64,000 nucleotides of DNA from Arthrobacter silviterrae (GTDB lineage Bacteria > Actinomycetota > Actinomycetes > Actinomycetales > Micrococcaceae): contig NZ_JAAKZI010000022.1 in the NCBI RefSeq assembly GCF_011045165.1, forward strand, positions 1 through 64,000. The letters run 5' to 3'. The notes beneath the pieces are model-generated. The model saw only the letters and a list, made by a program, of their open reading frames with translations. It made no database searches and had not been told where the DNA came from. Shown here one piece after another: positions 1 through 64,000 of this stretch. The first letter of the stretch is position 1. Every line of letters starts with the position of its first letter. The translations under genes and the position numbers were made by a program.

Positions 1-1439
1 TCGCGCTCAAGGTTCACCATGACGTGCTTGACGCGGGTGTAGTCCTCAAGGGCGTACATCGACAGGTCCTTGCCGTGGCCCGAGTGCTTGAAGCCGCCGT
101 GGGGCAGTTCCGCGCTGATCGTGAGGTGGTCGTTGATCCAGACGGCGCCAAAGTCCAGCTGCCGGCTCAGGTCCAGCGCGCGGGCCACGTCGCGGGTCCA
201 GACGCTCGAGGACAGCCCAAAGGGAACATCGTTGGCCCACTCGACGGCCTGCTCCTCCGAGTCAAATGCCTGGACGGTGATGACCGGACCAAAGATTTCC
301 TCCTGGATGGCGGCATCGTGCTGAAGCAGCCCGGCGACCACCGTGGGCTCATAGAAGTAGCCCCCACGGTCAATCGTGTGCCCTCCCGTGAGGACCCTGG
401 CGTGCGCCGGCAGGGCATCCACCACGGCGGCCACGCGGGCCAGCTGGGCCGCGTTGTTCAGCGGACCCATGTCTGCGTGGTCCTCGGGTCCGCCAACGCT
501 GTAGCCGGCGGCTTCCGCGGCCAGGGCTGCGGCAAATTCATCGTGGATGGAGGCCTCGACCAACACGCGGGTTGCCGCGGTGCAGTCCTGGCCGGCGTTG
601 TACAGCCCCGCCATGGCGATGGTCTTGGCCGCCTTCGCAAGGTCGGCATCGGCAAACACCAGCACGGGCGCCTTTCCGCCCAGTTCAAGGTGGGTGCGCT
701 TGAGGTCCAGCGCCGCCGACTTGGCCACGTCCATGCCTGCCCGGACACTGCCGGTGATGGAGACCAGTTCGGGGGCGGCATGCTCGACGACGGCCCGCCC
801 CGTGTCCCTGTCGCCCGTCACGACGTTGAACACGCCGGCCGGCAGCACCTCTGCCGCCAGTTCGGCCAGGAGCAGGGTGGTCAAGGGCGTGGTGTCGGAG
901 GGCTTGAGCACAATCGTGTTGCCACCGGCCAGGGCCGGTGCAATCTTCCAGACGGCCATCATGAGCGGATAATTCCAGGGCGTCACCTGGCCGACGACGC
1001 CGATCGGCTCCCGCCGGATGAATGAGGTCCTCCCGGGTGCGTACTCGCCGGCGGCCGAGGCGCCCATGGTGCGGGCCGCACCGGCAAAGAAGCGCAGCTG
1101 GTCCGCGCAGGGCGGCACCTGGTCCACGGCCACCATTTCGAGGGGCTGCCCGGTCTGGGCACTTTCCAGTTCAACAAATTCCGCGGCGTGCTCCTCGAGG
1201 AGGTCGGCCAGTTTCAGCAGGGCGGCCTGCCGCTCAGACGGGGTGGTCCTCCCCCAGCTCCGCGCGGCGGCGCGGGCGGCAGCGTAGGCGCGGTCGACGT
1301 CGTCGGCGTTGGCGACATCCACGACGGCGATTTCACGGCCTGTGGCGGGGTTGACCACGGATGACGTCTTCCCGCTGGCCGCCGGCACAAAGGCGCCGTT
1401 GATAATGAGTCCGCGGTTCTTGTACAGGGTGGTGGTCAT
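1..1439 (-). CDS. NAD(P)-dependent aldehyde dehydrogenase (aminobutyraldehyde/semialdehyde type), 3' end outside window
   Basis: Oxidises an aldehyde to the acid in the cytoplasm. About 479 codons are visible and the frame runs off the window without a stop. The start is the ATG at 1437-1439, with GAAGG a few bases upstream. Visible ALDH-superfamily features are TPWNYPL near residue 153, the general base E252 in LELGGK, the catalytic C286 in GQDC, and EIFGPV towards the C terminus. It lies downstream of a class III aminotransferase on the same strand, so it probably oxidises the aldehyde that enzyme forms, for example from putrescine or another amine. The exact substrate cannot be read from the sequence. 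A perfect palindrome separates the two genes. Confidence 0.9.
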   Translation of the reverse strand, partial: MTTTLYKNRGLIINGAFVPAASGKTSSVVNPATGREIAVVDVANADDVDRAYAAARAAARSWGRTTPSERQAALLKLADLLEEHAAEFVELESAQTGQPLEMVAVDQVPPCADQLRFFAGAARTMGASAAGEYAPGRTSFIRREPIGVVGQVTPWNYPLMMAVWKIAPALAGGNTIVLKPSDTTPLTTLLLAELAAEVLPAGVFNVVTGDRDTGRAVVEHAAPELVSITGSVRAGMDVAKSAALDLKRTHLELGGKAPVLVFADADLAKAAKTIAMAGLYNAGQDCTAATRVLVEASIHDEFAAALAAEAAGYSVGGPEDHADMGPLNNAAQLARVAAVVDALPAHARVLTGGHTIDRGGYFYEPTVVAGLLQHDAAIQEEIFGPVITVQAFDSEEQAVEWANDVPFGLSSSVWTRDVARALDLSRQLDFGAVWINDHLTISAELPHGGFKHSGHGKDLSMYALEDYTRVKHVMVNLER

Positions 1440-1485
1440 TCCTGGCCTTCTTGTGGTTGCGCTGCCTGCCGGACAGGGAACGGCC

Positions 1486-1516
1486 GGGCTCCTGAATCCG
1501 ACGGATTCAGGAGCCC
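1486..1516. repeat. Perfect 31-bp palindrome between aminotransferase and aldehyde dehydrogenase
   Basis: GGGCTCCTGAATCCG (1486-1500), a single A, then its exact reverse complement (1502-1516). A shorter dyad, GAATAC-GAA-GTATTC, follows at 1524-1538. In the direction of the flanking genes there is no T-run after the stem. It could be an operator, an RNA-processing stem or a weak intra-operon terminator. Confidence 0.75.
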
Positions 1517-1576
1517 CTTTACGGAATACGAAGTATTCACTCGAGTCTACAACTCATATCAACGCTGTAAAGGGCT

Positions 1577-2938
1577 CTAGCGCACGAACCCGTCGGCCAC
1601 CGCCAATGCCTCATCAATGGCGGCCAAGCCCGTCCGCAGTTCACCCTCCGTGATGACCAGCGGCGGGCAGATGTGGATGCGGTTGTTGTTGGTCATGGGC
1701 CAGACACCGCGGGCCTTGCAGGCCGCCACGACCTCCGCCATGGGGCGTGCCGCATCGCCGGCGGCGGTGAACGGAACCAGCGGTTCACGGGTCTCCCTGT
1801 TGGTGACGAGCTCCACGGCCCAGAACAGGCCCCGGCCGCGCACCTCTCCGACGCTGGGGTGCTTTTCCACCCAGGAGTCAAGGATTGGCCGGACCACGCG
1901 GCTGCCGAGGTCGCGCACATGGGCCAGGATGCCGTCGCGCTCAAAGACCTTGAATGTTGCCACGCCGGGGGCGCAGGCCAGCGGGTGGCCGGAATACGTG
2001 AGCCCTCCAGGGTAGGCGACTTCGTCAAAGATCGCTGCGATGGCGTCGCTCATGATGACTCCGCCCAGGGGCACGTAGCCGGAGTTCACGCCCTTGGCAA
2101 AGGAGATCAGGTCGGGGATGACGTTGAAGCCGTCCACGGCAAACCACTCGCCCGTGCGCCCAAAGCCTGCCATGACTTCGTCGGCGATGTAGACGATGCC
2201 GTACTTGTCGCAGAGCGCGCGTACGCCCGGCAGGTAGCCCGGCGGCGGCACCAGGATGCCGTTGGTGCCCACCACCGTCTCGATGATGATGCCGCCAATC
2301 GTGGAGGCCCCCTCCAGCACGATGACGCTTTCCAGGTGTTCCAGCGCCCGGGCGCTCTCCTCTTCGGGGGTGCTGGAGTGGAACGGCGAACGGTAGGCGT
2401 AGGGGCCGAAGAAGTGCGCCACGGAGGCCGCGCCGGGCTCATTGGCCCATCGGCGGGGATCGCCCGTGAGCTGCATGGCCGTGGACGTGGCCCCGTGGTA
2501 GGAGCGGTACTGGGCCAGGATCTTGGACTTGCCCGTAAATTGGCGGGCCATGCGGACGGCGTTTTCATTGGCCTCGGCGCCGCCGTTGGTGAAGAAGACC
2601 TTGTTGAGCGTGCCGGGTGCCTTGGCGGCGATCAGGGCGGCCAGTTCGCCGCGGACATCGTTGGCAAACGCCGGCTGGATGGTGGCCAACTTCCCGGCCT
2701 GCTCCTGGATCGCCGCAACAAGGTCCGGGTGCTGGTGCCCCAGGTTCAGGTTGACCAGCTGTGAGCCGAAGTCCAGGTAGCGGTTGCCCTGGTAGTCCCA
2801 GAAGGTGGAGCCCAGGCCGCCTTCCACCGGCAGGGGGTCAATGGCGGCCTGGGCGGACCACGAATGCAGCACGTGGTGGCGGTCGTTGTGGCGGATGGAA
2901 CTTTCGACGTCGTTCGCAACGTCAGGGCTGGCGGTCAT
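1577..2938 (-). CDS. Aspartate aminotransferase family (class III PLP aminotransferase, amine/omega-amino acid type)
   Basis: 453-residue PLP-dependent class III (subgroup II) aminotransferase. I chose the ATG at 2936-2938 (MTASPD) because AAGGAGA lies 5-7 bases upstream; a longer frame to 2995 lacks such a site. Visible motifs are the cofactor-binding region TNGGAEANENA, the ADEVMAGFGRTG segment and the presumed PLP lysine in SFAKGVNSGY. The family includes taurine-, putrescine- and beta-alanine-pyruvate transaminases. With the aldehyde dehydrogenase downstream and the divergent PucR regulator, it probably starts catabolism of an amine such as putrescine. Substrate is inferred from context only. 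Confidence 0.88.
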   Translation of the reverse strand: MTASPDVANDVESSIRHNDRHHVLHSWSAQAAIDPLPVEGGLGSTFWDYQGNRYLDFGSQLVNLNLGHQHPDLVAAIQEQAGKLATIQPAFANDVRGELAALIAAKAPGTLNKVFFTNGGAEANENAVRMARQFTGKSKILAQYRSYHGATSTAMQLTGDPRRWANEPGAASVAHFFGPYAYRSPFHSSTPEEESARALEHLESVIVLEGASTIGGIIIETVVGTNGILVPPPGYLPGVRALCDKYGIVYIADEVMAGFGRTGEWFAVDGFNVIPDLISFAKGVNSGYVPLGGVIMSDAIAAIFDEVAYPGGLTYSGHPLACAPGVATFKVFERDGILAHVRDLGSRVVRPILDSWVEKHPSVGEVRGRGLFWAVELVTNRETREPLVPFTAAGDAARPMAEVVAACKARGVWPMTNNNRIHICPPLVITEGELRTGLAAIDEALAVADGFVR

Positions 2939-3078
2939 GAATGTCTCCTTCGGTAAAACCCGCGTTTTCAGGCCTGCGGTAGTCGACCCAGGCATGGACC
3001 GCGCCAGCCAGACAATGTGTCCGACAGCTGTTGTAGGCTCCTGATAGTGATATTTGCATCCCTCGGCTGGAGCAGAGT
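2939..3078. promoter_or_regulatory. Divergent promoter region between aminotransferase and PucR regulator
   Basis: 140-bp divergent spacer. A spaced dyad ACAA-15 nt-TTGT lies at 3012-3034, with TGTC-C-GACA inside it, and is the best operator candidate for the adjacent regulator. No clear -35/-10 pair was identified. Confidence 0.35.
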
Positions 3079-4860
3079 GTGAAAAGTGAGTGGAATCCGG
3101 CCGGCGTCCGGACGGATCGTCCGGGGCTGCCGACGGTGGCCGAGGTGCTGGCCCTGCCAGTGCTGGCGGCCGGCGATGCTGAGGTGGTGGCCGGTGCTGC
3201 CGGACTGGGCCTGCCGGTGCGCTGGGTCCACGTCGTCGAGTCGCGGAACGTGGCCGGCCTGCTCGACGGCGGCGAGCTCCTGCTGGCCACCGGAGTCGGC
3301 TGGCCCGAAGGCACCCACTGGATGGCCGGATACATGGCCGAACTGGCCGCCGCCCAGGTTGCCGGGCTGGTGCTCGAGCTTGGCACGCGCTACGCGGATG
3401 TCCCGGCGGAGCTGCTTGAGCGGTGCGACGCCCATGGCCTGCCCCTGGTGGTGCTGCACCGCCGGGTCAAGTTTGTCAGCGTCACCGAATCGGTGCATGG
3501 GCGCATCATCGCCGAACAAATGGCGGCACTGCAGGCCCGTGACGAGGTCCACGCACTGTTTTCGGAACTAAGCCTGCGCGGCTCTCCCGCCGACTACATC
3601 GTGGCCCAGCTCGGGGCAGTCCTCGGCTGTCCCGTGGTCCTGGAGGACATGGCGCATCAGGTGGTTGCCTTCGACACGGCCGGACTTGACGAGCACACCC
3701 TGCTTGACGGCTGGGAAATGCGCGCCCGTGCCGCCCACCGCGCCCGCCCGGGGGACGCCGCGGATTCCTGGCACGACGCACGCACTTCCGTCCTGGGTTC
3801 GGAGGGCTGGCTGGTCACTCCGGTCGAAGCCCGCGGCACCCGCTGGGGCTGGCTGATCGCGTTCGACGGCGCACCCCACCCCGCCGGGCGGGCACTGGTG
3901 CTGGAACAGGCCGCCGTGGCACTTTCGCTGAGCCGGCTCGCCGACGGTTCGGCGGAAAACTGGACGCCCGCCAGCCAGCACTGGCTGCTTTCCTCCCTGC
4001 TGCAGGGACGGTACCGCAGTGAAACAACCCTGCGGGCCCGCTTCGAGGCAATGGGCCTGCCCGTCACGAACCGTCGCCTGTGCGGACTGGCTGTACGTGC
4101 ACCTAAATCCTTGGGCGCTGGTACACGGGTGCGGTCGGGAGCAGCCGGGGGCGGGCTCCCACCCATCGGGGCCGGACCGAACGCCTGCTTCCGGTGGCCC
4201 TCCGCAGCCGACGTGTCCCGGCTGGCACGTTCAATGGGCGCCAGTGCCGTGGCTGGCAGGGTTGATGCCCAGGACGGCCGGCTGCTGCTGGTTGCCGTCT
4301 CCGTGCCCGGACCCGGCACCGGCCGGCCCGGACCGGACGCCGCGGTCGACTCCTTTGCCGTCAGGCTGCATGGGCTCATCCGCGGCGTGGGGGACTCCGC
4401 GGGGCCGCCCACCATGGCTGCGGGCGCCGTCGTCGAGCAGGTGGGTGCGCTGGCGGACTCCCTGCAGGAAGCCGTGGAAGTACTGGGCCCCCTCCCTGAC
4501 GGCGGCGCCGGGCCGGCCCTGCTCCACCGCCAGGGAGCGAAAGGCCTGCGCCGGCTGGTCAGCCAGCTGCGCAGCGACCCGCGCCTGCAGTCATACCTGG
4601 AGCGCAGCCTCGGCACTCTCCTCGAACACGACGCCCGCCACGGCACCGACCTGTTGCCCGTGCTGAGCGCCTACCTGGCCCATCCGGGCAACCGGACGCT
4701 CGCCGCCGCCAACAGCCACCTCTCACGGTCCGTGTTCTACCAGCGGCTGGACCTCATTGGCGGCCTGCTCGGCGCCGACTTGGCCGACGGGGAGGTCATT
4801 GCAGGGCTGCAGGCGGCGGTCATGGCGTGGGAGGCCACGCGGACCCAACAGCGGCCCTAG
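3079..4860 (+). CDS. PucR family transcriptional regulator
   Basis: 593-residue regulator with a GTG start at 3079. The N-terminal part (roughly residues 18-140) matches the PucR purine-catabolism-regulator-like domain. The middle is a degenerate GGDEF-like sensory region. The last 60 residues form a PucR-type C-terminal helix-turn-helix, including the SVFYQRLDLI recognition-helix stretch. PucR proteins usually activate neighbouring nitrogen-catabolism genes in response to the substrate. This one is divergent from the aminotransferase/aldehyde dehydrogenase pair, so it is their likely regulator. The effector is unknown. Confidence 0.88.
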   Translation: MKSEWNPAGVRTDRPGLPTVAEVLALPVLAAGDAEVVAGAAGLGLPVRWVHVVESRNVAGLLDGGELLLATGVGWPEGTHWMAGYMAELAAAQVAGLVLELGTRYADVPAELLERCDAHGLPLVVLHRRVKFVSVTESVHGRIIAEQMAALQARDEVHALFSELSLRGSPADYIVAQLGAVLGCPVVLEDMAHQVVAFDTAGLDEHTLLDGWEMRARAAHRARPGDAADSWHDARTSVLGSEGWLVTPVEARGTRWGWLIAFDGAPHPAGRALVLEQAAVALSLSRLADGSAENWTPASQHWLLSSLLQGRYRSETTLRARFEAMGLPVTNRRLCGLAVRAPKSLGAGTRVRSGAAGGGLPPIGAGPNACFRWPSAADVSRLARSMGASAVAGRVDAQDGRLLLVAVSVPGPGTGRPGPDAAVDSFAVRLHGLIRGVGDSAGPPTMAAGAVVEQVGALADSLQEAVEVLGPLPDGGAGPALLHRQGAKGLRRLVSQLRSDPRLQSYLERSLGTLLEHDARHGTDLLPVLSAYLAHPGNRTLAAANSHLSRSVFYQRLDLIGGLLGADLADGEVIAGLQAAVMAWEATRTQQRP

Positions 4861-4979
4861 CCACCGCCGGGTGCTGCGCCCTTCACATGAGCCGGTAGTG
4901 GCCACGATCACACGGCCGGGCGTGGGCGCCTCCATGCCGATAAACTGGCCGGACCACCCCCTGATTGGAGTTCATGCGC

Positions 4980-5948
4980 ATGTCCCCGCGAGGTTCCGAG
5001 CCCCCACCCGCCAGCGGGGACGGCACATCCCGGATCGACGGCACCGACAGCGCACTGGCCTCACGGGCCACGGGCACCTCCTGGCGGGATTCGGTGCTTC
5101 GCTACTACTCACTGGCCAAGCCGGGCGTGCTGTACGGCAACGTCCTCACTGCCGCGGCGGGGTTCCTCTTCGCCAGCCCAGGGCACATTGACTGGCTGCT
5201 GTTTCTGGCGGTATGCGCGGGCACCACCTTGGTCATTGCCTCCGCCTGCGTTGTGAACAACGTGCTTGACCGCGACATCGACTCCGTGATGGAGCGGACC
5301 AGGAAGCGCGCCACCGTCACGGGCCATGTCCAGGCTCGCAATGCCGTCATTTATTCAGTGCTGCTGGGCCTTGCCGGCATGTCGGTGCTCATGGCCTGGA
5401 CCAACTGGCTGGTGGTGGCCGTGGGGCTGGGCGGCTACCTGGCCTACGTGGTGCTCTACGGCATGCTGTCCAAAAGGATGTCAGTCCACGGCACGCTGGT
5501 GGGCAGCATTTCCGGGGCCGCTCCGATCCTGGGCGGATATGTGGGAGCCGCCGGGGAGCTCAACGCCGGCGCCGCCATTGCGTTCCTCATGCTGTTCTTT
5601 TGGCAGATGCCCGCGTTCTATTCAATTTCCATCTATCGTCACGATGAGTACGCGCAGGCCGGGGTGCCCGTCATTTCCGTGGTGCGCGGCATCGCCAACA
5701 CCACGGAACAGATACTCGCCTACACCGTGGTGTTTGTGGCCGTCTCCCTGCTCCCCCAGCCGTTCGGCTACACGGGCTGGAGCTATACCGCCGTCATGGG
5801 TTTGCTGGGCCTGGGCTGGATCGCCCTTGGCATCCGGGGACTGAAGGCTGAACGCCCCGCGAGGTGGTCGCGCCTGATGTTCCGCTACTCCCTGGTCATG
5901 ATGACGGCCCTTTCCGTCATGCTGGCCGCTGGGCCACGCCTGCCCTAG
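4980..5948 (+). CDS. cyoE: Protoheme IX farnesyltransferase (heme O synthase), CyoE-like
   Basis: Membrane UbiA-family prenyltransferase, 322 residues, that would convert heme B to heme O by adding farnesyl. The ATG at 4980 is preceded by GGAG at 4967-4970 with 9-nt spacing; the ATG at 4974 is too close. The prenyl-diphosphate motif NNVLDRDIDSVMERTRKR is visible, along with WQMPAFYSISIYR and about eight hydrophobic segments. The region from WQMP to the C terminus resembles proteobacterial CyoE more than my memory of the usual actinobacterial CtaB. It stands alone here, without cytochrome oxidase or heme A synthase genes. Confidence 0.88.
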   Translation: MSPRGSEPPPASGDGTSRIDGTDSALASRATGTSWRDSVLRYYSLAKPGVLYGNVLTAAAGFLFASPGHIDWLLFLAVCAGTTLVIASACVVNNVLDRDIDSVMERTRKRATVTGHVQARNAVIYSVLLGLAGMSVLMAWTNWLVVAVGLGGYLAYVVLYGMLSKRMSVHGTLVGSISGAAPILGGYVGAAGELNAGAAIAFLMLFFWQMPAFYSISIYRHDEYAQAGVPVISVVRGIANTTEQILAYTVVFVAVSLLPQPFGYTGWSYTAVMGLLGLGWIALGIRGLKAERPARWSRLMFRYSLVMMTALSVMLAAGPRLP

Positions 5949-5985
5949 CGGCGGCGTGGCCCGCAGGCTCCCTCAATTCTGTGGC

Positions 5986-6360
5986 CTACTTGGCTGCCTT
6001 GCCCTGCTTGGCGTACTCTTCCTGCGTCACGGTGAGTGCCACCTTCACGTAGGATGCATCGGTCATGGTGCCGGCAGCAGGATCCGTGGAGGCAACCTTG
6101 GCGTCGGCCCAGGGGTTTCCTTCAATCCACCTCGCGCCGGTCTTGTCGACCAGCTGGGCGAAGAAGTTTTCCTTGACCAGGGTCTCGTACGCTTCCTGGT
6201 ACGTCATCCCAACAACGTTGGGAACTGCACGCTTCGCCTGCGTTGCGGCAGTGGTTTCGCTGGGCGTCCCGCTGGAAGTCGCGGCGGGTGCATTGGTACC
6301 GCAGGCGGCCAGGGTGGCAACCAGGATTGCGGCGGCGGACAACTGAATAATTTTCCTCAT
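5986..6360 (-). CDS. PASTA-domain-like lipoprotein
   Basis: 124-residue predicted lipoprotein, starting at the ATG at 6358-6360 (MRKIIQLSAA). A short hydrophobic signal ends in the lipobox LAAC (cleavage before the Cys at about residue 21). A Thr/Ser/Ala linker follows. Residues about 43-113 resemble one PASTA repeat: it opens with VPNVVGMTYQEAYETL and later has VASTDPAAGT and a KVALTV strand. PASTA domains bind cell-wall fragments or act as spacers. The role here is unknown. Confidence 0.72.
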   Translation of the reverse strand: MRKIIQLSAAAILVATLAACGTNAPAATSSGTPSETTAATQAKRAVPNVVGMTYQEAYETLVKENFFAQLVDKTGARWIEGNPWADAKVASTDPAAGTMTDASYVKVALTVTQEEYAKQGKAAK

Positions 6361-6488
6361 GGGCCTAACTTGATCGTCAAATTGCGTGGCGGATGCAAAG
6401 CCCCGCCAGGGATAATTCCAACCATCAATCCTAGGGTCACGACATCCGTTGCACGGCACCCAGAGCCTGATTTATGCGGCACATCACA

Positions 6489-7523
6489 CTACTGGCGGCC
6501 CTTCCGCCAGCCCAGCGCGGCAATGCCCCACACCGCCAGGAACAGCCCCACCAGCAGCAGCCCTGCATGGCCAAGGTCCACGGTGGCCAGCCAGGTGGTG
6601 ACGGGATCGCTCAGGCCCAGGACTTCGTGGACGATCGCGGCGATGGTCAGTGCGGAGATGAACAGTGCCGACGTTGCCGACAGGCCGGTGATGACCATGT
6701 TGAAGCCGATGCGGCGGGCCGGGTGCATGACGGCGGAGCGGTACATTTTCATCATGGCCATGCCGTTGGCCGTGTCGCACAAGGTCATGGCGGCGGTGAA
6801 TGCGAGGGGCAGGGCCAGCAGTGCGGCAACGGAAACGCCTGCCAGCGCGGCGGAGGCCGTCAGCAGCAGGAACGCGATCGTTGAGGCCGTGTCGAAGCCC
6901 AGGCCGAACAGGAAGCCCAGCACGTAAATGTCGCGGGGGCGCTTCACGCGGGACAGCGGCTTGTCCAGGAGGCGGGCCACCATGCCCGTGGGCGCCAGTT
7001 CATCGTCCGCAACAGCCCCTCCCCCGCGAATCCGCCGGAACAGCTCATTGGCCTTCAGGAACGCGGAACCGTTGAACAACCCGATTGCCAGCAGGAAGAG
7101 GGCGGAGACGCTGGACCCGAACAGGGCCAGCGCCACGTTCGGAGCGGATCCTTGATGCAGCACGGCCCCCATGATGCCGGCACCGCTGACCACCAGCACC
7201 CCGGCCACCATGACGACGGAACTGTGCCCCAGGCTGAAGGCAAAGCCCACGCTGACCGGCGCCCTGCCCTGGGAAGCAAATTTCCTGCTGGAATTGTCGA
7301 TCGCAGCAATGTGGTCCCAGTCGTAGCTGTGCTTCACACCGGCCAAATAGGCCGTGACCACCAGGCCGAAGGCCAGCGGATGCACATCCGTCATCAGTGA
7401 AAACACCATGAGTCCCGCCACGACGGCGTGCAGCACGGCCACCGCCAGGAACGTGGCACCCACCCTGCGGGCGAGCGGAAGCTTCTCCCGTTCCAGATAT
7501 CCCAGGCGGGCAGGGGCGGTCAT
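6489..7523 (-). CDS. nixA: High-affinity nickel permease, HoxN/HupN/NixA family
   Basis: 344-residue membrane protein that imports Ni2+ (or Co2+). The family signatures are present: KHSYDWDHIAAIDN in an early membrane segment (near residue 70) and FSLGHSSVVM shortly after. Several further hydrophobic segments follow. Its ATG at 7523 abuts the ureD stop at 7524, making it the last gene of the urease operon. It most likely supplies nickel for urease maturation. Nickel specificity is inferred from this linkage. Confidence 0.92.
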   Translation of the reverse strand: MTAPARLGYLEREKLPLARRVGATFLAVAVLHAVVAGLMVFSLMTDVHPLAFGLVVTAYLAGVKHSYDWDHIAAIDNSSRKFASQGRAPVSVGFAFSLGHSSVVMVAGVLVVSGAGIMGAVLHQGSAPNVALALFGSSVSALFLLAIGLFNGSAFLKANELFRRIRGGGAVADDELAPTGMVARLLDKPLSRVKRPRDIYVLGFLFGLGFDTASTIAFLLLTASAALAGVSVAALLALPLAFTAAMTLCDTANGMAMMKMYRSAVMHPARRIGFNMVITGLSATSALFISALTIAAIVHEVLGLSDPVTTWLATVDLGHAGLLLVGLFLAVWGIAALGWRKGRQ

Positions 7524-8441
7524 CTAATATTTCCTCAAGTTCAGGGGTTCCTGGCCGTGCCAGCGCTTCCGGAGAAGGTCGACGGCGGCGCCCAGCATGG
7601 CATTCAATTGTTCCGTTGAGCGGGACAATGCCCGCAGCGCCAGGCCCGGGCCGTCCAACAGCGTGACCCCCAGCCGGCCGCCGTCGTCCTTGGGTGCCAG
7701 CAGCGCATGGAGGTCATCGGCGAGGGTGGAATTGACGCGGGCGTCCACCACCAGCAGGGAGCCCAGGTGGGTGCAGGCGCCCATGAAGGCGCTGCCGTCC
7801 ACGGGCGAGCCGGAACCGGGGCGGATCAGCAAGTTGTCCAGCACCGTCAGCCGGCCGCCAATGGAGATCTCGTTGCGCAGGCGGATTTCGTCGTAGCGGA
7901 AGTATCCGCCGTCGGGCGACCAGCCGGGTGTCACCACCTCAGCCATGACAAGCGACGCCGTCGGATCCATGTCCACGCAGGTGACCTGGCCGTAGCTGGC
8001 TTCGCGGTAGGCGATGAGCGGATCGGGCAGCAGTTCCAGCCGCGAACCGGCGCCGAGGCTGATGCGCATGTGCTGCTCGGCCCGGTCGTTGGGCGTGCGG
8101 TAGATCTTCGTTGCCGACTGTGTGGTCAGCAGCAGGTCCGCCCCGGGCGCAACATCAAGCTCGATCAGGTACCTGTCGCCGCCAAGATACGCGCCTCCCG
8201 GGTTGATGACCACGTAGCAGACCTGGCCGGATTCATCGAGGTAGTGGGGGCGCAGGATCCGCAGCGCGCCGTCATGGTGCTGGCGCACGGCGATGGAACG
8301 GCCGTTGCGGCGGGCAACGTCCAATGACAAGGTGCCGGCCCACTCCCCCACGGCTCCAAGACGCCCCACAGCGGGGCTTGCCTGGGTCTCGACAAGCTCG
8401 ACCACCGGAGCAAGCTCGACCACGGGGGCAGACTCGACCAC
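7524..8441 (-). CDS. ureD: Urease accessory protein UreD
   Basis: Urease maturation chaperone (called UreH in some species) that binds apo-urease with UreF and UreG to load nickel. 305 residues with a GTG start at 8439-8441, preceded by AGGGG with 5-nt spacing, 8 nt after the ureG stop. The conserved family core starts near residue 30; motifs include NPGGAYLGGDRY and TTQSATKIYR. The first 20 codons consist of an imperfect six-residue repeat (VVESAP, VVELAP, VVELVE) from an 18-bp DNA repeat and are probably not part of the conserved fold. Confidence 0.93.
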   Translation of the reverse strand: MVESAPVVELAPVVELVETQASPAVGRLGAVGEWAGTLSLDVARRNGRSIAVRQHHDGALRILRPHYLDESGQVCYVVINPGGAYLGGDRYLIELDVAPGADLLLTTQSATKIYRTPNDRAEQHMRISLGAGSRLELLPDPLIAYREASYGQVTCVDMDPTASLVMAEVVTPGWSPDGGYFRYDEIRLRNEISIGGRLTVLDNLLIRPGSGSPVDGSAFMGACTHLGSLLVVDARVNSTLADDLHALLAPKDDGGRLGVTLLDGPGLALRALSRSTEQLNAMLGAAVDLLRKRWHGQEPLNLRKY

Positions 8442-8446
8442 CGGAG
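8385..8446. repeat. 18-bp tandem repeat forming the ureD 5' end
   Basis: CTCGACCAC occurs at 8397-8405, 8415-8423 and 8433-8441, exactly 18 bp apart. The outer copy reads GGTCTCGACAAGCTCGACCA, a sequence I recall as a dispersed palindromic-type element in actinobacteria (read as VVELVET in protein). The period is a multiple of three, so the insertion keeps the ureD frame open and supplies its start codon. Confidence 0.7.
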
Positions 8447-8449
8447 CCC

Positions 8450-9064
8450 CTAGTTCGCCAGGTCCAGCATGAGCACGTCACGCTTGAGCCAGTTGATCAC
8501 GTGTTCCAGGCCGTCGTCGGTCTTCAGGTTGGTGAAGCAGTAGGGCTTGTGGCCGCGGAATTCGAGGGTGTCGGCCTCCATGACGGACAGGTCCGCGCCC
8601 ACGTAGGGTGCCAGGTCCGTCTTGTTGATGACGAAGAGGTCGGACTTGATCATGCCCTGTCCCGCCTTGCGCGGAATCTTCTCCCCTTGGGCTACGTCAA
8701 TGATGTAGATGGAGAAATCCACCAGTTCCGGGCTGAACGTGGCGGAGAGGTTGTCGCCCCCCGACTCGATGAATATCACCTGCAGGTCCTGGTGCCGCGC
8801 CTCCAGTTCCGCCACGGCAGCCGAGTTCATCGATGTGTCCTCGCGGATGGCGGTGTGCGGGCATCCTCCGGTCTCAATGCCGATGATCCGGTCCAGCGGC
8901 AGCACGCCGTTCGCGGCCAGGATCTTCGCATCCTCGATGGTGTAGATGTCGTTCGTGATCGCCGCGCAGGAGACCTGCCCGTCCAGTGCGCGGGTCAGGC
9001 GCTCCACGAGCTGGGTCTTGCCGGCGCCCACCGGGCCGCCAATGCCAATCCTGATCGGTTTCAT
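8450..9064 (-). CDS. ureG: Urease accessory GTPase UreG
   Basis: 204-residue SIMIBI-class GTPase that powers nickel insertion into urease. The P-loop [11 protein letters not shown] lies at residues about 9-19. The metal-binding segment [12 protein letters not shown] and the guanine-specificity motif NKTDLAP are also present. The ATG at 9062-9064 is preceded by AAGGAGA. It follows ureF after an unusually long 139-bp spacer that holds a tandem repeat, whereas its neighbours overlap or are spaced by only a few bases. Confidence 0.96.
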
Positions 9065-9105
9065 GTGTGTCTCCTTGTGTCAATGTTTGCGGTGTTCGGT
9101 GTGGT

Positions 9106-9192
9106 CCCCGGAAGGTGATGGAGCGTCGGGGGAAAGACCCCGAAAAGTGAGGGAGCGTCGATGGAATGACCCCGAAAAGTGAGGGAGCGTCG
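9106..9192. repeat. Tandem repeat, 32-bp period, between ureF and ureG
   Basis: Two near-identical copies (9136-9160 and 9168-9192) share CCCCGAAAAGTGAGGGAGCG, and a degenerate third copy lies at 9106-9128. All three are in register with an exact 32-bp period. The array lies inside the operon, 42 bp upstream of the ureG start at its nearest point. Function is unknown; a transcribed regulatory or dispersed intergenic repeat is possible. Confidence 0.8.
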
Positions 9193-9203
9193 GGTTGGGG
9201 GGG

Positions 9204-9902
9204 TCAGGACATGAACATTCGGGCCCGCTGGCGCTCATGCTGCATTTGGGCGATTTCAAGGCCCGGTGCCGTCACGCCGAAGTCCTCGCGCCCCAGCGTT
9301 TGGACACGCACGACGGCGTCCCGCACCTCCCGGTGCGCAGCGGCAAGGACACGCTGGCCGGCGTTTTGGCCGAGCGGGATGCCGCGGATGGCATTTTGGG
9401 TCAGCGAGGTGGCGGCGGAAAACAGGTAGCTGGCCAGCAGTTCCGCCAGCGGGACACCGAGGGACTTTCCGGCCACGGCATACGCGAGGGCGGGGTGGCC
9501 CGCGCAGTCGCCACTGGCCACGGCGTCGGCGTAGCACTGAAGTTCGGGGGACGGCGCCACGGCGAGGGCGATGTCCAGCATGCGCGCGCCCATCTTCACC
9601 CCTGCCTCGCGGATTTCCCGCGGCAGTGCTGAAGCATGCAGTTCCCGGTCCACGCGGAACAGTTCCGCCGGGGTGTCCGCTTCGCAGGCTAGGCGGATGG
9701 CCAGGCCGTCGCTGTGGACCAGCTGGATCCGGATGAACTGGGTGAGCCAGTCGGCGAACGTGGCTTCGTCACGGACCTCTCCCCGGTGCAGGCTGGTTTC
9801 CAGCCCCAGTGAGTGGCTGAATGCGCCGGTGGGAAGTGCCGAGTCGCTGAGCTGGAGCAGCGGCAGCAGGTAGGTGGGCGCGGCTGCAGGCATGGCGGGC
9901 AT
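9204..9902 (-). CDS. ureF: Urease accessory protein UreF
   Basis: 232-residue, mostly helical chaperone in the UreD-UreF-UreG nickel-loading complex. The N terminus carries the typical LLQLSDSALPTGAFSHSLG stretch. The C-terminal half contains SLTQNAIRGIPLGQ, a typical conserved UreF segment. Its ATG overlaps the ureE stop by one base (TGATG), indicating translational coupling. Length matches the family. Confidence 0.95.
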   Translation of the reverse strand: MPAMPAAAPTYLLPLLQLSDSALPTGAFSHSLGLETSLHRGEVRDEATFADWLTQFIRIQLVHSDGLAIRLACEADTPAELFRVDRELHASALPREIREAGVKMGARMLDIALAVAPSPELQCYADAVASGDCAGHPALAYAVAGKSLGVPLAELLASYLFSAATSLTQNAIRGIPLGQNAGQRVLAAAHREVRDAVVRVQTLGREDFGVTAPGLEIAQMQHERQRARMFMS

Positions 9903-10396
9903 CAGTGGGTGTGTTCGGCGTGCCGGAACGGCACGGGCATGATGCGTTCCTGCCGGGAGTACTGCACGCCCACGTGCTTGAGGTAGTCCTCCACCGTGTG
10001 GTCGTAGGCCAGCACCATGACCTGGGCGCCGTATTCGCTGTCCTCTCCGAAGAACTGTGCCTGCATGTGCCGGTTGCCCAGATTGTGCGCCACCACGCCC
10101 ATTTCCCGGATGGAGCCGGGGGCGATCACGAGGACGTCCGTGTGCTCCACGGAGATGACGATTGCCCCGGTGGCGTCGAGGTGGAGCACGTCGCCGTCAC
10201 GGAGGTCCGGCGCGTGGCCGCCGTCGAGCATGATGCCCAGTTCCCTGCCATGGTCAGTGGTGACGCGCTGGATGCGCTTGACCAGGGCCGCGGAGGGCAG
10301 CACCACTTTCTCCTCGTGCAGCCCGGCAAGAACGGCGGGGTCAAAGGTGTCCGTGGCGGGGTCGAACTTATTGCCAAGTATGGCGCTGATGATCAA
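9902..10396 (-). CDS. ureE: Urease accessory protein UreE (nickel metallochaperone)
   Basis: 164 residues. UreE dimers deliver Ni2+ to the urease maturation complex. The N-terminal peptide-binding-like domain is followed by the metal-binding domain with the HNLGNRHMQAQF motif containing the conserved histidine. The C terminus ends in a modest His-containing tail (RHAEHTH) rather than a long polyhistidine tract. It sits 11 bp after the ureC stop and overlaps ureF. Confidence 0.95.
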   Translation of the reverse strand: MIISAILGNKFDPATDTFDPAVLAGLHEEKVVLPSAALVKRIQRVTTDHGRELGIMLDGGHAPDLRDGDVLHLDATGAIVISVEHTDVLVIAPGSIREMGVVAHNLGNRHMQAQFFGEDSEYGAQVMVLAYDHTVEDYLKHVGVQYSRQERIMPVPFRHAEHTH

Positions 10397-10407
10397 TGGT
10401 TCTCCTT

Positions 10408-12120
10408 CTAAAACAGGAAGTAGCGCTGGGCCATGGGCAGCACGGCTGAGGGCTCGGCCGTGACCACTTCGCCATCCACCCGGACCTCATAGGTTTCGGG
10501 ATCCACTTCGATGTCAGGCATTTCGCCGTTGTGCTTCATATCCGCCTTGGTGAGGTTGCGGATGCCGTGGCAGGCCCGGACCTCGTGCTGCAGGCCCAGC
10601 TGCGCGGGGACGCCGGCGTCAATGGCCGCCTGGGACATGAAGGTGATGGACGAAGAATGCACCGCACGGCCCAGTGCCGCGAAGTTCTGCCGCAGGGTCC
10701 GCGGCTGCGGCGTGGGGATGGACGCGTTGGGGTCGCCCATGACGCTCATGACCATCTGGCCGCCCTTGATGACCATTTCCGGCTTGACGCCGAAGAACGC
10801 CGGCTCCCACAGCACCAGGTCGGCAAACTTGCCTTCCTCGATGCTGCCCACGGAATCGGCGATGCCGTGGGCAATGGCCGGATTGATCGTGTATTTCGCA
10901 ACAAAGCGCTTGAGCCGCGCATTGTCACCCACTTCAGGGTCGTCGTCGTACTTTCCGCGCTGGCGCTTCATGGCGTCGGCCACCTGCCAGGTGCGCAGCA
11001 CCACCTCGCCCACGCGGCCCATGGCCTGGGAATCGGAGGAGGTGATGGAGAAGATGCCCATGTCATGGAGCACATCCTCGGCGGCGATGGTTTCCTTGCG
11101 GATGCGGGAGTCGGCGAACGCCACGTCCTCGGGGATGTCGGGGCTGAGGTGGTGGCAGACCATGAGCATGTCCAGGTGCTCGTCGATCGTGTTCACCGTA
11201 TAGGGCAGGGTGGGGTTGGTCGACGCCGGCAGCACGTTGGGCAGGCCCGCCACCTTGATGATGTCGGGGGCGTGGCCGCCGCCGGCACCTTCGGTGTGGA
11301 AGGTGTGGATGACGCGCCCGCCGATGGCCGCAATGGTGTCCTCGACGAAGCCGCATTCATTGAGCGTGTCGGAGTGGATGGCCACCTGGACGTCGAATTC
11401 GTCGGCCACTTGCAGGGACATGTCTATGGAGGAGGTGGTAGCGCCCCAGTCCTCGTGGACCTTCAGCCCGATGACGCCGGCCCGGATCTGTTCGGCCAGG
11501 GGTTCCCGGGCGCTGGCGTGGCCCTTGCCCAGCAGGCCAATGTTGATGGGCATGTTGTCCACGGCCTGGAGCATTTTGGAGATGTGCCAGGCGCCGGGCG
11601 TGACGGTGGTGGCCTTGCTGGCATCGGAGGGGCCCGTGCCGCCGCCGATCAGCGTGGTGACGCCGGAGGCCAGGGCCACGGGAATCTGGTCGGAACTGAC
11701 AAAGTGCACGTGCGTGTCGATGCCGCCGGCCGTGAGGATTTTGCCTTCGCCAGCGATGATGTCCGTGGCCGCGCCGATGGTGATGGTGACGCCGTCGGAG
11801 ATCTGCGGGTTGCCGGCCTTGCCGATCCTGAAGATGTGACCGTCGCGCAGGGCAACATCCGCCTTGTAGATGCCCGTGTAGTCCAGCACAATCACGTTGG
11901 TGATGACGGTGTCCGGAATGTCCTCGTCCCGGACCAGCTGGCCGTTTTGGCCCATCCCGTCGCGGATCACCTTGCCGCCGCCGTAGACCACTTCCTCGCC
12001 GTACTTGGTGTGGTCGTGCTCAATTTCGGCGAACAATTCGGTGTCCGCGAGGCGGACGGCGTCCCCGGTGGTGGGGCCGTAGAGGTCCGAGTACTGCTTG
12101 CGGCTTAGTTCAAAGCTCAT
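10408..12120 (-). CDS. ureC: Urease subunit alpha
   Basis: 570-residue catalytic subunit that hydrolyses urea to ammonia and carbamate at a dinuclear nickel centre. Visible active-site elements are the metal-binding THVHF, the carbamylated lysine in [24 protein letters not shown] and the mobile-flap cysteine/histidine segment [12 protein letters not shown]. Length matches bacterial UreC. The ATG overlaps the ureB stop (ATGA). Confidence 0.98.
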
Positions 12121-12470
12121 TTGCTGCCGTCCTGGGGTGCGCCGGGATTGGTTCCTGCCGGGGTGTCGAGCGGGCCGTTGACCTGGTCGCGGAAGCCGTG
12201 GACTTCGCGGGTGCCTGACAGCTGGATCAGCCCGACGGACTTGGCGTCGCCGGGTTCGAAGCGGACGGCAGTGCCGGCGGGGATGTCCAGGCGGCGCCCG
12301 TACGCTGCGGCACGGTCGAAGTGAAGGGCGTCATTGACTTCGGCAAAGTGGTAGTGCGAACCGACCTGGACGGGGCGGTCGCCGCGGTTCGTCACCTGTA
12401 CCGTCACGGCCTCGGATGAGGCGTTGCATCGTAGGGGGTCGGTGCGCAGGACATATTCTCCGGGTATCAC
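12117..12470 (-). CDS. ureB: Urease subunit beta
   Basis: Small structural subunit of urease. I chose the GTG at 12468-12470, giving [12 protein letters not shown], the usual UreB N terminus, with AAAGG 7 nt upstream (117 residues). An in-frame GTG at 12521 would add 17 unconserved residues. Conserved stretches include [11 protein letters not shown] and [15 protein letters not shown]. The stop overlaps ureC. Confidence 0.93.
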
Positions 12471-12523
12471 GGCTGGCCTTTCATCGATTGTGGAATCGCG
12501 TTGCTGGCGGCGGGGAAGCACGC

Positions 12524-12826
12524 CTAGCGAATGGGGTTGTGGACGGTGACCAGCTTGGTGCCGTCGGGGAACGTCGCCTCGACCTGGACATCCTTGATCA
12601 TTTCGGCCACGCCGTCCATGACGTCGTCGCGGGTGAGGATGGTGCTCCCCCAGCCCATGAGGTCGGCCACCGTGCGGCCGTCCCGGGCGCCTTCGATGAG
12701 TTCGTACGTCAGGATGGCGACGGCCTCGGGATGGTTCAGCTTGAGCTTGCGGCCCTGGCGGCGCCGGGCCAAATCGGCTGCCACCACAATCATGAGTTTT
12801 TCCTGTTCACGGGGCGTCAAGTGCAT
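12524..12826 (-). CDS. ureA: Urease subunit gamma
   Basis: 100-residue gamma subunit, first gene of the urease operon. The ATG at 12824-12826 ([11 protein letters not shown]) has GAGGAGA just upstream; a longer in-frame ORF lacks a site and is not expected. [10 protein letters not shown] and the terminal HNPIR are family hallmarks. The operon promoter must lie in 12827-13033, but I could not define it. Confidence 0.97.
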
Positions 12827-13033
12827 GCAATTCTCCTCAGCTAAGCAACGGATATAAGTGTCCACCCGTTATCTGCGACCGGCAAGCAAACTTGCCGGGA
12901 GGCCCGTGGATTTCGCCAGATTATCAGAAGTTGAAGCCTCCATAAAATGGGACCCGGACGCCTGCCCCTGCCAGCCCTTGACCTTCCCCGGCAAAGGGCA
13001 TGCAATGGAAGGTAAGGATCGGGAGGTGGCGTC

Positions 13034-13642
13034 ATGGTGGTCGAAGCCGTGGCTCAGTTGGTGGCGGTGGCCGCCGTGGTGGTTTCCGCGACTGGAGGGA
13101 CAGCCTGGCTGGTCAAGTCCCGCCCCGCCCTTGAAAAAGATCCGGACTCCGCCTTCTGGTACGGCTTTGCCGGGCTGTGCATTGTGGCGCCGGCCGTTTT
13201 GCTTACGACGGCGGCCAACCGCTGGGCAGGTGCCGCGCTGGCGGCCCTGGCAGCCGCAACGTGGCTTTTCTGTGCACGGCTCTTCGCACAGGTGCTGGCG
13301 TCCCGTGCCACCATCCGGGCGCGGCAGCTGGATGACGCCGTTCGCCATTCCCTGGCGGCCCGGCAGGATGCCGTGGCGCTGAGGTGGAGCCGTTTCGAGC
13401 TTGACCCCGCAGCGGCCATCGACTTCCCGGACATGACCGACGTCCGCGTGGCGGAAACGGCATTGCTGGCCAGGGCCATGGCCAAGGCCGAGGCACTTCG
13501 CTACGGGCCGGAACAAGCCCTTGCCGGATACAGGGAAGCCGTTGCCGCCCTGGAACAGGCCTACCGGCGCGCCGAATGGGCCGCCGTCGAAGGCCGTGGC
13601 CAGGTTTCCGGCGACGTCGCGGCTAGGCTGGCCAGCCCCTAG
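13034..13642 (+). CDS. Hypothetical membrane protein
   Basis: 202 residues with an ATG preceded by GGGAGG 7-8 nt upstream. Three hydrophobic segments lie near residues 5-27, 46-62 and 65-87. A long, Ala/Arg/Glu-rich and probably helical cytoplasmic tail follows. I do not recognise a family. It is divergent from the urease operon and convergent with the universal stress gene, with which it shares a CTAG so that both stop codons overlap. Confidence 0.65.
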   Translation: MVVEAVAQLVAVAAVVVSATGGTAWLVKSRPALEKDPDSAFWYGFAGLCIVAPAVLLTTAANRWAGAALAALAAATWLFCARLFAQVLASRATIRARQLDDAVRHSLAARQDAVALRWSRFELDPAAAIDFPDMTDVRVAETALLARAMAKAEALRYGPEQALAGYREAVAALEQAYRRAEWAAVEGRGQVSGDVAARLASP

Positions 13643-14067
13643 CGCACCACGATGACGGGGCAGTCTGCCTGGTTGATGCTCTGGGCGCTGACCGAACCCA
13701 GCAGTGTGCCCATGATGCCGCCGTGGCCGCGGCGTCCCACAACCAAGTAGCGTGCCCCGCGGCTCGCGTCGGCCAGGACCGCTGCCGCGCCTCCGCGCTC
13801 AGTGCGCGCGGACAGGGCCTGCGGCAGGACCGGGCCAAAAGCGTCCGCCAACGCCTGGTCGAGCACCCGCCGCGCCCCTTCCTCAAAGCTGCCAATGCCA
13901 CGTGCCTGGTAGCTGGAGGGCTTGGCGGGCGGTTCCCAGGCGGCCACCGCCTCGACGGCCGCGCCCAGCAGTTCCGCGAGCCGGACCGCCTCCCGCAGGG
14001 CAGCCAGCGATGCCTGCGATCCGTCAACTCCAACAACAATCCGGACCGGGTTTACTGAACCATTCAC
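13639..14067 (-). CDS. Universal stress protein (UspA family)
   Basis: 142 residues, GTG start at 14065-14067 with GGAG 7 nt upstream. A single Usp domain: it begins RIVVGVDGS and ends with the ATP-binding signature GRRGHGGIMGTLLGSVS followed by CPVIVV. ATP-binding Usp proteins are linked to survival under starvation or stress. Monocistronic. Confidence 0.92.
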   Translation of the reverse strand: MNGSVNPVRIVVGVDGSQASLAALREAVRLAELLGAAVEAVAAWEPPAKPSSYQARGIGSFEEGARRVLDQALADAFGPVLPQALSARTERGGAAAVLADASRGARYLVVGRRGHGGIMGTLLGSVSAQSINQADCPVIVVR

Positions 14068-14206
14068 GGCACTCTCCTCTGTGGGTGGGCACTCCCAGTC
14101 TCGCCGACAAGTCCGCCCGTGGCCAACTGGCCGCCACGGGCCAATGATCGTTGTTTGTGTCGGACATCGGCCGTAGCATCGCCTGTAACGACGGAAGGTG
14201 TGCACC

Positions 14207-15856
14207 ATGAACCAGAACACTGAATCCAATCCCGCCCAGCCGGGCGCCCGCGGCAGGCATGCCGGCGAAGCCGAACAGCCACAGCTGGTTCCGCTGCCGG
14301 GCAGCACCAGGGAGCCGGCCCCGCAGGCCCTCCACCGTCCGGCCGCCGCGGAGGCCGGCTTCGAGGCCCTCTACAACGAGGAAATTTCCGTCACCCTGGT
14401 GTTGCGCCGCGCGCAGCCTGTTCCGGACGAAGCGCTGGGCAGGATCCTCTCGCGCACCGAGCTGGCCGCCTATGGCGCCTCGCCGGCCGACGTCGAACTG
14501 GCCACCTCCACCATGACCAGGATCGGCGCACAGGTCACGGAGGTGGATGCAGCATCACGCAGGATCCGCATCACCGGACAGGTGGGCCTGCTGTGCACCA
14601 TCTTCGGCACCCGCCTGGAGCCCGTGTCCAGCGTGGCGCCGGACCAGCAAACGGTGGCGCACCGGCACCGTACCGGCGGCCTCAGCATCCCCGCAGCCCT
14701 GGAGGGGGTGGTGGTGGCGGTCCTGGGGCTCGACGACAGGCCCACCGCCCGCGCCCAGTTTCACTTCGCCCCGGCCGCCGCAGGATCCGTAAGCTACACG
14801 CCCCTGGACCTGGGCCGCGTGTACAACTTTCCGGCCGGCACCGACGGCACGGGACAAGTGATCGCGATCCTGGAACTGGGAGGGGGCTTTGCCGCCGCAG
14901 ACCTCGACGCCTACTTCGGCTCCCTCGGCATCCAAGGCCCGGCCGTAACTGCCATCGGGGTGGACGGCGCAGCCAACGCCCCCGGCCAGGACCCCCAAGG
15001 GGCCGACGGCGAGGTCCTCCTCGACATCGAGGTTGCGGGTGCCCTGGCGCCCGGGGCTGCCATCAAGGTGTACTTTGCCCCGAACACGGATGCCGGATTC
15101 CTCGATGCCTTGAGCCAGGCCGCCCACGACTCCCCCGCCCCGGCCGCCATCAGCATCAGCTGGGGCCAGAGCGAGGACGCGTGGACGGCACAGGCCAAAA
15201 CCGCCTTTGACAACGCCCTGGTCGACGCAGCCCTGCTCGGTGTGACGGTAACGGTGGCGGCGGGTGACAACGGCTCCGCCGACAACGCCGGCGACGGGCG
15301 CAACCACGCCGATTTCCCGGCGTCGAGCCCGCATGCGCTCGCCTGCGGCGGCACACGGCTTTCGGCGGATCCGGTGACGGGGGCGGTGAACTCGGAGACC
15401 GTCTGGAACGACTCCAGCCACTCAGCCACCGGCGGCGGGGTCAGTGATGCCTTCCCGCTGCCCGCCTGGCAGCAGCACGTCACAGTGCTTTCGGGCGCCG
15501 GGCCAGCGTCGGTTCCCCAGGGGCGCGGCGTCCCCGACGTTGCCGCGGTGGCCGATCCGCAAACCGGCTACCGGGTGAGGGTGGACGGCAGCGACATGGT
15601 CATTGGCGGGACCAGTGCCGTGGCTCCCCTGTGGGCCGCCCTCATTGCCCGGCTGGCCCAGTCACGCGGCAAGGGGCTGGGGCTGCTGCAGCCGGCCCTC
15701 TACGGCCTGTCCGGCGGCGGCGCAGCCACTCCGGGCTTCCGCGACATCACCGACGGCAACAACGGCAGCTACCACGCCACGCCGGGCTGGGACGCCTGCA
15801 CGGGCCTTGGCGTGCCGGACGGAACCGCACTGCTGGCCGCCCTCCCGAAGGCCTAG
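14207..15856 (+). CDS. S53 family peptidase (kumamolisin-like serine-carboxyl protease)
   Basis: 549-residue sedolisin-family endopeptidase, usually acid-active. The ATG at 14207 has GGAAGG about 8 nt upstream. Residues about 40-180 form the activation prodomain. The catalytic domain shows E269 and D273 in GEVLLDIEV, the oxyanion aspartate D354 in AAGDNGS and the nucleophile S470 in GGTSAVAP. The C-terminal part (FRDITDGNNG, GWDACTGLG) resembles the calcium site. No Sec or Tat signal is visible at the N terminus, so the export route is unclear. Resemblance to kumamolisin is strong across the whole catalytic domain. Confidence 0.93.
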   Translation: MNQNTESNPAQPGARGRHAGEAEQPQLVPLPGSTREPAPQALHRPAAAEAGFEALYNEEISVTLVLRRAQPVPDEALGRILSRTELAAYGASPADVELATSTMTRIGAQVTEVDAASRRIRITGQVGLLCTIFGTRLEPVSSVAPDQQTVAHRHRTGGLSIPAALEGVVVAVLGLDDRPTARAQFHFAPAAAGSVSYTPLDLGRVYNFPAGTDGTGQVIAILELGGGFAAADLDAYFGSLGIQGPAVTAIGVDGAANAPGQDPQGADGEVLLDIEVAGALAPGAAIKVYFAPNTDAGFLDALSQAAHDSPAPAAISISWGQSEDAWTAQAKTAFDNALVDAALLGVTVTVAAGDNGSADNAGDGRNHADFPASSPHALACGGTRLSADPVTGAVNSETVWNDSSHSATGGGVSDAFPLPAWQQHVTVLSGAGPASVPQGRGVPDVAAVADPQTGYRVRVDGSDMVIGGTSAVAPLWAALIARLAQSRGKGLGLLQPALYGLSGGGAATPGFRDITDGNNGSYHATPGWDACTGLGVPDGTALLAALPKA

Positions 15857-15866
15857 CCCTTCCTGG

Positions 15867-18203
15867 CTAGCCCTTCTTGCCCTTACCCGGCTTGGTGGCC
15901 GGCGAGGTGGGCTGCGGCGCTTGGGTGGCCGGCGGCGCCGGCTGCTGTTGGGCAGGCGCCTGGGTCGCGGTGTTCGCCGGCGGCACCACGGGCTGGACGG
16001 GGGCGTCGGTGCCCTTGGGGTCGTTGACGCCCACCACCAGGGGTGCCGTGTTGGCCAGCATGGTAGCCGGTGGCTGCTCCAGGGGCTGGGCGGCGTAGGC
16101 CGGGATGCCGGCCGCGGCGTTCATGACGCCTGCCCATTGGGTGCCGGCCAGGTTGGCGCCGTCCACCCCCACCCAGTAATGGCCATTGATGGTGATGTCC
16201 TGGTTGACCCAGAACGGTCCGATGCCCTTGTAGCTGCCAAACCACGAAGCCGTGGAAATGCCGGAGTTGGCGCCGATGGTCCAGGTGTTGGTATTGCCGT
16301 CCGTGGTGCCGGTCTTGGCGAAGGCCGTGGCCTTGTCGTTGAGTGGGATCAGGTATCCGGAGCCCCTGACCAGCATTTGCTGCAGCGTGTACTTCACACC
16401 GTTCGCCACGTCCTTGGAGATGGTCTGCTGGCAGTTGGCGCCCGGCACCGGGTAGCTCTTGCCGGTCTTGTCCGTGATGGAGGTGAGGGCGATCGGGTCG
16501 CAGCGCACGCCGCCGCTGGCAAACGTGGCCATCATGGTGGCCATGTTGATGGGGGCCACGTTCTCGCTGCCGATCAGGTTGGAGATGTTGCTCAGGTCGT
16601 AGGGCTTGTTCGTGGCGCCGTCGGCGATTCCGGCCGCCGTCGCCATCTTTTGGATGTTGCAAAAGTCCAGGGCGGCAGCCGTCTGGAAGGTGATGGTGTT
16701 GATGGAGTTGTACAGCCCTTCCAGGGCCGTCATGGGGTAGTAGTGGTTGGGGTCGTCGTTGGGCAGCAGCTTTGTCCCGGAGGCTGGGTCATAGCTGCCC
16801 GTGGTTTTCCCACAGGTGTTCTTCCAGTTGTAGCCCACCGGATAGTCCCGCACCGCACCGTTGACCATGGTCATCATGGAATGGCCTGAGTTGAGCCATT
16901 CGGCGTACACGATGGGCTTGAATGTTGAGCCGATCTGGAAGCCGCCGGCCCCATGCAGGGAATTGCCCTTGGCGTCATTGAGCGGCAACGCAAAGTTGCC
17001 CATGTAGTTCCCCGGCTTCGAGGCAGGGTTGTAAATGGTGTTTTGCGCCATGGTCAGGACCTTGCCGGTGCCCGGCTGCACACTGACCACGGCGGCGCCG
17101 CGCTGCAGCGGGTCCGCCGCGGAGATGGTGGCGTCGACCTTTTCCTGGGCCACCTTTTGCAAGGCCGGGTCCAGGGTGGTCTTGATGGTCAGCCCGCCCT
17201 GGTAGAGGAATTTGCTGCGTTCGTCCGGCGTGGCACCGAAGGCGGGGTCGTTGAGCACCAGCTGCTGGACATAGTCACAGAAGTAGGGGGCGGTGGCGGC
17301 GGCCACGCAGCCCTGTGAGGGCCTGTTGACGTTGAGCTTCAAGGGTGCCTTCACGGCGGCGTCGTGCTCTTTTTGGGTGATCTTCTTTTGTGCCAGCATC
17401 TTGTCCAACACGGCGTTGCGGCGGGTGACCACATGGTCTGGTTGGGTCAGCGGATCGTAATACGCGGGGCTGTTGACCACCCCGGCCAGGGCGGCAGCCT
17501 GGGGCAGGGTGAGGTCCTTGGCGTTGACGTTGAAGTACAGTTTGGAGGCTGCCTGGATGCCGTAGGCCCCGTTGCCGAAGTAAATGATGTTCAGGTAGCC
17601 GGCAAGGATCTGGTCCTTGGACATCTTCTTTTCCAGCCCGATGGCCAGCTTGATCTCGTTCAGCTTGTCCGCAACGGTCTTCTGCTGGCCCAGCTTGACG
17701 GCGCTGGTGTTTCCCGCTGCAACCAATTGTTCGATGATCACGTTGTTGACGTATTGCTGGGTGATGGTGGAGGCGCCTTCGCGCCCACCCTGGACGGTGG
17801 CAGCCAGCGCCCGCATGATGCCTGTCAGGTCAATGCCGCCGTGCTGGTAGAAGCGGGCGTCCTCAATGGCCACCACGCCGTTCTTGATGTAGGGCGACAT
17901 GTCCGCCAAGGACACTTCCTGCCGGTCCTGCTCGAAGAAGGTGGCAATGAGTGAGCCGTCGTTTGCCAGCACCTTGGTGGATTGTGCCGGAGCACTCAGG
18001 TTCAAGGCGCTGGGCGTCTGGTCCAGCATGGTGTTGGTCCCCACAACTGCCGCCGTCGCCATGGCCCCGGCCGGCACCAACAGGGCCGCCACCAGCACGC
18101 CGCAGACACCGCAGACAGCCAGCAGCGTGGCCAGCATGCCGAGGGTGGATCCGCTGTCCCGCCAGACGGAACGTGGTTTGGTGCCTGGGGATGAAGGGGT
18201 CAT
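15867..18203 (-). CDS. Bifunctional class A penicillin-binding protein (transglycosylase/transpeptidase)
   Basis: Builds and cross-links peptidoglycan outside the membrane. I chose the ATG at 18203 (MTPSSPG, GGAAGG 9 nt upstream; 778 residues); an ORF start at 18269 is less supported. One membrane anchor lies near residues 22-45. The GT51 domain has the catalytic E114 in AIEDARFYQHGG and STITQQ at 145-150. The transpeptidase domain has STFK (426-429), SIN (500-502) and KTGT (630-633). The C-terminal 65 residues are a Pro/Gln/Ala-rich tail ending in lysines, possibly wall-interacting. Convergent with the S53 gene with only 10 bp between stops. Confidence 0.95.
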   Translation of the reverse strand: MTPSSPGTKPRSVWRDSGSTLGMLATLLAVCGVCGVLVAALLVPAGAMATAAVVGTNTMLDQTPSALNLSAPAQSTKVLANDGSLIATFFEQDRQEVSLADMSPYIKNGVVAIEDARFYQHGGIDLTGIMRALAATVQGGREGASTITQQYVNNVIIEQLVAAGNTSAVKLGQQKTVADKLNEIKLAIGLEKKMSKDQILAGYLNIIYFGNGAYGIQAASKLYFNVNAKDLTLPQAAALAGVVNSPAYYDPLTQPDHVVTRRNAVLDKMLAQKKITQKEHDAAVKAPLKLNVNRPSQGCVAAATAPYFCDYVQQLVLNDPAFGATPDERSKFLYQGGLTIKTTLDPALQKVAQEKVDATISAADPLQRGAAVVSVQPGTGKVLTMAQNTIYNPASKPGNYMGNFALPLNDAKGNSLHGAGGFQIGSTFKPIVYAEWLNSGHSMMTMVNGAVRDYPVGYNWKNTCGKTTGSYDPASGTKLLPNDDPNHYYPMTALEGLYNSINTITFQTAAALDFCNIQKMATAAGIADGATNKPYDLSNISNLIGSENVAPINMATMMATFASGGVRCDPIALTSITDKTGKSYPVPGANCQQTISKDVANGVKYTLQQMLVRGSGYLIPLNDKATAFAKTGTTDGNTNTWTIGANSGISTASWFGSYKGIGPFWVNQDITINGHYWVGVDGANLAGTQWAGVMNAAAGIPAYAAQPLEQPPATMLANTAPLVVGVNDPKGTDAPVQPVVPPANTATQAPAQQQPAPPATQAPQPTSPATKPGKGKKG

Positions 18204-18441
18204 GCGGCGGGGCCTTCCTGTGGCGACGTTCGGCTCAATCATTCGTGCGGTGGCACAGGGCCACTTCAACAGCTTGCGCCCATTCCGTGGGAATTAGCTG
18301 GACGTCACCGGCATGTAGCCCGCAAATGGGGCCAAAACCCGGTCCTGGACTGGCCGGGTGACATTGGACACATCCCCTTCCAACCGCACTGAAAGAGGGC
18401 AATCCCCGGGCCGCCGCACCAGTGGACGTAAGCTTGCGTGC

Positions 18442-19062
18442 ATGGCCAAATTCTTCGACATCCATCCCCACGACCCGCAGTCACGCTCCGTGGCGCAGGT
18501 GGTGGCCCTGCTAAAGTCGGGCGGGCTGATCGCCTATCCAACGGACTCCTGCTACGCGCTGGGTGCCCAGATCGGCAACCGGGACGCCCTGGACCGGATC
18601 CGGTCCATCCGCCGTCTCGACAGCAAGCACCACTTCACCCTGGTGTGCAAGGATTTTGCGCAACTGGGCCAGTTTGTCATGGTGGACAACGACATTTTCC
18701 GCGCCATCAAGGCCGTGACGCCCGGGCCGTACACCTTCATCCTGCCTGCCACCAAGGAGGTGCCGCGCCGGCTGGCCCACCCGAAGAAAAAGACGGTGGG
18801 TGTACGCATTCCGGACAGCCGCCTCATTCACGCCATCCTCGACGAACTGGGCGAGCCGCTCCTCTCCAGCACCCTCCTGCTGCCCGACGAGGAGACGCCG
18901 CTGACACAGGGCTGGGAAATCAAGGAAGCCCTGGACCATGTGGTGGACGCCGTCATTGACTCCGGTGATGTGGGCGCGGAGCCCACCACGGTGGTGGACT
19001 TCTCCAGCGGCTACGCCGAAGTGGTGCGGCACGGCATGGGCGACGCCTCCCGCTTCGAATAG
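18442..19062 (+). CDS. yciO: YciO/Sua5/TsaC-family protein (L-threonylcarbamoyladenylate synthase-like)
   Basis: 206 residues, almost exactly the length of E. coli YciO, and closely similar in pattern (FDIHPHDPQSR at the start, GGLIAYPTDSCYALG, TPGPYTFILPATKEVPRR). The YrdC-like domain binds RNA and nucleotide. Canonical TsaC makes threonylcarbamoyl-AMP for tRNA t6A37, but YciO-type proteins are a divergent branch whose main role is less certain. The ATG at 18442 (MAKFF) fits the family start better than an upstream GTG. Confidence 0.87.
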   Translation: MAKFFDIHPHDPQSRSVAQVVALLKSGGLIAYPTDSCYALGAQIGNRDALDRIRSIRRLDSKHHFTLVCKDFAQLGQFVMVDNDIFRAIKAVTPGPYTFILPATKEVPRRLAHPKKKTVGVRIPDSRLIHAILDELGEPLLSSTLLLPDEETPLTQGWEIKEALDHVVDAVIDSGDVGAEPTTVVDFSSGYAEVVRHGMGDASRFE

Positions 19063-19172
19063 GGAGCCGGCTGACGGGCAATCCGTGGCCAAGTTGCAAT
19101 GCCGCCGTTCTGGCCGGGCGGTGCCGGCAATGCTTGACTGGGAGCTATTCACACAGTTCGGAGGTGAATGGC

Positions 19173-20789
19173 ATGCGCGGAAACCGACACCCGCCGCGGG
19201 CCGGGCGCCTGCTCGCCGGCTTGGCAGCCACTGCCGTGCTGGGGCTGGGCCTGGCCCCCAGTGGGGTGTTGGCCACAGCCGCTCCCGCACAGGCCGTGTC
19301 CCTGTCCGGGAATGACGTTTCCTGGCCGCAGTGCCCCACCTCATTGGGCGGTTATGGCCTGCCCCTTCCACCAGCGTCAGCCCAGTTCGCCGTCATCGGC
19401 CTGAGCCGCGGATTGCCGTTCACCGTCAATCCCTGCCTTTCGTCCCAGGTCGCGTGGGCCAGGGCCAACGGGAAACCGGCACAGGCGTATGCCATGGCCG
19501 CCTTCCCGACGGCGGCACAGCTTTCCACCTATGGAGGCCGCGGCCCATGGGCCGCCACCACGCGGGACGCCCGGCTGTCCAACGCCGGCTATGCCGAGGC
19601 CGTGGCGGCTGCAGCAAGCCTGGCAGCCGCCGGCTTCCGCCCACCCGTGGTCTGGATTGACGTGGAGTCCCGCCCCGCGCAGCCGTGGCCCTCAGCTACC
19701 GCCGCACAGCAACGCGAGAACCGTCTGGTGGTGGAGGGCCTGATGCGCGGGCTGCACGATGCGGGCTTTGCCTACGGCCTGTACTCCTTTGCTTCGGGTT
19801 GGCAGGCAATCACCGGGTCATGGCAGTTGCCGGGCGTGCCCGTCTGGGCCACTGCCGGCCGGCTGGACTACCCCGCCGAGGCACTGGACATGTGCGCCAG
19901 GCCCAGTTTCTCCGGCGGGCATGTGTACCTGGCCCAGTGGTACGACGACGTCCGTGACTATGACATCACCTGCAGCCCCTACGCTTTCGGGCCGCTGGCC
20001 ATTCCGGGTTCCTCCCTGACGACATCCACCGGCGATTTCAATGGGGACTGGAACACCGATGTCCTGGCCCGGGTTGCCGGGACCGGCGCACTGAGCCTTT
20101 ATGCGGGAAACGGCCGGGGAGGCTTTGCCGGCACCTCAGCCATCGGCAATGGCTGGCAGGGCATGGACGCCGTGGACACCGTGGGCGACTTCAACGGGGA
20201 CGGGTACGGCGACGTGGTGGCCAGGGAGGCTGCCTCCGGTGCCTTGTGGCTATACCCGGGCAACGGCCGCGGCGGCTGGCTGCCGCGGGTTCACATTGGC
20301 AACGGCTGGAACATTTTCAATGCGGTGTGGGGGCCGGGTGATTTCAATGGAGACCAAAAAGCGGACATTCTGGCCCGTGAGACTGCCACCGGCGCCCTGT
20401 GGCTGTATCCGGGCAACGGGCATGGGGGTTGGCTGCCGCGCGTCAAGGTGGGCAGCGGCTGGGGCATGTTCAATGCACTTCTCGGCCCCGGGGACTTTAA
20501 TGGTGACGGCACGGCAGACGTCCTGGCCCGGGAAACTGCCACAGGCACCCTGTGGCTGTACCCGGGCAACGGCCACGGAGGCTGGCTGCCGCGCGTCAAA
20601 GTGGGCAGCGGGTGGAACGCCATGACGGCCGTCATGGCGCCGGGCGATTTCAACGGGGACCGGACACCGGACGTGCTCGCACGGGACCCGGCCGGCGCCC
20701 TGTGGCTGTACGCGCGCAACGGGACCGCCTCCTGGTACCCGCGCACCGCCGTCGGCCATGGCTGGAACATCATCAATGCGATCTTCTAG
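19173..20789 (+). CDS. Secreted glycoside-hydrolase-like (DUF1906-type) protein with five FG-GAP/VCBS repeats
   Basis: 538 residues, ATG at 19173 with GGAGG 8 nt upstream. A Sec-type signal peptide ends near an AQA site at about residue 36. The N-terminal domain (about 40-285) starts GNDVSWPQC and contains VVWIDVE, resembling TIM-barrel GH25/DUF1906 proteins. The rest is five 51-residue repeats, each opening with GDFNGD and continuing DVLAR...LWLYPGNG...GWLPR, a calcium-binding FG-GAP-like blade. Repeats 2-4 are nearly identical. Probably an extracellular wall- or polysaccharide-associated protein; enzymatic activity is unproven. Confidence 0.8.
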   Translation: MRGNRHPPRAGRLLAGLAATAVLGLGLAPSGVLATAAPAQAVSLSGNDVSWPQCPTSLGGYGLPLPPASAQFAVIGLSRGLPFTVNPCLSSQVAWARANGKPAQAYAMAAFPTAAQLSTYGGRGPWAATTRDARLSNAGYAEAVAAAASLAAAGFRPPVVWIDVESRPAQPWPSATAAQQRENRLVVEGLMRGLHDAGFAYGLYSFASGWQAITGSWQLPGVPVWATAGRLDYPAEALDMCARPSFSGGHVYLAQWYDDVRDYDITCSPYAFGPLAIPGSSLTTSTGDFNGDWNTDVLARVAGTGALSLYAGNGRGGFAGTSAIGNGWQGMDAVDTVGDFNGDGYGDVVAREAASGALWLYPGNGRGGWLPRVHIGNGWNIFNAVWGPGDFNGDQKADILARETATGALWLYPGNGHGGWLPRVKVGSGWGMFNALLGPGDFNGDGTADVLARETATGTLWLYPGNGHGGWLPRVKVGSGWNAMTAVMAPGDFNGDRTPDVLARDPAGALWLYARNGTASWYPRTAVGHGWNIINAIF

Positions 20790-20799
20790 CACCGCACAC

Positions 20800-21759
20800 C
20801 TACGGCAGCTCGGCGCCGCGCGCGGCCACCCAGAGCCCGTACCACTCGGTGCGGGTCATGGCCGCGGCCACGCGGGCGGCATCGGCACAGGCGGCAATGC
20901 GGACCGGGTCGGTGGTGCCGATGACGGGGGAAATCCGGGCCGGATGCTTCATGAGCCAGCCCAGCACCACGGCCTCGCGGGTTGTCTTGTGCTCTGCGGC
21001 AAGGGATTCCACCAGCGCGGAGGTGGCGGCGTCGTCCGGGCCCCCCGGCGGGCACCCGGTGTACCGGCCCTGCGCCAGCGAGCCATAGGCCTGCAGCTCA
21101 ACGCCGTGCGTGGCCGCATATTCCAGCGTCCCATGCGGGAATCCGGCGTCGAGCCCTTCGCCCCGGTTCACCAGGACGGAGCTTTCCACCCAGGCGCGGT
21201 TGCCCAGGCCCATTTCCAGCTGGTTGGCCACCACGGGCGTCTCCAGTCGGTCCTCCAGGAACGCAATTTGCGCAGCCGACATGTTGGACACGCCCAGCGC
21301 AAGCACCTTGCCCTCGGCCATGAGCTGCGCCACGGTTGTGGCCAGCTCCCGCACATCCATGAGCGGGTCGGGGCGGTGCAGCAGCAGGATGTCGACATGG
21401 TCGGTGCGCAGCCGCTGCAGGCTTTCGCCCACGCGGGCCAGGATGTTTTCAGCGCTGAAGTCGTAGCGGCCGGGCAGCCCGTTGCCGCCGTGCCGGATGC
21501 CACATTTGGTCTGCAGCAGAATTTTCTCCCTCAGCCCGGGAGTTGCGGCCAGGACCTCGCCGAAAACAGCCTCCGATTTGCCGCTGCGGTAGATGTCGGC
21601 GTGATCAAAGAGTGCCACGCCTGCCTGGCGCGCCGCCTCGATGGCAGCCGCGGCCTGGTCCACCTGGGCCGTGCCGTAGTCGCTGCCGCTCCACTCGCCG
21701 CCCAGGCCCATGCAGCCATAGATGAGACGCTGGGGCACTTGCTGTTGATCGTGGTTCAT
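20800..21759 (-). CDS. Aldo/keto reductase (YdhF-like)
   Basis: 319-residue NADPH-dependent TIM-barrel oxidoreductase. The catalytic tetrad is visible: Asp and Tyr in FDHADIY, Lys in LLQTKCG and His in LLLHRPDP. The cofactor-binding C-terminal segment ISPVIGTTDPVRI is present. The natural substrate is unknown. The stop lies 10 bp from the convergent FG-GAP gene. Confidence 0.9.
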   Translation of the reverse strand: MNHDQQQVPQRLIYGCMGLGGEWSGSDYGTAQVDQAAAAIEAARQAGVALFDHADIYRSGKSEAVFGEVLAATPGLREKILLQTKCGIRHGGNGLPGRYDFSAENILARVGESLQRLRTDHVDILLLHRPDPLMDVRELATTVAQLMAEGKVLALGVSNMSAAQIAFLEDRLETPVVANQLEMGLGNRAWVESSVLVNRGEGLDAGFPHGTLEYAATHGVELQAYGSLAQGRYTGCPPGGPDDAATSALVESLAAEHKTTREAVVLGWLMKHPARISPVIGTTDPVRIAACADAARVAAAMTRTEWYGLWVAARGAELP

Positions 21760-21923
21760 GGCTCTACTTTGCCATCCTTGGCGCGCTTTGCCCTAGACGC
21801 CACGGGCCGGTTTGACTAGCGTTGTGCCAAAGCCGGGCAACGCTGCCGGCGCGAGCAACAGGGCCTGTCCGCACGGGCCTGAACCTGCCGCAATTTCATG
21901 CAAGGACACACAAGGAGCTGCAC

Positions 21924-22484
21924 ATGGTTGTCAAGAGGACCTCACACACCGGATACACCGTCCCGGGCCTTTCCCTGCAGGACGGGCACAAGGTGGCCGA
22001 GGTTTTGCAGCCCCGGCTGCACGCCCTCAATGACCTTGCCCTGACGCTCAAGCACGCCCACTGGAACGTGGTGGGCCGGGACTTCATTGCCGTGCACGAA
22101 ATGCTTGACCCGCAGGTGGATCAGGTGCGCGGCATAATTGACGAAACTGCCGAGCGCATGGCCACCCTGGGCATGTCCCCCAACGGGCTGCCCGGCGCCC
22201 TGGTGGCCGCGCGCACCTGGGACGATTACGCCATCGGCCGGGCCGGCACCGCCGCCCACCTGGCCGCCCTGGACGTGGTCTACACGGGCTTCCTGAAGAG
22301 CCACCGAAAGGCCCTGGCGGAGATTGGCGCCCTGGACCCGATCACGGAGGACATGATCATCAACCAGTGCGCCAAGCTGGAGCTTTTCCAGTGGTTCATG
22401 CGCGCCCACCTGGAGGACGACGACGGCGAGCTCCTGAACGCGGGTGCCAAAACGGAGCGTTCGGCCGCCAACAAGGCAAAGTAG
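21924..22484 (+). CDS. dps: Dps-family DNA-binding ferritin-like protein
   Basis: Twelve-subunit mini-ferritin that oxidises and stores iron and protects DNA during starvation or peroxide stress. 186 residues; the ATG at 21924 has AAGGAG 6 nt upstream. The inter-subunit ferroxidase ligands are all in place with canonical spacing: H46, H58, D62, D73 and E77. A short basic C-terminal tail (KTERSAANKAK) could aid DNA binding. Confidence 0.95.
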   Translation: MVVKRTSHTGYTVPGLSLQDGHKVAEVLQPRLHALNDLALTLKHAHWNVVGRDFIAVHEMLDPQVDQVRGIIDETAERMATLGMSPNGLPGALVAARTWDDYAIGRAGTAAHLAALDVVYTGFLKSHRKALAEIGALDPITEDMIINQCAKLELFQWFMRAHLEDDDGELLNAGAKTERSAANKAK

Positions 22485-22491
22485 CCGGACT

Positions 22492-23337
22492 GTGGGTGTC
22501 CCGGTGCCCGACGTCGGCGCTCCCCCCGCCGGTTACCCACGGTGTGCCATAGTGACCGGTGCCGACAGCGGCATCGGCAAGGCCACGGCCCTGGCCTTGG
22601 CGCGGGACGGCTTCAACGTCGGCTTCACCTGGCACGACGACGAAGCGGGCGCCGCCGACACCTCCTTGCGCATTGGGCAGCTGGGACGCCGCAGCACCTC
22701 CGTGTGGCTGGACACCACCGAGCTTGACACGTGCGCGCCCGCCGTCAGCAGGCTGGCCGGGACACTCGGCGGCCTTGGCGTGTTCGTGAACAACGTGGGG
22801 GTGGGGCTGAACAGTTCCGTGCTGGACACCTCCCCGGCCGACTGGCAGCGAGTCCTGGACACCAACCTCAACGGCGCCTTCAGGTGCCTGCAGCAGGCGG
22901 CGCGCCTGCTGGTCGACGGCGGCACAGGCGGCAGGCTCATCGCGGTCACCAGCGTCCACGCCCACCAGCCCCGGTTTGGCTTCGGTGCGTATTGTGCCTC
23001 AAAGCACGGCCTCGAGGGGCTGGCGGTGGAACTGGCCCAGCATGGCATCACGGCCAATTCCGTGGCGCCCGGGGAGATTGCAACACATTTGCCCCCATCG
23101 GAGCTCCGGCATGCACACGACATCCCCCGGCCCGGCATTCCGCTGGGCCATGCCGGCACGGCGGAGGAGGTGGCCGACGTAGTCGCGTTCCTGGCCTCCC
23201 CCGCGTCCGGCTACGTCACGGGCGCCTCCTGGGAGGTCGACGGCGGCATGGCCCGGATGGGAGCGCAGGCCAGCTCCCACCTGCCGGACAACTCATGGCG
23301 CTCGGCCACCCACCATGGCACCAGCCGGGCAGGCTGA
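22492..23337 (+). CDS. SDR family oxidoreductase
   Basis: Short-chain dehydrogenase/reductase, about 281 residues. The Rossmann motif TGADSGIG, the NNVG segment, the catalytic Ser in AVTSVHAH and YCASK are visible. The C terminus YVTGASWEVDGGM is typical of the classical family. The start is uncertain: the frame is open back into dps (GTG at 22444), and I took the first GTG after the dps stop; GTG 22504 is also possible. Substrate unknown. Confidence 0.85.
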   Translation: MGVPVPDVGAPPAGYPRCAIVTGADSGIGKATALALARDGFNVGFTWHDDEAGAADTSLRIGQLGRRSTSVWLDTTELDTCAPAVSRLAGTLGGLGVFVNNVGVGLNSSVLDTSPADWQRVLDTNLNGAFRCLQQAARLLVDGGTGGRLIAVTSVHAHQPRFGFGAYCASKHGLEGLAVELAQHGITANSVAPGEIATHLPPSELRHAHDIPRPGIPLGHAGTAEEVADVVAFLASPASGYVTGASWEVDGGMARMGAQASSHLPDNSWRSATHHGTSRAG

Positions 23338-23350
23338 TCCCGCCGGCACG

Positions 23351-25963
23351 CTACATCCTGCCCTTCACCTTTGCCGTGGGCCGCGCCGTCCACGGGTCCT
23401 CGGGCCACGGATGCCTGGGGTAGCGTCCGCGCATTTCGGCGCGGACCTGGGCATAGGGTCCGGACCAGAAGGAGGCCAGGTCGGCCGTCACCGCGAGGGG
23501 GCGGCCGGCCGGAGAGAGCAGGTGGAACAGCACGGGCACCCGCCCGGACACCAGGCGCGGCGTCTCCGCCCAGCCGAAGCATTCCTGCAGCTTCACGGCC
23601 ACGACAGGCGTTGCGTCGGCGTCCGCAACGTCCGGATAGTCGATCGTCACCCGGGACCCGCTGGGAACTTCCAGCCGCTCGGGTGCCAGCTCGCCCAGGC
23701 GGGCTGCTTCGGGCCAGGGCAGCAGCCGCCGCAGCGGATCAGCCAACCGGATGGAAGCTGCGGGCGTCCCCCCGGCGATCCGCTCCAGTTCGGGGGCCAG
23801 CCAGTCTTCAAGCCGGTCCAGGAGCGCCACGTCGTCCATCGCGGGCCACGGCTCCCCCAGGATGCGGTGGAGCAGGCCCAGCCGGCGCCGCAGCGCATCT
23901 GCCGGGCCGGACCAGTCCAGCAATGCCAGCCCGTCCGTCTGCAGGGCCGTGGCAACGGCAGCCCGCCCCTGTGCGCGGGAGGGCTTGAGCGGGGTCGAGG
24001 ACAGGAGAATGGCGCCAAGGCGCCGCTCCCGGCGGGCTGTGACCACGCCTTTGGAAAACTGCGCCTCCACGGATTCCACGAACAGCGCCCGTGCCGCGTC
24101 CAGCGCGGCAGCCTCTTCCAACGGAGCCGCGGCCCGGATCACGGCGCCGGTGCCGGCAGCGTCCCGCCCCTGGGCGCGGGACACCTCAGCCACCGCCAGC
24201 CAGGTGTGTCCGGCCAGCGCACTCCCGGCCGGCAGGCCCGCCCGGGTGCCCGACGCCAGCAGATACTGGTTTCCCGGTCCCGGTACCTGCCGGGCCACCC
24301 GGTCCGGAAATGCCAAGGCCACCACGTAGGCCACTGACTCCCCCTCAGCCACCGGGAGCGTTGGGGCCGGCCGCGCAGCACCGTCCGCCTTCCGTGCGAT
24401 CCCCTCAAGCCGCCGCACATCGTCGCCCCAGCGGGCGCCACCCGGGTGGTGCCCGGCCCGGAGTTCACGCAGCAATGACGTCAGGTCAGCCCCGGGCGCG
24501 CGAAGGTCCCCTGCCACGAGTGCCACGGCCTCGGCCACCCTTTTGACGCCGACGGCAGCGGCCCCGTCCAGCAGGGCCCGGGCCAAGCGGGGGTCGGCGG
24601 GTATGCGGGCAAGTGTCTTGCCCAGTGGCGTGGCCAGGGCGTCCACGGCATCGCCGGCGGATGCCACGGCACCCAGCCCGCGCAGCACGGCGGCTGCGTC
24701 GGCCATGGCTGCGGCGGGCGGCGGGTCGGGAAGGGCCAGGCCGCGGCCGGAGGGCGCGCCCCAGCACGCCAGGATGAGGGCTGCCTGGGTCAGGTCGGCC
24801 ACCGCCATTTCCGGTGTCTGGTGGGCCGGTGCTGCACCGAAAGCCCGTTCGTCGTAGCAGCGAACCACTGTTCCGGGACCCTGGCGCGCTGCGCGCCCTG
24901 CCCGCTGCCGGGCGGACGCCTGCGAACAGGACACCGTCACCAGCCCCGACATGCCCCTGGCAGCATCGCGGCGGGGCTCCCGGGACAGGCCGGAGTCAGT
25001 GACCAGGCTCACGCCCGGCACTGTCAGGGACGACTCCGCAAGGGAGGTGGAGACAATGATCCTCGGCGGCCCGCCGGGTTCCCGTCCGGAAATGGCCCGG
25101 TCCTGGGCCGCCGGGGGGACCTGCCCGTGCAGCTCAAGGACCTCCGTCCTGCGGTTGCCGCCCACCGTGAGCGCGCGCAGGCTCCCCGCAATGTGGGCCA
25201 CTTCCCAGGCACCGGGGGCAAATACCAGGGCGTCCACGCCGTCGTCGCGGGCAAGCGCTGCGGAGTGGGCGGCAGCGGCGGTGCGGGCCACATGGTCCAG
25301 AAAGGACCGTGCCACCCCGCGCCCGTCCAGCCGGGGTTGCGGGGCGGGGGCCCACGTGACCTCCAGGGGGAACAGCGCAGACGGGCAGTCGACCACGGGG
25401 GCCGGCACGCCGCCGTCGTCCGTCAGGAGCGCGGCAAACCGCGGTGCGTCCAGGGTGGCGGACATGGCCACCAGCGTCAGCTCGCTGCGCAGCTGGCGGA
25501 CCTCGGCGAGCATGCCCACCAGGAGGTCGGTTTCCAGGCCGCGCTCGTGCACCTCGTCCAGCACGACGGCGGCCGTGCCGTCCAGCCCCGGATCGTCCAG
25601 GAGGCGGCGCAGGAGGATGCCCGGGGTGACAAACTCGACCACGGTGCCGGGGCCCGTGTGGCTCTCGCCGCGCACGGTGTACCCCACCCTGCCGCCGAGG
25701 GGGCTGCCGTCGAGGGCCGCCAACCGCCGCGCCGCCGCCCTGGCGGCCACGCGGCGCGGCTGGGTGACAACGATGCGCCGGCCCGGCCCCGCATCCAGCA
25801 GCGTGGCCAGCAGCGGCGGCACCAGCGTGGTCTTGCCTGTCCCCGGGGGCGCCTGGACCACGGCCGCCCCGGTGGCGTGCGGGCCCGTGAGGCTGCGGGT
25901 GAGTGCGGGCAGGGACGTGGCGAAGGCCAGCCCGGCACCGATTGCGTCAAGGTCGAAGGGCAA
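23351..25963 (-). CDS. hrpB: ATP-dependent helicase HrpB
   Basis: 870-residue DEAH-box RNA helicase of the HrpB type. The start is a TTG at 25961-25963, the first usable codon of the frame. Walker A is PPGTGKT (39-45) and the motif II box is DEVH (136-139). The helicase C, HA2-like and HrpB-specific C-terminal regions follow, in the usual 820-880 residue length. Its cellular role is poorly defined in actinobacteria. Monocistronic. Confidence 0.93.
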   Translation of the reverse strand: MPFDLDAIGAGLAFATSLPALTRSLTGPHATGAAVVQAPPGTGKTTLVPPLLATLLDAGPGRRIVVTQPRRVAARAAARRLAALDGSPLGGRVGYTVRGESHTGPGTVVEFVTPGILLRRLLDDPGLDGTAAVVLDEVHERGLETDLLVGMLAEVRQLRSELTLVAMSATLDAPRFAALLTDDGGVPAPVVDCPSALFPLEVTWAPAPQPRLDGRGVARSFLDHVARTAAAAHSAALARDDGVDALVFAPGAWEVAHIAGSLRALTVGGNRRTEVLELHGQVPPAAQDRAISGREPGGPPRIIVSTSLAESSLTVPGVSLVTDSGLSREPRRDAARGMSGLVTVSCSQASARQRAGRAARQGPGTVVRCYDERAFGAAPAHQTPEMAVADLTQAALILACWGAPSGRGLALPDPPPAAAMADAAAVLRGLGAVASAGDAVDALATPLGKTLARIPADPRLARALLDGAAAVGVKRVAEAVALVAGDLRAPGADLTSLLRELRAGHHPGGARWGDDVRRLEGIARKADGAARPAPTLPVAEGESVAYVVALAFPDRVARQVPGPGNQYLLASGTRAGLPAGSALAGHTWLAVAEVSRAQGRDAAGTGAVIRAAAPLEEAAALDAARALFVESVEAQFSKGVVTARRERRLGAILLSSTPLKPSRAQGRAAVATALQTDGLALLDWSGPADALRRRLGLLHRILGEPWPAMDDVALLDRLEDWLAPELERIAGGTPAASIRLADPLRRLLPWPEAARLGELAPERLEVPSGSRVTIDYPDVADADATPVVAVKLQECFGWAETPRLVSGRVPVLFHLLSPAGRPLAVTADLASFWSGPYAQVRAEMRGRYPRHPWPEDPWTARPTAKVKGRM

Positions 25964-26048
25964 TGGGGTTCAACCGGACTGCTGGCCGGCGGCAAAGTGC
26001 TGGAATTTCACCACTATGGAGTACATGCCACCAGCTTAGGTGACGCGG

Positions 26049-26717
26049 CTACCAGCCCCGCTCGCGCCACTGGGGAAGGGCGGGCCGCTCCGCTCCCAGC
26101 GTGGTGGGATCGCCGTGGCCGGGCAGCACCACCGCGGCGTCGCCATAGCGGCCAAAGAGCCGCTGCTCCACGTCGTCCAGCAGGGAGGTGAAACGCTGCG
26201 GGTCCTGCTCGGTGTTGCCCACGCCGCCGGGAAAAAGCGAGTCGCCGCTGAAAATCAACGTGCTGCCGGCGTCGTGCAGGACGTAGGCGATGGAGCCCGG
26301 GGTGTGGCCGCGCAGGTGCACGGTGTCCAGCTCGATCCCGTCCACGGCGAGGACGCCGCCGTCGTGCAGTGGGCGGTCCGTGGTCACGCCGCATTCGGCG
26401 GCAATGCCTGCGGCGTCATCGGCGCCGGCGGCGGTGGGCGCCCCGGTCTCTGACGCAATTTCCGCCAGCGCCCGCACGTGGTCCCAGTGGCGGTGCGTGG
26501 TGGCAATCAGCTTCACGGCCGGAACTGCCCGTGCATCCGCCGCCGCGTCTCGGAGGAGCGCGCGGATGGCGGGGGCGTCGTCGGCCGCGTCGATGAGGAT
26601 CTGGGCTCCCGTCACCTTGGCCGTGACCAGGTAGACGTTGTTGCCCATGCTGGAGACGATGGTGCGCCGCACCGTAAAGGACGGGAGGTCGTGAATGAGG
26701 GATGAGTGATCGGTCAT
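26049..26717 (-). CDS. MBL-fold metallo-hydrolase (glyoxalase II-like)
   Basis: 222 residues with the binuclear metal motif THRHWDH near residue 94, then GHTPGS, SGDSLF and PGHGD, typical of glyoxalase II-like hydrolases. The ATG overlaps the stop of the LacI-type regulator (ATGA), so the two are translationally coupled. That suggests, but does not prove, a link with the sugar locus controlled by that regulator. Substrate unknown. Confidence 0.88.
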   Translation of the reverse strand: MTDHSSLIHDLPSFTVRRTIVSSMGNNVYLVTAKVTGAQILIDAADDAPAIRALLRDAAADARAVPAVKLIATTHRHWDHVRALAEIASETGAPTAAGADDAAGIAAECGVTTDRPLHDGGVLAVDGIELDTVHLRGHTPGSIAYVLHDAGSTLIFSGDSLFPGGVGNTEQDPQRFTSLLDDVEQRLFGRYGDAAVVLPGHGDPTTLGAERPALPQWRERGW

Positions 26718-27793
26718 GCCCCCACCCTAGCGTGGCTGCCGGGCCGCGTCCCCACCGCGCCCGGCGCCGCGGAGGAATCTCGGACCACCAGTTCCGTCGC
26801 CAGCTCCACGTGGGCCGAATCAAGCGCCTCCCCCCGGGAGAGCTTCATGACGGAGCGCAGGGCGGCCCGGCCCATGTCCCGCAGCGGCTGGGCCACTGAG
26901 GTGAGCCGGGGCAGGGTCTGTTCGCACAGCGGGGTTCCGTCAAATCCCACCAGGCTCAGGTCCCCCGGCACGGACAGCCCCTGGCGGCGGGCCTCGTCCA
27001 AGACGCCGAGGGCGATGACGTCATTTCCGGCAAAGATGGCCGTGGGGCGTTCGGCGAGGGCCAGCAGCGTGCGGGTGCCGGCCACGCCAAAGTCCTGCCG
27101 GAAAGTGCCCGTGAGCACGTACTCGGGGCGCGAGGCAATGCCGTGCCCCATGAGGGCGGCAAGGTAGCCGTGCAGCCGGGCCACGCTGCATTCGGCGGCG
27201 TCCGGGCCTCCCAGGAAGGCGATCCGGCTGTGCCCCAGGCCCAGCAGGTGCTCCGCCGCGGCCTTTCCGCCGGCAAAGTTCGTGGCGCCCACGCTGACAA
27301 TGCCGGCCCGCGGCGGGTTGAGCGGGTCGATCACCACCACGGGGATGTTCCGGCGCTGGAAGGACTCCAGCTGCCGGGCCGTGACCTGCGAAGTGACCAG
27401 GATCAGGCCCATCCGGCCCGCCTCCACCATGCGCTGCGCCCATTCCTCATGGTTGGCCCGGTGCAGCTTGGCAGGCGTCACATTGCTGACCACCACTTCC
27501 ACGTCGCTGTCTGCGGCGCAGGCCAGCAGGCCCGCCAGGACCTCGATCGAGTAGTGGCTGCCCAGCCCGTCGATGACCAGGTCCACCATGGCCGGCCCCG
27601 CCGAGCGGGCCCGCCGCTGGACTGGTGATTCATAGCCCAGCTGGTCCAGGGCCGCCTGGACCCGCGCACGGGTTGCCGCCGCAACGTCATCCCTGCCGTT
27701 GATGACCTTGGAAACTGTGGGGGCCGAAACTCCGGCCAAGGCCGCCACTGTGGCCAGCACCGGCTTGGACCGCTGTTCACCTTTGCTCAACAC
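26714..27793 (-). CDS. LacI family transcriptional regulator
   Basis: 359 residues. The N-terminal helix-turn-helix (ATVAALAGVSAPTVSKVIN, about residues 14-32) is followed by a periplasmic-binding-protein-like effector domain. It is divergent from the sugar ABC importer operon, and the spacer holds two copies of a LacI-type operator, so it most likely represses that operon and itself. The effector is probably the imported sugar or a derivative. Confidence 0.93.
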   Translation of the reverse strand: MLSKGEQRSKPVLATVAALAGVSAPTVSKVINGRDDVAAATRARVQAALDQLGYESPVQRRARSAGPAMVDLVIDGLGSHYSIEVLAGLLACAADSDVEVVVSNVTPAKLHRANHEEWAQRMVEAGRMGLILVTSQVTARQLESFQRRNIPVVVIDPLNPPRAGIVSVGATNFAGGKAAAEHLLGLGHSRIAFLGGPDAAECSVARLHGYLAALMGHGIASRPEYVLTGTFRQDFGVAGTRTLLALAERPTAIFAGNDVIALGVLDEARRQGLSVPGDLSLVGFDGTPLCEQTLPRLTSVAQPLRDMGRAALRSVMKLSRGEALDSAHVELATELVVRDSSAAPGAVGTRPGSHARVGA

Positions 27794-27806
27794 AACTCCC
27801 GGTTTT

Positions 27807-27818
27807 CGAAATGTTTCT
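27807..27818. promoter_or_regulatory. LacI-type operator copy 1 (near lacI-type gene start)
   Basis: CGAAATGTTTCT, one mismatch from the palindrome arms CGAAA-TG-TTTCG. It lies 13 bp upstream of the regulator's start codon, suited to autorepression. Confidence 0.65.
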
Positions 27819-27873
27819 ATTCCTGAATTCTGCTGTCATCACCATGTTGGCGTCAAGTCCGCTAAAAATGTCC

Positions 27874-27903
27874 TTGACATGTGACGCGGAACACGGCTAG
27901 CTT
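27874..27903 (+). promoter_or_regulatory. Predicted sigma-70-type promoter of the sugar importer operon
   Basis: A consensus -35 TTGACA at 27874-27879 and a -10 TAGCTT at 27898-27903 with an 18-bp spacer. The second operator copy lies just downstream, where a bound repressor would block elongation or clearance. Confidence 0.6.
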
Positions 27904-27926
27904 TTTCCCAATCGCAGACTTAGTTG

Positions 27927-27938
27927 CGAAATGTTTCG
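27927..27938. promoter_or_regulatory. LacI-type operator copy 2 (upstream of substrate-binding protein)
   Basis: CGAAATGTTTCG, perfect 5-bp arms around a central TG, extended as TTGCGAAATGTTTCGAA. It ends 36 bp before the binding-protein ATG. The spacing to copy 1 is 120 bp. Confidence 0.75.
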
Positions 27939-27974
27939 AACCGCCAATGACGGCCCACTTCCAACGGAGACACC

Positions 27975-29303
27975 ATGGAACCAATTTCACCCTCCCGCAG
28001 GTCATTCCTTTCCCTCGCTGTGGCTGCGCCACTGGCCGCCTGGGGGCTGAGCGCCTGCGGGACTGCCGGCCCGGGCGGTGCAGGCGCCACCGGCGGCGCC
28101 AGCATGTGGTCGCTCACCGGCCAGCCCAACGAAGGCATCCGCAAGAACACCGTCGATGTCTTCAACAAGGCCAACGCGGACAAGCAGATCAAGCTCACGT
28201 TCTTCCAGAACGACGCCTACAAAACCAAGATCAAGACGGCCATCGGAGCGGGCCAGGCTCCCACCATCATCTATGGCTGGGGCGGAGGGACCCTGAAGTC
28301 GTATGCCCAGGCCGGGCAGGTGGAGGACCTCACCGCCTGGTTTGCCGCCAACCCCGACGTCAAGGCCAAGTTGTTCCCCTCGGCATTTGGCGCCGCCACC
28401 GTCGACGGGAAGATCTATGCCATCCCCACCCAGACCGTGGCGCCCATCATCTTTTACTACAACAAGGAACTCTTCGCCAAGGCCAAGGTCCAGCCGCCGA
28501 AGACCTGGTCCGACCTCATGTCCCTGGTCACCACGTTCAACGCCATGGGAATCGCCCCGCTCTCCCTGGGCGGGCAATCGCGCTGGACCTCCATGATGTG
28601 GCTGGAATTCATGTTCGACCGCGTGGGCGGCCCCACGGTCTTCAACGACATCTTCGCGGGCAAGCCCAACGCCTGGTCAAACCCCGCAGCCCTGGAGGCA
28701 CTTACCAAGATCCAGGAGCTGGTCTCCGCCAACGGCTTCATCAAGGGCTTCTCCTCGATCACCGCGGACAGCAACGCCGACCAGGCACTCCTGTACACCG
28801 GCAAGGCAGCCATGATGCTCCACGGCGCGTGGACCTACGGAGGCATGAAGAACGACGGCGGCGGGTTCGTCCAGGCGGGAAAGCTGGGCTGGGTGGACTT
28901 CCCGACGGTGGAAGGCGGCAAGGGAGACCCCAAGAACACCGTGGGAAACCCCGCGAACTACCAGTCCATCTCGGCCAAGGCCACCGACGCCGAGAAGGAG
29001 ACTGCCAAGAAATTCTTCAAGGAGGGCCTGTTCACGCCCGCGGAGATTGACGCCTACATCCAGAACGGCGGCGTCCCCATTGTCTCCGGGATTGAGGGCA
29101 AGCTCGCCGCCACCGCGGACAAGGACTTCCTGACGTACGTGTACACGCAAAGCAAGGACGCCCCCAATTTCCAGCAGTCCTGGGACCAGGCGCTGAGCCC
29201 CACCGCCGCCGAGGCACTCCTGAACAGCATTGACCAGCTCTTCGTGAAGTCGATTACGCCGGAACAGTTCGCCGCCACCATGAATGCGACGCTGGGCAAA
29301 TGA
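27975..29303 (+). CDS. Carbohydrate ABC transporter substrate-binding lipoprotein
   Basis: 442-residue extracellular binding protein (solute-binding family 1). The ATG has CGGAGA upstream. The N terminus holds a twin-arginine-like SRRSFLS followed by a hydrophobic stretch and the lipobox LSAC, so it may be a Tat-exported lipoprotein. The mature part has the family-1 pattern, including WSLTGQPNEGIRKNTVDVFN and a conserved C-terminal helix before ATMNATLGK. The sugar is unknown. First gene of a coupled operon. Confidence 0.92.
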   Translation: MEPISPSRRSFLSLAVAAPLAAWGLSACGTAGPGGAGATGGASMWSLTGQPNEGIRKNTVDVFNKANADKQIKLTFFQNDAYKTKIKTAIGAGQAPTIIYGWGGGTLKSYAQAGQVEDLTAWFAANPDVKAKLFPSAFGAATVDGKIYAIPTQTVAPIIFYYNKELFAKAKVQPPKTWSDLMSLVTTFNAMGIAPLSLGGQSRWTSMMWLEFMFDRVGGPTVFNDIFAGKPNAWSNPAALEALTKIQELVSANGFIKGFSSITADSNADQALLYTGKAAMMLHGAWTYGGMKNDGGGFVQAGKLGWVDFPTVEGGKGDPKNTVGNPANYQSISAKATDAEKETAKKFFKEGLFTPAEIDAYIQNGGVPIVSGIEGKLAATADKDFLTYVYTQSKDAPNFQQSWDQALSPTAAEALLNSIDQLFVKSITPEQFAATMNATLGK

Positions 29304-30208
29304 GTGCCGGCACCACCGCGGCGGCGGGCCCCGGCAAGGGACGCACAGGGCCCCTTGCCTGGCTGGCCATCCCGGCCCTCGTGTTCTTCCTCGCCTTTGC
29401 CGTGCTCCCCCTCCTGGGCGTCCTCCTGCTCAGCTTCACCACCTGGGACGGCATCGGCGCCATCTCCATGGCCGGCCTGGCCAACTGGTTCGGCATCTTC
29501 ACGGACCCGCTGATGTACAACGCGCTGTGGCTGACGCTGATCATCATGGTGGTGTCCTGGCTGGTCCAGACCCCCATCAGCCTGCTGCTGGGCACCTTCA
29601 CGGCTGGGAACCAGAAGTACCGGGCGCTGCTGGCGGTGCTGTATTTCCTGCCCCTGCTGCTTTCTTCAGCCGCCATCGCGATCGCCTACAAGGCACTCCT
29701 GGACCCCAACTTCGGCTTGGCCGAGGGGCTGGGGCTGCCTGTCCTGGCACAGGACTGGCTGGGACGGCCGGAGCTGGCGCTCTTCGTGGTCATCTTCGTC
29801 ATCGCGTGGCAGTTTGTCCCCTTCCACACCCTGATTTACCAGGGCGGCGTCCGGCAGATCCCGAAGTCACTCTATGAGGCCGCCGAAATTGACGGGGCCG
29901 GGCGGGTCAAGCAGTTCTTCTTCATCACCCTGCCCCAGCTGAAGTACACCATCATCACCTCCTCAACCCTGATGGTGGTTGGTTCCCTGACGTACTTCGA
30001 CCTGGTCTTTGTCCTCACCGGAGGAGGGCCCGGCAACTCCACCAGGATCCTGGCCCTGGACATGTACCTCAAGGGCTTCAAGGCCAACCTGATGGGCCCG
30101 GCCAGTGCCGTGGCCGTCATCCTGGTGGCCATCGGCCTGGCCCTGGCCCTGCTCCTGCAGCGGATCGGCGGCAAGGACAACTCCGGCAGCCAATTGGAAG
30201 GTTTGTAA
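29300..30208 (+). CDS. Sugar ABC transporter permease 1 (MalF-like)
   Basis: 302 residues with six hydrophobic segments and the ATPase-docking EAA loop YEAAEIDGAGRVKQFFFITL. The start overlaps the binding-protein stop (ATGA). It pairs with the next gene to form the membrane channel. No ATP-binding subunit is encoded in this locus. Confidence 0.93.
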   Translation: MSAGTTAAAGPGKGRTGPLAWLAIPALVFFLAFAVLPLLGVLLLSFTTWDGIGAISMAGLANWFGIFTDPLMYNALWLTLIIMVVSWLVQTPISLLLGTFTAGNQKYRALLAVLYFLPLLLSSAAIAIAYKALLDPNFGLAEGLGLPVLAQDWLGRPELALFVVIFVIAWQFVPFHTLIYQGGVRQIPKSLYEAAEIDGAGRVKQFFFITLPQLKYTIITSSTLMVVGSLTYFDLVFVLTGGGPGNSTRILALDMYLKGFKANLMGPASAVAVILVAIGLALALLLQRIGGKDNSGSQLEGL

Positions 30209-30209
30209 C

Positions 30210-31103
30210 ATGGCAACTGTCATCACCAAAAGGGCCGCAGCCGCACCCGCAAGCAACGTTCGCGTGCGGGGAAGGGCCGGGGTGCGACTGCGCAGGCTCA
30301 ACCTGCCCGCCGGCGCGGCCGGCTGGCTGTGGCTGGCCGTCATCATCATCCCCATCTACTATGTGGCCATCACCAGCCTGAAGACGCAGGCAGGCTATTT
30401 CGGCCAAAACCCGCTGGCCCTGCCCAAGACGCCCACCCTGGACAACTACAGGATGGTGCTGGCGTCGGATTTCGCCAGGTACTTCCTCAACAGCGCCCTC
30501 ATTACCGCAGGCACCCTGGTCCCGTCGCTGGCCTTTTCCTTCATGGCCTCCTTTGCCATCGTCCGCGGCCGCGGCCGCTTCCTCAAGGCCGTCAACGGGC
30601 TCTTCCTCATGGGCCTGGCCATTCCGCTGCAGGCGGTGATCATTCCGATCTACCTGATGATCATCAGAATGCACCTGTATGACAGCCTGCTGGCGATCAT
30701 CCTGCCCTCCATCGCCTTTGCCATTCCGCTCAGCGTGCTGATCATGGCCAACTTCATCCGCGACGTGCCCAACGAACTCTTCGAGTCCATGCGCCTGGAC
30801 GGCTGTAGCGAGTGGCAGACCCTGTGGCGCCTGGCCCTCCCGCTCACCAAGCCGGCCATCGTCACAGTGGCCATCTACAACGGGCTGGGCGTCTGGAACG
30901 GCTTCCTGCTTCCGCTGATCCTGACCCAAAGCCCGGAACTGCGCGTCCTGCCCCTGGCCCTTTGGACGTTCCAGGGTGAATACAGCGTCAACATCCCGGC
31001 CGTGCTGGCCTCCGTGGTGCTGACCACGCTGCCCATCCTGGTCCTGTACGTGGTGGGCCGGCGCCAGCTGCTCAGCGGCCTCACGGCAGGGTTCAGCAAA
31101 TGA
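30210..31103 (+). CDS. Sugar ABC transporter permease 2 (MalG-like)
   Basis: 297 residues. The ATG at 30210 follows the previous stop by one base and has GGAAGG upstream. Six hydrophobic segments are visible. The EAA-type loop reads ELFESMRLDGCSEWQTLWRL, with SMRLDG in place of EAA.DG, a common variation in the second permease of CUT1 systems. It overlaps the following dehydrogenase gene (ATGA). Confidence 0.92.
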   Translation: MATVITKRAAAAPASNVRVRGRAGVRLRRLNLPAGAAGWLWLAVIIIPIYYVAITSLKTQAGYFGQNPLALPKTPTLDNYRMVLASDFARYFLNSALITAGTLVPSLAFSFMASFAIVRGRGRFLKAVNGLFLMGLAIPLQAVIIPIYLMIIRMHLYDSLLAIILPSIAFAIPLSVLIMANFIRDVPNELFESMRLDGCSEWQTLWRLALPLTKPAIVTVAIYNGLGVWNGFLLPLILTQSPELRVLPLALWTFQGEYSVNIPAVLASVVLTTLPILVLYVVGRRQLLSGLTAGFSK

Positions 31104-32326
31104 CGGTGGCAACCCGCGCGGAAACCGCCACGGATCCGCGCCCCGCACTCCGGGTGGGCATGGTGGGACATGCCTTCATGGGCGCCATGCACTCCCACGC
31201 CTGGCGCACGGCGCCGCATTTCTTCGAGCTGCCGCTGGTCCCGGAACTTGCGGCCATTGCCGGGCGCAACCGGGCCGGCGCGGAAATGGCAGCACAGCGC
31301 ATGGGGTGGGCCTCCGTGGAGACGGACTGGCAGGCGCTCATCGACCGCGACGACATCGACCTCATCGACATCTGCACGCCGGGCAACACGCACGCGGAAA
31401 TCGCCATCGCCGCCCTGAGGGCGGGCAAGCACGTGCTGTGCGAAAAGCCGCTGGCAAACAGCGTCGCGGAGGCGGAGCAGATGACAGCCGTTGCCGAAGA
31501 AGCCGCCGCACACGGGGTGTTTGCCATGTGCGGCTACTCCTACCGGCGCACGCCTGCACTGGCCCTGATGAAGCGCATGGTGGCGGATGGGCGGCTCGGC
31601 ACCGTCCGCCAGGTCCGTGCGCAGTACCTCCAAGACTGGCTCAGCGATGCGAATGCGCCCCTCACGTGGCGCCTGGACAGGGCCAAGTCCGGTTCCGGGG
31701 CACTGGGCGACATTGGCGCCCACAGCATTGACGCCGCCCAGTTCGTCACTGGGCTGAACATCACGGGCGTCTCGGCGCTGCTGGAAACCTTCACGAAGGA
31801 ACGCCCGATGGGCGGCGAATTCGTGGGCCTGGGCGGCCACGGCGACGTCACGGCGGACACGCCGCGCGGGCCGGTCACCGTCGATGATGCTGCCCTGTTC
31901 ACTGCGAGGTTTGACGGCGGCGCCATCGGGGTGTTTGAGGCCACCCGCACCGCCCTGGGCCGGAAGAACGCCATGCGCCTGGAAGTCAACGGCTCACTGG
32001 GCTCGGTGGCGTTCGACTTTGAGGACATGAACTTCCTGCAGTTCTATGACGGCACCGACGCCGAAGATGCGCGCGGCTTCCACCGCATCCTGGTCACTGA
32101 GCCTGTCCATCCCTATGCCGGACACTGGTGGCCCACGGGCCACGGCCTGGGCTACGAACACGGCTTCACCCACCAGGTTGCCGACCTCCTGACCGCACTG
32201 GGCAACAAAACCGCGCCAACGCCGTCGTTCCGGGACGCCCTGGGCGTGCAGCGCGTGCTGGCCGCGGTGGAGGACAGCGCCGCCAACAACAGCCAATGGA
32301 CCACCATCGAGGAAAGCAAGCCATGA
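31100..32326 (+). CDS. Gfo/Idh/MocA family oxidoreductase (sugar dehydrogenase) 1
   Basis: 408 residues. The N-terminal Rossmann fold opens with VGMVGHAFMGAMHSHAW, where the usual GxGxxG is GHAFMG. The EKPLANS motif carries the conserved lysine near residue 114, and the C-terminal alpha/beta substrate domain follows. Such enzymes oxidise or reduce sugars and inositols with NAD(P). With ThuA next door, oxidation of a glycoside or sugar at C3 is a reasonable guess, but this is inference. Confidence 0.9.
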   Translation: MTVATRAETATDPRPALRVGMVGHAFMGAMHSHAWRTAPHFFELPLVPELAAIAGRNRAGAEMAAQRMGWASVETDWQALIDRDDIDLIDICTPGNTHAEIAIAALRAGKHVLCEKPLANSVAEAEQMTAVAEEAAAHGVFAMCGYSYRRTPALALMKRMVADGRLGTVRQVRAQYLQDWLSDANAPLTWRLDRAKSGSGALGDIGAHSIDAAQFVTGLNITGVSALLETFTKERPMGGEFVGLGGHGDVTADTPRGPVTVDDAALFTARFDGGAIGVFEATRTALGRKNAMRLEVNGSLGSVAFDFEDMNFLQFYDGTDAEDARGFHRILVTEPVHPYAGHWWPTGHGLGYEHGFTHQVADLLTALGNKTAPTPSFRDALGVQRVLAAVEDSAANNSQWTTIEESKP

Positions 32327-33018
32327 ACCACAAAAATGCACTCATTGTCCGCGGCGGCTGGGACGGGCACCAGCCCGTCGAGGCCACCAACCTCTTCATC
32401 CCGCACCTGGAAGCCAACGGCTACACGGTCCGGGTCGAGGAAGGCCCGGCCGTATATGCCGACGCCGGCTACATGGCCACGGTGGACCTGCTTGTCCAGT
32501 GCAACACCATGAACACCATTGAACGGTTGGAGTTCGAGGGCCTGCGCGCCGCCATCGAGGCAGGGACGGGCATGGCCGGCTGGCACGGCGGCATTGCGGA
32601 CTCCTACCGCAACAACTCGGACTACCTGCACCTGATCGGCGGCCAGTTCGCCTGCCATCCAGGCAAGCACCCGGACGAACGCACCGGAGGGCAGGGCGAC
32701 AACTACGTGCCGTACACGGTGAACATGGCCCCGTCCGCCGCCACGCACCCCATCACGGAGGGCATCGGCGACTTCGAGCTCACCACCGAGCAATACTGGG
32801 TCCTCGCGGACAGCTACATCGACGTCCTCGCCACCACCACGCAAAAGGTCCGTGAATGGGACCCCTGGCACCGCGAGGTCACATCCCCCGCCATCTGGAC
32901 CCGCCAATGGGGCAAGGGCCGCATCTTTGTCACGACCCCCGGCCACCACGTGGACATCCTGCAAAATTCCAACGTCAAGACCATCATCGAAAGAGGCATG
33001 CTGTGGGCCAGCCGCTAA
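32323..33018 (+). CDS. ThuA domain-containing protein
   Basis: 231 residues with a glutamine-amidotransferase-like fold of the ThuA (trehalose utilisation) family. Conserved features include RGGWDGHQP, AGWHGGIADSYR and VTTPGHHVDIL. In rhizobia ThuA works with the Gfo/Idh/MocA dehydrogenase ThuB on disaccharides via 3-keto intermediates. Here it sits between two Gfo/Idh/MocA genes and overlaps both. The catalytic role is not established from sequence. Confidence 0.9.
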   Translation: MNHKNALIVRGGWDGHQPVEATNLFIPHLEANGYTVRVEEGPAVYADAGYMATVDLLVQCNTMNTIERLEFEGLRAAIEAGTGMAGWHGGIADSYRNNSDYLHLIGGQFACHPGKHPDERTGGQGDNYVPYTVNMAPSAATHPITEGIGDFELTTEQYWVLADSYIDVLATTTQKVREWDPWHREVTSPAIWTRQWGKGRIFVTTPGHHVDILQNSNVKTIIERGMLWASR

Positions 33019-34121
33019 ACACCCCCAACACCACCCCCCTCAACGTCGGCATTGTGGGCTGCGGCAACATCATTGCCCAGTACCTGGCCACATTCCCCGC
33101 CCTCCCCGCCGTCCGGCTGGTGGCGGTGGCGGACCTGGACCCGGCCCGGGCCAGCGCCGTGGCGGAAGGCCTGCCGGGCGTCCGCGCCCTGGGCGTGCAG
33201 GAGCTGCTGGACGACGCCGAGGTGGACTTGGTCCTGAACCTCACCATCCCCGCCGCGCATGCGCAGGTGGCGCTGGCCGCGATTGCCGCCGGGAAGCATG
33301 TCTATGGCGAAAAGCCCCTGGCCGCCACCACGGCGGAGGGCCGGGAAGTGCTGGCCGCCGCCGCGGCGGCCGGGGTCCTGGTGGGCAGTGCGCCCGACAC
33401 GGTGCTGGGCACGGGCATACAGACCGCCCGCAAGGCGATTGACGACGGCCTGATCGGCGCCCCCGTCGCCGCGACCGCCACCATGGTGACGCCCGGGCAC
33501 GAGCGCTGGCACCCCAACCCCGATTTCTACTACGTCCCCGGGGGCGGGCCGCTGCTGGACATGGGGCCCTACTACGTTTCGGCCCTCGTCACCCTGCTGG
33601 GGCCGGTCGCTTCCGTCATCGGGGCGGCCAGCCACACCCGCACGGAACGCACCATCGGCACGGGCCCGCGTGCCGGGGAAGCCATCCCGGTCACCACCGA
33701 CACCCATGTGACCGGCGTGCTGGTCCACCGGTCGGGGGCGCTGTCCACGCTGGTCATGAGCTTTGACGCTGTGGCCACCCGGGCCAGCAACATCGAGGTG
33801 CACGGGACAGCCGGTTCGCTGGTGGTGCCGGACCCGAACCACTTTGACGGCGACGTGCTGCTGCGGACCATCGACGGCGGCGCCTGGGAAACCCTGCCCG
33901 TCTCCGGCGGCTACGTGGACTCCGGCCGCGGCTTCGGCCTGGCGGATCTGGCCCTGACCCCGGCCGGGGAGGAACCGCGCGCCGGCGGACGGCTCGCCTT
34001 CCACGCCCTGGACGTCATGGAGTCGCTGCTGGAATCCGCGCGCACGGGCCGCTCCGTGGCCATCGCCAGCAGCTGCGAACGCCCCGCGGCCGTGCCGCTC
34101 ACGGAAGCCGTCCCCGTTTAG
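33003..34121 (+). CDS. Gfo/Idh/MocA family oxidoreductase 2
   Basis: 372 residues. I chose the GTG at 33003 (GAGG 6 nt upstream), which overlaps the thuA-like stop by 16 bases; the open frame further upstream reads through the ThuA gene out of frame. Rossmann motif VGIVGCGNI, then GEKPLA with the conserved lysine, and a C-terminal domain with DMGPYYVSALV. It is clearly a paralogue of the dehydrogenase two genes upstream, not a duplicate. It may catalyse a second redox step. Confidence 0.9.
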   Translation: MGQPLNTPNTTPLNVGIVGCGNIIAQYLATFPALPAVRLVAVADLDPARASAVAEGLPGVRALGVQELLDDAEVDLVLNLTIPAAHAQVALAAIAAGKHVYGEKPLAATTAEGREVLAAAAAAGVLVGSAPDTVLGTGIQTARKAIDDGLIGAPVAATATMVTPGHERWHPNPDFYYVPGGGPLLDMGPYYVSALVTLLGPVASVIGAASHTRTERTIGTGPRAGEAIPVTTDTHVTGVLVHRSGALSTLVMSFDAVATRASNIEVHGTAGSLVVPDPNHFDGDVLLRTIDGGAWETLPVSGGYVDSGRGFGLADLALTPAGEEPRAGGRLAFHALDVMESLLESARTGRSVAIASSCERPAAVPLTEAVPV

Positions 34122-34125
34122 GAAC

Positions 34126-35016
34126 TTACGACAGGACGTCCTTGGTAGTGAAGCGGCCGTAGGCGAGTGCCCCGAACACTGCCAGATAGCCCACCTGCAG
34201 CAAGGCGTTGCTGCCAAAGGACGACCATTCGACGGGCTGCCGCAGCAGGTCGGCAAAGCCCAGCCACCAATGGCTGAACAGCCAGGGGTGGAGCCAGTCC
34301 AGCTGCGGCAGCGCGTCAAGGACCTGGGAGGCAATGGCAAGCACCACGGTGGCGGCCATTGCCCCGACGGGGACATCGGTGAGAGTGGAAATGAACAGGC
34401 CGATGGCACCCAGGCCCAGCAGGGAGAGCACAACGTACGCGCCCACCAGCAGGATCCGGCCCTCCGCCGTCCAAGCATCCACGAGGTCCCCGGACAGCAG
34501 CGGCACCGGCCCCACCGGGAACAGCAGCAGGCCAATGGCCGTGCCTGCCAGCACGACGGCGGCCACCGCCGCCAGTGTGAAGGCGGCGGTCCCTGCGAAC
34601 TTGACCAACAGGAGACGGGCGCGCCCGGCGGGGGCCGCCAGCAGGTAGCGCAGCGTCCCCTGCCCGGCCTCCCCCGCAATCGTGTCGCCGGAAACCACGC
34701 CCACCGTGAGCGGGAGAAACAGCGGGGTGCACAGGACCAGCGACGTCAGAACCACGAACAGGCCGTTCCCTGTGATCCTGTCCAGGAACACCGGCCCGTG
34801 GCCGGCGCGGGTGCCATTCGTCAGCCGGACTGCCACGGCAATGAGCACGGGCACGGCGGCGAGCACCGCCAGCATGGCCCAGGTGCGCCTTCGGCGGAAC
34901 ATCAGCGACAGTTCGGAGACCAGCAGCGGCGCAGTCCGGGCGCGCGGGCGCGCTGCCGGGGGCCTTGCCGGGATTCCGGCCGGCGGAGCGGATTCAGGGG
35001 CGGTGTCAGCGGGCAA
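34126..35016 (-). CDS. ABC-2 type transporter permease
   Basis: 296 residues with about six hydrophobic segments and a Pro/Arg-rich N-terminal tail. The likely start is the TTG at 35014-35016, with GGAGGG 9 nt upstream; it overlaps the ATPase stop by 11 bases. The partner of the upstream ATPase, probably an exporter. The stop lies 4 bp from the convergent sugar-locus stop. Confidence 0.85.
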   Translation of the reverse strand: MPADTAPESAPPAGIPARPPAARPRARTAPLLVSELSLMFRRRRTWAMLAVLAAVPVLIAVAVRLTNGTRAGHGPVFLDRITGNGLFVVLTSLVLCTPLFLPLTVGVVSGDTIAGEAGQGTLRYLLAAPAGRARLLLVKFAGTAAFTLAAVAAVVLAGTAIGLLLFPVGPVPLLSGDLVDAWTAEGRILLVGAYVVLSLLGLGAIGLFISTLTDVPVGAMAATVVLAIASQVLDALPQLDWLHPWLFSHWWLGFADLLRQPVEWSSFGSNALLQVGYLAVFGALAYGRFTTKDVLS

Positions 35017-35995
35017 CGTCGAAACCCTCCCCCGTCAATTCCACGAATCTGTCTTCCAGGCTGCCCTTGTCAACGGAGAAGCCGCGCACCCGCACGCCGA
35101 AGCCCACCAGCGCCTCAACAATGTCCTCGGCCGGGACGGCCGCAGCCGGCAGCACGGCCGTGACAGCTGCCGGGCCGGCGCCGTCGTTCACCGGTTCCAC
35201 CGTGCCGGGGACCAGTCCCAGGCGGGCCAGCACGGTGCGGGCGGCGCCGGCGTCGGGCGTCAGGATGGTGACCTTGGCCTGCCCGGCGGACCGCAGCTCC
35301 TCCAGGGTGCCCTGGGCCACGAGCCTGCCGGCGCGCATGACGGCGGCGTGCGTGCAGATCTGTTCGACCTCGGCGAGCAGGTGGCTGGAGACGAAGACGG
35401 TGGTGCCGTCGTGGGCCAGCGAGGCAATCAGCTTCCGCACCTCGCGCGTGCCCTGGGGGTCAAGGCCGTTGGTGGGCTCGTCCAGGACCATCAGTTCACG
35501 CGGGCGCAGCAAGGCGTTGGCCAGCCCCAGCCGCTGCTTCATGCCCAGTGAATAGGCCTTGACCTTTTTCCCTGCCGCCGCGCCCAGCCCCACACGGTCC
35601 AGGGCCTCCTCGACACGGACCCGGCGGGTGGCGGTTGGTGCGTACGGGCAGGCCGCGTCCAGCCGGTGCAGGTTGGCCCGACCGGTCAGGTAGGGGTAAA
35701 ACGCCGGTCCTTCGACGAGGGCGCCCACCCTCGGCAGCACGGCGTCGAGCGCTCGCGGCATGGCCTGGCCCAGCACGCTGGCCGTGCCGCTGGTGGCGTT
35801 GGCCAGGCCCAGCAGCATGCGGATGGTGGTGGTTTTGCCGGATCCGTTGGGGCCCAAAAAGCCAAAGACGGCGCCGGCGGGGACCCTCAGGTCCAGCTTG
35901 TCGACGGCTGCCTGGCTGCCGTAGCGCTTGCCCAGGCCATGGGTTTCGATGGCCGCGGTGCCCGGTGTTCCCCCGGCCGCCGGGCCGCCCTTCAC
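35006..35995 (-). CDS. ABC transporter ATP-binding protein
   Basis: 329 residues. Walker A GPNGSGKTT (48-56), the signature YSLGMKQRLGLA, Walker B LMVLDEPTNGLDP and the switch histidine region VFVSSHLL are visible, plus a C-terminal DUF4162-like extension typical of drug/lipid exporter ATPases. The GTG start overlaps the upstream LolA-like gene stop (GTGA), so three genes form one coupled unit. Confidence 0.93.
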   Translation of the reverse strand: MKGGPAAGGTPGTAAIETHGLGKRYGSQAAVDKLDLRVPAGAVFGFLGPNGSGKTTTIRMLLGLANATSGTASVLGQAMPRALDAVLPRVGALVEGPAFYPYLTGRANLHRLDAACPYAPTATRRVRVEEALDRVGLGAAAGKKVKAYSLGMKQRLGLANALLRPRELMVLDEPTNGLDPQGTREVRKLIASLAHDGTTVFVSSHLLAEVEQICTHAAVMRAGRLVAQGTLEELRSAGQAKVTILTPDAGAARTVLARLGLVPGTVEPVNDGAGPAAVTAVLPAAAVPAEDIVEALVGFGVRVRGFSVDKGSLEDRFVELTGEGFDVAR

Positions 35996-37167
35996 CGGGC
36001 CGCCGAGGCCTGCTGCAGGGCAGCGAGCGGGACGGCGCCTGCGTAGAGGGCCCCGTCAGGGGTGACCAGGACGGTGAACAGGCTCGTTGAGAGCGCATGC
36101 CCGCCGGGGACTGCCTGCAGCAGCTGGGCGAGGACCGGCGTGGACGTCATGCCAGCCGGGACTGTGCCTGCGGGGGCCTGGAGGATGGCGGCCCAGCCTG
36201 TGCCGCTCACGGACACCGGCGCCTTGCCGCCGTCGAGCGTCTTGCCGGAGGAGCGTTGCGGCAGCGGCACCGCGGAGTTGGTGACTGTGGCCCCGGGCGG
36301 GGGCGTGAAGGTGAACATTGATGCCGCCGGGGCCGCCAGGGTGAGCTGGCTGAAACCGACCTCAAAGGCGGCCTTGTCCTGGCCCTTGGCCTGGACGGTG
36401 ACCCTCAGGGGCATGCCGTTGTTGGCGTCGACGGCGATGGTGACCTTGGCGACCAGCGTGGCTGCCGTCCGGGGCACCAGCTCCAGGCTGTACGCCGGCT
36501 CCCTGGCAACAGTCACGTTGGCCCCCAGGCTCACGGCCGTGCCGGGGTCAAGGTTTTTCAGGATGTCCGCGGCGATGGCGGCCGGGGTCTGGACGGGGGA
36601 ACCGGGGACCTGGTTGGCGTCGTGGGGCGCCATGGGCGGCAGGGTCGCCACCCCGGGCACAGGCTTGGAGCTTGGCGGGGCAAGGCCGCCGGTGGCGGCG
36701 CCGGGGCGCAGCGGGTTCGACACCGTGTACTTGGTGGCTGTGTTGGCCGCGGAATCATAGGTCCACACCGTGGTGCCGTGATGCACCACGTCACGCTCGG
36801 CAAGGCTGTCCATGAGCTGCACGCGCTGGCTTCCTGCGCCGTCCAGATATACGCGCGCCGTGTGCGGGGCGGTCAGGAATGCCACCAGCTGGCCCAGTCC
36901 CGCGGCAGGCCCGGCGGCGCCGGACTGGCTCGAGGCGCCGCCCGTGGCGATGGCAGGCAGCTGGGGCAGTCCCAGGTCAGCGGTTTCCTCCAGCGTTCCG
37001 GAGAGTGGCTGTGGATGGCTGGCGACGGCCAGTGCCAGCACCTGGGCCGCCGTCCTGGCGGGAACGGTGGCGGGCGCCTGGGCCTGCAGTGGCCCGGCCA
37101 GGACCACCCCGGCAACGATCGCCGGCATGGCGGCGGCCGGCATCCACCGCACCCAGCGGCGGCTCAT
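35992..37167 (-). CDS. Secreted LolA-like/DUF2092-type protein
   Basis: About 391 residues from the ATG at 37167 (MSRRWVRWMP); a GTG at 37194 is an alternative. A signal peptide or anchor covers residues 1-30. The rest resembles the LolA-type half-barrel found in actinobacterial proteins: VWTYDSAANTATKY, repeated beta-strands, and KVTIAVDANNGMPLRVTVQAKG. Such proteins bind hydrophobic ligands. Linked with an ABC-2 exporter, it may receive or hand over a lipid-like cargo, but this is inference. Confidence 0.72.
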   Translation of the reverse strand: MSRRWVRWMPAAAMPAIVAGVVLAGPLQAQAPATVPARTAAQVLALAVASHPQPLSGTLEETADLGLPQLPAIATGGASSQSGAAGPAAGLGQLVAFLTAPHTARVYLDGAGSQRVQLMDSLAERDVVHHGTTVWTYDSAANTATKYTVSNPLRPGAATGGLAPPSSKPVPGVATLPPMAPHDANQVPGSPVQTPAAIAADILKNLDPGTAVSLGANVTVAREPAYSLELVPRTAATLVAKVTIAVDANNGMPLRVTVQAKGQDKAAFEVGFSQLTLAAPAASMFTFTPPPGATVTNSAVPLPQRSSGKTLDGGKAPVSVSGTGWAAILQAPAGTVPAGMTSTPVLAQLLQAVPGGHALSTSLFTVLVTPDGALYAGAVPLAALQQASAAR

Positions 37168-37316
37168 GGCCGCCAGCCCAAGACTGGCCCACACTCACAA
37201 CACATGCCTTAAGGCTACGCCTTCCGGGCCCCGCGGAACTGTGAATTCACCGCCAAATCGGCTTGGCCGCCACGGCCTCCACCCGGCGCTGGCCGGCTGG
37301 CTGTAAGGTCGGCACC

Positions 37317-38060
37317 ATGGGCTCCATCGCCGTCGTCATTCCGTCCCGCAATGACGCCCCCATGCTTGCCGCATGCCTGGCCGCGCTGTCTGGGCAAACC
37401 CGGATGCCGGACCAGGTCATTGTGGTGGACAACGGCAGCACCGACAACACTGCCGAAGTGTGTGCCACGGCAGGGGTGCGCAGGATCGTCTCTCCCCTGC
37501 CGGGCATCGCGCCGACGTCAGCCCACGGCCTGGATGCCGCGGATGCTGACATCCTTGCGCGGCTGGATGCCGATTCCCGGCCGCCCCGGGATTGGCTGGC
37601 GAGGGTGGAGGCGGCCCTGGAGGAAGCGGGGCCGCTGTCCCTGGTGACGGGCCCGGGTGACTTTTATGGCGGCAGCAGGCTGGTCTGCTGGCTGGGGCGG
37701 ACGGCCTATCTGGGCGGCTATTTCCACGTGGTGGGTTTCCTGCTGGGGCACAAGCCGGTGTTCGGCTCAAACTTCGCCATGACGGCGGACGTGTGGGCCA
37801 GGATTGGCCCGGTGGTGGACAGGGAGTCGCCCCTGGTCCATGACGACCTGGACATCTCCTACCGGCTGCGCCCCGACATGCACGTTGTGTACGACCCCAC
37901 GCTGCGCATGCCCGTTTCGGCCCGCCCGTTCCGCAGCTGGGGTGAGCTGGGCCTGCGGCTGGCCAAGGCGTGGACCACCTTCGCCCTCGAATTCCGCACC
38001 GAACCGCCCCTTCGCCGCCGGCTTCAGCGGCGCCGCTGGGCCAGGAACCACCCCGCCTAA
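37317..38060 (+). CDS. Glycosyltransferase family 2 protein
   Basis: 247 residues, ATG at 37317 with TAAGG 9 nt upstream. GT-A fold: AVVIPSRNDAPML, VIVVDNGSTDNT, and LARLDADSRPP holding the metal-binding DxD; HDDLDISYRL follows in the acceptor half. A hydrophobic patch (GYFHVVGFLLGHKP) may contact the membrane. Transfers a sugar from a nucleotide donor; acceptor unknown. The stop codons of this gene and the convergent hydrolase overlap. Confidence 0.88.
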   Translation: MGSIAVVIPSRNDAPMLAACLAALSGQTRMPDQVIVVDNGSTDNTAEVCATAGVRRIVSPLPGIAPTSAHGLDAADADILARLDADSRPPRDWLARVEAALEEAGPLSLVTGPGDFYGGSRLVCWLGRTAYLGGYFHVVGFLLGHKPVFGSNFAMTADVWARIGPVVDRESPLVHDDLDISYRLRPDMHVVYDPTLRMPVSARPFRSWGELGLRLAKAWTTFALEFRTEPPLRRRLQRRRWARNHPA

Positions 38061-39025
38061 CCGGACGAGATGAGGGCCAGCAGGTCCCGGGAGAGCTGGT
38101 TCGGCGAAGTTTCGCAGGGGCTGTGCCCGCCCGGGTACACGGCCAGCCGGGCTCCCGCAGCCCGGGCAAAGGCGGCGTGCAGGGTGGTAGGCCACAGGTC
38201 GTGCTGCCCCACGGCCACCAGCTTGGGCAGCGGGGCGGCGGCGAGCGTGGCCGCCACGTCCGGCGTGTGCTTCATGAGCGCCACTATGTCCCGAACGGAC
38301 TGCCGCCGCGTCAAGGTGAACCTGTTGCGGACAAACCGCAGCCGGCCCGGCGGGACCGGAATAAAGTTGCGCCGGATCCCCCAGACCATCAACGCCGCAC
38401 CCACCCGCCCGGTGGCCAGTCCCGTCGCGGGGCCGATCCTGCTGACGCCGCGAAAGGCCTGCCCGGCCAGCGGGGGGCAGCTGAGCAGGGTGATGCTGGC
38501 AAAGAGTTCAGGCCGCGCGGCCAGGGCCAGTGCGGCAACCGTGCCGGCAAAGGAATAGCCCACCACATGGACAGGCCGCCCCGCGGCGGCCGTCACGGTG
38601 CCGAGCACGGCCAGCACGTCCTCCACAAAGAGTCCGTAGCTGTAGCGGGGCTGTGGCGGCACCAGGTTTTCGGGGCCGGCCCCGCCCGATTCGTATTGGC
38701 CGGCCAGGTCAAAACTGATGGCATGGCAGCCGGCCGCCGCGAGAAGGGGCATCATCAGGACAAAGTCCTCCTTGGAGCCCGTGGCACCTGGGACCAGCAC
38801 CACCGGCACGCCGTCAGGTTCGCCGAGGGCAATGGCAGCCAGCACCCCGCTGGGGACCCGGTAGGTAGTGCGGCGGAAGCCGGCCGGGAGAACGGCCCAA
38901 TCCAGGTCCGGCAGCCCGGCGTCCAGCCGTGCCTCCGGGTCCGGCACCCCCTCGGCAGCAGGGCCGGGCACGGAAGCCGGCCGCGCACCGCCGTCGTGCC
39001 TCGTCCTGCCTTGGTGGCGGTGCAT
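38057..39025 (-). CDS. Alpha/beta hydrolase
   Basis: 322 residues from the ATG at 39023-39025 with a G-rich site upstream. The open frame continues to 39325 but that part is out of frame with a real gene and rejected. Nucleophile elbow GYSFAG (Ser) and the C-terminal catalytic His in YPGGHSPCE are visible; SFDLAGQYESG and VVLVPGATGS fit a serine-hydrolase fold. Substrate unknown. Confidence 0.85.
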   Translation of the reverse strand: MHRHQGRTRHDGGARPASVPGPAAEGVPDPEARLDAGLPDLDWAVLPAGFRRTTYRVPSGVLAAIALGEPDGVPVVLVPGATGSKEDFVLMMPLLAAAGCHAISFDLAGQYESGGAGPENLVPPQPRYSYGLFVEDVLAVLGTVTAAAGRPVHVVGYSFAGTVAALALAARPELFASITLLSCPPLAGQAFRGVSRIGPATGLATGRVGAALMVWGIRRNFIPVPPGRLRFVRNRFTLTRRQSVRDIVALMKHTPDVAATLAAAPLPKLVAVGQHDLWPTTLHAAFARAAGARLAVYPGGHSPCETSPNQLSRDLLALISSG

Positions 39026-39087
39026 CCAAGCCCCCCCTGCCCCTGGCCCTCTCGGAAACGGCGGATCCGGCGGATCCGCCCGTGCAG

Positions 39088-39192
39088 CTATGCGGCCACC
39101 CGCCGTATAAAGGATTGTAGGCGCCGGTACACTTCCTGGGACTCGGGAAAGCGGAAATTCTGCTGCCAGGTGTGCTCGGTGTTTGCCCTCTC
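39088..39192 (-). pseudogene. Orphaned C-terminal 34 codons of the adjacent esterase, after an in-frame TAG
   Basis: Reading on past the TAG at 39193-39195 in the same frame gives 34 codons ending at a TAG (39088-39090). They include NTEHTWQQNFRFPESQEVY, which supplies the EHTW histidine expected as the third member of the catalytic triad (H309 of a read-through product). This is coding-like sequence that no longer has its own start. Confidence 0.7.
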
Positions 39193-40098
39193 CTACCCGT
39201 AGACCAGGGAATCCACCCGCACGCCATGGTTGCGGAGGCTGGCAATCAGGTTCATGTTGGCCCGGTAAAAGAAGTCGCGCTCGGAGGTGGTGATGAAGAC
39301 CGGCGGGCAGCGGGAATCCAGCCACTCGATGGGCGACATGTAGTGGGCGGCTTCCCGCAGCCTCAGCCGGGCGTCCCTGCCGGCAGGCGCCGAGCCGTGC
39401 GGCATCAGCATGCGGATGAAATTCAGGCTCAGGACAAATCCGGGATCAAAGAACACTGAAAAGTCGGCCACGGAGCAGTGCTGCACCAGGCCCCGCACGC
39501 TGGCCGCCGGCAGGGCGGGGGCCAGGCGGTAGTGCTGCGCGAGCAGGGGGCGGAACATGGCGGCGGCCATGAGCGCTGCGATTTGCCCGCCGGCCGAGTC
39601 GCCGCCCAGCACCATTCGGCCCGGATCCCCGCCCAGCCGGCCAATGTTCGCCTGCACCCAGGCCAGGGCGGCGTTGGCGTCCTGGAGCACGTGGCCCAGC
39701 TGGAAGCGCGGGGCCTTGCGGTAGTTGACGTTGACCACCACCATTCCCCCGGCCGCCTGGCTGGCACAGTACTTGGTCAGCGGTTCCTTGTCCCCGGACG
39801 TCCAGCCGCCGCCGTGAAAGTACACGTAGACGGGCAGCGGGCCCGCCCCGGCCGGCTCGGGTGCCATGACGTCCAGGCGGTGCGAGGGGAGGTGATCGCC
39901 CACAAAGTCAATGTCGCGCCAGCTCCGCACCCCGGGCACGGGATCTGCATTGAAACGGACCCGTTCGGCGTTCTTGACGGAGTGCATCAGCAGCCGCCAC
40001 GCCCAGACGGGGACGCGGCGCAGTACCGCCCGCGCGCGCCGGCCCAGCGAAAATACGCCCCCGGAGCGGGGGCGCAGCCGTTCCTCCATGGGCCCCAC
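39193..40098 (-). CDS. Alpha/beta hydrolase (hormone-sensitive-lipase-type esterase), truncated by in-frame stop
   Basis: 301 residues from the GTG at 40098 (GGGGAG upstream). HGGGW (95-99) builds the oxyanion hole, S168 in GGDSAGG is the nucleophile and D275 in SERDFF is the likely triad aspartate. The catalytic histidine is not in the ORF. It lies after the TAG, in a 34-codon in-frame continuation. The gene is therefore probably inactive unless the TAG is a sequencing error or is read through. Intact length would be 336 residues. Confidence 0.85.
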   Translation of the reverse strand: MGPMEERLRPRSGGVFSLGRRARAVLRRVPVWAWRLLMHSVKNAERVRFNADPVPGVRSWRDIDFVGDHLPSHRLDVMAPEPAGAGPLPVYVYFHGGGWTSGDKEPLTKYCASQAAGGMVVVNVNYRKAPRFQLGHVLQDANAALAWVQANIGRLGGDPGRMVLGGDSAGGQIAALMAAAMFRPLLAQHYRLAPALPAASVRGLVQHCSVADFSVFFDPGFVLSLNFIRMLMPHGSAPAGRDARLRLREAAHYMSPIEWLDSRCPPVFITTSERDFFYRANMNLIASLRNHGVRVDSLVYG

Positions 40099-40147
40099 GC
40101 TACTCCCCGGGGACGGGCGCCGTCAGGGGAAGCGTAGTGTGGAAAGC

Positions 40148-40702
40148 ATGGCTGACATCACTATTTTCACGGTGGGCCACTCAACGCATCCCATGGACCA
40201 GTTCCTTGCCTTGCTGGGCGCCCACGGCATCAAGGCACTGGTGGATGTGCGCACCATTCCCAAGTCCCGGCACAACCCCCAGTTCATGGAGGACGTCCTG
40301 GCGGCTGAGCTTCCCGCCGCCGGAATCACCTACCGGCGCGCCGAGGCCCTGGGCGGCCTGCGGCCGGCACACAAGGACAGCATCAACACCGGGTGGCGCA
40401 ATGCGTCCTTCCGCAACTATGCGGACTACATGCAGACGCCGGACTTCGCCGCCGCTGTGGACCGTCTGCTGGCTGGCGCTGCGGATTGCCCCACGGCCAT
40501 CATGTGCGCCGAGGCGGTCCCGTGGCGCTGCCACCGCTCCCTCATTGGGGACGCGCTGCTGCTTCGCGGCGCCACGGTGCTGGACATCATGACGCCGGCG
40601 TCGGCCAAGCCGCACCAGCTCACTCCTTTCGCCCACGTGGACGGGCTCACCCTGAGCTACCCGCCGCTGCCGGACGCTGCACCTGTCCGGGCACAGCGTT
40701 GA
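40148..40702 (+). CDS. DUF488 domain-containing protein
   Basis: 184 residues, ATG at 40148 (MADITIFTVGHST). The pattern TVGHSTHPMDQFL, LVDVRTIPKSRHNPQF and the paired-cysteine region MCAEAVPWRCHRSLI are diagnostic of DUF488. Its biochemical role is unknown. It is followed, with an overlapping stop/start, by an MFS transporter gene. Confidence 0.92.
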   Translation: MADITIFTVGHSTHPMDQFLALLGAHGIKALVDVRTIPKSRHNPQFMEDVLAAELPAAGITYRRAEALGGLRPAHKDSINTGWRNASFRNYADYMQTPDFAAAVDRLLAGAADCPTAIMCAEAVPWRCHRSLIGDALLLRGATVLDIMTPASAKPHQLTPFAHVDGLTLSYPPLPDAAPVRAQR

Positions 40703-41913
40703 GCGGGACCGGGACAACGCCCCGCACTGCTCCGCCAGCCGGTCCGTCCGGTGGCCGGGCCCGCAACGCCTTCCTGGCGCTGGTGACGGCTGCGGCCTTC
40801 CTGACGTTTGCCCAGGCGTTCATGGTGGCACCCATCCTGCCGCAGCTGGCCGGGGCATTCGGCACTGACGTTGACATGGCGGGCCTGGCCGTTCCCGCGT
40901 ACCTGGTGCCGTACGGGGTCATGACGCTCTTTTGGGGGCCGCTCTCGGACAGGATCGGCCGGCGGCCAATTATCGCCGGATCCATGGTGGTCTTTGCCGC
41001 CCTGACTGCCGCCACCGCGCTGTCGCCGTCGGCCGGGGTATTCATCGGCATGCGGGTGGCCACCGGCGTCGCAGCGAGCGGCGTGGTGCCAATTTCGCTG
41101 GCCTTGATTGGCGATGTCTTCGCCTTCGCCGAACGCGGAAGGGCCCTCGGCTGGCTCTTCGGCGGCATGGCGGGCGGGATCGCCGTGGGGTCCACCGCCG
41201 GTGCGCTGGCGGAACCCTTCCTTGGCTGGGCCGGCTTGTTTGTGGCCTCGGGGGCGGGAATCCTGGCCATGGCCGGACTCGCCGTCCTGCTGCTGCCGGC
41301 CCCGCGGCCCGCGTCCGTGGTGCTGCCATGGGCCGCCGTCGCCTCGGGCTACTGGCGCCTGCTGGCCACAGGGCGCGGCGCACGGACCTACGGCTACGTG
41401 CTGCTCAACGCCGTGCTGCATTCGGGCATCTACACCTGGTTGGGCGTGTTCCTGGCCCACCGCTTTGGACTGGGCCCCATTGGCGTGGGCCTGGCGCTGC
41501 TGGGCTACGGCATACCCGGGTTCCTCTTCGGACCACTCATCGGCCGGCTCGCGGACAGCTTGGGGCGGGCGCGGATCATCCCGGCAGGCATGCTGGTGGC
41601 TGCCGTGTGCGCACTGGTCCTGGCGGCCGCCGCCCCGCTCCCCGTTGTGGTTGCGGCCATCGCGGCATTGTCCCTCGGGTACGACATGACGCAGCCGCTG
41701 TTTGGTGGGATCGTTACCGACCTCCCCGGCAGCATCGGCCAGGCCGTGGGTCTCATGGCCTTTGTCCTGTTCCTTGGCTTTGGCACCGGAAGTTTGATCT
41801 TCCAGGCCGTCCTGGGGGCAGGCTTCCCCGTGGCCCTGGCCGCTTTTGGCATTGCGGCGCTCGTGGCCGCTGCCGCCGCCGTCCCGTTGTTCCGTACCGA
41901 ACGCCCGCAGTAA
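40699..41913 (+). CDS. MFS transporter (Bcr/CflA-like drug efflux type)
   Basis: About 404 residues with 12 hydrophobic segments. Motif A GPLSDRIGRRPIIAG follows segment 2. The frame is open far upstream through the DUF488 gene. I chose the TTG at 40699, which overlaps the DUF488 stop (TTGA), but the start is uncertain. Probably a proton-driven exporter; substrate unknown. Confidence 0.85.
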   Translation: MSGTGTTPRTAPPAGPSGGRARNAFLALVTAAAFLTFAQAFMVAPILPQLAGAFGTDVDMAGLAVPAYLVPYGVMTLFWGPLSDRIGRRPIIAGSMVVFAALTAATALSPSAGVFIGMRVATGVAASGVVPISLALIGDVFAFAERGRALGWLFGGMAGGIAVGSTAGALAEPFLGWAGLFVASGAGILAMAGLAVLLLPAPRPASVVLPWAAVASGYWRLLATGRGARTYGYVLLNAVLHSGIYTWLGVFLAHRFGLGPIGVGLALLGYGIPGFLFGPLIGRLADSLGRARIIPAGMLVAAVCALVLAAAAPLPVVVAAIAALSLGYDMTQPLFGGIVTDLPGSIGQAVGLMAFVLFLGFGTGSLIFQAVLGAGFPVALAAFGIAALVAAAAAVPLFRTERPQ

Positions 41914-42064
41914 ACGCCCGGAGTGAAGGCCCGCCAACTCCGCCACCGAACCCCGTCCTGAACCCTGCCCGAATATTTGTGTGCGCAGGCTTCCCGGACC
42001 CGTTCGCGTGCCGTAATATTCGAGCCAGCCGGCACCGCACGGGTGCCCTCCCCAGGAGCCGACC

Positions 42065-42502
42065 ATGCCACATGCAGACCATGAAGTGCTCATCCAGCGC
42101 AGCCCCGCCGACGTCTTTGACTTCCTGGCCAACGGCCTCAACAACCCGCTCTGGCGCACGGGCGTTTCGCACGTGCGCCTCGCCAGCGGCACCGCCGGAG
42201 TGGTTGGCGCGGTCTACAGCCAAAAGATGGCCGGCCCCGGCGGGCGCACCATCGACGGCGACTACAGGATCACCGAGTCGGAGCCCGGCGTCAGGCTGCG
42301 CTTTGAGGTGGTGGCCGGCCCCGCCCGCCCCACCGGCAGCTTCACCCTTTCAGGGCACGACGCCGGCACCTCCGTGGCGTTCAGCCTGGACCTTGAGCCG
42401 AAAGGGTTCATGAAACTCATGGGACCCATGATCACCAAAACCATGAAGTCCGAAGTCGCCCAGCTGGATAACCTCAAGCGGGTGCTTGAAGAGGGCCGGT
42501 AG
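42065..42502 (+). CDS. SRPBCC family protein (polyketide cyclase/START-like)
   Basis: 145 residues, ATG at 42065 with AGGAG 8 nt upstream. The START-like fold is suggested by QRSPADVFDFLANGLNNPLW, an internal beta-sheet (ITESEPGVRLRFEVV) and the C-terminal long helix. Such proteins bind small hydrophobic ligands; the ligand here is unknown. Confidence 0.85.
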   Translation: MPHADHEVLIQRSPADVFDFLANGLNNPLWRTGVSHVRLASGTAGVVGAVYSQKMAGPGGRTIDGDYRITESEPGVRLRFEVVAGPARPTGSFTLSGHDAGTSVAFSLDLEPKGFMKLMGPMITKTMKSEVAQLDNLKRVLEEGR

Positions 42503-42521
42503 GGGCCGTTCGCTGCGCACC

Positions 42522-43145
42522 CTAGACTTCCGGGCCTCCGTTCCCCATGACACCCACACCTGGCGTGCCGGCGGCCAGTTCGTACCGTTGCAGCACCGCG
42601 CCCTTGGGCGAGGCGATGACGGGTTCGAGAAGTGTGAGGTTCGCAGGAACCACTCCTTCGGCGAAGACCTTCTTGCCACTGCCCAGGAGGATCGGGTAGA
42701 CCCACAGGGTGAGCCGGTCGAACAAGCGGTCGGCGAAGAGTGTCTGTACGAAGTCGAGGCTGCCTATGACGTGCAGGCCCTCATGCCGCGCGCGCAGTTC
42801 ATGCAACCCGGCTGCGATGTCGGGACCGAGCTGCATGGAGTTGTCCCAGGGAAGGGCATGCGGCTGGCGGGAGGCCACGTACTTGGGGACACGGTTGAAC
42901 AGCTCCGCTATGGTCCCTTTCTGCTGCGGCCAGTACGCCGCGAAAATCTCATATGTCCTTCGCCCAAGCAGCAGGGCGTCCAGATCTTGCATTCCGGCTT
43001 CGACCTGCCCGCCGACAACGCTGTCCATGAGCGGTGCCTGCCAGCCGCCAAACGTGAAACCGCCGCCGGCGTCCTCGTCCGGCCCGCCGGGAGCCTGGGC
43101 CACGCCGTCGAGGGTGGTGAAGAGGTCGATGTGGATGAGTCCCAT
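42522..43145 (-). CDS. Dihydrofolate reductase family protein (RibD C-terminal domain)
   Basis: 207 residues with the RibD-C fold: IHIDLFTTLDGVAQAPGG at the N terminus, LLLGRRTYEIF, HVIGSLDFVQTL and LWVYPILLGSGKKVF. These stand-alone proteins are NADPH-dependent reductases of unknown substrate. It follows a VOC gene on the same strand after 27 bp, likely co-transcribed. Confidence 0.9.
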   Translation of the reverse strand: MGLIHIDLFTTLDGVAQAPGGPDEDAGGGFTFGGWQAPLMDSVVGGQVEAGMQDLDALLLGRRTYEIFAAYWPQQKGTIAELFNRVPKYVASRQPHALPWDNSMQLGPDIAAGLHELRARHEGLHVIGSLDFVQTLFADRLFDRLTLWVYPILLGSGKKVFAEGVVPANLTLLEPVIASPKGAVLQRYELAAGTPGVGVMGNGGPEV

Positions 43146-43172
43146 GTCGTGCTCCGTTCCCGCGGAAGCGAG

Positions 43173-43517
43173 TCAGGCAGCCTTCGGGCGCCAGACGCCG
43201 AAGCGGTTCCCCTGCGGGTCGACAAGGTGGGCGAACTCGATGGCGCCGTTGTCAACCAGCGGCACGGCAACGCTGGCGCCCAGCCCCACGGCCTTGGCAA
43301 TGCTCGCGGCAACATCCTCCACCTGCACGTAGAAGATGGCCCAGTTCCCGCCGCCCATTGAGGAGGTGTCCCACAGGCCACCCTGCTCGCCGTTGACCAT
43401 GCTGTAGCTGGCCTCCGACGGCGGCCCCACGGGCCAGTCGAACATGCCCGAGTAAAACGCCTTGCTCGCTGCGGGATCCGGCGTGCCGATTTCAAAGTAG
43501 TTGACCGAATTGGACAT
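43173..43517 (-). CDS. VOC family protein (glyoxalase/bleomycin-resistance fold)
   Basis: 114 residues, one complete vicinal-oxygen-chelate unit: NYFEIGTPDPAASKAFYSGMF at the start, IFYVQVEDV in the middle and FAHLVDPQGNRFGVW at the end. The metal ligand pattern cannot be assigned with confidence. Upstream partner of the RibD-like gene. Confidence 0.9.
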   Translation of the reverse strand: MSNSVNYFEIGTPDPAASKAFYSGMFDWPVGPPSEASYSMVNGEQGGLWDTSSMGGGNWAIFYVQVEDVAASIAKAVGLGASVAVPLVDNGAIEFAHLVDPQGNRFGVWRPKAA

Positions 43518-43596
43518 GGCGGACCTTCCGGGACGGGGTGGAAATTAGGTGTACGCCACCAGTTTGGCCTTGCCGGGCGCCCCGCACAAGGGGCCA

Positions 43597-44733
43597 CTAC
43601 CGGCCGACGGTGAACAGCCTGCGCACCACCCTCCCGTCGGCGAGCGCGTCAAGCGCCTCGTTGATCTCGGACAGTGGCGTGGTGTCAGTGTGCAGGAGCT
43701 CCACGGGCAGGCGCCCCTCCCGCCACATTTGGATGTAGGCCGGGATGTCGCGGGCCGGGTCGGCGTCCCCCATGTAGGAGCCCAGAAGCCGCTTGCCGGT
43801 CCCGGCAAATTGCAGCGCCTGGACCTGGAGCAGCTGGTCCGGGTGCGGCAATCCGACGGATATCAGGGCGCCGCCGCGCGTCAGCAGGGCCAGGCAGGCT
43901 TCCATAACCTTGGCGCTGCCGACTGCCTCAATGGCCACATCGACGCCGTCGCCGGCGTGCTCGGCAACGAGCGCCGGCGCCTGGTCGGGGGTTCCGGCAA
44001 AGTGCGCCCCGCACTGCAGAGCCAGGGCCTGCTTCTCGGGCAGCGGGTCAATGGCAATGACAGTGGTGCCGGCTATTCCGGCCGCGCCCATGACGGCGGA
44101 GAGTCCCACGGCCCCGAGCCCAAAGACAATGACGGATTGGCCCGGCTCCACCTTGGCCGTGTGGACCACAGTCCCCATGCCGGTGAGGACGGCACAGCCG
44201 AACATGGCGGCAATGTCGAAGGGCACGTCGCCATCCACCACCACCAGCGACTCCCGTGCCACCAGGGCGTATTCGGAAAAGGCGGAGACGCCGAGGTGGT
44301 GGTTGATGCGCTCGCCGGAGACCGTTCGGAGCACGGCGTCCCCGTGCAGCAGGTCCCCGGTACCGTTTGCTGCGGCGCCCCGGTGGCAGAGGGCGGGGCG
44401 TCCGCCGGCACAGGCCCGGCACTGCCCGCAGCTGGGCACGAAGACCGTCACCACGCGGTCCCCCGGGACCACCCCCGCGACGGCAGGCCCGACGGCGGCC
44501 ACGGTGCCGCTGGCCTCATGCCCCAGTGCCATGGGCAGCGGCCGGAGCCGGGATCCGTTGATGACGGACAGGTCGGAGTGGCAGAGGCTGGCGCGTTCAA
44601 TCTTGACCAGGACCTCGCCCGCCCGCGGCTTGGGCACCGGAAGCTGCTCCATCCCCAACGGTGCGCTTGCGGCATAGGGGCGGCCTTCCTGTGAGGAACG
44701 GAGCACGGCGGTGGTCATGAGTTTCTGGTCCAT
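43597..44733 (-). CDS. Zinc-dependent alcohol dehydrogenase (class III/NAD-type)
   Basis: 378 residues from the ATG at 44733 (MDQKLMTTAV); MTTAV at 44718 is an alternative and neither has a strong ribosome site. The frame stays open to 45636 but that stretch is antisense to the flavin reductase gene. Catalytic zinc ligands C51 and H72-E73, structural zinc cysteines C102, C105, C108 and C116, and the Rossmann motif GLGAVGLS are present. Oxidises an alcohol or aldehyde adduct with NAD; substrate unknown. Divergent from the old yellow enzyme gene. Confidence 0.9.
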   Translation of the reverse strand: MDQKLMTTAVLRSSQEGRPYAASAPLGMEQLPVPKPRAGEVLVKIERASLCHSDLSVINGSRLRPLPMALGHEASGTVAAVGPAVAGVVPGDRVVTVFVPSCGQCRACAGGRPALCHRGAAANGTGDLLHGDAVLRTVSGERINHHLGVSAFSEYALVARESLVVVDGDVPFDIAAMFGCAVLTGMGTVVHTAKVEPGQSVIVFGLGAVGLSAVMGAAGIAGTTVIAIDPLPEKQALALQCGAHFAGTPDQAPALVAEHAGDGVDVAIEAVGSAKVMEACLALLTRGGALISVGLPHPDQLLQVQALQFAGTGKRLLGSYMGDADPARDIPAYIQMWREGRLPVELLHTDTTPLSEINEALDALADGRVVRRLFTVGR

Positions 44734-44841
44734 GTGATTCAATCTACAACTCTGCGGCTGCGCGCTGCGGGAATAGCTGACGGCAGGGGCGGCGTTGCCG
44801 CAAGCGGACCGCGTTGTCAAAAGATGAGGAAGAAGCCTGCC

Positions 44842-45909
44842 GTGAATTTGTTTTCCCCAGTCACCCTCGGGGACCTGGACCTGCCCAACCGGCTGGTCAT
44901 GGCCCCTCTCACCCGCTCCCGCTCCGGCCTGGACGGCGTCCCCGGCGACCTTGTCGTGGAGTACTACCGCCAGCGCGCCTCCATGGGCCTGCTGGTGTCG
45001 GAGGGCACCTACCCCAGCTTTGCCGGGCAAGCCTTCGTCCGGCAGCCCGGACTGGTGACGGACGAACACATTGCCGGTTGGAAGCGGGTGACGGACGCAG
45101 TCCATGCCGACGGCGGTCGCATCATCGCCCAGATCATGCACTCGGGCAGGGTCACCCACCCTGAAACAAACGGTGGACGGCCGGTGGTGGCGCCCAGTGC
45201 CGTGGCCATTGACGGCGTCACCCGCACCTACGCGGGGAAGCTGCCCTACCCGCTCCCCCATGCCTTGGATGAGGGCGAGCTGCCAGGCGTCGTTGGAGAA
45301 TTTGTCCAGGGTTCCCGCAACGCAATGGCCGCCGGCTTTGACGGTGTGGAACTCCACGGGGCCAACGGCTACCTGCTCCATGAGTTCCTGGCGCCGTCCG
45401 CCAACCGGCGCACGGACGCCTATGGCGGGAGCCCGGAAAACCGGGCCCGGTTCGTCATCGAGACCGCGGCCGCCGTTGCGGAGGCCATAGGCGCCGGGAG
45501 GACATGGCTGCGCATCTCCCCCGAACACAATGTTCAGGGCGCCCTGGAGACTGATCCTGCCGATGCCCTGGCCACCTACTCCGCCCTCATGGACGGGCTG
45601 GCACCCCTCGGACTGGCCGGGCTGAGCGTCCTGCACCAGGATCCCGACGGCGGGCTGGTCCAGGAATTGCGCAGGCGCTTTGGCGGTCCGGTGCTGGTGA
45701 ACACGGGCTTTGCCACCGTCACCACGCTGCAGGACGCCGAGGCGGTGGCCGGCTGGGCTGACGCCGTGGTGGTGGGCCGTCCCTCACTGGCCAACCCCGA
45801 TCTGGTCCGGCGCTGGTCCGAGGGCCTTCCCCTCAACGAGCCTGACCACACCACGTTCTACACCGAAGGTCCCGCCGGCTACACCGATTACCCGTTCTGG
45901 TCGAATTAA
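44842..45909 (+). CDS. Alkene reductase (old yellow enzyme family, FMN)
   Basis: 355 residues. The GTG at 44842 (MNLFSPVTLGD) has AGGAAG about 9 nt upstream and is preferred to the ATG at 44824. The FMN TIM barrel carries PLTRSRS, the HGAN substrate-binding pair in VELHGANGYLLHEF, SANRRTDAYGGS and the phosphate-binding NTGF...VVVGRPSLANPDL. Reduces activated C=C bonds using NAD(P)H; physiological substrate unknown. Followed by a strong terminator. Confidence 0.93.
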   Translation: MNLFSPVTLGDLDLPNRLVMAPLTRSRSGLDGVPGDLVVEYYRQRASMGLLVSEGTYPSFAGQAFVRQPGLVTDEHIAGWKRVTDAVHADGGRIIAQIMHSGRVTHPETNGGRPVVAPSAVAIDGVTRTYAGKLPYPLPHALDEGELPGVVGEFVQGSRNAMAAGFDGVELHGANGYLLHEFLAPSANRRTDAYGGSPENRARFVIETAAAVAEAIGAGRTWLRISPEHNVQGALETDPADALATYSALMDGLAPLGLAGLSVLHQDPDGGLVQELRRRFGGPVLVNTGFATVTTLQDAEAVAGWADAVVVGRPSLANPDLVRRWSEGLPLNEPDHTTFYTEGPAGYTDYPFWSN

Positions 45910-45940
45910 GAGTTGCCCGCCCGCCTCAAAACCACAAAAC

Positions 45941-45984
45941 GTTCGACGGCGGCACCCGCGGGAGTGCCGCCGTCGAACTTTGTT
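45941..45984 (+). terminator. Rho-independent-type terminator after old yellow enzyme gene
   Basis: Perfect 15-bp stem GTTCGACGGCGGCAC (45941-45955) and its complement (45964-45978) around an 8-nt loop, followed by TTTGTT. The stop of the flavin reductase gene is about 31 bp upstream. A-rich sequence precedes the stem, so it may also work on the minus strand. Confidence 0.85.
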
Positions 45985-46074
45985 AAAAATGATGGATTGG
46001 CAAAAAGCAAGGCAATTCTGCAACATGACGCAACATTTCTTTATTATTACGCCGGAGGGGACCACGCTGGTGTC
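45985..46074 (+). promoter_or_regulatory. AT-rich promoter region of the dioxygenase gene
   Basis: A clearly AT-rich stretch compared with the surroundings, running from the terminator to the dioxygenase ATG. It holds a direct repeat GCAACAT-GAC-GCAACAT at about 46020-46036, a candidate activator or repressor site, then TTTATTATTA. No single -35/-10 pair stands out. Confidence 0.4.
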
Positions 46075-47097
46075 ATGAGCACAACACGCACCTTTGTCCC
46101 CGTCCTGGACCTGTCAACAGCCCGCGGTGAAGACGGCAGCTTCAACCCGGACTTCATTGACGCACTGCGCGACGCCGCCCACCATGTGGGCTTCTTCCAG
46201 GTCACCAACTACGGTGCCCGGGACGGCCAGGCGCAGGAGCTGCTGGACACCCTGGCGGGATTCTTCCAGCTGCCGCTCCAGGAACGCCTGGACGTGGACA
46301 ACCGGACGTCGGCGCAGTTCCGCGGCTACACCCGGCTGGGCACCGAGATCACCCGGGGCCGCGCCGATTCCCGCGAACAGATCGACTTCGGCCCGGACCG
46401 CGAACCGCTGGCCGACGTCCCGGCGGACAAGCTCTTCCTGCGGCTGCAGGGCCACAACCAATGGCCGGCGGGATACCCGGAGCTGGAAAAGGCCGCGGAA
46501 CAATGGGCGCAGCTCATGTCCGGCATTGGCGCGGAACTGCTGGCCGGGATCAGCACCGCCCTGGGGCTGCCCGAGGACTACTTTGCCGCACCCTTCGCAG
46601 GGACGCCGGCGTGGATGGGCAAGCTGGTCCACTACGTGGGCGGCCAGGTCCCGGAAGCCGGCACGCAGGGCGTGGGCTCCCACGCGGACTATGGCTTTGT
46701 GACCCTGCTGCTGCAGGACGCAGTGGGAGGGCTGGAAGTCCAGCCCCACGGCCAGGAGGAATGGATCCCCGTCGAGCCCATCCCGGGGGCCCTGGTGGTT
46801 AACCTGGGCGAAATGCTGGAGGTTGCCACGAACGGCTACCTCATGGCCACCATCCACCGCGTCACCGCTCCCCCGCCCGGCGTGGACCGGTACTCCGTGC
46901 CGTTCTTCTGGTCGCCGCGCCTGGACGCCGTCATCGACCCGGTGCCCCTGCCGCCGGAGCTGGCAGCCGAAGCCCGGGGCGTCAGCGACGACCCCGACAA
47001 CCCCATGCTGTCCTCCTACGGGGCCAATGTGCTCAAGGGCTGGGTCCGCGCGCACCCGCAGACGGCGGCCATCCACTACCCCGAACTTGGCGGTTAG
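46075..47097 (+). CDS. Iron/2-oxoglutarate-dependent dioxygenase (isopenicillin N synthase family)
   Basis: 340 residues, ATG at 46075 (MSTTRTFVPVLDL). The iron ligands H203 and D205 (GSHADYGFVTLLLQD) and H261 (TIHRVT) are in place, and R272-x-S274 (RYSV) should bind 2-oxoglutarate. The non-haem dioxygenase N domain occupies the first 120 residues. Hydroxylates or otherwise oxidises a small molecule; substrate unknown. The next gene (DUF1684) starts 6 bp downstream. Confidence 0.9.
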   Translation: MSTTRTFVPVLDLSTARGEDGSFNPDFIDALRDAAHHVGFFQVTNYGARDGQAQELLDTLAGFFQLPLQERLDVDNRTSAQFRGYTRLGTEITRGRADSREQIDFGPDREPLADVPADKLFLRLQGHNQWPAGYPELEKAAEQWAQLMSGIGAELLAGISTALGLPEDYFAAPFAGTPAWMGKLVHYVGGQVPEAGTQGVGSHADYGFVTLLLQDAVGGLEVQPHGQEEWIPVEPIPGALVVNLGEMLEVATNGYLMATIHRVTAPPPGVDRYSVPFFWSPRLDAVIDPVPLPPELAAEARGVSDDPDNPMLSSYGANVLKGWVRAHPQTAAIHYPELGG

Positions 47098-47103
47098 ACG
47101 GCC

Positions 47104-47757
47104 ATGGGCAGCGCCGCGAACACGGGTCCGGCAGCGGCAATCGACGTCATGGACTGGCGGCTGCGCACATTCGCGCTGTACGCCGCCGTGCGCAGCACCG
47201 CCACGTCCGACGGCGCCGCGGCGTCCCATGCGCTGTGGGTGAGGGAACGCGACAACATGTTCGCCACCCACCCTGCGTCGGCCCTGAACGCCGCGAAGAA
47301 GGCCGGATTCGAAGGCCTGAAAATTGCCGCCTACGACCCTTCGTTTCGCTTCGACTGCCGGCTATCCGGCGACGGGGCCGGGGAGGAAATGCTGGTCCGG
47401 ACCGGCACCGATGGCACGGTTCCGTTCCAGCGGCTGGGCACCTTCGACATCCCCGGCGTGGGCCGGCTGGCAGCGTGGCAGCTGCGCAGTTACGGCGGCG
47501 GCATATTTGTGCCCTTCCGGGACGGCAGTTCGGGAAAGCCAGGTGGCAGCTACGGGGCCGGCCGCTACCTGCTGGACACCATCAAGGGCGCTTTCCTGGG
47601 GCACGACGGCGGCGAATTCACACTGGACTTCAACTTCGCCTACAACCCATCCTGTGCCTATGACGAGGCATGGGCCTGCCCCCTGGCCGGGCCCGCCAAC
47701 CGGCTGGCGATCGAAGTTCCCGTCGGCGAGCTGTACCTGCCCGAACTCGCCACCTGA
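47104..47757 (+). CDS. DUF1684 domain-containing protein
   Basis: 217 residues. DUF1684 hallmarks are visible: FVPFRDGSSGKPGGSYGAGR, YLLDTIKGAFLG and LDFNFAYNPSCAYDEAWACP. Function is not established. It is probably co-transcribed with the dioxygenase, so the two may act on the same compound. Confidence 0.9.
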   Translation: MGSAANTGPAAAIDVMDWRLRTFALYAAVRSTATSDGAAASHALWVRERDNMFATHPASALNAAKKAGFEGLKIAAYDPSFRFDCRLSGDGAGEEMLVRTGTDGTVPFQRLGTFDIPGVGRLAAWQLRSYGGGIFVPFRDGSSGKPGGSYGAGRYLLDTIKGAFLGHDGGEFTLDFNFAYNPSCAYDEAWACPLAGPANRLAIEVPVGELYLPELAT

Positions 47758-47772
47758 CGCGCCAACGGTCAC

Positions 47773-47837
47773 TTAACGTGGATGTTGCAGTAAAACATCC
47801 ACGTTAAATGCCCGCTCGCGCGAAGTTTTCGCGGGCA
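47773..47837. terminator. Two consecutive hairpins between convergent genes
   Basis: Stem 1 is a perfect 14-bp pair, TTAACGTGGATGTT (47773-47786) with its complement at 47794-47807 and a 7-nt loop. Stem 2 pairs TGCCCGC (47809-47815) with GCGGGCA (47831-47837) around a TTTT-containing loop. They lie between the DUF1684 gene and the convergent oxidoreductase gene and probably end both transcripts, though no classic T-run follows. Confidence 0.65.
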
Positions 47838-47838
47838 G

Positions 47839-49413
47839 CTACACAGTCCCGAGCTCGTCCAGGACAGCCATGGCAGCGTTGTGCCCGCCCAGGCCGCTGA
47901 CCCCTCCGCCGCGGCGGGCGCCGGCACCGCAGATCAGGATCCGCTCATGGCCCGTGTCAACGCCCCACCGCTGCGCCGGGGTGGCGCGCGCCGCACCGTC
48001 CTCCAGGAACGGCCACTCAAGCGACCCATGGAAAATGTTCCCGCCCGGCATGTTCAGGGCGTGTTCCAGGTCAAGTGTCGTCTTGGTCTCCACGCAGGGA
48101 ACCCCGGCGGCATCACGCAGCAACAGCTCCTCGACAGGCTCGGCCAGCACCGAATTCAAGGACGCCAGCGCTGCATCCTGAAGTTCCTGCCTCATGGCCT
48201 CATTGTTTGACTCGTTGAGCCAGCGGTGGGGTGTGTGCAGCCCAAAGACTGTCAACGTCTGTGCCCCGGTGGCCGCGAGCTCGTCGGAGAGGATGCTGGG
48301 GTCGGTCAGGGAGTGGCAATAGATTTCACACGGGAGCGGCCCCGGCATCTCCCCGTCTGAGGCAGCACGGTAGGAGTCCTCCAGGTGCCCGTAGCCTTCG
48401 TTGATGTGGAAGGTTCCGCCAAACGCAGCCTCCGCCGAAACAGACTCGTCCCGGAGCCGCGGCAGCCGGCGCAGCATGAGGTTGACCTTGACCTGGGCAC
48501 CCTCCGGTCCCTGGACACCGGTCATGGCTTCACCCAGCAGCCCCCGCAGCACGGCGGGGGCCACATTGGCCAGCACGTGGCGGCCCCTCACCACCGCCTC
48601 GGTGCCGAAACGGCGGTAGCTGACTTCGCCGTCGTGCGTCACCCGAGTCACCTCGGCGCGGGTCAGCAGCTGGGCACCGGCTTCGCGGGCCGCACGCTCG
48701 AGTTCGGCGGTGACGGCGCCCATTCCGCCGATGGGGAGGTCCCAGTCACCGGTCCCGTTGCCGATGACGTGGTAGAGGAAGCAGCGGTTGGCGGCGAGCG
48801 ACGGGTCCTCCAGCGAGGTGAAAGTGCCGATCAGGGCATCGGTGGCGATCAGGCCGCGCACCGTGTCGTTGCCGAAGCGGGCAGTGATGGCCCGGCCGAT
48901 GGGCTGCTCTATCAACTGGTTCCAGAGGGCGTCGTCACCAAGCAGCACACGGGCCTCGGACCGGGTCGGCAGGGGTTCGCAGACGGTTGGGAAGAGTGCG
49001 CGTGCCAGCCGTGCGGTGTCGGCGTGGAATCCGGCCATGGCGTCAAAGTCCTCGCCTGCGCCGAGCCGGTCAAAGGAGGCCCGGCTCGCCGCCGCGTCGC
49101 CGTGGTCCACCAGCAGTCCCGCACCCGGGCGGGCCGGGTCAGGGGTGTAGGAGGAGTAACGGCGCCTGGCCAGCTCCAGCTCGAGTCCCAGTTCCTCGAT
49201 GATGCGCTTCGGCAGCAGGCTCACCAGGTAGGAATAGCGTGACAATCGTGCGTCCACGCCCTTGAAAGCCGTGGCTGAAACCGCCGCGCCGCCAAGGTGG
49301 CCGTCCCGTTCAAGGACCAGCACACTTTTGCCTGCGCGGGCCAGGTACGCGGCTGCAGTCAGCCCGTTGTGGCCGCCGCCAACAATGACCACGTCGTGGG
49401 TGGTGGGTGCCAT
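47839..49413 (-). CDS. NAD(P)/FAD-dependent oxidoreductase (phytoene desaturase/PYROXD2-like)
   Basis: 524 residues. The FAD-binding dinucleotide motif VVIVGGGHNGLTAAAYLARAG starts near residue 8, followed by VLERDGHLGGAAVS. The C-terminal GARRGGGVSGLGGHNAA closes the cofactor site. The family includes carotenoid desaturases and related amine-oxidase-like enzymes; no carotenoid genes are nearby, so the substrate is open. Confidence 0.88.
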   Translation of the reverse strand: MAPTTHDVVIVGGGHNGLTAAAYLARAGKSVLVLERDGHLGGAAVSATAFKGVDARLSRYSYLVSLLPKRIIEELGLELELARRRYSSYTPDPARPGAGLLVDHGDAAASRASFDRLGAGEDFDAMAGFHADTARLARALFPTVCEPLPTRSEARVLLGDDALWNQLIEQPIGRAITARFGNDTVRGLIATDALIGTFTSLEDPSLAANRCFLYHVIGNGTGDWDLPIGGMGAVTAELERAAREAGAQLLTRAEVTRVTHDGEVSYRRFGTEAVVRGRHVLANVAPAVLRGLLGEAMTGVQGPEGAQVKVNLMLRRLPRLRDESVSAEAAFGGTFHINEGYGHLEDSYRAASDGEMPGPLPCEIYCHSLTDPSILSDELAATGAQTLTVFGLHTPHRWLNESNNEAMRQELQDAALASLNSVLAEPVEELLLRDAAGVPCVETKTTLDLEHALNMPGGNIFHGSLEWPFLEDGAARATPAQRWGVDTGHERILICGAGARRGGGVSGLGGHNAAMAVLDELGTV

Positions 49414-49443
49414 GGGCTCACCTTTCGCCAGGGCCGGCCGTGC

Positions 49444-49953
49444 TCAGCCGTCCAGGAATGCCTCAACGCGGAGGATGTCTGCACGGGCAATGCCCCGCCG
49501 GGGATCCGGCGAGATGCCCAGAATACCCCGGCCCAGGAAGGCCATCCACGCGAGGGCGGACTCCTCAAAGCCAAGCTGGTCGTCTATCCAGACCGCGCGC
49601 CCCGGGCGGTGGCGGGAAATGTCGCGCTGGATGGCCTCCAGCTTCCACCACTCGCGGGTTCCCTTTTGTTCGCTGTAGCGCAGCACCGGCCAGTGGCGCC
49701 CTTCCAGGCCGATGGCGTGGCAAAGGTACTTGGGTGCCATGTCCTCCCAACTGGTCAGCCAGACAAAATGCACGCCGGGGCGGGCGGAGAGCCGGTTGAG
49801 CTCCTCCACCAGTTCCGGCGCCCAGTGGACGCCCAGCATGCCAATCTCCACCTGCTCAAACCCCGTCCCCCAGTCCGAAAACCCCTCTGGCCCGAACGGG
49901 CAGAGCACCCCGTCAACGTCGAGGTAGACGGTGGCGCGCGGCGCGTCAGTCAT
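49444..49953 (-). CDS. HAD-like domain-containing protein
   Basis: 169 residues. The HAD nucleophile motif LDVDGVLCPFG is near the N terminus, VWLTSW is motif II and VWIDDQ is motif IV. A small phosphatase-like protein; substrate unknown. It overlaps the upstream DUF503 gene by 8 bases. Confidence 0.87.
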   Translation of the reverse strand: MTDAPRATVYLDVDGVLCPFGPEGFSDWGTGFEQVEIGMLGVHWAPELVEELNRLSARPGVHFVWLTSWEDMAPKYLCHAIGLEGRHWPVLRYSEQKGTREWWKLEAIQRDISRHRPGRAVWIDDQLGFEESALAWMAFLGRGILGISPDPRRGIARADILRVEAFLDG

Positions 49954-50239
49954 CGCCGGTCACCGTGCGCCGCCGCACGCTGAGCAGCTCCATGCCCGGG
50001 CGGTACGCCAGGTAGCGTTCCACGGCGTCGAGGACCTCCACCGCGTGGGCCCTGTCTGCGGCCACCAGCGCGGCCCCAATGACCGCGCGCCTGTGCAGCT
50101 CCTGGAATTCCACCTCGGCGACGGACACGTCAAAGCGCCTGCGGACTTCCGCAACCACGGGGCGCAGCACGGACCGCTTCTCCTTCAATGACTGCACATC
50201 GCCCAGCAGCACATCGCATTCCATCCAGCCGATCCACAT
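49946..50239 (-). CDS. DUF503 domain-containing protein
   Basis: 97 residues from the ATG at 50237-50239 (MWIGWMECDVLL), with AGGA about 10 nt upstream; the longer open frame is not conserved. SLKEKRSVLRPVVAEVRRRF followed by SVAEVEFQELHRRAVIGAA matches the DUF503 (YlxP-like) family, in some bacteria linked to ribosome factor genes. Here it is coupled to the HAD gene instead. Confidence 0.88.
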   Translation of the reverse strand: MWIGWMECDVLLGDVQSLKEKRSVLRPVVAEVRRRFDVSVAEVEFQELHRRAVIGAALVAADRAHAVEVLDAVERYLAYRPGMELLSVRRRTVTGDD

Positions 50240-50312
50240 AACACCATGGTCCTCCTGCTCTGCGCGCTGGCACAGTGCGGGAGGATCATGGCTACGGCAA
50301 CGCCAGGCAAAC

Positions 50313-51488
50313 TCAGGACACGGCAATGCCCTCCATGCCGGAGCCGTTGTCCGCCGACAGCCCCGTGACTGCACCCACGCTGGCCAATGTTCCGTCCTGT
50401 GCCACCGAGAATTCATCAATGGCACCGGCCCCCGTGGCGAGTTGGTACAGGAAGTGGCCGTCGGCAGTGGAGGCGATGTCCACCGGTCCGGCGTCGGTTG
50501 TGGCGGACACCCCGCTTGGCTGCAACAGGCTCAGCCCGCCCCCGGCACCGACCCGGTAACCGGTGATGGTGGCGCTGCCCGCGTTGGCCGCATACAGGTA
50601 GCCGCGGGCATTGGTGGTCCAGCACGTTGCGGCCTGGCCGTTGGCTACCGGCCCGGACACCAGGCTCAGCCCGCCCCCGGCACGCAGCTGGTAGGCCGAG
50701 ACACTGCCGCTCGCGTTGGCCACCTGCAGGCGCCCGCCGGCGTCGAACGTCAAGGCGAAGGGCACAGCCCCGGCCGACGGCGTGACCACGGGCGCCGCCG
50801 TCGGCTCACCGGAGCGGCCCAAGCTGAAGACGTCCAAGGTGTTGTGCGCCTTGGTGGCGACCACCAGGTGGGCCCGGTCAGGGCTGATTGCCACCTGCGC
50901 GGGGGCCTGCAGGAAAGCGGGCACGTCCGCGTTGCCCAGGCCCAGTGTCCGGGTGGAACCCGGCAGCGGGACAACCCGGCCGTCCACCTCCCGGAATCCG
51001 GAGACCGATCCTTGGCCCCCGGCGTTGAGGACGTAGGCCAGGCCTCCGCTGACGGCCACCGACGTCGGGAACAAGCCCCGGCTGGGCAGGACCTCGCGCA
51101 GCTGCAGCCGGTCGCCGTGGACCTTGAAGACGGTCACTGTGTTGCTGCCGGCATTGACTGCGAACAACAATTGGGCCGGGGAGTCGAAGGTCAGCGAACC
51201 CTGGGAGGCGAGCGGGTCCACGGCGGCGCCTGTTTCCGCGCCGCCCAGCCCGCCCGTGGCATAGCTTCCCGCCCGCGTCAGGGTGCCGGCGTCGGACCGG
51301 TCGAAAACCGTCACGGAGTTGCCGGCGGCGCCATTGTTCTGGACGAACACGGCACCGGCCGGGGACCCGTGCCATTCAGGGCCGGCCGCCACGGACGGCA
51401 CGGCCCCCAGTAGTCCGGCGCCAAAGGTTGCGGCCGCGGCGGCTGCACCCAGGGCGATCTTTTTGATGGTTGCATGGTCAGTGAACAT
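50313..51488 (-). CDS. Secreted beta-propeller protein (lactonase-like, YVTN-type repeats)
   Basis: 391 residues. The ATG at 51486-51488 has GAGGAGATCAC upstream. A signal peptide ends around residue 34 (SVAAG). The remainder is about seven blades with repeated patterns such as LLFAVNAGSNTVTVFKV, LVVATKAHNTLDVFSL and YLYAANAGSATITGYRV. The fold matches the lactonase (6-phosphogluconolactonase-like) propeller, but secretion argues against a pentose-phosphate role. Divergent from an ECF sigma gene. Confidence 0.85.
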   Translation of the reverse strand: MFTDHATIKKIALGAAAAAATFGAGLLGAVPSVAAGPEWHGSPAGAVFVQNNGAAGNSVTVFDRSDAGTLTRAGSYATGGLGGAETGAAVDPLASQGSLTFDSPAQLLFAVNAGSNTVTVFKVHGDRLQLREVLPSRGLFPTSVAVSGGLAYVLNAGGQGSVSGFREVDGRVVPLPGSTRTLGLGNADVPAFLQAPAQVAISPDRAHLVVATKAHNTLDVFSLGRSGEPTAAPVVTPSAGAVPFALTFDAGGRLQVANASGSVSAYQLRAGGGLSLVSGPVANGQAATCWTTNARGYLYAANAGSATITGYRVGAGGGLSLLQPSGVSATTDAGPVDIASTADGHFLYQLATGAGAIDEFSVAQDGTLASVGAVTGLSADNGSGMEGIAVS

Positions 51489-51560
51489 GTGATCTCCTCA
51501 GATTATGGTTTCACTGCATGATCAGTGCGCCGGACCGCCGATTCGTTACACGGGCCCAGC

Positions 51561-52226
51561 ATGTCCGCACTGAAACCCGCCCCAATCCAGCCGGCGCTGC
51601 AACCCACCGAGCTGGCCTTGGCCGCCCGGCTGATTGCCGGCGACGAGGCGGCCTTCGCTGAAATCGTGGCCGCCTATTCACCTCTCATGCTGCACGTGGC
51701 GCGGGGGTTCGTGGCGACGCGGACCTCGGCGGAGGACGTGGTGCAGGAGACGTGGCTGCAGGTCTCCTGCAGCCTGGAGGGCTTCGAAGGGCGCTCCACC
51801 CTGCGCACCTGGGTGCTCGCGATCACCCGCAACGTGGGCCGGCGGCATGGGGCCGCGGAAGCCAGGGAGCTGGCCTGGTCCCAGCTGGACGACGGCGGCG
51901 GAACCGTCGATCCGCAACGGTTCCGGGGCAGCCAGGATCCGTGGGCCGGCGGCTGGACCACAGCCGGCGCTCCCGTGGCGTGGAGTCCGGAACAGCTCGC
52001 CCTGGACGGGGAGGCCCTGACCCTGATGACCCGGTGCCTCCGCGAGCTGCCGTTGCGCCAGCGCACGGTGGTGGAACTGCGCGACGTGGACGGCCTTGAC
52101 GCCGGGGCCGTGTGTGATATTTTCGGCATCAGTGCCAGCAACCAGCGGGTGCTGCTGCACCGCGGCAGGGCCAAGCTGCGCCAGCTGCTCGAAGACTACT
52201 ACGGCGGCCGGGAGGCGGCACCATGA
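51561..52226 (+). CDS. ECF-type RNA polymerase sigma factor
   Basis: 221 residues, ATG at 51561. Region 2 (about 30-100) includes SAEDVVQETWLQV. Region 4 (about 155-210) has LRELPLRQRTVVELRDVDGL and LLHRGRAKLRQLL. The start ATG of the following zinc-finger gene overlaps its stop (ATGA), the standard sigma/anti-sigma layout. It may drive the divergent propeller gene and itself. Confidence 0.92.
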   Translation: MSALKPAPIQPALQPTELALAARLIAGDEAAFAEIVAAYSPLMLHVARGFVATRTSAEDVVQETWLQVSCSLEGFEGRSTLRTWVLAITRNVGRRHGAAEARELAWSQLDDGGGTVDPQRFRGSQDPWAGGWTTAGAPVAWSPEQLALDGEALTLMTRCLRELPLRQRTVVELRDVDGLDAGAVCDIFGISASNQRVLLHRGRAKLRQLLEDYYGGREAAP

Positions 52227-52477
52227 CACCGTCCAGTCCGCTGACCTGCCGACAGGTGGTCGAAATGCTCACCGACTACCTTGAGGGGGCACTCGCCCCC
52301 TCCACGGCGGCAGCCCTTGAGGAACACCTGGCCACCTGCCCCGGCTGCAGTACCTACCTGGCGCAAATCAGCCACACCGTCCGGCTGCTGGGCGCAGTCA
52401 CCCCGGACGAGCTGCCGGAGTCCACGCAAAAGGGGCTCGTGGCGGCGTTTCGCGGGCTCCGCCCGCCCCGGCCCTGA
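52223..52477 (+). CDS. Zinc-finger anti-sigma factor (ZAS-like)
   Basis: 84 residues. The zinc-binding anti-sigma motif H-x3-C-x2-C is seen as EEHLATCPGC near residues 33-42, preceded by CRQVVEMLTDYLEG. No membrane segment is present, so it is a soluble anti-sigma. Redox-sensitive release of the sigma factor is possible, as known for other ZAS proteins. Confidence 0.88.
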   Translation: MTPSSPLTCRQVVEMLTDYLEGALAPSTAAALEEHLATCPGCSTYLAQISHTVRLLGAVTPDELPESTQKGLVAAFRGLRPPRP

Positions 52478-52533
52478 CCGGCCTACGCTGACCGGCCGGC
52501 CCGTCATTCCGCCCATGGCCCTATGCTGGTGCC

Positions 52534-53418
52534 ATGACGAAGACGTCCATTGAGTCCGCTGCAAAGTTGTCTGCCATGCTGGCCTCCACCGGCTACCTGG
52601 CCGATGAAGGCCTGGCCACCATCGGCTACCTGTCCCTGGCCATGGAGCGCCCGCTCCTGCTCGAAGGCGAGCCCGGCACGGGCAAGACCTCGCTCGCCGA
52701 GGCCATTGCCGAGTCATTTTCCCTGCCCCTGATCCGGCTGCAGTGCTACGAGGGGATCGACGCCTCCCAGGCGCTCTACGACTGGGACTTCACCGCCCAG
52801 ATCCTGCACCTGCGCAGCGTTGAGGCCCGCGGCGGAGGCGGCCTCAGTGCCGCCGAACTGGAGAGCTCCTTGTATGACGGGCGCTTCCTGCTGGCACGGC
52901 CCATCCTGAAGGCCCTCCAGCAGAGCCCGGCAGTGCTGCTCATTGACGAAATTGACCGGGCGGACGACGAATTTGAGGCTTTCCTGCTGGAAGTGCTCTC
53001 CACCTACCAGGTTTCCATCCCCGAATTCGGCACGGTCAAGGCCGCCACGCCGCCCGTGGTGGTGCTGACTTCCAACCGCACCCGGGACCTCCACGACGCC
53101 TTGAAGCGCCGCTGCCTCTACCACTGGATCGACCACCCCGGCCTGGCCCGAGAGGTGGAAATTGTGCGCACCCGCCTGCCGGAGGTGCCGGCGCTGCTGG
53201 CCCAGCAGGTGGTCCGGGTGGTTCAGCAGATCCGCGCCACGGACGACATCCTCAAGCCGCCGGGCGTGGCAGAGACCCTTGACTGGGCCCGCGCCCTGCA
53301 CCAGCTGGGCCGGGCCGAGCTGGACCTTGCCTCCGCCGCGGCCAGCATTGGCGCCCTGTGCAAATACCGGGAGGACACAGAGCGTGTCACGGCGGCCCTG
53401 GCCAGAATGCTGGGCTGA
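52534..53418 (+). CDS. coxD: MoxR-type AAA ATPase (CoxD-like)
   Basis: 294 residues. Walker A EGEPGTGKTS (44-53), Walker B VLLIDEIDRADDEFE and the sensor VVVLTSNRTRDL are visible. In carbon-monoxide dehydrogenase clusters CoxD is an AAA chaperone that helps mature the Mo-Cu active site together with CoxE. It leads the cox-type cluster, 3 bp before the VWA gene. Confidence 0.9.
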   Translation: MTKTSIESAAKLSAMLASTGYLADEGLATIGYLSLAMERPLLLEGEPGTGKTSLAEAIAESFSLPLIRLQCYEGIDASQALYDWDFTAQILHLRSVEARGGGGLSAAELESSLYDGRFLLARPILKALQQSPAVLLIDEIDRADDEFEAFLLEVLSTYQVSIPEFGTVKAATPPVVVLTSNRTRDLHDALKRRCLYHWIDHPGLAREVEIVRTRLPEVPALLAQQVVRVVQQIRATDDILKPPGVAETLDWARALHQLGRAELDLASAAASIGALCKYREDTERVTAALARMLG

Positions 53419-53421
53419 TGC

Positions 53422-54567
53422 ATGCCGGAGAGCTCAACCCTCCTTGAGGCCGCGGGCCCGCCCGGGCACAGCGCCGAGGAAATCCTGCTGGCATTCGCCG
53501 CAGCCGTGCGCGCGGCCGGCGTCCGGGTGACGGCCGACCGCGCCCGCAGCTTTGTCGACGCGGCAGCCAGGCTGTCGATGGGGCAGTCGATGCTGTTGCG
53601 CGGCAATGTGTTTTGGGCGGGCCGGGCCACCCTCTGCGGCGCCCCCGAAGACCTGGCCACCTACCAGCGCACGTTTGAGGCCTGGTTTGCGCCGCACCAC
53701 TCCCCGCCGCAGGCCAGCCAGGGTGCCCCCACCACAGTCAGGGAAGCATCGCTGGAGGACGACGCCGGCACGTCCGGGAAGGGCGAGGACCCGGTGCACG
53801 CCGTGGCCAGCCGGCGCGAGCTGCTCCGGCACCGCGACGTGGCCACGCTGGACGCCGCCGACCGGGCCCGCCTTAACCGCATGTTCGGCGAGCTGCAGGT
53901 TCGCCTGCCCACCCGCCGCACGCGGCGGAAGAAGCTCAATCCGCATGGGGATGTGGACAGGGTCCGCACCCTGCGCGACCAGCTGCGCCGGGGCGGGGAA
54001 CCGGGCCCGCTGCGCCTGGCCAAGGCCCCCCGGAAGCCGAGGCGGCTGGTGTGGCTGATCGACGTCTCCGGCTCCATGGCCCCCTATGCGGACAGCCTGC
54101 TGCGCCTGGCCCATTGCGTGGTGGCTGCGGCCCCGCGGCAGGTGGAAGTGTTCACCCTGGGCACCCGGCTGACGCGTGTGACGGCGGCGCTGCGCGCTCC
54201 GGACCCGGACGTGGCGCTCCAGCAGGCCGGGCGCGCCGTCCCGGACTGGTCCGGCGGCACCCGCCTGGGCGAGGTGCTGCGGGCCTTCAACAACCGTTGG
54301 GGGCAGCGCGCGGTGGCGAGGGGCGCCGTCGTCGTCATTGCCAGTGACGGCTGGGAGCGGGGCGACCCGGCGCTGCTGGGCCGGCAGGTGGAGCGGCTGC
54401 ACCAGGTGGCCCGGGCCGTCATCTGGTCCAACCCGCACCGTGGGAAATCGGGCTACGAGCCGGTGCAGCAGGGAATCAAGGCCGTCCTGGCGCACGTTGA
54501 TTGTTTTATGGGGGGCCACTCGATGAAGGGTTTTGAGGAGTTGTTGGATGTGATGGGCAATGCGTGA
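53422..54567 (+). CDS. coxE: VWA domain-containing protein (CoxE-like)
   Basis: 381 residues. The von Willebrand A domain occupies the C-terminal half with the MIDAS motif DVSGSMA (D214-A220). The N-terminal half is Arg-rich and helical with the KTARRTRRKK-like basic patch around residues 165-175. Partner of the MoxR ATPase in Mo-hydroxylase maturation. It overlaps the XdhC-like gene by 8 bases. Confidence 0.88.
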   Translation: MPESSTLLEAAGPPGHSAEEILLAFAAAVRAAGVRVTADRARSFVDAAARLSMGQSMLLRGNVFWAGRATLCGAPEDLATYQRTFEAWFAPHHSPPQASQGAPTTVREASLEDDAGTSGKGEDPVHAVASRRELLRHRDVATLDAADRARLNRMFGELQVRLPTRRTRRKKLNPHGDVDRVRTLRDQLRRGGEPGPLRLAKAPRKPRRLVWLIDVSGSMAPYADSLLRLAHCVVAAAPRQVEVFTLGTRLTRVTAALRAPDPDVALQQAGRAVPDWSGGTRLGEVLRAFNNRWGQRAVARGAVVVIASDGWERGDPALLGRQVERLHQVARAVIWSNPHRGKSGYEPVQQGIKAVLAHVDCFMGGHSMKGFEELLDVMGNA

Positions 54568-55726
54568 AGTGTTGAAGGATTTGCTCGAGGCCGTGGCAGG
54601 CGGGCACACCGTGGGGCTGGGCACCGTGGTGCGCACCTTCCGGTCGGCGCCCCGGCCCGCGGGGGCGTCGATGATGGTCGACGCCGACGGCCGGGCGGTG
54701 GGCTCCGTCTCGGGCGGCTGCGTGGAAGGCGCCCTGTACGAGCTGGCGACCGCGGTGGTGGAGGACGGCTCCCCCGTGCTGCAGCGCTATGGCATCACCG
54801 ACAATGACGCCTTCGAGGTGGGCCTGACCTGCGGTGGCATCATGGATGTCTTTGTCGAACCCGTCTCACTGGCCACCTTCCCGGAGCTGCAGGGCGTGGC
54901 CGACGACGTGGCAGCCGACCGTCCCGTGGCGGTGGTGACGGTGATCGAACATCCGGACCCGGCCTGGCTGGGCCGGCACCTGGTGGTGCGCCCCGACGGC
55001 TTCGAGGGCACGCTGGGCAGCGCCCGCGCCGACCACGCCGTCAGCGACGACTCCCAGGGGCTGCTGGCCGCCGGGCGCAACACCACGCTCATGTACGGAC
55101 CGGACGGCGAGCGCCGCGGCGACGGCATGCGCGTGTTTGTGGCCAGTTTTGCCCCGCAGCCGCGCATGCTGGTGTTCGGGGCCATTGACTTTGCCGCCGC
55201 CGTGGCCCGGCAGGGCAGCTTCCTAGGCTACCGGGTGACGGTGTGCGACGCCCGCGCCGTGTTCGCCACCAAGGCCCGCTTCCCCGTGGCCGACGAGGTG
55301 GTGGTGGAATGGCCGCACCGGTACCTGCAGGCACAGCTCGACGCCGGCCAGGTGGATCCGCGCACAGTGGTGTGCGTGCTGACCCACGACCCGAAGTTCG
55401 ACGTCCCATTGCTGGAGGTGGCGCTGCGCCATGACCTGGCGTATGTGGGCGCCATGGGTTCGCGCAACACGCACGACGACAGGCTGGGGCGCCTGCGCGA
55501 GGCCGGATTGACCGAGGCGGAGCTGTCCCGTCTCTCCAGCCCCATCGGCCTGGACCTGGGATCGCGCACGCCGGAGGAAACCGCTGTCTCGATTGCCGCG
55601 GAGATCATTTCCCTCCGGTGGGGCGGAAAGGGCACCCGGCTCAGCCACATGGACGTGCGCATCCACCACGAACCCCTGGTTGACGGGGCGCACGGGGACC
55701 CGGCCGTGGATTCGAAAGTGCCCTAA
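54560..55726 (+). CDS. coxF: XdhC/CoxF family molybdenum-hydroxylase accessory protein
   Basis: 388 residues. The N-terminal XdhC/CoxI domain has GLGTVVRTFRSAPRPAGASM and VSGGCVEGALYELA with the conserved cysteine in GGCVE. The C-terminal XdhC Rossmann domain has RMLVFGAIDFAAAV and LGSRTPEETAVSIAAEI. These proteins bind the molybdenum cofactor and help insert it or its sulfido ligand into hydroxylases. Ends 89 bp before coxS. Confidence 0.9.
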   Translation: MREVLKDLLEAVAGGHTVGLGTVVRTFRSAPRPAGASMMVDADGRAVGSVSGGCVEGALYELATAVVEDGSPVLQRYGITDNDAFEVGLTCGGIMDVFVEPVSLATFPELQGVADDVAADRPVAVVTVIEHPDPAWLGRHLVVRPDGFEGTLGSARADHAVSDDSQGLLAAGRNTTLMYGPDGERRGDGMRVFVASFAPQPRMLVFGAIDFAAAVARQGSFLGYRVTVCDARAVFATKARFPVADEVVVEWPHRYLQAQLDAGQVDPRTVVCVLTHDPKFDVPLLEVALRHDLAYVGAMGSRNTHDDRLGRLREAGLTEAELSRLSSPIGLDLGSRTPEETAVSIAAEIISLRWGGKGTRLSHMDVRIHHEPLVDGAHGDPAVDSKVP

Positions 55727-55815
55727 CTAAAAGCCCCCCGGTGGGGTAACGTGGCTCACATCAGGGCTGGAGGCGGGCAGTCGTGCACGTTTCCCGAAAC
55801 GATGAGGAGATCTCA

Positions 55816-56354
<539 letters not shown>

Positions 56355-56358
<4 letters not shown>

Positions 56359-58739
56359 CCGCCACGGCAGAAACCCGGCCCGAGGTTGGCACGGCCCGCC
56401 TGCGCAAGGAGGACGCGCACCTGATCACTGGCCGGTCCCGCTTCACGGACAACATGGTGCTGCCGGGCATGCTGCACCTGGCCATGGTCCGCAGCCCCTT
56501 CGCCCATGCCAGGATCACCGCCATTGACGTCTCCGCAGCCAAGGCCTCCCCCGGTGTTTTCGCCGTGCTGACCGGCGCCGACGTTGCCGGGGAGCAGGGG
56601 AGCCTGCCGAACGCCTGGCCGATCACCCCGGACCAAAAGGCGCCCGCCCACCCGGCCATCGCGGTGGACGAGGTGGCTTTTGCCGGGGAGGTTGTGGCCG
56701 TCGTGATTGCCCGCAGCGTGGCCGCCGCCCGGGACGCCGTCGAACTGGTGGACGTTGACTATGAGGAGCTGCCCGTGGTCATGGACCTGGAGGAGGCTGC
56801 CACGGACAAGGTGCTGGCGCACACGTCACTGGAGTCCAACAAGTCCGCCACGTGGGTGTTTGACTCCGGTGAGGCCGGCACCGGAACGGCCATTGCGGAC
56901 GCACTGGCCAACTCCGATGTGGTCGTGGAGCGCACCCTGTACCAGCAGCGGCTCATCCCCGCGTTCATGGAACCGCGGTCCATCGTGGTCGACCCCACCG
57001 GCCAGCAGATCACCATGTGGAGCGCCACCCAGATCCCCCACATCCTGCGGCTCATGCTGGCACTGACGCTGGGCATCCCCGAAAGCAAGCTGCGCGTCGT
57101 GGCCCCGGACGTGGGCGGCGGATTTGGCGGCAAGCTGCAGGTCACCCCGGAAGAGGTCATCACCCTGCTGGCGGCCCGGCGCATGGGCAAGCCGGTCAAG
57201 TACACCGAGACCCGCAGTGAATCCCTGCAGGCGGGGCACCACGGCCGCGCACAGGTGCAGCGGCTGAAGATCGGCGCCACGAAGGACGGCACTGTCACGG
57301 GCCTGCACGTGGACCTGCTGGCAGACATGGGCGCCTACCTGGGCCTGGTCACCTCCGGCGTCCCCATCCTGGGTGCGTTCATGTACAACTCCATCTACAA
57401 GTTCCCCTCGTACCACTTCGAGTGCCACAACATTTTCACGAACAAGGCGTGGACGGACGCCTACCGCGGCGCCGGGCGGCCGGAAGCCACGTTCGCCATT
57501 GAGCGGATGATGGACGAGCTCGCGGTTGAGCTGAACATGGACCCGCTGGAACTGCGCGAGAAGAACTGGATCAAGCACGACGAGTTCCCGTTCGCCACCG
57601 TCGCAGGGCTGGAGTACGACACCGGCAACTACGAGGCCGCCACGGCGAAGGCAGTGGAGCTTTTCGGCTACGAGGAACTGCGTGCCGAGCAAAAGCGCCG
57701 CCGCGACGCCAAAGAGAAGGTGCAGCTTGGCATCGGGGTCTCCACGTTCACGGAGATGTGCGGACTGGCCCCGTCAAGGGTGCTGGGTTCGCTGAGCTAC
57801 GGGGCCGGAGGCTGGGAACATGCCCAAGTGCGGGTGCTGCCCACAGGCAATGTGGAAGTTGTCACAGGCTCATCGGCGCACGGGCAGGGCCACGAAACGG
57901 CCTGGAGCCAGCTGGTGGCCGACCGTTTGGGCGTGCCGTTTGAAAACGTTGAGGTACTTCACGGCGACACGCAGGTGTCCCAGAGGGGCCTGGACACCTA
58001 CGGCTCCCGTTCACTCTCCGTGGGCGGGATGGCAGTGCTGGCCGCGGCGGACAAGGTCATTGAGAAGGCCAAGGTCATTGCCGCGCACCTGATGGAGGCC
58101 AGCGAGGACGACCTTGAATTCACCAACGGATCGTTCACCGTCAAGGGCACGGACCAGTCAACCGCGTTGGGCGAAATTGCCCTGGCGGTATTCGCCGCGC
58201 ACAACTTGCCCGACGGCGTGGAGCCCAACCTGGATTCCGAGGCCACCTTTGATCCGGTGAACTTCTCCTTCCCGCACGGCACCCACCTGGCGGCCATGGA
58301 GGTGGACACGGAAACCGGCGAGGTCAACGTCCTCAAATATGTCTGCGTCGATGACGTCGGGGTGGTGGTCAATCCGATGCTCGTGGAAGGCCAGGTGCAT
58401 GGCGGCCTGGCCCAGGGCATCGCCCAGGCCCTGTATGAGGAAGCCGTCTACGACGACGCAGGCACCTTGGTGACCGGTTCCTTTGTGGACTACCTGGTCC
58501 CCAGTGCCCCGGACCTGCCGCACTACATCACTGACCGCACCGAAACCCGGGCCACCAGCAACCAGCTGGGTGCCAAGGGTGTTGGCGAGGCGGGCACCAT
58601 CGCCTCCACGCCGGCCATTGTCAACGGCATACTTGACGCCGTGCGCCACCTGGGCGTGAAGGACATCAAGATGCCGTGCACGCCCTCCCGGGTGTGGCAC
58701 GCCCTGCAGGAAGCCGAGACCACCGGAGGTGTGCAATGA
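56355..58739 (+). CDS. coxL: Aerobic CO dehydrogenase-type large subunit, form II (Mo hydroxylase)
   Basis: 794 residues. The active-site loop reads AYRGAGR (369-375), the form II (BMS-type) signature, not the AYxCSFR of true form I carbon monoxide dehydrogenases, so the cysteine that holds the copper is absent. [24 protein letters not shown] and the catalytic glutamate E745 in GVGEAG are all present. The substrate may be CO poorly or another aromatic or aldehyde compound. Overlaps coxS and coxM by 4 bases each. Confidence 0.95.
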
Positions 58740-59599
58740 TCCCGAGCGCATTTGACTATGCAGCCCCAGCCACCGTGGAGGAGGCCCTGGGACTCCTGTC
58801 CAAGGCGGCCGCCGACGGAAATGACGTCAAGGTGCTGGCGGGCGGGCAAAGCCTGATCCCGGTCATGAAGCTGCGCATGGCCGATCCCTCCCTGGTTGTT
58901 GACCTGGGCAGGATCGGCGGGCTCTCCGGCGTCACCGACAATGGCAACTCCTTGGTGATCGGTGCCATGACGCCCCACCACGTGATGGCCACCGACCCAC
59001 TGGTGGCCCAACACCTGCCGCTGCTGCAGCAGGCCGCGGCCACGGTGGCCGACCCGCAAGTGCGGCACCGCGGAACCTTTGGCGGCGCCCTGGTCCACGC
59101 GGACCCTGCCGGCGACATGCCGGCTCCCGTGCTGGCCACCGGAGCGACGTTTGTGCTTGCAGGGCCCGGCGGGGAGCGGCGCGTTGATGCTGCCGACTTC
59201 TTCCAGGGCTACTTCACCACGGCCGTGGAGGAGGGCGAGATCCTCACCAGCATCGAGGTGCCCAAGTACACCGGATGGGGTTCGCACTACGAAAAGTTCA
59301 CCCGCGTGGCACAGCAGTGGTCCATCGTGGCCGTGGCCGCGCTGGTCCGGGTGGAGGGCGGCGGCATTGCCGAGGCCCGGATCGGGCTGACGAACATGGC
59401 CAGCACCCCGCTGCGCGCCACAGGGGTGGAGGCGGCCCTGGCCGGGGCACCCCTGACCGTCGAGGCCATCACGGCTGCGTGCTCCCATGCGGGCGAAGGC
59501 ACCGAGCCGGCCAGCGACCTCAATGGTGACGCCGGATACCGCAAGCACCTGGCCCAGGTGCTTGCCACGCGGGCCGTGCTGGCCGCCGTCGGACTCTAG
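58736..59599 (+). CDS. coxM: Aerobic CO dehydrogenase-type medium subunit, FAD-binding
   Basis: 287 residues; the ATG at 58736 overlaps the coxL stop and has GGAGGTG upstream. The FAD-binding motif AGGQSLIPVMKLR (residues about 36-48) and the second motif TFGGALVHADPAGDMP are diagnostic. Together with CoxS and CoxL it forms the hydroxylase. Confidence 0.95.
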   Translation: MIPSAFDYAAPATVEEALGLLSKAAADGNDVKVLAGGQSLIPVMKLRMADPSLVVDLGRIGGLSGVTDNGNSLVIGAMTPHHVMATDPLVAQHLPLLQQAAATVADPQVRHRGTFGGALVHADPAGDMPAPVLATGATFVLAGPGGERRVDAADFFQGYFTTAVEEGEILTSIEVPKYTGWGSHYEKFTRVAQQWSIVAVAALVRVEGGGIAEARIGLTNMASTPLRATGVEAALAGAPLTVEAITAACSHAGEGTEPASDLNGDAGYRKHLAQVLATRAVLAAVGL

Positions 59600-59620
59600 G
59601 AACAGGACTGAAAGGCAGCG

Positions 59621-60355
59621 ATGGAACTCAAGCACCACTTCACCGTCCCCAGTTCGCTGGCGGAAACATGGCACTCCTTCAACCAGCTGGAGGACATTGC
59701 CCCCTGCTTCCCGGGGGCCGTGCTGACCTCCGTGGAGGGGGATGCCTTCACCGGCACCGTCAAGGTCAAGCTGGGCCCAATTGCCATGATGTATGCAGGC
59801 ACTGGCCAGTTTCTCTCCCGTGACGACGCCACCCACACTGTGGTCATCGAGGCTCAGGGCAAGGACAAGCGGGGCAACGGCACTGCCGGGGCCACCGTGA
59901 CGGCCGTGCTGTCGGACGACGGCGGCGGCGGAACCACCGTTGACGTCTCCACCGACATGAACGTCACGGGCAAGCCGGCCCAGTTTGGCCGCGGAGTCAT
60001 CCAGGACATCTCGGACAAGCTGCTGGAGCAGTTTGTGCAATGTGTCATCGGCAAGGCCGGCCAGGCTGCCGAGCCGCCGGAATCCGAACCAACGGAGCCG
60101 CCGGAATTCGAACCGCCGGAGCCTGCGGAATTCGAGCCACCGGAGCCAGCCGGAGCCGGGACTGATACTCCTAAAGCCGCCGCTCCCAAGCCCGCCGCGA
60201 AACACCTGCCGCCAGCGGCACCGGCGGCCGAGCTTGACCTGGGTGCGGCCGTGTGGCCGGTGCTGGCAAAACGCTTTGCGCCGGCCCTGCTCGGGATCCT
60301 GGGCGCCCTGGCACTGGCCGTGTGCGTGGCCAGGCGGAAGCGGCGCCGCGGATAG
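59621..60355 (+). CDS. coxG: CoxG-like SRPBCC protein with C-terminal membrane anchor
   Basis: 244 residues. The N-terminal SRPBCC/CoxG domain (1-150) begins MELKHHFTVPSSLAETWHSF. A Pro/Glu-rich linker (about residues 150-200) with imperfect repeats such as EFEPPEPAEFEPPEP leads to one hydrophobic helix (about 215-237) and a basic KRRRG end. CoxG proteins are linked to membrane recruitment of CO dehydrogenase. This design fits a tethered ligand-binding domain on the inner face. Confidence 0.9.
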   Translation: MELKHHFTVPSSLAETWHSFNQLEDIAPCFPGAVLTSVEGDAFTGTVKVKLGPIAMMYAGTGQFLSRDDATHTVVIEAQGKDKRGNGTAGATVTAVLSDDGGGGTTVDVSTDMNVTGKPAQFGRGVIQDISDKLLEQFVQCVIGKAGQAAEPPESEPTEPPEFEPPEPAEFEPPEPAGAGTDTPKAAAPKPAAKHLPPAAPAAELDLGAAVWPVLAKRFAPALLGILGALALAVCVARRKRRRG

Positions 60356-60368
60356 GTCCACACAGCAG

Positions 60369-60409
60369 CAGGCAGGGGCACCGCCACCACGTGGCGGTGC
60401 CCCTGCCTG
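60369..60409. terminator. Strong hairpin between coxG and the DUF2188-like gene
   Basis: Perfect 19-bp stem CAGGCAGGGGCACCGCCAC (60369-60387) with its complement at 60391-60409 and a 3-nt loop. It lies between convergent genes and probably ends both transcripts, although no T-run follows on either strand. Confidence 0.8.
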
Positions 60410-60415
60410 TACCGG

Positions 60416-60655
60416 TTAGTTGACGTCGTACTCGCGGTAGGTGTGTCCGTCGAGGGCGTGCATCACAATGTGGGAGGGCCGCTCGCCACACTTCATGTGT
60501 GCGGCCGCGACGGCCTCCTTTTGCGTGTGGAACTGCTCGTGCAAGGTGGTGCGGAACTGGTGGAGCTCCCACTTCATTCCGTCGGCACCCTCGCAGGGAC
60601 GGACATGGTAGACAAAGCGGTGGACGGCCTTCTTCTCAAGCGTTGCAGTGGACAT
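60416..60655 (-). CDS. Small DUF2188-like hypothetical protein
   Basis: 79 residues from the ATG at 60653-60655 (MSTATLEKKAVHRFVYHV), with GGAGGA 5-6 nt upstream; the longer frame is not favoured. The pattern of a strand, a WELHQF core, FHTQKEAVAAAHM helix and SHIVMHALDGHTYREYD resembles DUF2188 proteins. Function unknown. Confidence 0.7.
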   Translation of the reverse strand: MSTATLEKKAVHRFVYHVRPCEGADGMKWELHQFRTTLHEQFHTQKEAVAAAHMKCGERPSHIVMHALDGHTYREYDVN

Positions 60656-60796
60656 GGAATCCTCCTCCAGATTGGTCAACGTGCTTGCACAGGGCCCCAC
60701 CGCTCCCATTGAAATGCAGTTGTTGCCCTGACTCCAGTTCACTCCTGCGGGCGGTGATTGGCAAGCAGTGATTTCCACTCGCGGGCACCTGTGGAG

Positions 60797-61519
60797 CTAC
60801 ACGGGATCAAGCCCGGCAGAGTGGTGGAAAACTTCGGCACAGCTACCTCGGGCAGCCAGGCGCCGGAATTCTGCCGGTTCCAGGGCAGCGGCGCCCGCCG
60901 GGAGGCAGGCCAGCAACGGAATGGGCAACGCCTCCAGGAAGTCGAGGTTGCTGCGCTCCACCATGCTTGGCTGGTCCGGCAGGGAGCCCACCACCAGCCC
61001 GGCGGCCGTGAGCCCCCGGTGAGTGAGGGCCTCCAGGGTCAGCATGGTGTGGTTGAGTGTGCCCAGTCCGCTGCGGCACACCACCACCACTCCCCCTCCG
61101 AGCGCTGCGGCCAGGTCCGCGACGGTGTGCCCATCGCCGTCGAGCTCCACCAGCAGCCCGCCGGAACCTTCCACGAGCACGTGGCGGTGGGTGGCGGCCA
61201 GCCTCCGGACGGCTGCTGCGTGGTCCGCCAGCGTGGGCAGGATCCGCCCCTCCAGGGCGGCCGCCGGTACGGGCGCCATGGGCCGGGCCAGCCGGATGCC
61301 TTCCTCCGCCGTTGCCGCACCGGACAGCCGCTTAACTTCCGCTGCGTCGCCTGCTTCGTTGCCGGCAACACCTGTTTGAACCGGCTTGTAGACGGCCACC
61401 GAGTGGCCGTCGGCGAGCAGTGCGGAGGCGAGGGCCGCCGTCGTGACCGTCTTGCCGACGTCGGTGTCCGTGCCGGTGACCACGGTGACGGCGGAAAAAT
61501 GCAGGGGCAGGCGGATCAT
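60797..61519 (-). CDS. bioD: Dethiobiotin synthase
   Basis: 240 residues. ATP-dependent closure of the ureido ring of 7,8-diaminononanoate with CO2 to give dethiobiotin. The P-loop GTDTDVGKT is at 16-24, KPVQTG follows near residue 45, and EGSGGLLVEL is the second conserved motif. The ATG at 61517-61519 (AAAGGA upstream) overlaps the P450 stop. Confidence 0.95.
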   Translation of the reverse strand: MIRLPLHFSAVTVVTGTDTDVGKTVTTAALASALLADGHSVAVYKPVQTGVAGNEAGDAAEVKRLSGAATAEEGIRLARPMAPVPAAALEGRILPTLADHAAAVRRLAATHRHVLVEGSGGLLVELDGDGHTVADLAAALGGGVVVVCRSGLGTLNHTMLTLEALTHRGLTAAGLVVGSLPDQPSMVERSNLDFLEALPIPLLACLPAGAAALEPAEFRRLAARGSCAEVFHHSAGLDPV

Positions 61520-62601
61520 GGTGAGGTCCTTTCGGCGGTGACGGACAGGGGTGTCTGGAAAGAGAGCAGGCGCAGCCACGCGGGTTCCGGGCCGCTCAGG
61601 CGCAGGGCGGGCAGTGCCCGCGCGGCGGCCTGCACCACCAGCACGGTCTCCAGCTCGGCCAGTTTGGCCCCGAGGCAGCGGTGCAGCCCGTGGCCGAAAG
61701 CCAGCGAATAGGCCGTGGGGGCAACGTCCACCGGGTGCCGGCCGGAGAGTTCAAGCAGGATTTCGGCACCCGCCGGCAACGCCGCGCCGTCCAGGACAGT
61801 GTCACGAAGTGCAGACCGGCGCCAGGTGTGGACCGAGGATTCCGTGGCCAGGACGTGGCGCACATGGGCCCTGGCGGCGTCCGCGTCGGCAAGGTCAGCC
61901 CACCGCCGGCCGTCGGGGCGGCCCCGGGTTCCTGCTTCGATGCCCCGGTACAGCGCCGTGTTGATCAGCTGGGAGGTGGTTTCCTGCCCCGCGATGACCA
62001 AAAAGTACCCGAGCGAGCACGTTTCGGCCGTGGACAGCCCGGCCTCCTGCAGCACGCCAAAGAGCGATTGGCTGCCCTTGCTGGCCAGCACCTCCGCCCG
62101 CAGCCAGGCATAAAAGTCGGCGGCGCTGCGGGCCAGTTCCAGCTGCCGGTCGGCGTCAGGCCAGCCCCAAAACAGTTCCAGCGAGTCCCGGCTCCACTGC
62201 TTGAGCACCTCCAGCGGCGGGTTGTCCTGGCCGGTGAGCCCGGCCATGATGACTGGCGGAACGTGCCGGGCCAGCGAGTCGGCCAGGTCCACTGGGCCGT
62301 TTTCCAGCGCTGCGGCGGTGGCGGCCAGCCGCTGCCGGGCCAGTTCCTTGACGCGGGGCCCGACGGCGGCAACCTTGGCCGGCGTAAAGAAGCGGCCCAC
62401 CAGCGTCCGCACCGCCCGGTGCTGCTCCCCGGATGCCGAGGCGAGCACCGGCGGCAGGGCAAACCGGGCCCGGCTCAGGATCCTCAGGGCGGCCGGGGTC
62501 AGCGGCACCACGGAGGTCAGGGCGTTGCTGGGGGCAAAGTCGTCCGTGCGGCGCATCGCCTCCCGGACCACGGCGGGGCTGCCGACCACGTGGTAGCTCA
62601 T
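61516..62601 (-). CDS. Cytochrome P450 in the biotin operon, short and lacking ExxR
   Basis: 361 residues. The haem-thiolate motif FGHGLHRCLG (302-311, C309) and the I-helix AGQETTS (204-210) are present. The K-helix ExxR, which normally precedes an ESPV-type motif, is HVLA here (H249-A252, followed by TESSVHTWRR). The first 40-50 residues of typical P450s are missing; the start is fixed by overlap with bioF and a stop upstream. In the bio context it may supply a pimelate precursor as BioI does, but this is inference. Confidence 0.9.
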   Translation of the reverse strand: MSYHVVGSPAVVREAMRRTDDFAPSNALTSVVPLTPAALRILSRARFALPPVLASASGEQHRAVRTLVGRFFTPAKVAAVGPRVKELARQRLAATAAALENGPVDLADSLARHVPPVIMAGLTGQDNPPLEVLKQWSRDSLELFWGWPDADRQLELARSAADFYAWLRAEVLASKGSQSLFGVLQEAGLSTAETCSLGYFLVIAGQETTSQLINTALYRGIEAGTRGRPDGRRWADLADADAARAHVRHVLATESSVHTWRRSALRDTVLDGAALPAGAEILLELSGRHPVDVAPTAYSLAFGHGLHRCLGAKLAELETVLVVQAAARALPALRLSGPEPAWLRLLSFQTPLSVTAERTSP

Positions 62602-63767
62602 GACAGGGTCCTTTCCCCGAATGCATGGACGGTTGTGGCGTGGGTGAGCGTCCCTTCGACGGCCCGCCGGACCAGCGCCCCCGCACGTGCAATGCCGCCG
62701 GGAGACAGCCCGGCGCTGGCAGCCAGCCGCAAGCGGGAGATCCCGTCCGGGACACTCGGCGGGCGGAAGCAGCCCGCCAGCACACCATGGGAGCGCAGGC
62801 TCGCGGCAGCCGCGGCAGCGGCCCCGGCGGAAGCCATGGGGACCGACTGGACAGCGCCGGGCGAGAGCTCAATCATGCACAGCTCCGCCAGCAGCTGTGC
62901 ATTCCGGTGGAGTGCGGCGGCGAGCTCGGGCTCCGCCAGGACGATGGCGGCCGCCGTTGCCGCGGCCGCGGCGGAAGCAGGGGCCAGGGCCGTATCGAAA
63001 ATGAAGGAACGGGCCGTGTTGACCAGGTGCTCCCGCAGCACCGCCGGTCCCAGGACGGCGCCGCCCTGTGCGCCCAGCGCCTTCGACAGGGTCACCGTGA
63101 GCACCACATGGCGGGCACCCGCCAGCCCGGCGGCATGGACCGCACCCCTGCCGCCGCCGGCAACGCCGATCCCGTGGGCCTCGTCCACCAGGAGCCAGGC
63201 GTCGTGGTCGGCGCACGCGGCCGCGAGTGCCGTGAGGCAGGCGGCGTCGCCCAGCACGGAGTACAGGGACTCAACAACCACCACGGCGCGTGGCTGGTTC
63301 CTTTCGGCCAGCGCGGTCCGGACAGCGGCCGTGTCGCCGTGGGGCACCGTCACGACGGGTGAACGCGACAACCGGGCCGCGTCCAGCACGGACGCATGCA
63401 CATGCGCGTCCAGGACCAGCAGCGTGCCGGGGCCCCCAAGGGCCGTCAACACGCCCAGGTTCGCCGTGTAGCCGGAGGAAAACGCCAGGGCTGACTGCGC
63501 CCCCGTGAGACGGCACAGCTGTTCCTCCAGGTGGACGTGGACAGGCAGGGTGCCGGTCACAACACGGGAGGCCCGGGCGCCTGCGCCGTGTCGTTTCAGT
63601 GCCTCGCAGGCAGCGGCCACCACGCGGGGGTCGCGGGACAGCCCCAGGTAGTCATTGGAGGCGAGGTCGAGAAGCGGCTCCGCCGGGACGGCGTTTCGGA
63701 CCAGGCCGCGGCGCGCGCGGACGTCGGCGCGGCCCTGCAGCCACTCTTCCATGGCGGGGGCGCGCAT
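62598..63767 (-). CDS. bioF: 8-amino-7-oxononanoate synthase
   Basis: 389 residues, PLP-dependent condensation of pimeloyl-ACP/CoA with alanine. The ATG at 63765-63767 (MRAPAMEEW) overlaps the bioA stop. DLASNDYLGLSRD, DEAHGIG (195-201) and the PLP lysine K229 in TLSKALGAQGG are present. Overlaps the P450 gene by 4 bases. Confidence 0.95.
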   Translation of the reverse strand: MRAPAMEEWLQGRADVRARRGLVRNAVPAEPLLDLASNDYLGLSRDPRVVAAACEALKRHGAGARASRVVTGTLPVHVHLEEQLCRLTGAQSALAFSSGYTANLGVLTALGGPGTLLVLDAHVHASVLDAARLSRSPVVTVPHGDTAAVRTALAERNQPRAVVVVESLYSVLGDAACLTALAAACADHDAWLLVDEAHGIGVAGGGRGAVHAAGLAGARHVVLTVTLSKALGAQGGAVLGPAVLREHLVNTARSFIFDTALAPASAAAAATAAAIVLAEPELAAALHRNAQLLAELCMIELSPGAVQSVPMASAGAAAAAAASLRSHGVLAGCFRPPSVPDGISRLRLAASAGLSPGGIARAGALVRRAVEGTLTHATTVHAFGERTLS

Positions 63768-64000
63768 CAGCCGTGCACCCGGGCCACAGCCGTGCAAAGC
63801 CCGGCACCGATCGCGGCCACATCGCCGGCACTGCTGACATAGGGCGGCATGGTGTAGACAAGATCGCGGAATGGCCGCACCCACACGCCGTGTTCGACGG
63901 CGGCGCGCGTCACGGCGGCCACGTCCACGGGCACGTTCAACTGAATGACGCCGACGCCGCCCAGCACCCGGACATGGGCCACGGAGGACAGCCCGGCGGC
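63767..64000 (-). CDS. bioA: Adenosylmethionine-8-amino-7-oxononanoate aminotransferase, C-terminal part
   Basis: About 77 codons of the C terminus are visible; the gene continues beyond the window. The final region [34 protein letters not shown] matches the end of BioA, which makes 7,8-diaminononanoate. It is upstream of bioF on the same strand, overlapping by one base (TGATG). Confidence 0.88.

Follow-up and report, generated by a model that had tools for sequence, protein, structure and literature searches.

In Bacillus subtilis a cytochrome P450 gene, coding for BioI (CYP107H1), is situated in the biotin operon. BioI is described to convert acyl-ACP to pimeloyl-ACP (PMC12915131, PMC11089781), and an analogous reaction is proposed below for a family of P450-type proteins; BioI is furthermore stated to be dispensable in B. 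subtilis and its product not to be used by the BioF of this organism (PMC7645780). B. subtilis also has BioW, which was positive in our control search. Natural BioWF fusions, in which a pimeloyl supplier is joined to BioF, are known (PMC9544090); in these the supplier is an ATP-dependent ligase forming the N-terminal domain, whereas in the fusions reported here the partner of BioF is a P450 in C-terminal position. A P450 together with a BioF-like enzyme has been found in Streptomyces to yield a KAPA-type aminoketone: deletion of mkpG (BioI-like P450) or mkpD (BioF-like) abolishes alpha-methyl-KAPA. In contrast to the operons treated here, these genes belong to a separate seven-gene metabolite cluster, and MkpG is described as a homologue of BioI (PMC13336041).

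Our search of the literature on P450s in biotin synthesis, P450 motifs and activators, with subscription papers and preprints outside its scope, returned no description of the family treated here. One P450 census set aside sequences without one of the P450 motifs as fragments or pseudo-P450s (PMC6408508). This filter, together with the absence of a match to the Pfam p450 model at 0.001 in three of the six BioF-P450 fusions scanned (L058, L073, L081), may be the reason why no such description was found.

The P450-type gene and its operon

The window, that is the whole stretch of 64,000 nucleotides analysed here, carries at its end bioD, a P450-type gene, bioF and the 3' end of bioA (Table 1). 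On the contig the gene order is bioB-bioA-bioF-P450-bioD, accompanied by a divergent TetR/BioQ-type gene (locus L063). The earlier note had assigned the P450 gene to the operon on account of four-base overlaps with bioF and bioD; reading of the sequence gave an ATGA overlap on both sides, and bioA and bioF overlap as well (TGATG at 63765-63769). The search in other genomes for the order bioA-bioF-P450-bioD, which the note had suggested, was successful: across the loci the order is either A-F-P450-D or A-F-D-P450. The best NCBIfam equivalog for the bioF gene is bioF with 324 bits, which is under its own cut-off of 426 bits.

Table 1. Positions of genes, overlaps and motifs in the window
Feature	Position	Strand	Evidence
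bioD, dethiobiotin synthase	60797..61519	-	TIGR00347, 131.7 bits (cut-off 83.3)
ATGA overlap, P450 stop / bioD start	61516..61519	-	read from sequence
P450-type protein, 361 aa	61516..62601	-	ORF; Pfam p450; phmmer to solved P450s, E 7e-26; orthologues
Haem loop FGHGLHRCLG, residues 302-311, thiolate Cys309 (codon 61675-61677)	61669..61698	-	Cys in 89/89
Meander deletion site (third triad arginine), residues 288-299	61705..61740	-	alignments to solved P450s and 12 ordinary P450s
TWRR, residues 259-262	61816..61827	-	WRR in 90/90 readable sequences
HVLA at ExxR position, residues 249-252	61846..61857	-	alignments with P450s and family
I-helix motif AGQETT, residues 204-209	61975..61992	-	T208 in 89/89, E207 in 86/89 readable sequences
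ATGA overlap, bioF stop / P450 start	62598..62601	-	read from sequence
bioF	62598..63767	-	TIGR00858, E 9.6e-97; start ATG read at 63767
bioA 3' end, gene running on past window	63767..64000	-	stop TGA 63767-63769

The P450 reading frame is intact, running from ATG to TGA without internal stops. No in-frame ATG, GTG or TTG precedes it before a stop is reached, and the short N-terminus is thus not the result of a mis-called start. With 28.3 bits (cut-off 22.8) the protein is a homologue of the P450 superfamily (PF00067). It is the sole match to itself in its own genome at E <= 0.001, and a whole-genome Pfam search found zero P450s, also missing the one in the window.

The nearest solved sequences are 5gwe/5xjn (phmmer with the window protein, E 7e-26), 6ro8 (RhF) and 6kbh. 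We take 5gwe/5xjn to be CreJ of Corynebacterium glutamicum and 6kbh to be of CYP116B type; all of these presumably catalyse a chemistry other than that proposed for the family. The WRR segment is found in 5gwe and 6kbh. In contrast to the window protein these P450s are full-length and contain ExxR, and 5gwe in addition has the ANRD meander. BioI (3ejb) is not the nearest relative: with the family profile it appears in the 22nd row (E 4e-32), whereas 5gwe and 5xjn reach 3e-57 and 4e-57. Unlike BioI, the family is devoid of the E-R-R triad and of the N-terminal region, and some of its members are fused to BioF.

Downstream of bioD, the window encodes a small DUF2188 protein (60416-60661, minus strand). 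The window also contains a CO-dehydrogenase-type gene set (55783-60355), which comprises an ORF resembling the small subunit by eye (55783-56358), the molybdopterin subunit (56355-58739), a further ORF (58676-59599) and CoxG (59621-60355), which has a proline/glutamate-rich repeat and a C-terminal hydrophobic stretch.

Motifs kept and missing in the family

Motifs were counted in 91 distinct sequences out of 114, and 89 of these are readable across the I- and K-helices (parts are wanting in L155 and in the pieces L019/L022). As the earlier note had observed, the window protein possesses the haem-cysteine and I-helix motifs. Its haem-thiolate loop conforms to FxxGxHxCxG and AGQETT provides the acid-alcohol motif of the superfamily; both the cysteine and the threonine are invariant in the 89 sequences.

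The ExxR motif of the K-helix is normally near-universal in P450s and has a stabilising role. In the window protein H249-V-L-A252 stands opposite ExxR in the alignment to solved P450s (HVLATESSVHTWRR versus EVLRYSGSIVGWRR), and the family alignment bears out this claim of the note too. A second loss had escaped the note: the meander with the triad arginine (ANRD...FD..R) is gone, the deletion lying between residues 286-287 (SG) and 300-303 (LAFG). With HVLA in place of ExxR and the meander deleted, none of the three E-R-R triad residues is left. An ExxR at another place in the protein, which the note would have held against its reading, was not seen in the alignments to solved P450s or orthologues.

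The family profile begins at residue 35 of 5gwe, 48 of 6ldl, 63 of 6ro8 and 75 of 6kbh, which puts the N-terminal loss at some 35-75 residues in comparison with the nearest solved relatives. The N-terminal shortening stated by the note is correct.

Only six of the 89 family sequences contain ExxR (L052, L055, L058, L132, L135, L137), whereas ExxR and meander are present in 12 of 12 ordinary P450s aligned together with the family. The meander region of the family is short or consists of non-conserved filler; within the 91 sequences a meander-like stretch occurs in L135 only, and it is also present in L184 outside this set. Some Kribbella members have ExxR and lack the meander. The note had compared the protein with CYP157 from Streptomyces, and both indeed have an incomplete ExxR. 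CYP157, however, keeps the glutamate and has lost the arginine (EVLW/EQSLW), and it is linked to conservons (PMC3599690). The window protein has H..A at these positions, glutamate and arginine both vary in the family, and besides having lost the meander its members are encoded in bio operons; the comparison with CYP157 holds in part only.

Orthologues are present in 95 of 395 genomes of the bacterial family of the window, which to judge from named relatives is Micrococcaceae (E <= 1e-40), in 20 of 23 genomes of the same genus and in 3 of 396 genomes of a phylum sample (E <= 1e-36), the window's own genome counted. A wider scan gave at least 80 loci, at least 39 of them being whole or nearly whole family members, and among the matches listed the members come from Arthrobacter, Specibacter, Paenarthrobacter, Sinomonas, Cryobacterium, Paeniglutamicibacter, Glutamicibacter, Kribbella and Propioniferax. 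All 46 rows of set A2 match Pfam p450 at E <= 0.001.

Trees were built from 70 and from 64 chosen rows. In the latter the family together with L184 forms one side of a branch with a support of 100/100. L184 and L135 branch near the base of the family on long branches, and both keep ExxR and a longer meander. As these basal sequences still have both elements and some Kribbella proteins have ExxR without the meander, the loss of the triad tentatively looks derived, and the meander may have been lost first.

We considered whether the gene could be a decaying or mis-assembled P450 remnant. The protein is truncated and poor in motifs, it matches Pfam weakly and it was missed in the whole-genome search, all of which would fit such a remnant. 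The gene has no stops, however, and is present in 20 of the 23 genomes of the genus, and the haem site is invariant while ExxR varies. The dN/dS values between the window and eleven loci (L079 and L103 being from the same genome) are 0.10-0.40 for the P450; bioF, with two saturated pairs, gives 0.16-0.32 and bioD 0.23-0.42. The P450 is under purifying selection, with dN/dS near those of bioF and bioD. A pseudogene was ruled out on the grounds of the genus-wide presence, the dN/dS values and the invariant haem site, and we give hardly any credence to the remnant explanation as a whole. With orthologues of the same anatomy and purifying selection, the truncated, triad-less form is more than a chance occurrence.

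Association with bioF and the other pimeloyl sources

Among the 395 genomes, 94 have both the P450 and BioF, one has the P450 only, 21 have BioF only and 279 have neither (best five candidates per genome scored for the P450 and best four for BioF). The co-occurrence is highly significant (Fisher p 7e-69, a statistic that ignores shared ancestry). In the single P450-only genome, G123, the P450 starts 98 bases from a contig end. In the genus of the window 20 of 23 genomes have both genes and 3 have neither. bioF is situated upstream of the P450 on the same contig and strand in 94 of 94 genomes, at less than 300 bases in 75 and at 300-1000 bases in 19.

The flanks were read for 79 whole or nearly whole loci, made up of 40 family-genome loci (40 of the 95 P450 genomes) and 39 among the matches listed, some genomes occurring twice. 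All 79 have an adjacent bio gene, bioF in 77 and bioD in 78, and the few missing neighbours are explained by contig ends. L155 and L184 are outside this count: L155, a fragmentary family member, is found at the edge of a contig, and its 8 kb contain no bio gene; in the basal L184 the distance to bioD and bioF, which sit on the other strand, is 2.2 kb. No bio gene was found near 41 other loci among the matches listed, namely 40 P450s at 24-32% identity and L155. ORF clustering of the 40 family-genome loci returned the P450 as the one extra recurring same-strand gene besides bioB, A, F and D, with the exception of antisense shadow ORFs, the TetR gene and a small ORF after a second bioB type.

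This second type of bioB, which shares about 31-33% identity with that of the window, was seen in L111, L113, L117, L119, L127, L141 and L190. Between it and bioA a small cysteine-rich ORF is found (FCGHCG...PPRYCAHCRRRMKVQVTPLGW and similar, partial in some stretches), which by eye resembles BsaP as described in PMC11099021. On a conjugative Arthrobacter plasmid (NZ_CP084557.1, 29658-35334; L190, 9659-15335) bioB, bioA, bioF, bioD and the P450 lie between two IS110 genes, and here as well a small BsaP-like ORF, which is not among the genes listed for the plasmid, follows bioB. Plasmid pYJN5-2 (NZ_CP053546.1; L187, 7983-9125) has a family P450 of 51.6% identity with no bio gene within 17 kb; genes for an M20 metallo-hydrolase, dihydropyrimidinase and alanine dehydrogenase are among its neighbours, and 6.5 kb away there is one for a biotin carboxylase.

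In seven loci (L052, L055, L057, L058, L073, L081 and L139) BioF and the P450 are fused, the P450 being C-terminal. The fusions measure 742-822 aa in the first six; L139 is from Propioniferax innocua. On the tree two changes are needed for the fusion, the forks concerned being weak, and a single origin is possible.

The fusions and the tight coupling to BioF also bear on the main alternative to an enzymatic function, that is, a non-catalytic P450-derived partner stabilising or activating BioF in the way EryCII and DesVIII act on glycosyltransferases. EryCII, a P450 homologue in which the fold is no longer complete, acts as an activator of its partner enzyme, and the N-terminal region, ExxR and meander have all been lost here; one fusion, L052, weakly matches the activator model TIGR04515 (52 bits, cut-off 343). 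Activators of the EryCII type, however, lack the haem cysteine (PMC3391682), whereas in the family Cys309 and the I-helix threonine are kept in 89 of 89 sequences. The protein is thus set apart from the TIGR04515 activators, and a non-catalytic activator of BioF is disfavoured; we regard it as unlikely.

The substrate of BioF is a pimeloyl thioester. Other sources of this compound were searched for. BioC over the cut-off was found in none of the 395 genomes (best six candidates per genome scored); among the 14 controls, 1 passed it. Nearly all genomes (393 of 395) do show weak matches at E <= 1e-10, and all 14 controls give weak ones too, so that a very diverged BioC may be present in these genomes. 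BioW was found in none of the 23 genomes of the same genus, the control search being positive in 2 of 14. By these two routes the seven-carbon source of biotin is left unexplained.

Of the 21 BioF-only genomes, 20 were inspected (G313 was left out): bioD follows bioF in 19, with no P450 in between. In G057 bioF is truncated and in G159 it has stops, while most of the loci of genus g6 are apparently intact. No substitute gene was recognised by eye at the 20 P450-less bioF loci, the neighbour sequences being viewed for six of them. BioW as a replacement for the P450 was rejected, as it was found in 0 of the 21 genomes. Diverged P450 copies were likewise discarded: none was clear, and the best candidates, from G301 and G149 (210 and 201 bits), score about like the ordinary P450 5gwe (197 bits). 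Operons of the type bioB-bioA-bioF-bioD with neither the P450 nor a detectable BioW are found at L083-L092, L096 and L099-L102. Accordingly, either the bio genes can persist without the P450 or the strains need an outside precursor; these strains may use such a precursor or another route (BioZ, BioE or BioH-type).

Possible role in pimeloyl supply

The function that we consider probable is that of a biotin-dedicated P450-type enzyme with a haem thiolate, most likely cleaving a fatty-acyl thioester to the pimeloyl thioester used by BioF. The mechanism is modelled on the BioI precedent, the need for both mkpG and mkpD in Streptomyces and the BioWF fusions. The P450 would bind a fatty-acyl thioester (acyl-ACP or acyl-CoA) and, with haem as cofactor and electrons from an external redox partner, would carry out haem-thiolate O2 chemistry. 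Oxidative C-C cleavage would then give pimeloyl thioester, which would be handed to BioF, translated next door and sometimes part of the same polypeptide. The protein would thereby play the part that BioI has in Bacillus, while coming from another branch of the P450s, one in which the N-terminal region with the A-helix, the ExxR motif and the meander have been lost. We infer that the P450 is needed for growth as far as biotin is concerned.

The earlier note had suggested a new P450 family for biotin precursor supply. A separate, biotin-devoted lineage is borne out by the 100/100 branch, by bioF lying upstream in 94 of 95 genomes, by the fusions and by the searches for BioC over the cut-off and BioW, which found neither; precursor supply is the interpretation that appears to fit best. 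Judged from the sequences, what speaks for pimeloyl supply is the upstream bioF in 94 of 94 genomes, the fusions in seven loci and the outcome of the BioC and BioW searches, to which the plasmid-borne biotin cassette with its P450, the invariant haem cysteine and I-helix threonine (89/89) and the selection close to that on bioF and bioD may be added. Counted against it are the 21 BioF-only genomes, the lack of a redox partner in the operon, the pYJN5-2 copy and L155 without bio genes, the dispensability of BioI in B. subtilis and the disuse of its product by BioF there, and the loss of the triad, which could result in weak or no haem binding.

As to the redox partner, no gene for one was found in the operon. 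A Flavodoxin_1 search gave no match, and the ferredoxin search, done with Fer4_15 only, gave one ferredoxin (G000:C24:18370-18573) beside an ORF resembling by eye a flavin subunit of NADH dehydrogenase. It was dismissed as a dedicated partner, there being no link to the P450 and the neighbouring ORF being apparently unrelated.

Several of these points could also mean that the protein is an active P450 at another biotin step, or one that forms a different product such as a modified KAPA-type compound or an oxidised by-product. The Streptomyces P450 and BioF-like enzymes yielding alpha-methyl-KAPA (PMC13336041), the orphan P450 on pYJN5-2 and the BioF genomes devoid of the P450 would agree with this. 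The operons, however, consist of ordinary bioB, A, F and D, the clustering of 40 loci having revealed no further same-strand gene that is common to many of them, and we hold this possibility to be slightly less likely still than the activation of BioF.

Going beyond the function itself, the family may quite possibly represent an undescribed actinobacterial route of pimeloyl supply, a reading that we put forward tentatively: an active triad-less thiolate-haem enzyme would have evolved apart from BioI and would pass its product on to BioF directly, and one BioF-P450 polypeptide would, in some genera, lead from acyl thioester to KAPA. The family is a direct, testable candidate for the seven-carbon supply of biotin, and the BioF-P450 fusions offer a ready-made system for substrate handover. 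A conserved P450 without the E-R-R triad also tests the purpose of the triad, and if the proposal is true the textbook ExxR filter would be wrong for a P450 of primary metabolism.

The note had also raised the possibility of a regulatory haem protein. A haem-based sensor tuning biotin synthesis to oxygen or haem would be in line with a haem site that is kept while the canonical stabilising triad is lost. Only P450 models match the protein, however, the fusion partner is an enzyme, and regulation seems to be provided for otherwise. A TetR gene resembling that of the window (TetR/BioQ-type) adjoins 20 of 40 loci, and a BioQ-type box, TGAAC-N3-GTTC (consensus as given in PMC3398298), is found ahead of bioB in 27 of 35 loci; the 515 kb as a whole contain 51 of these sites. 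A sensor function is therefore very improbable. On the contig of the window the box TGAACACTGTTC lies between bioB and the TetR gene, at about 11192 of L063 (contig about 66191, past the window).
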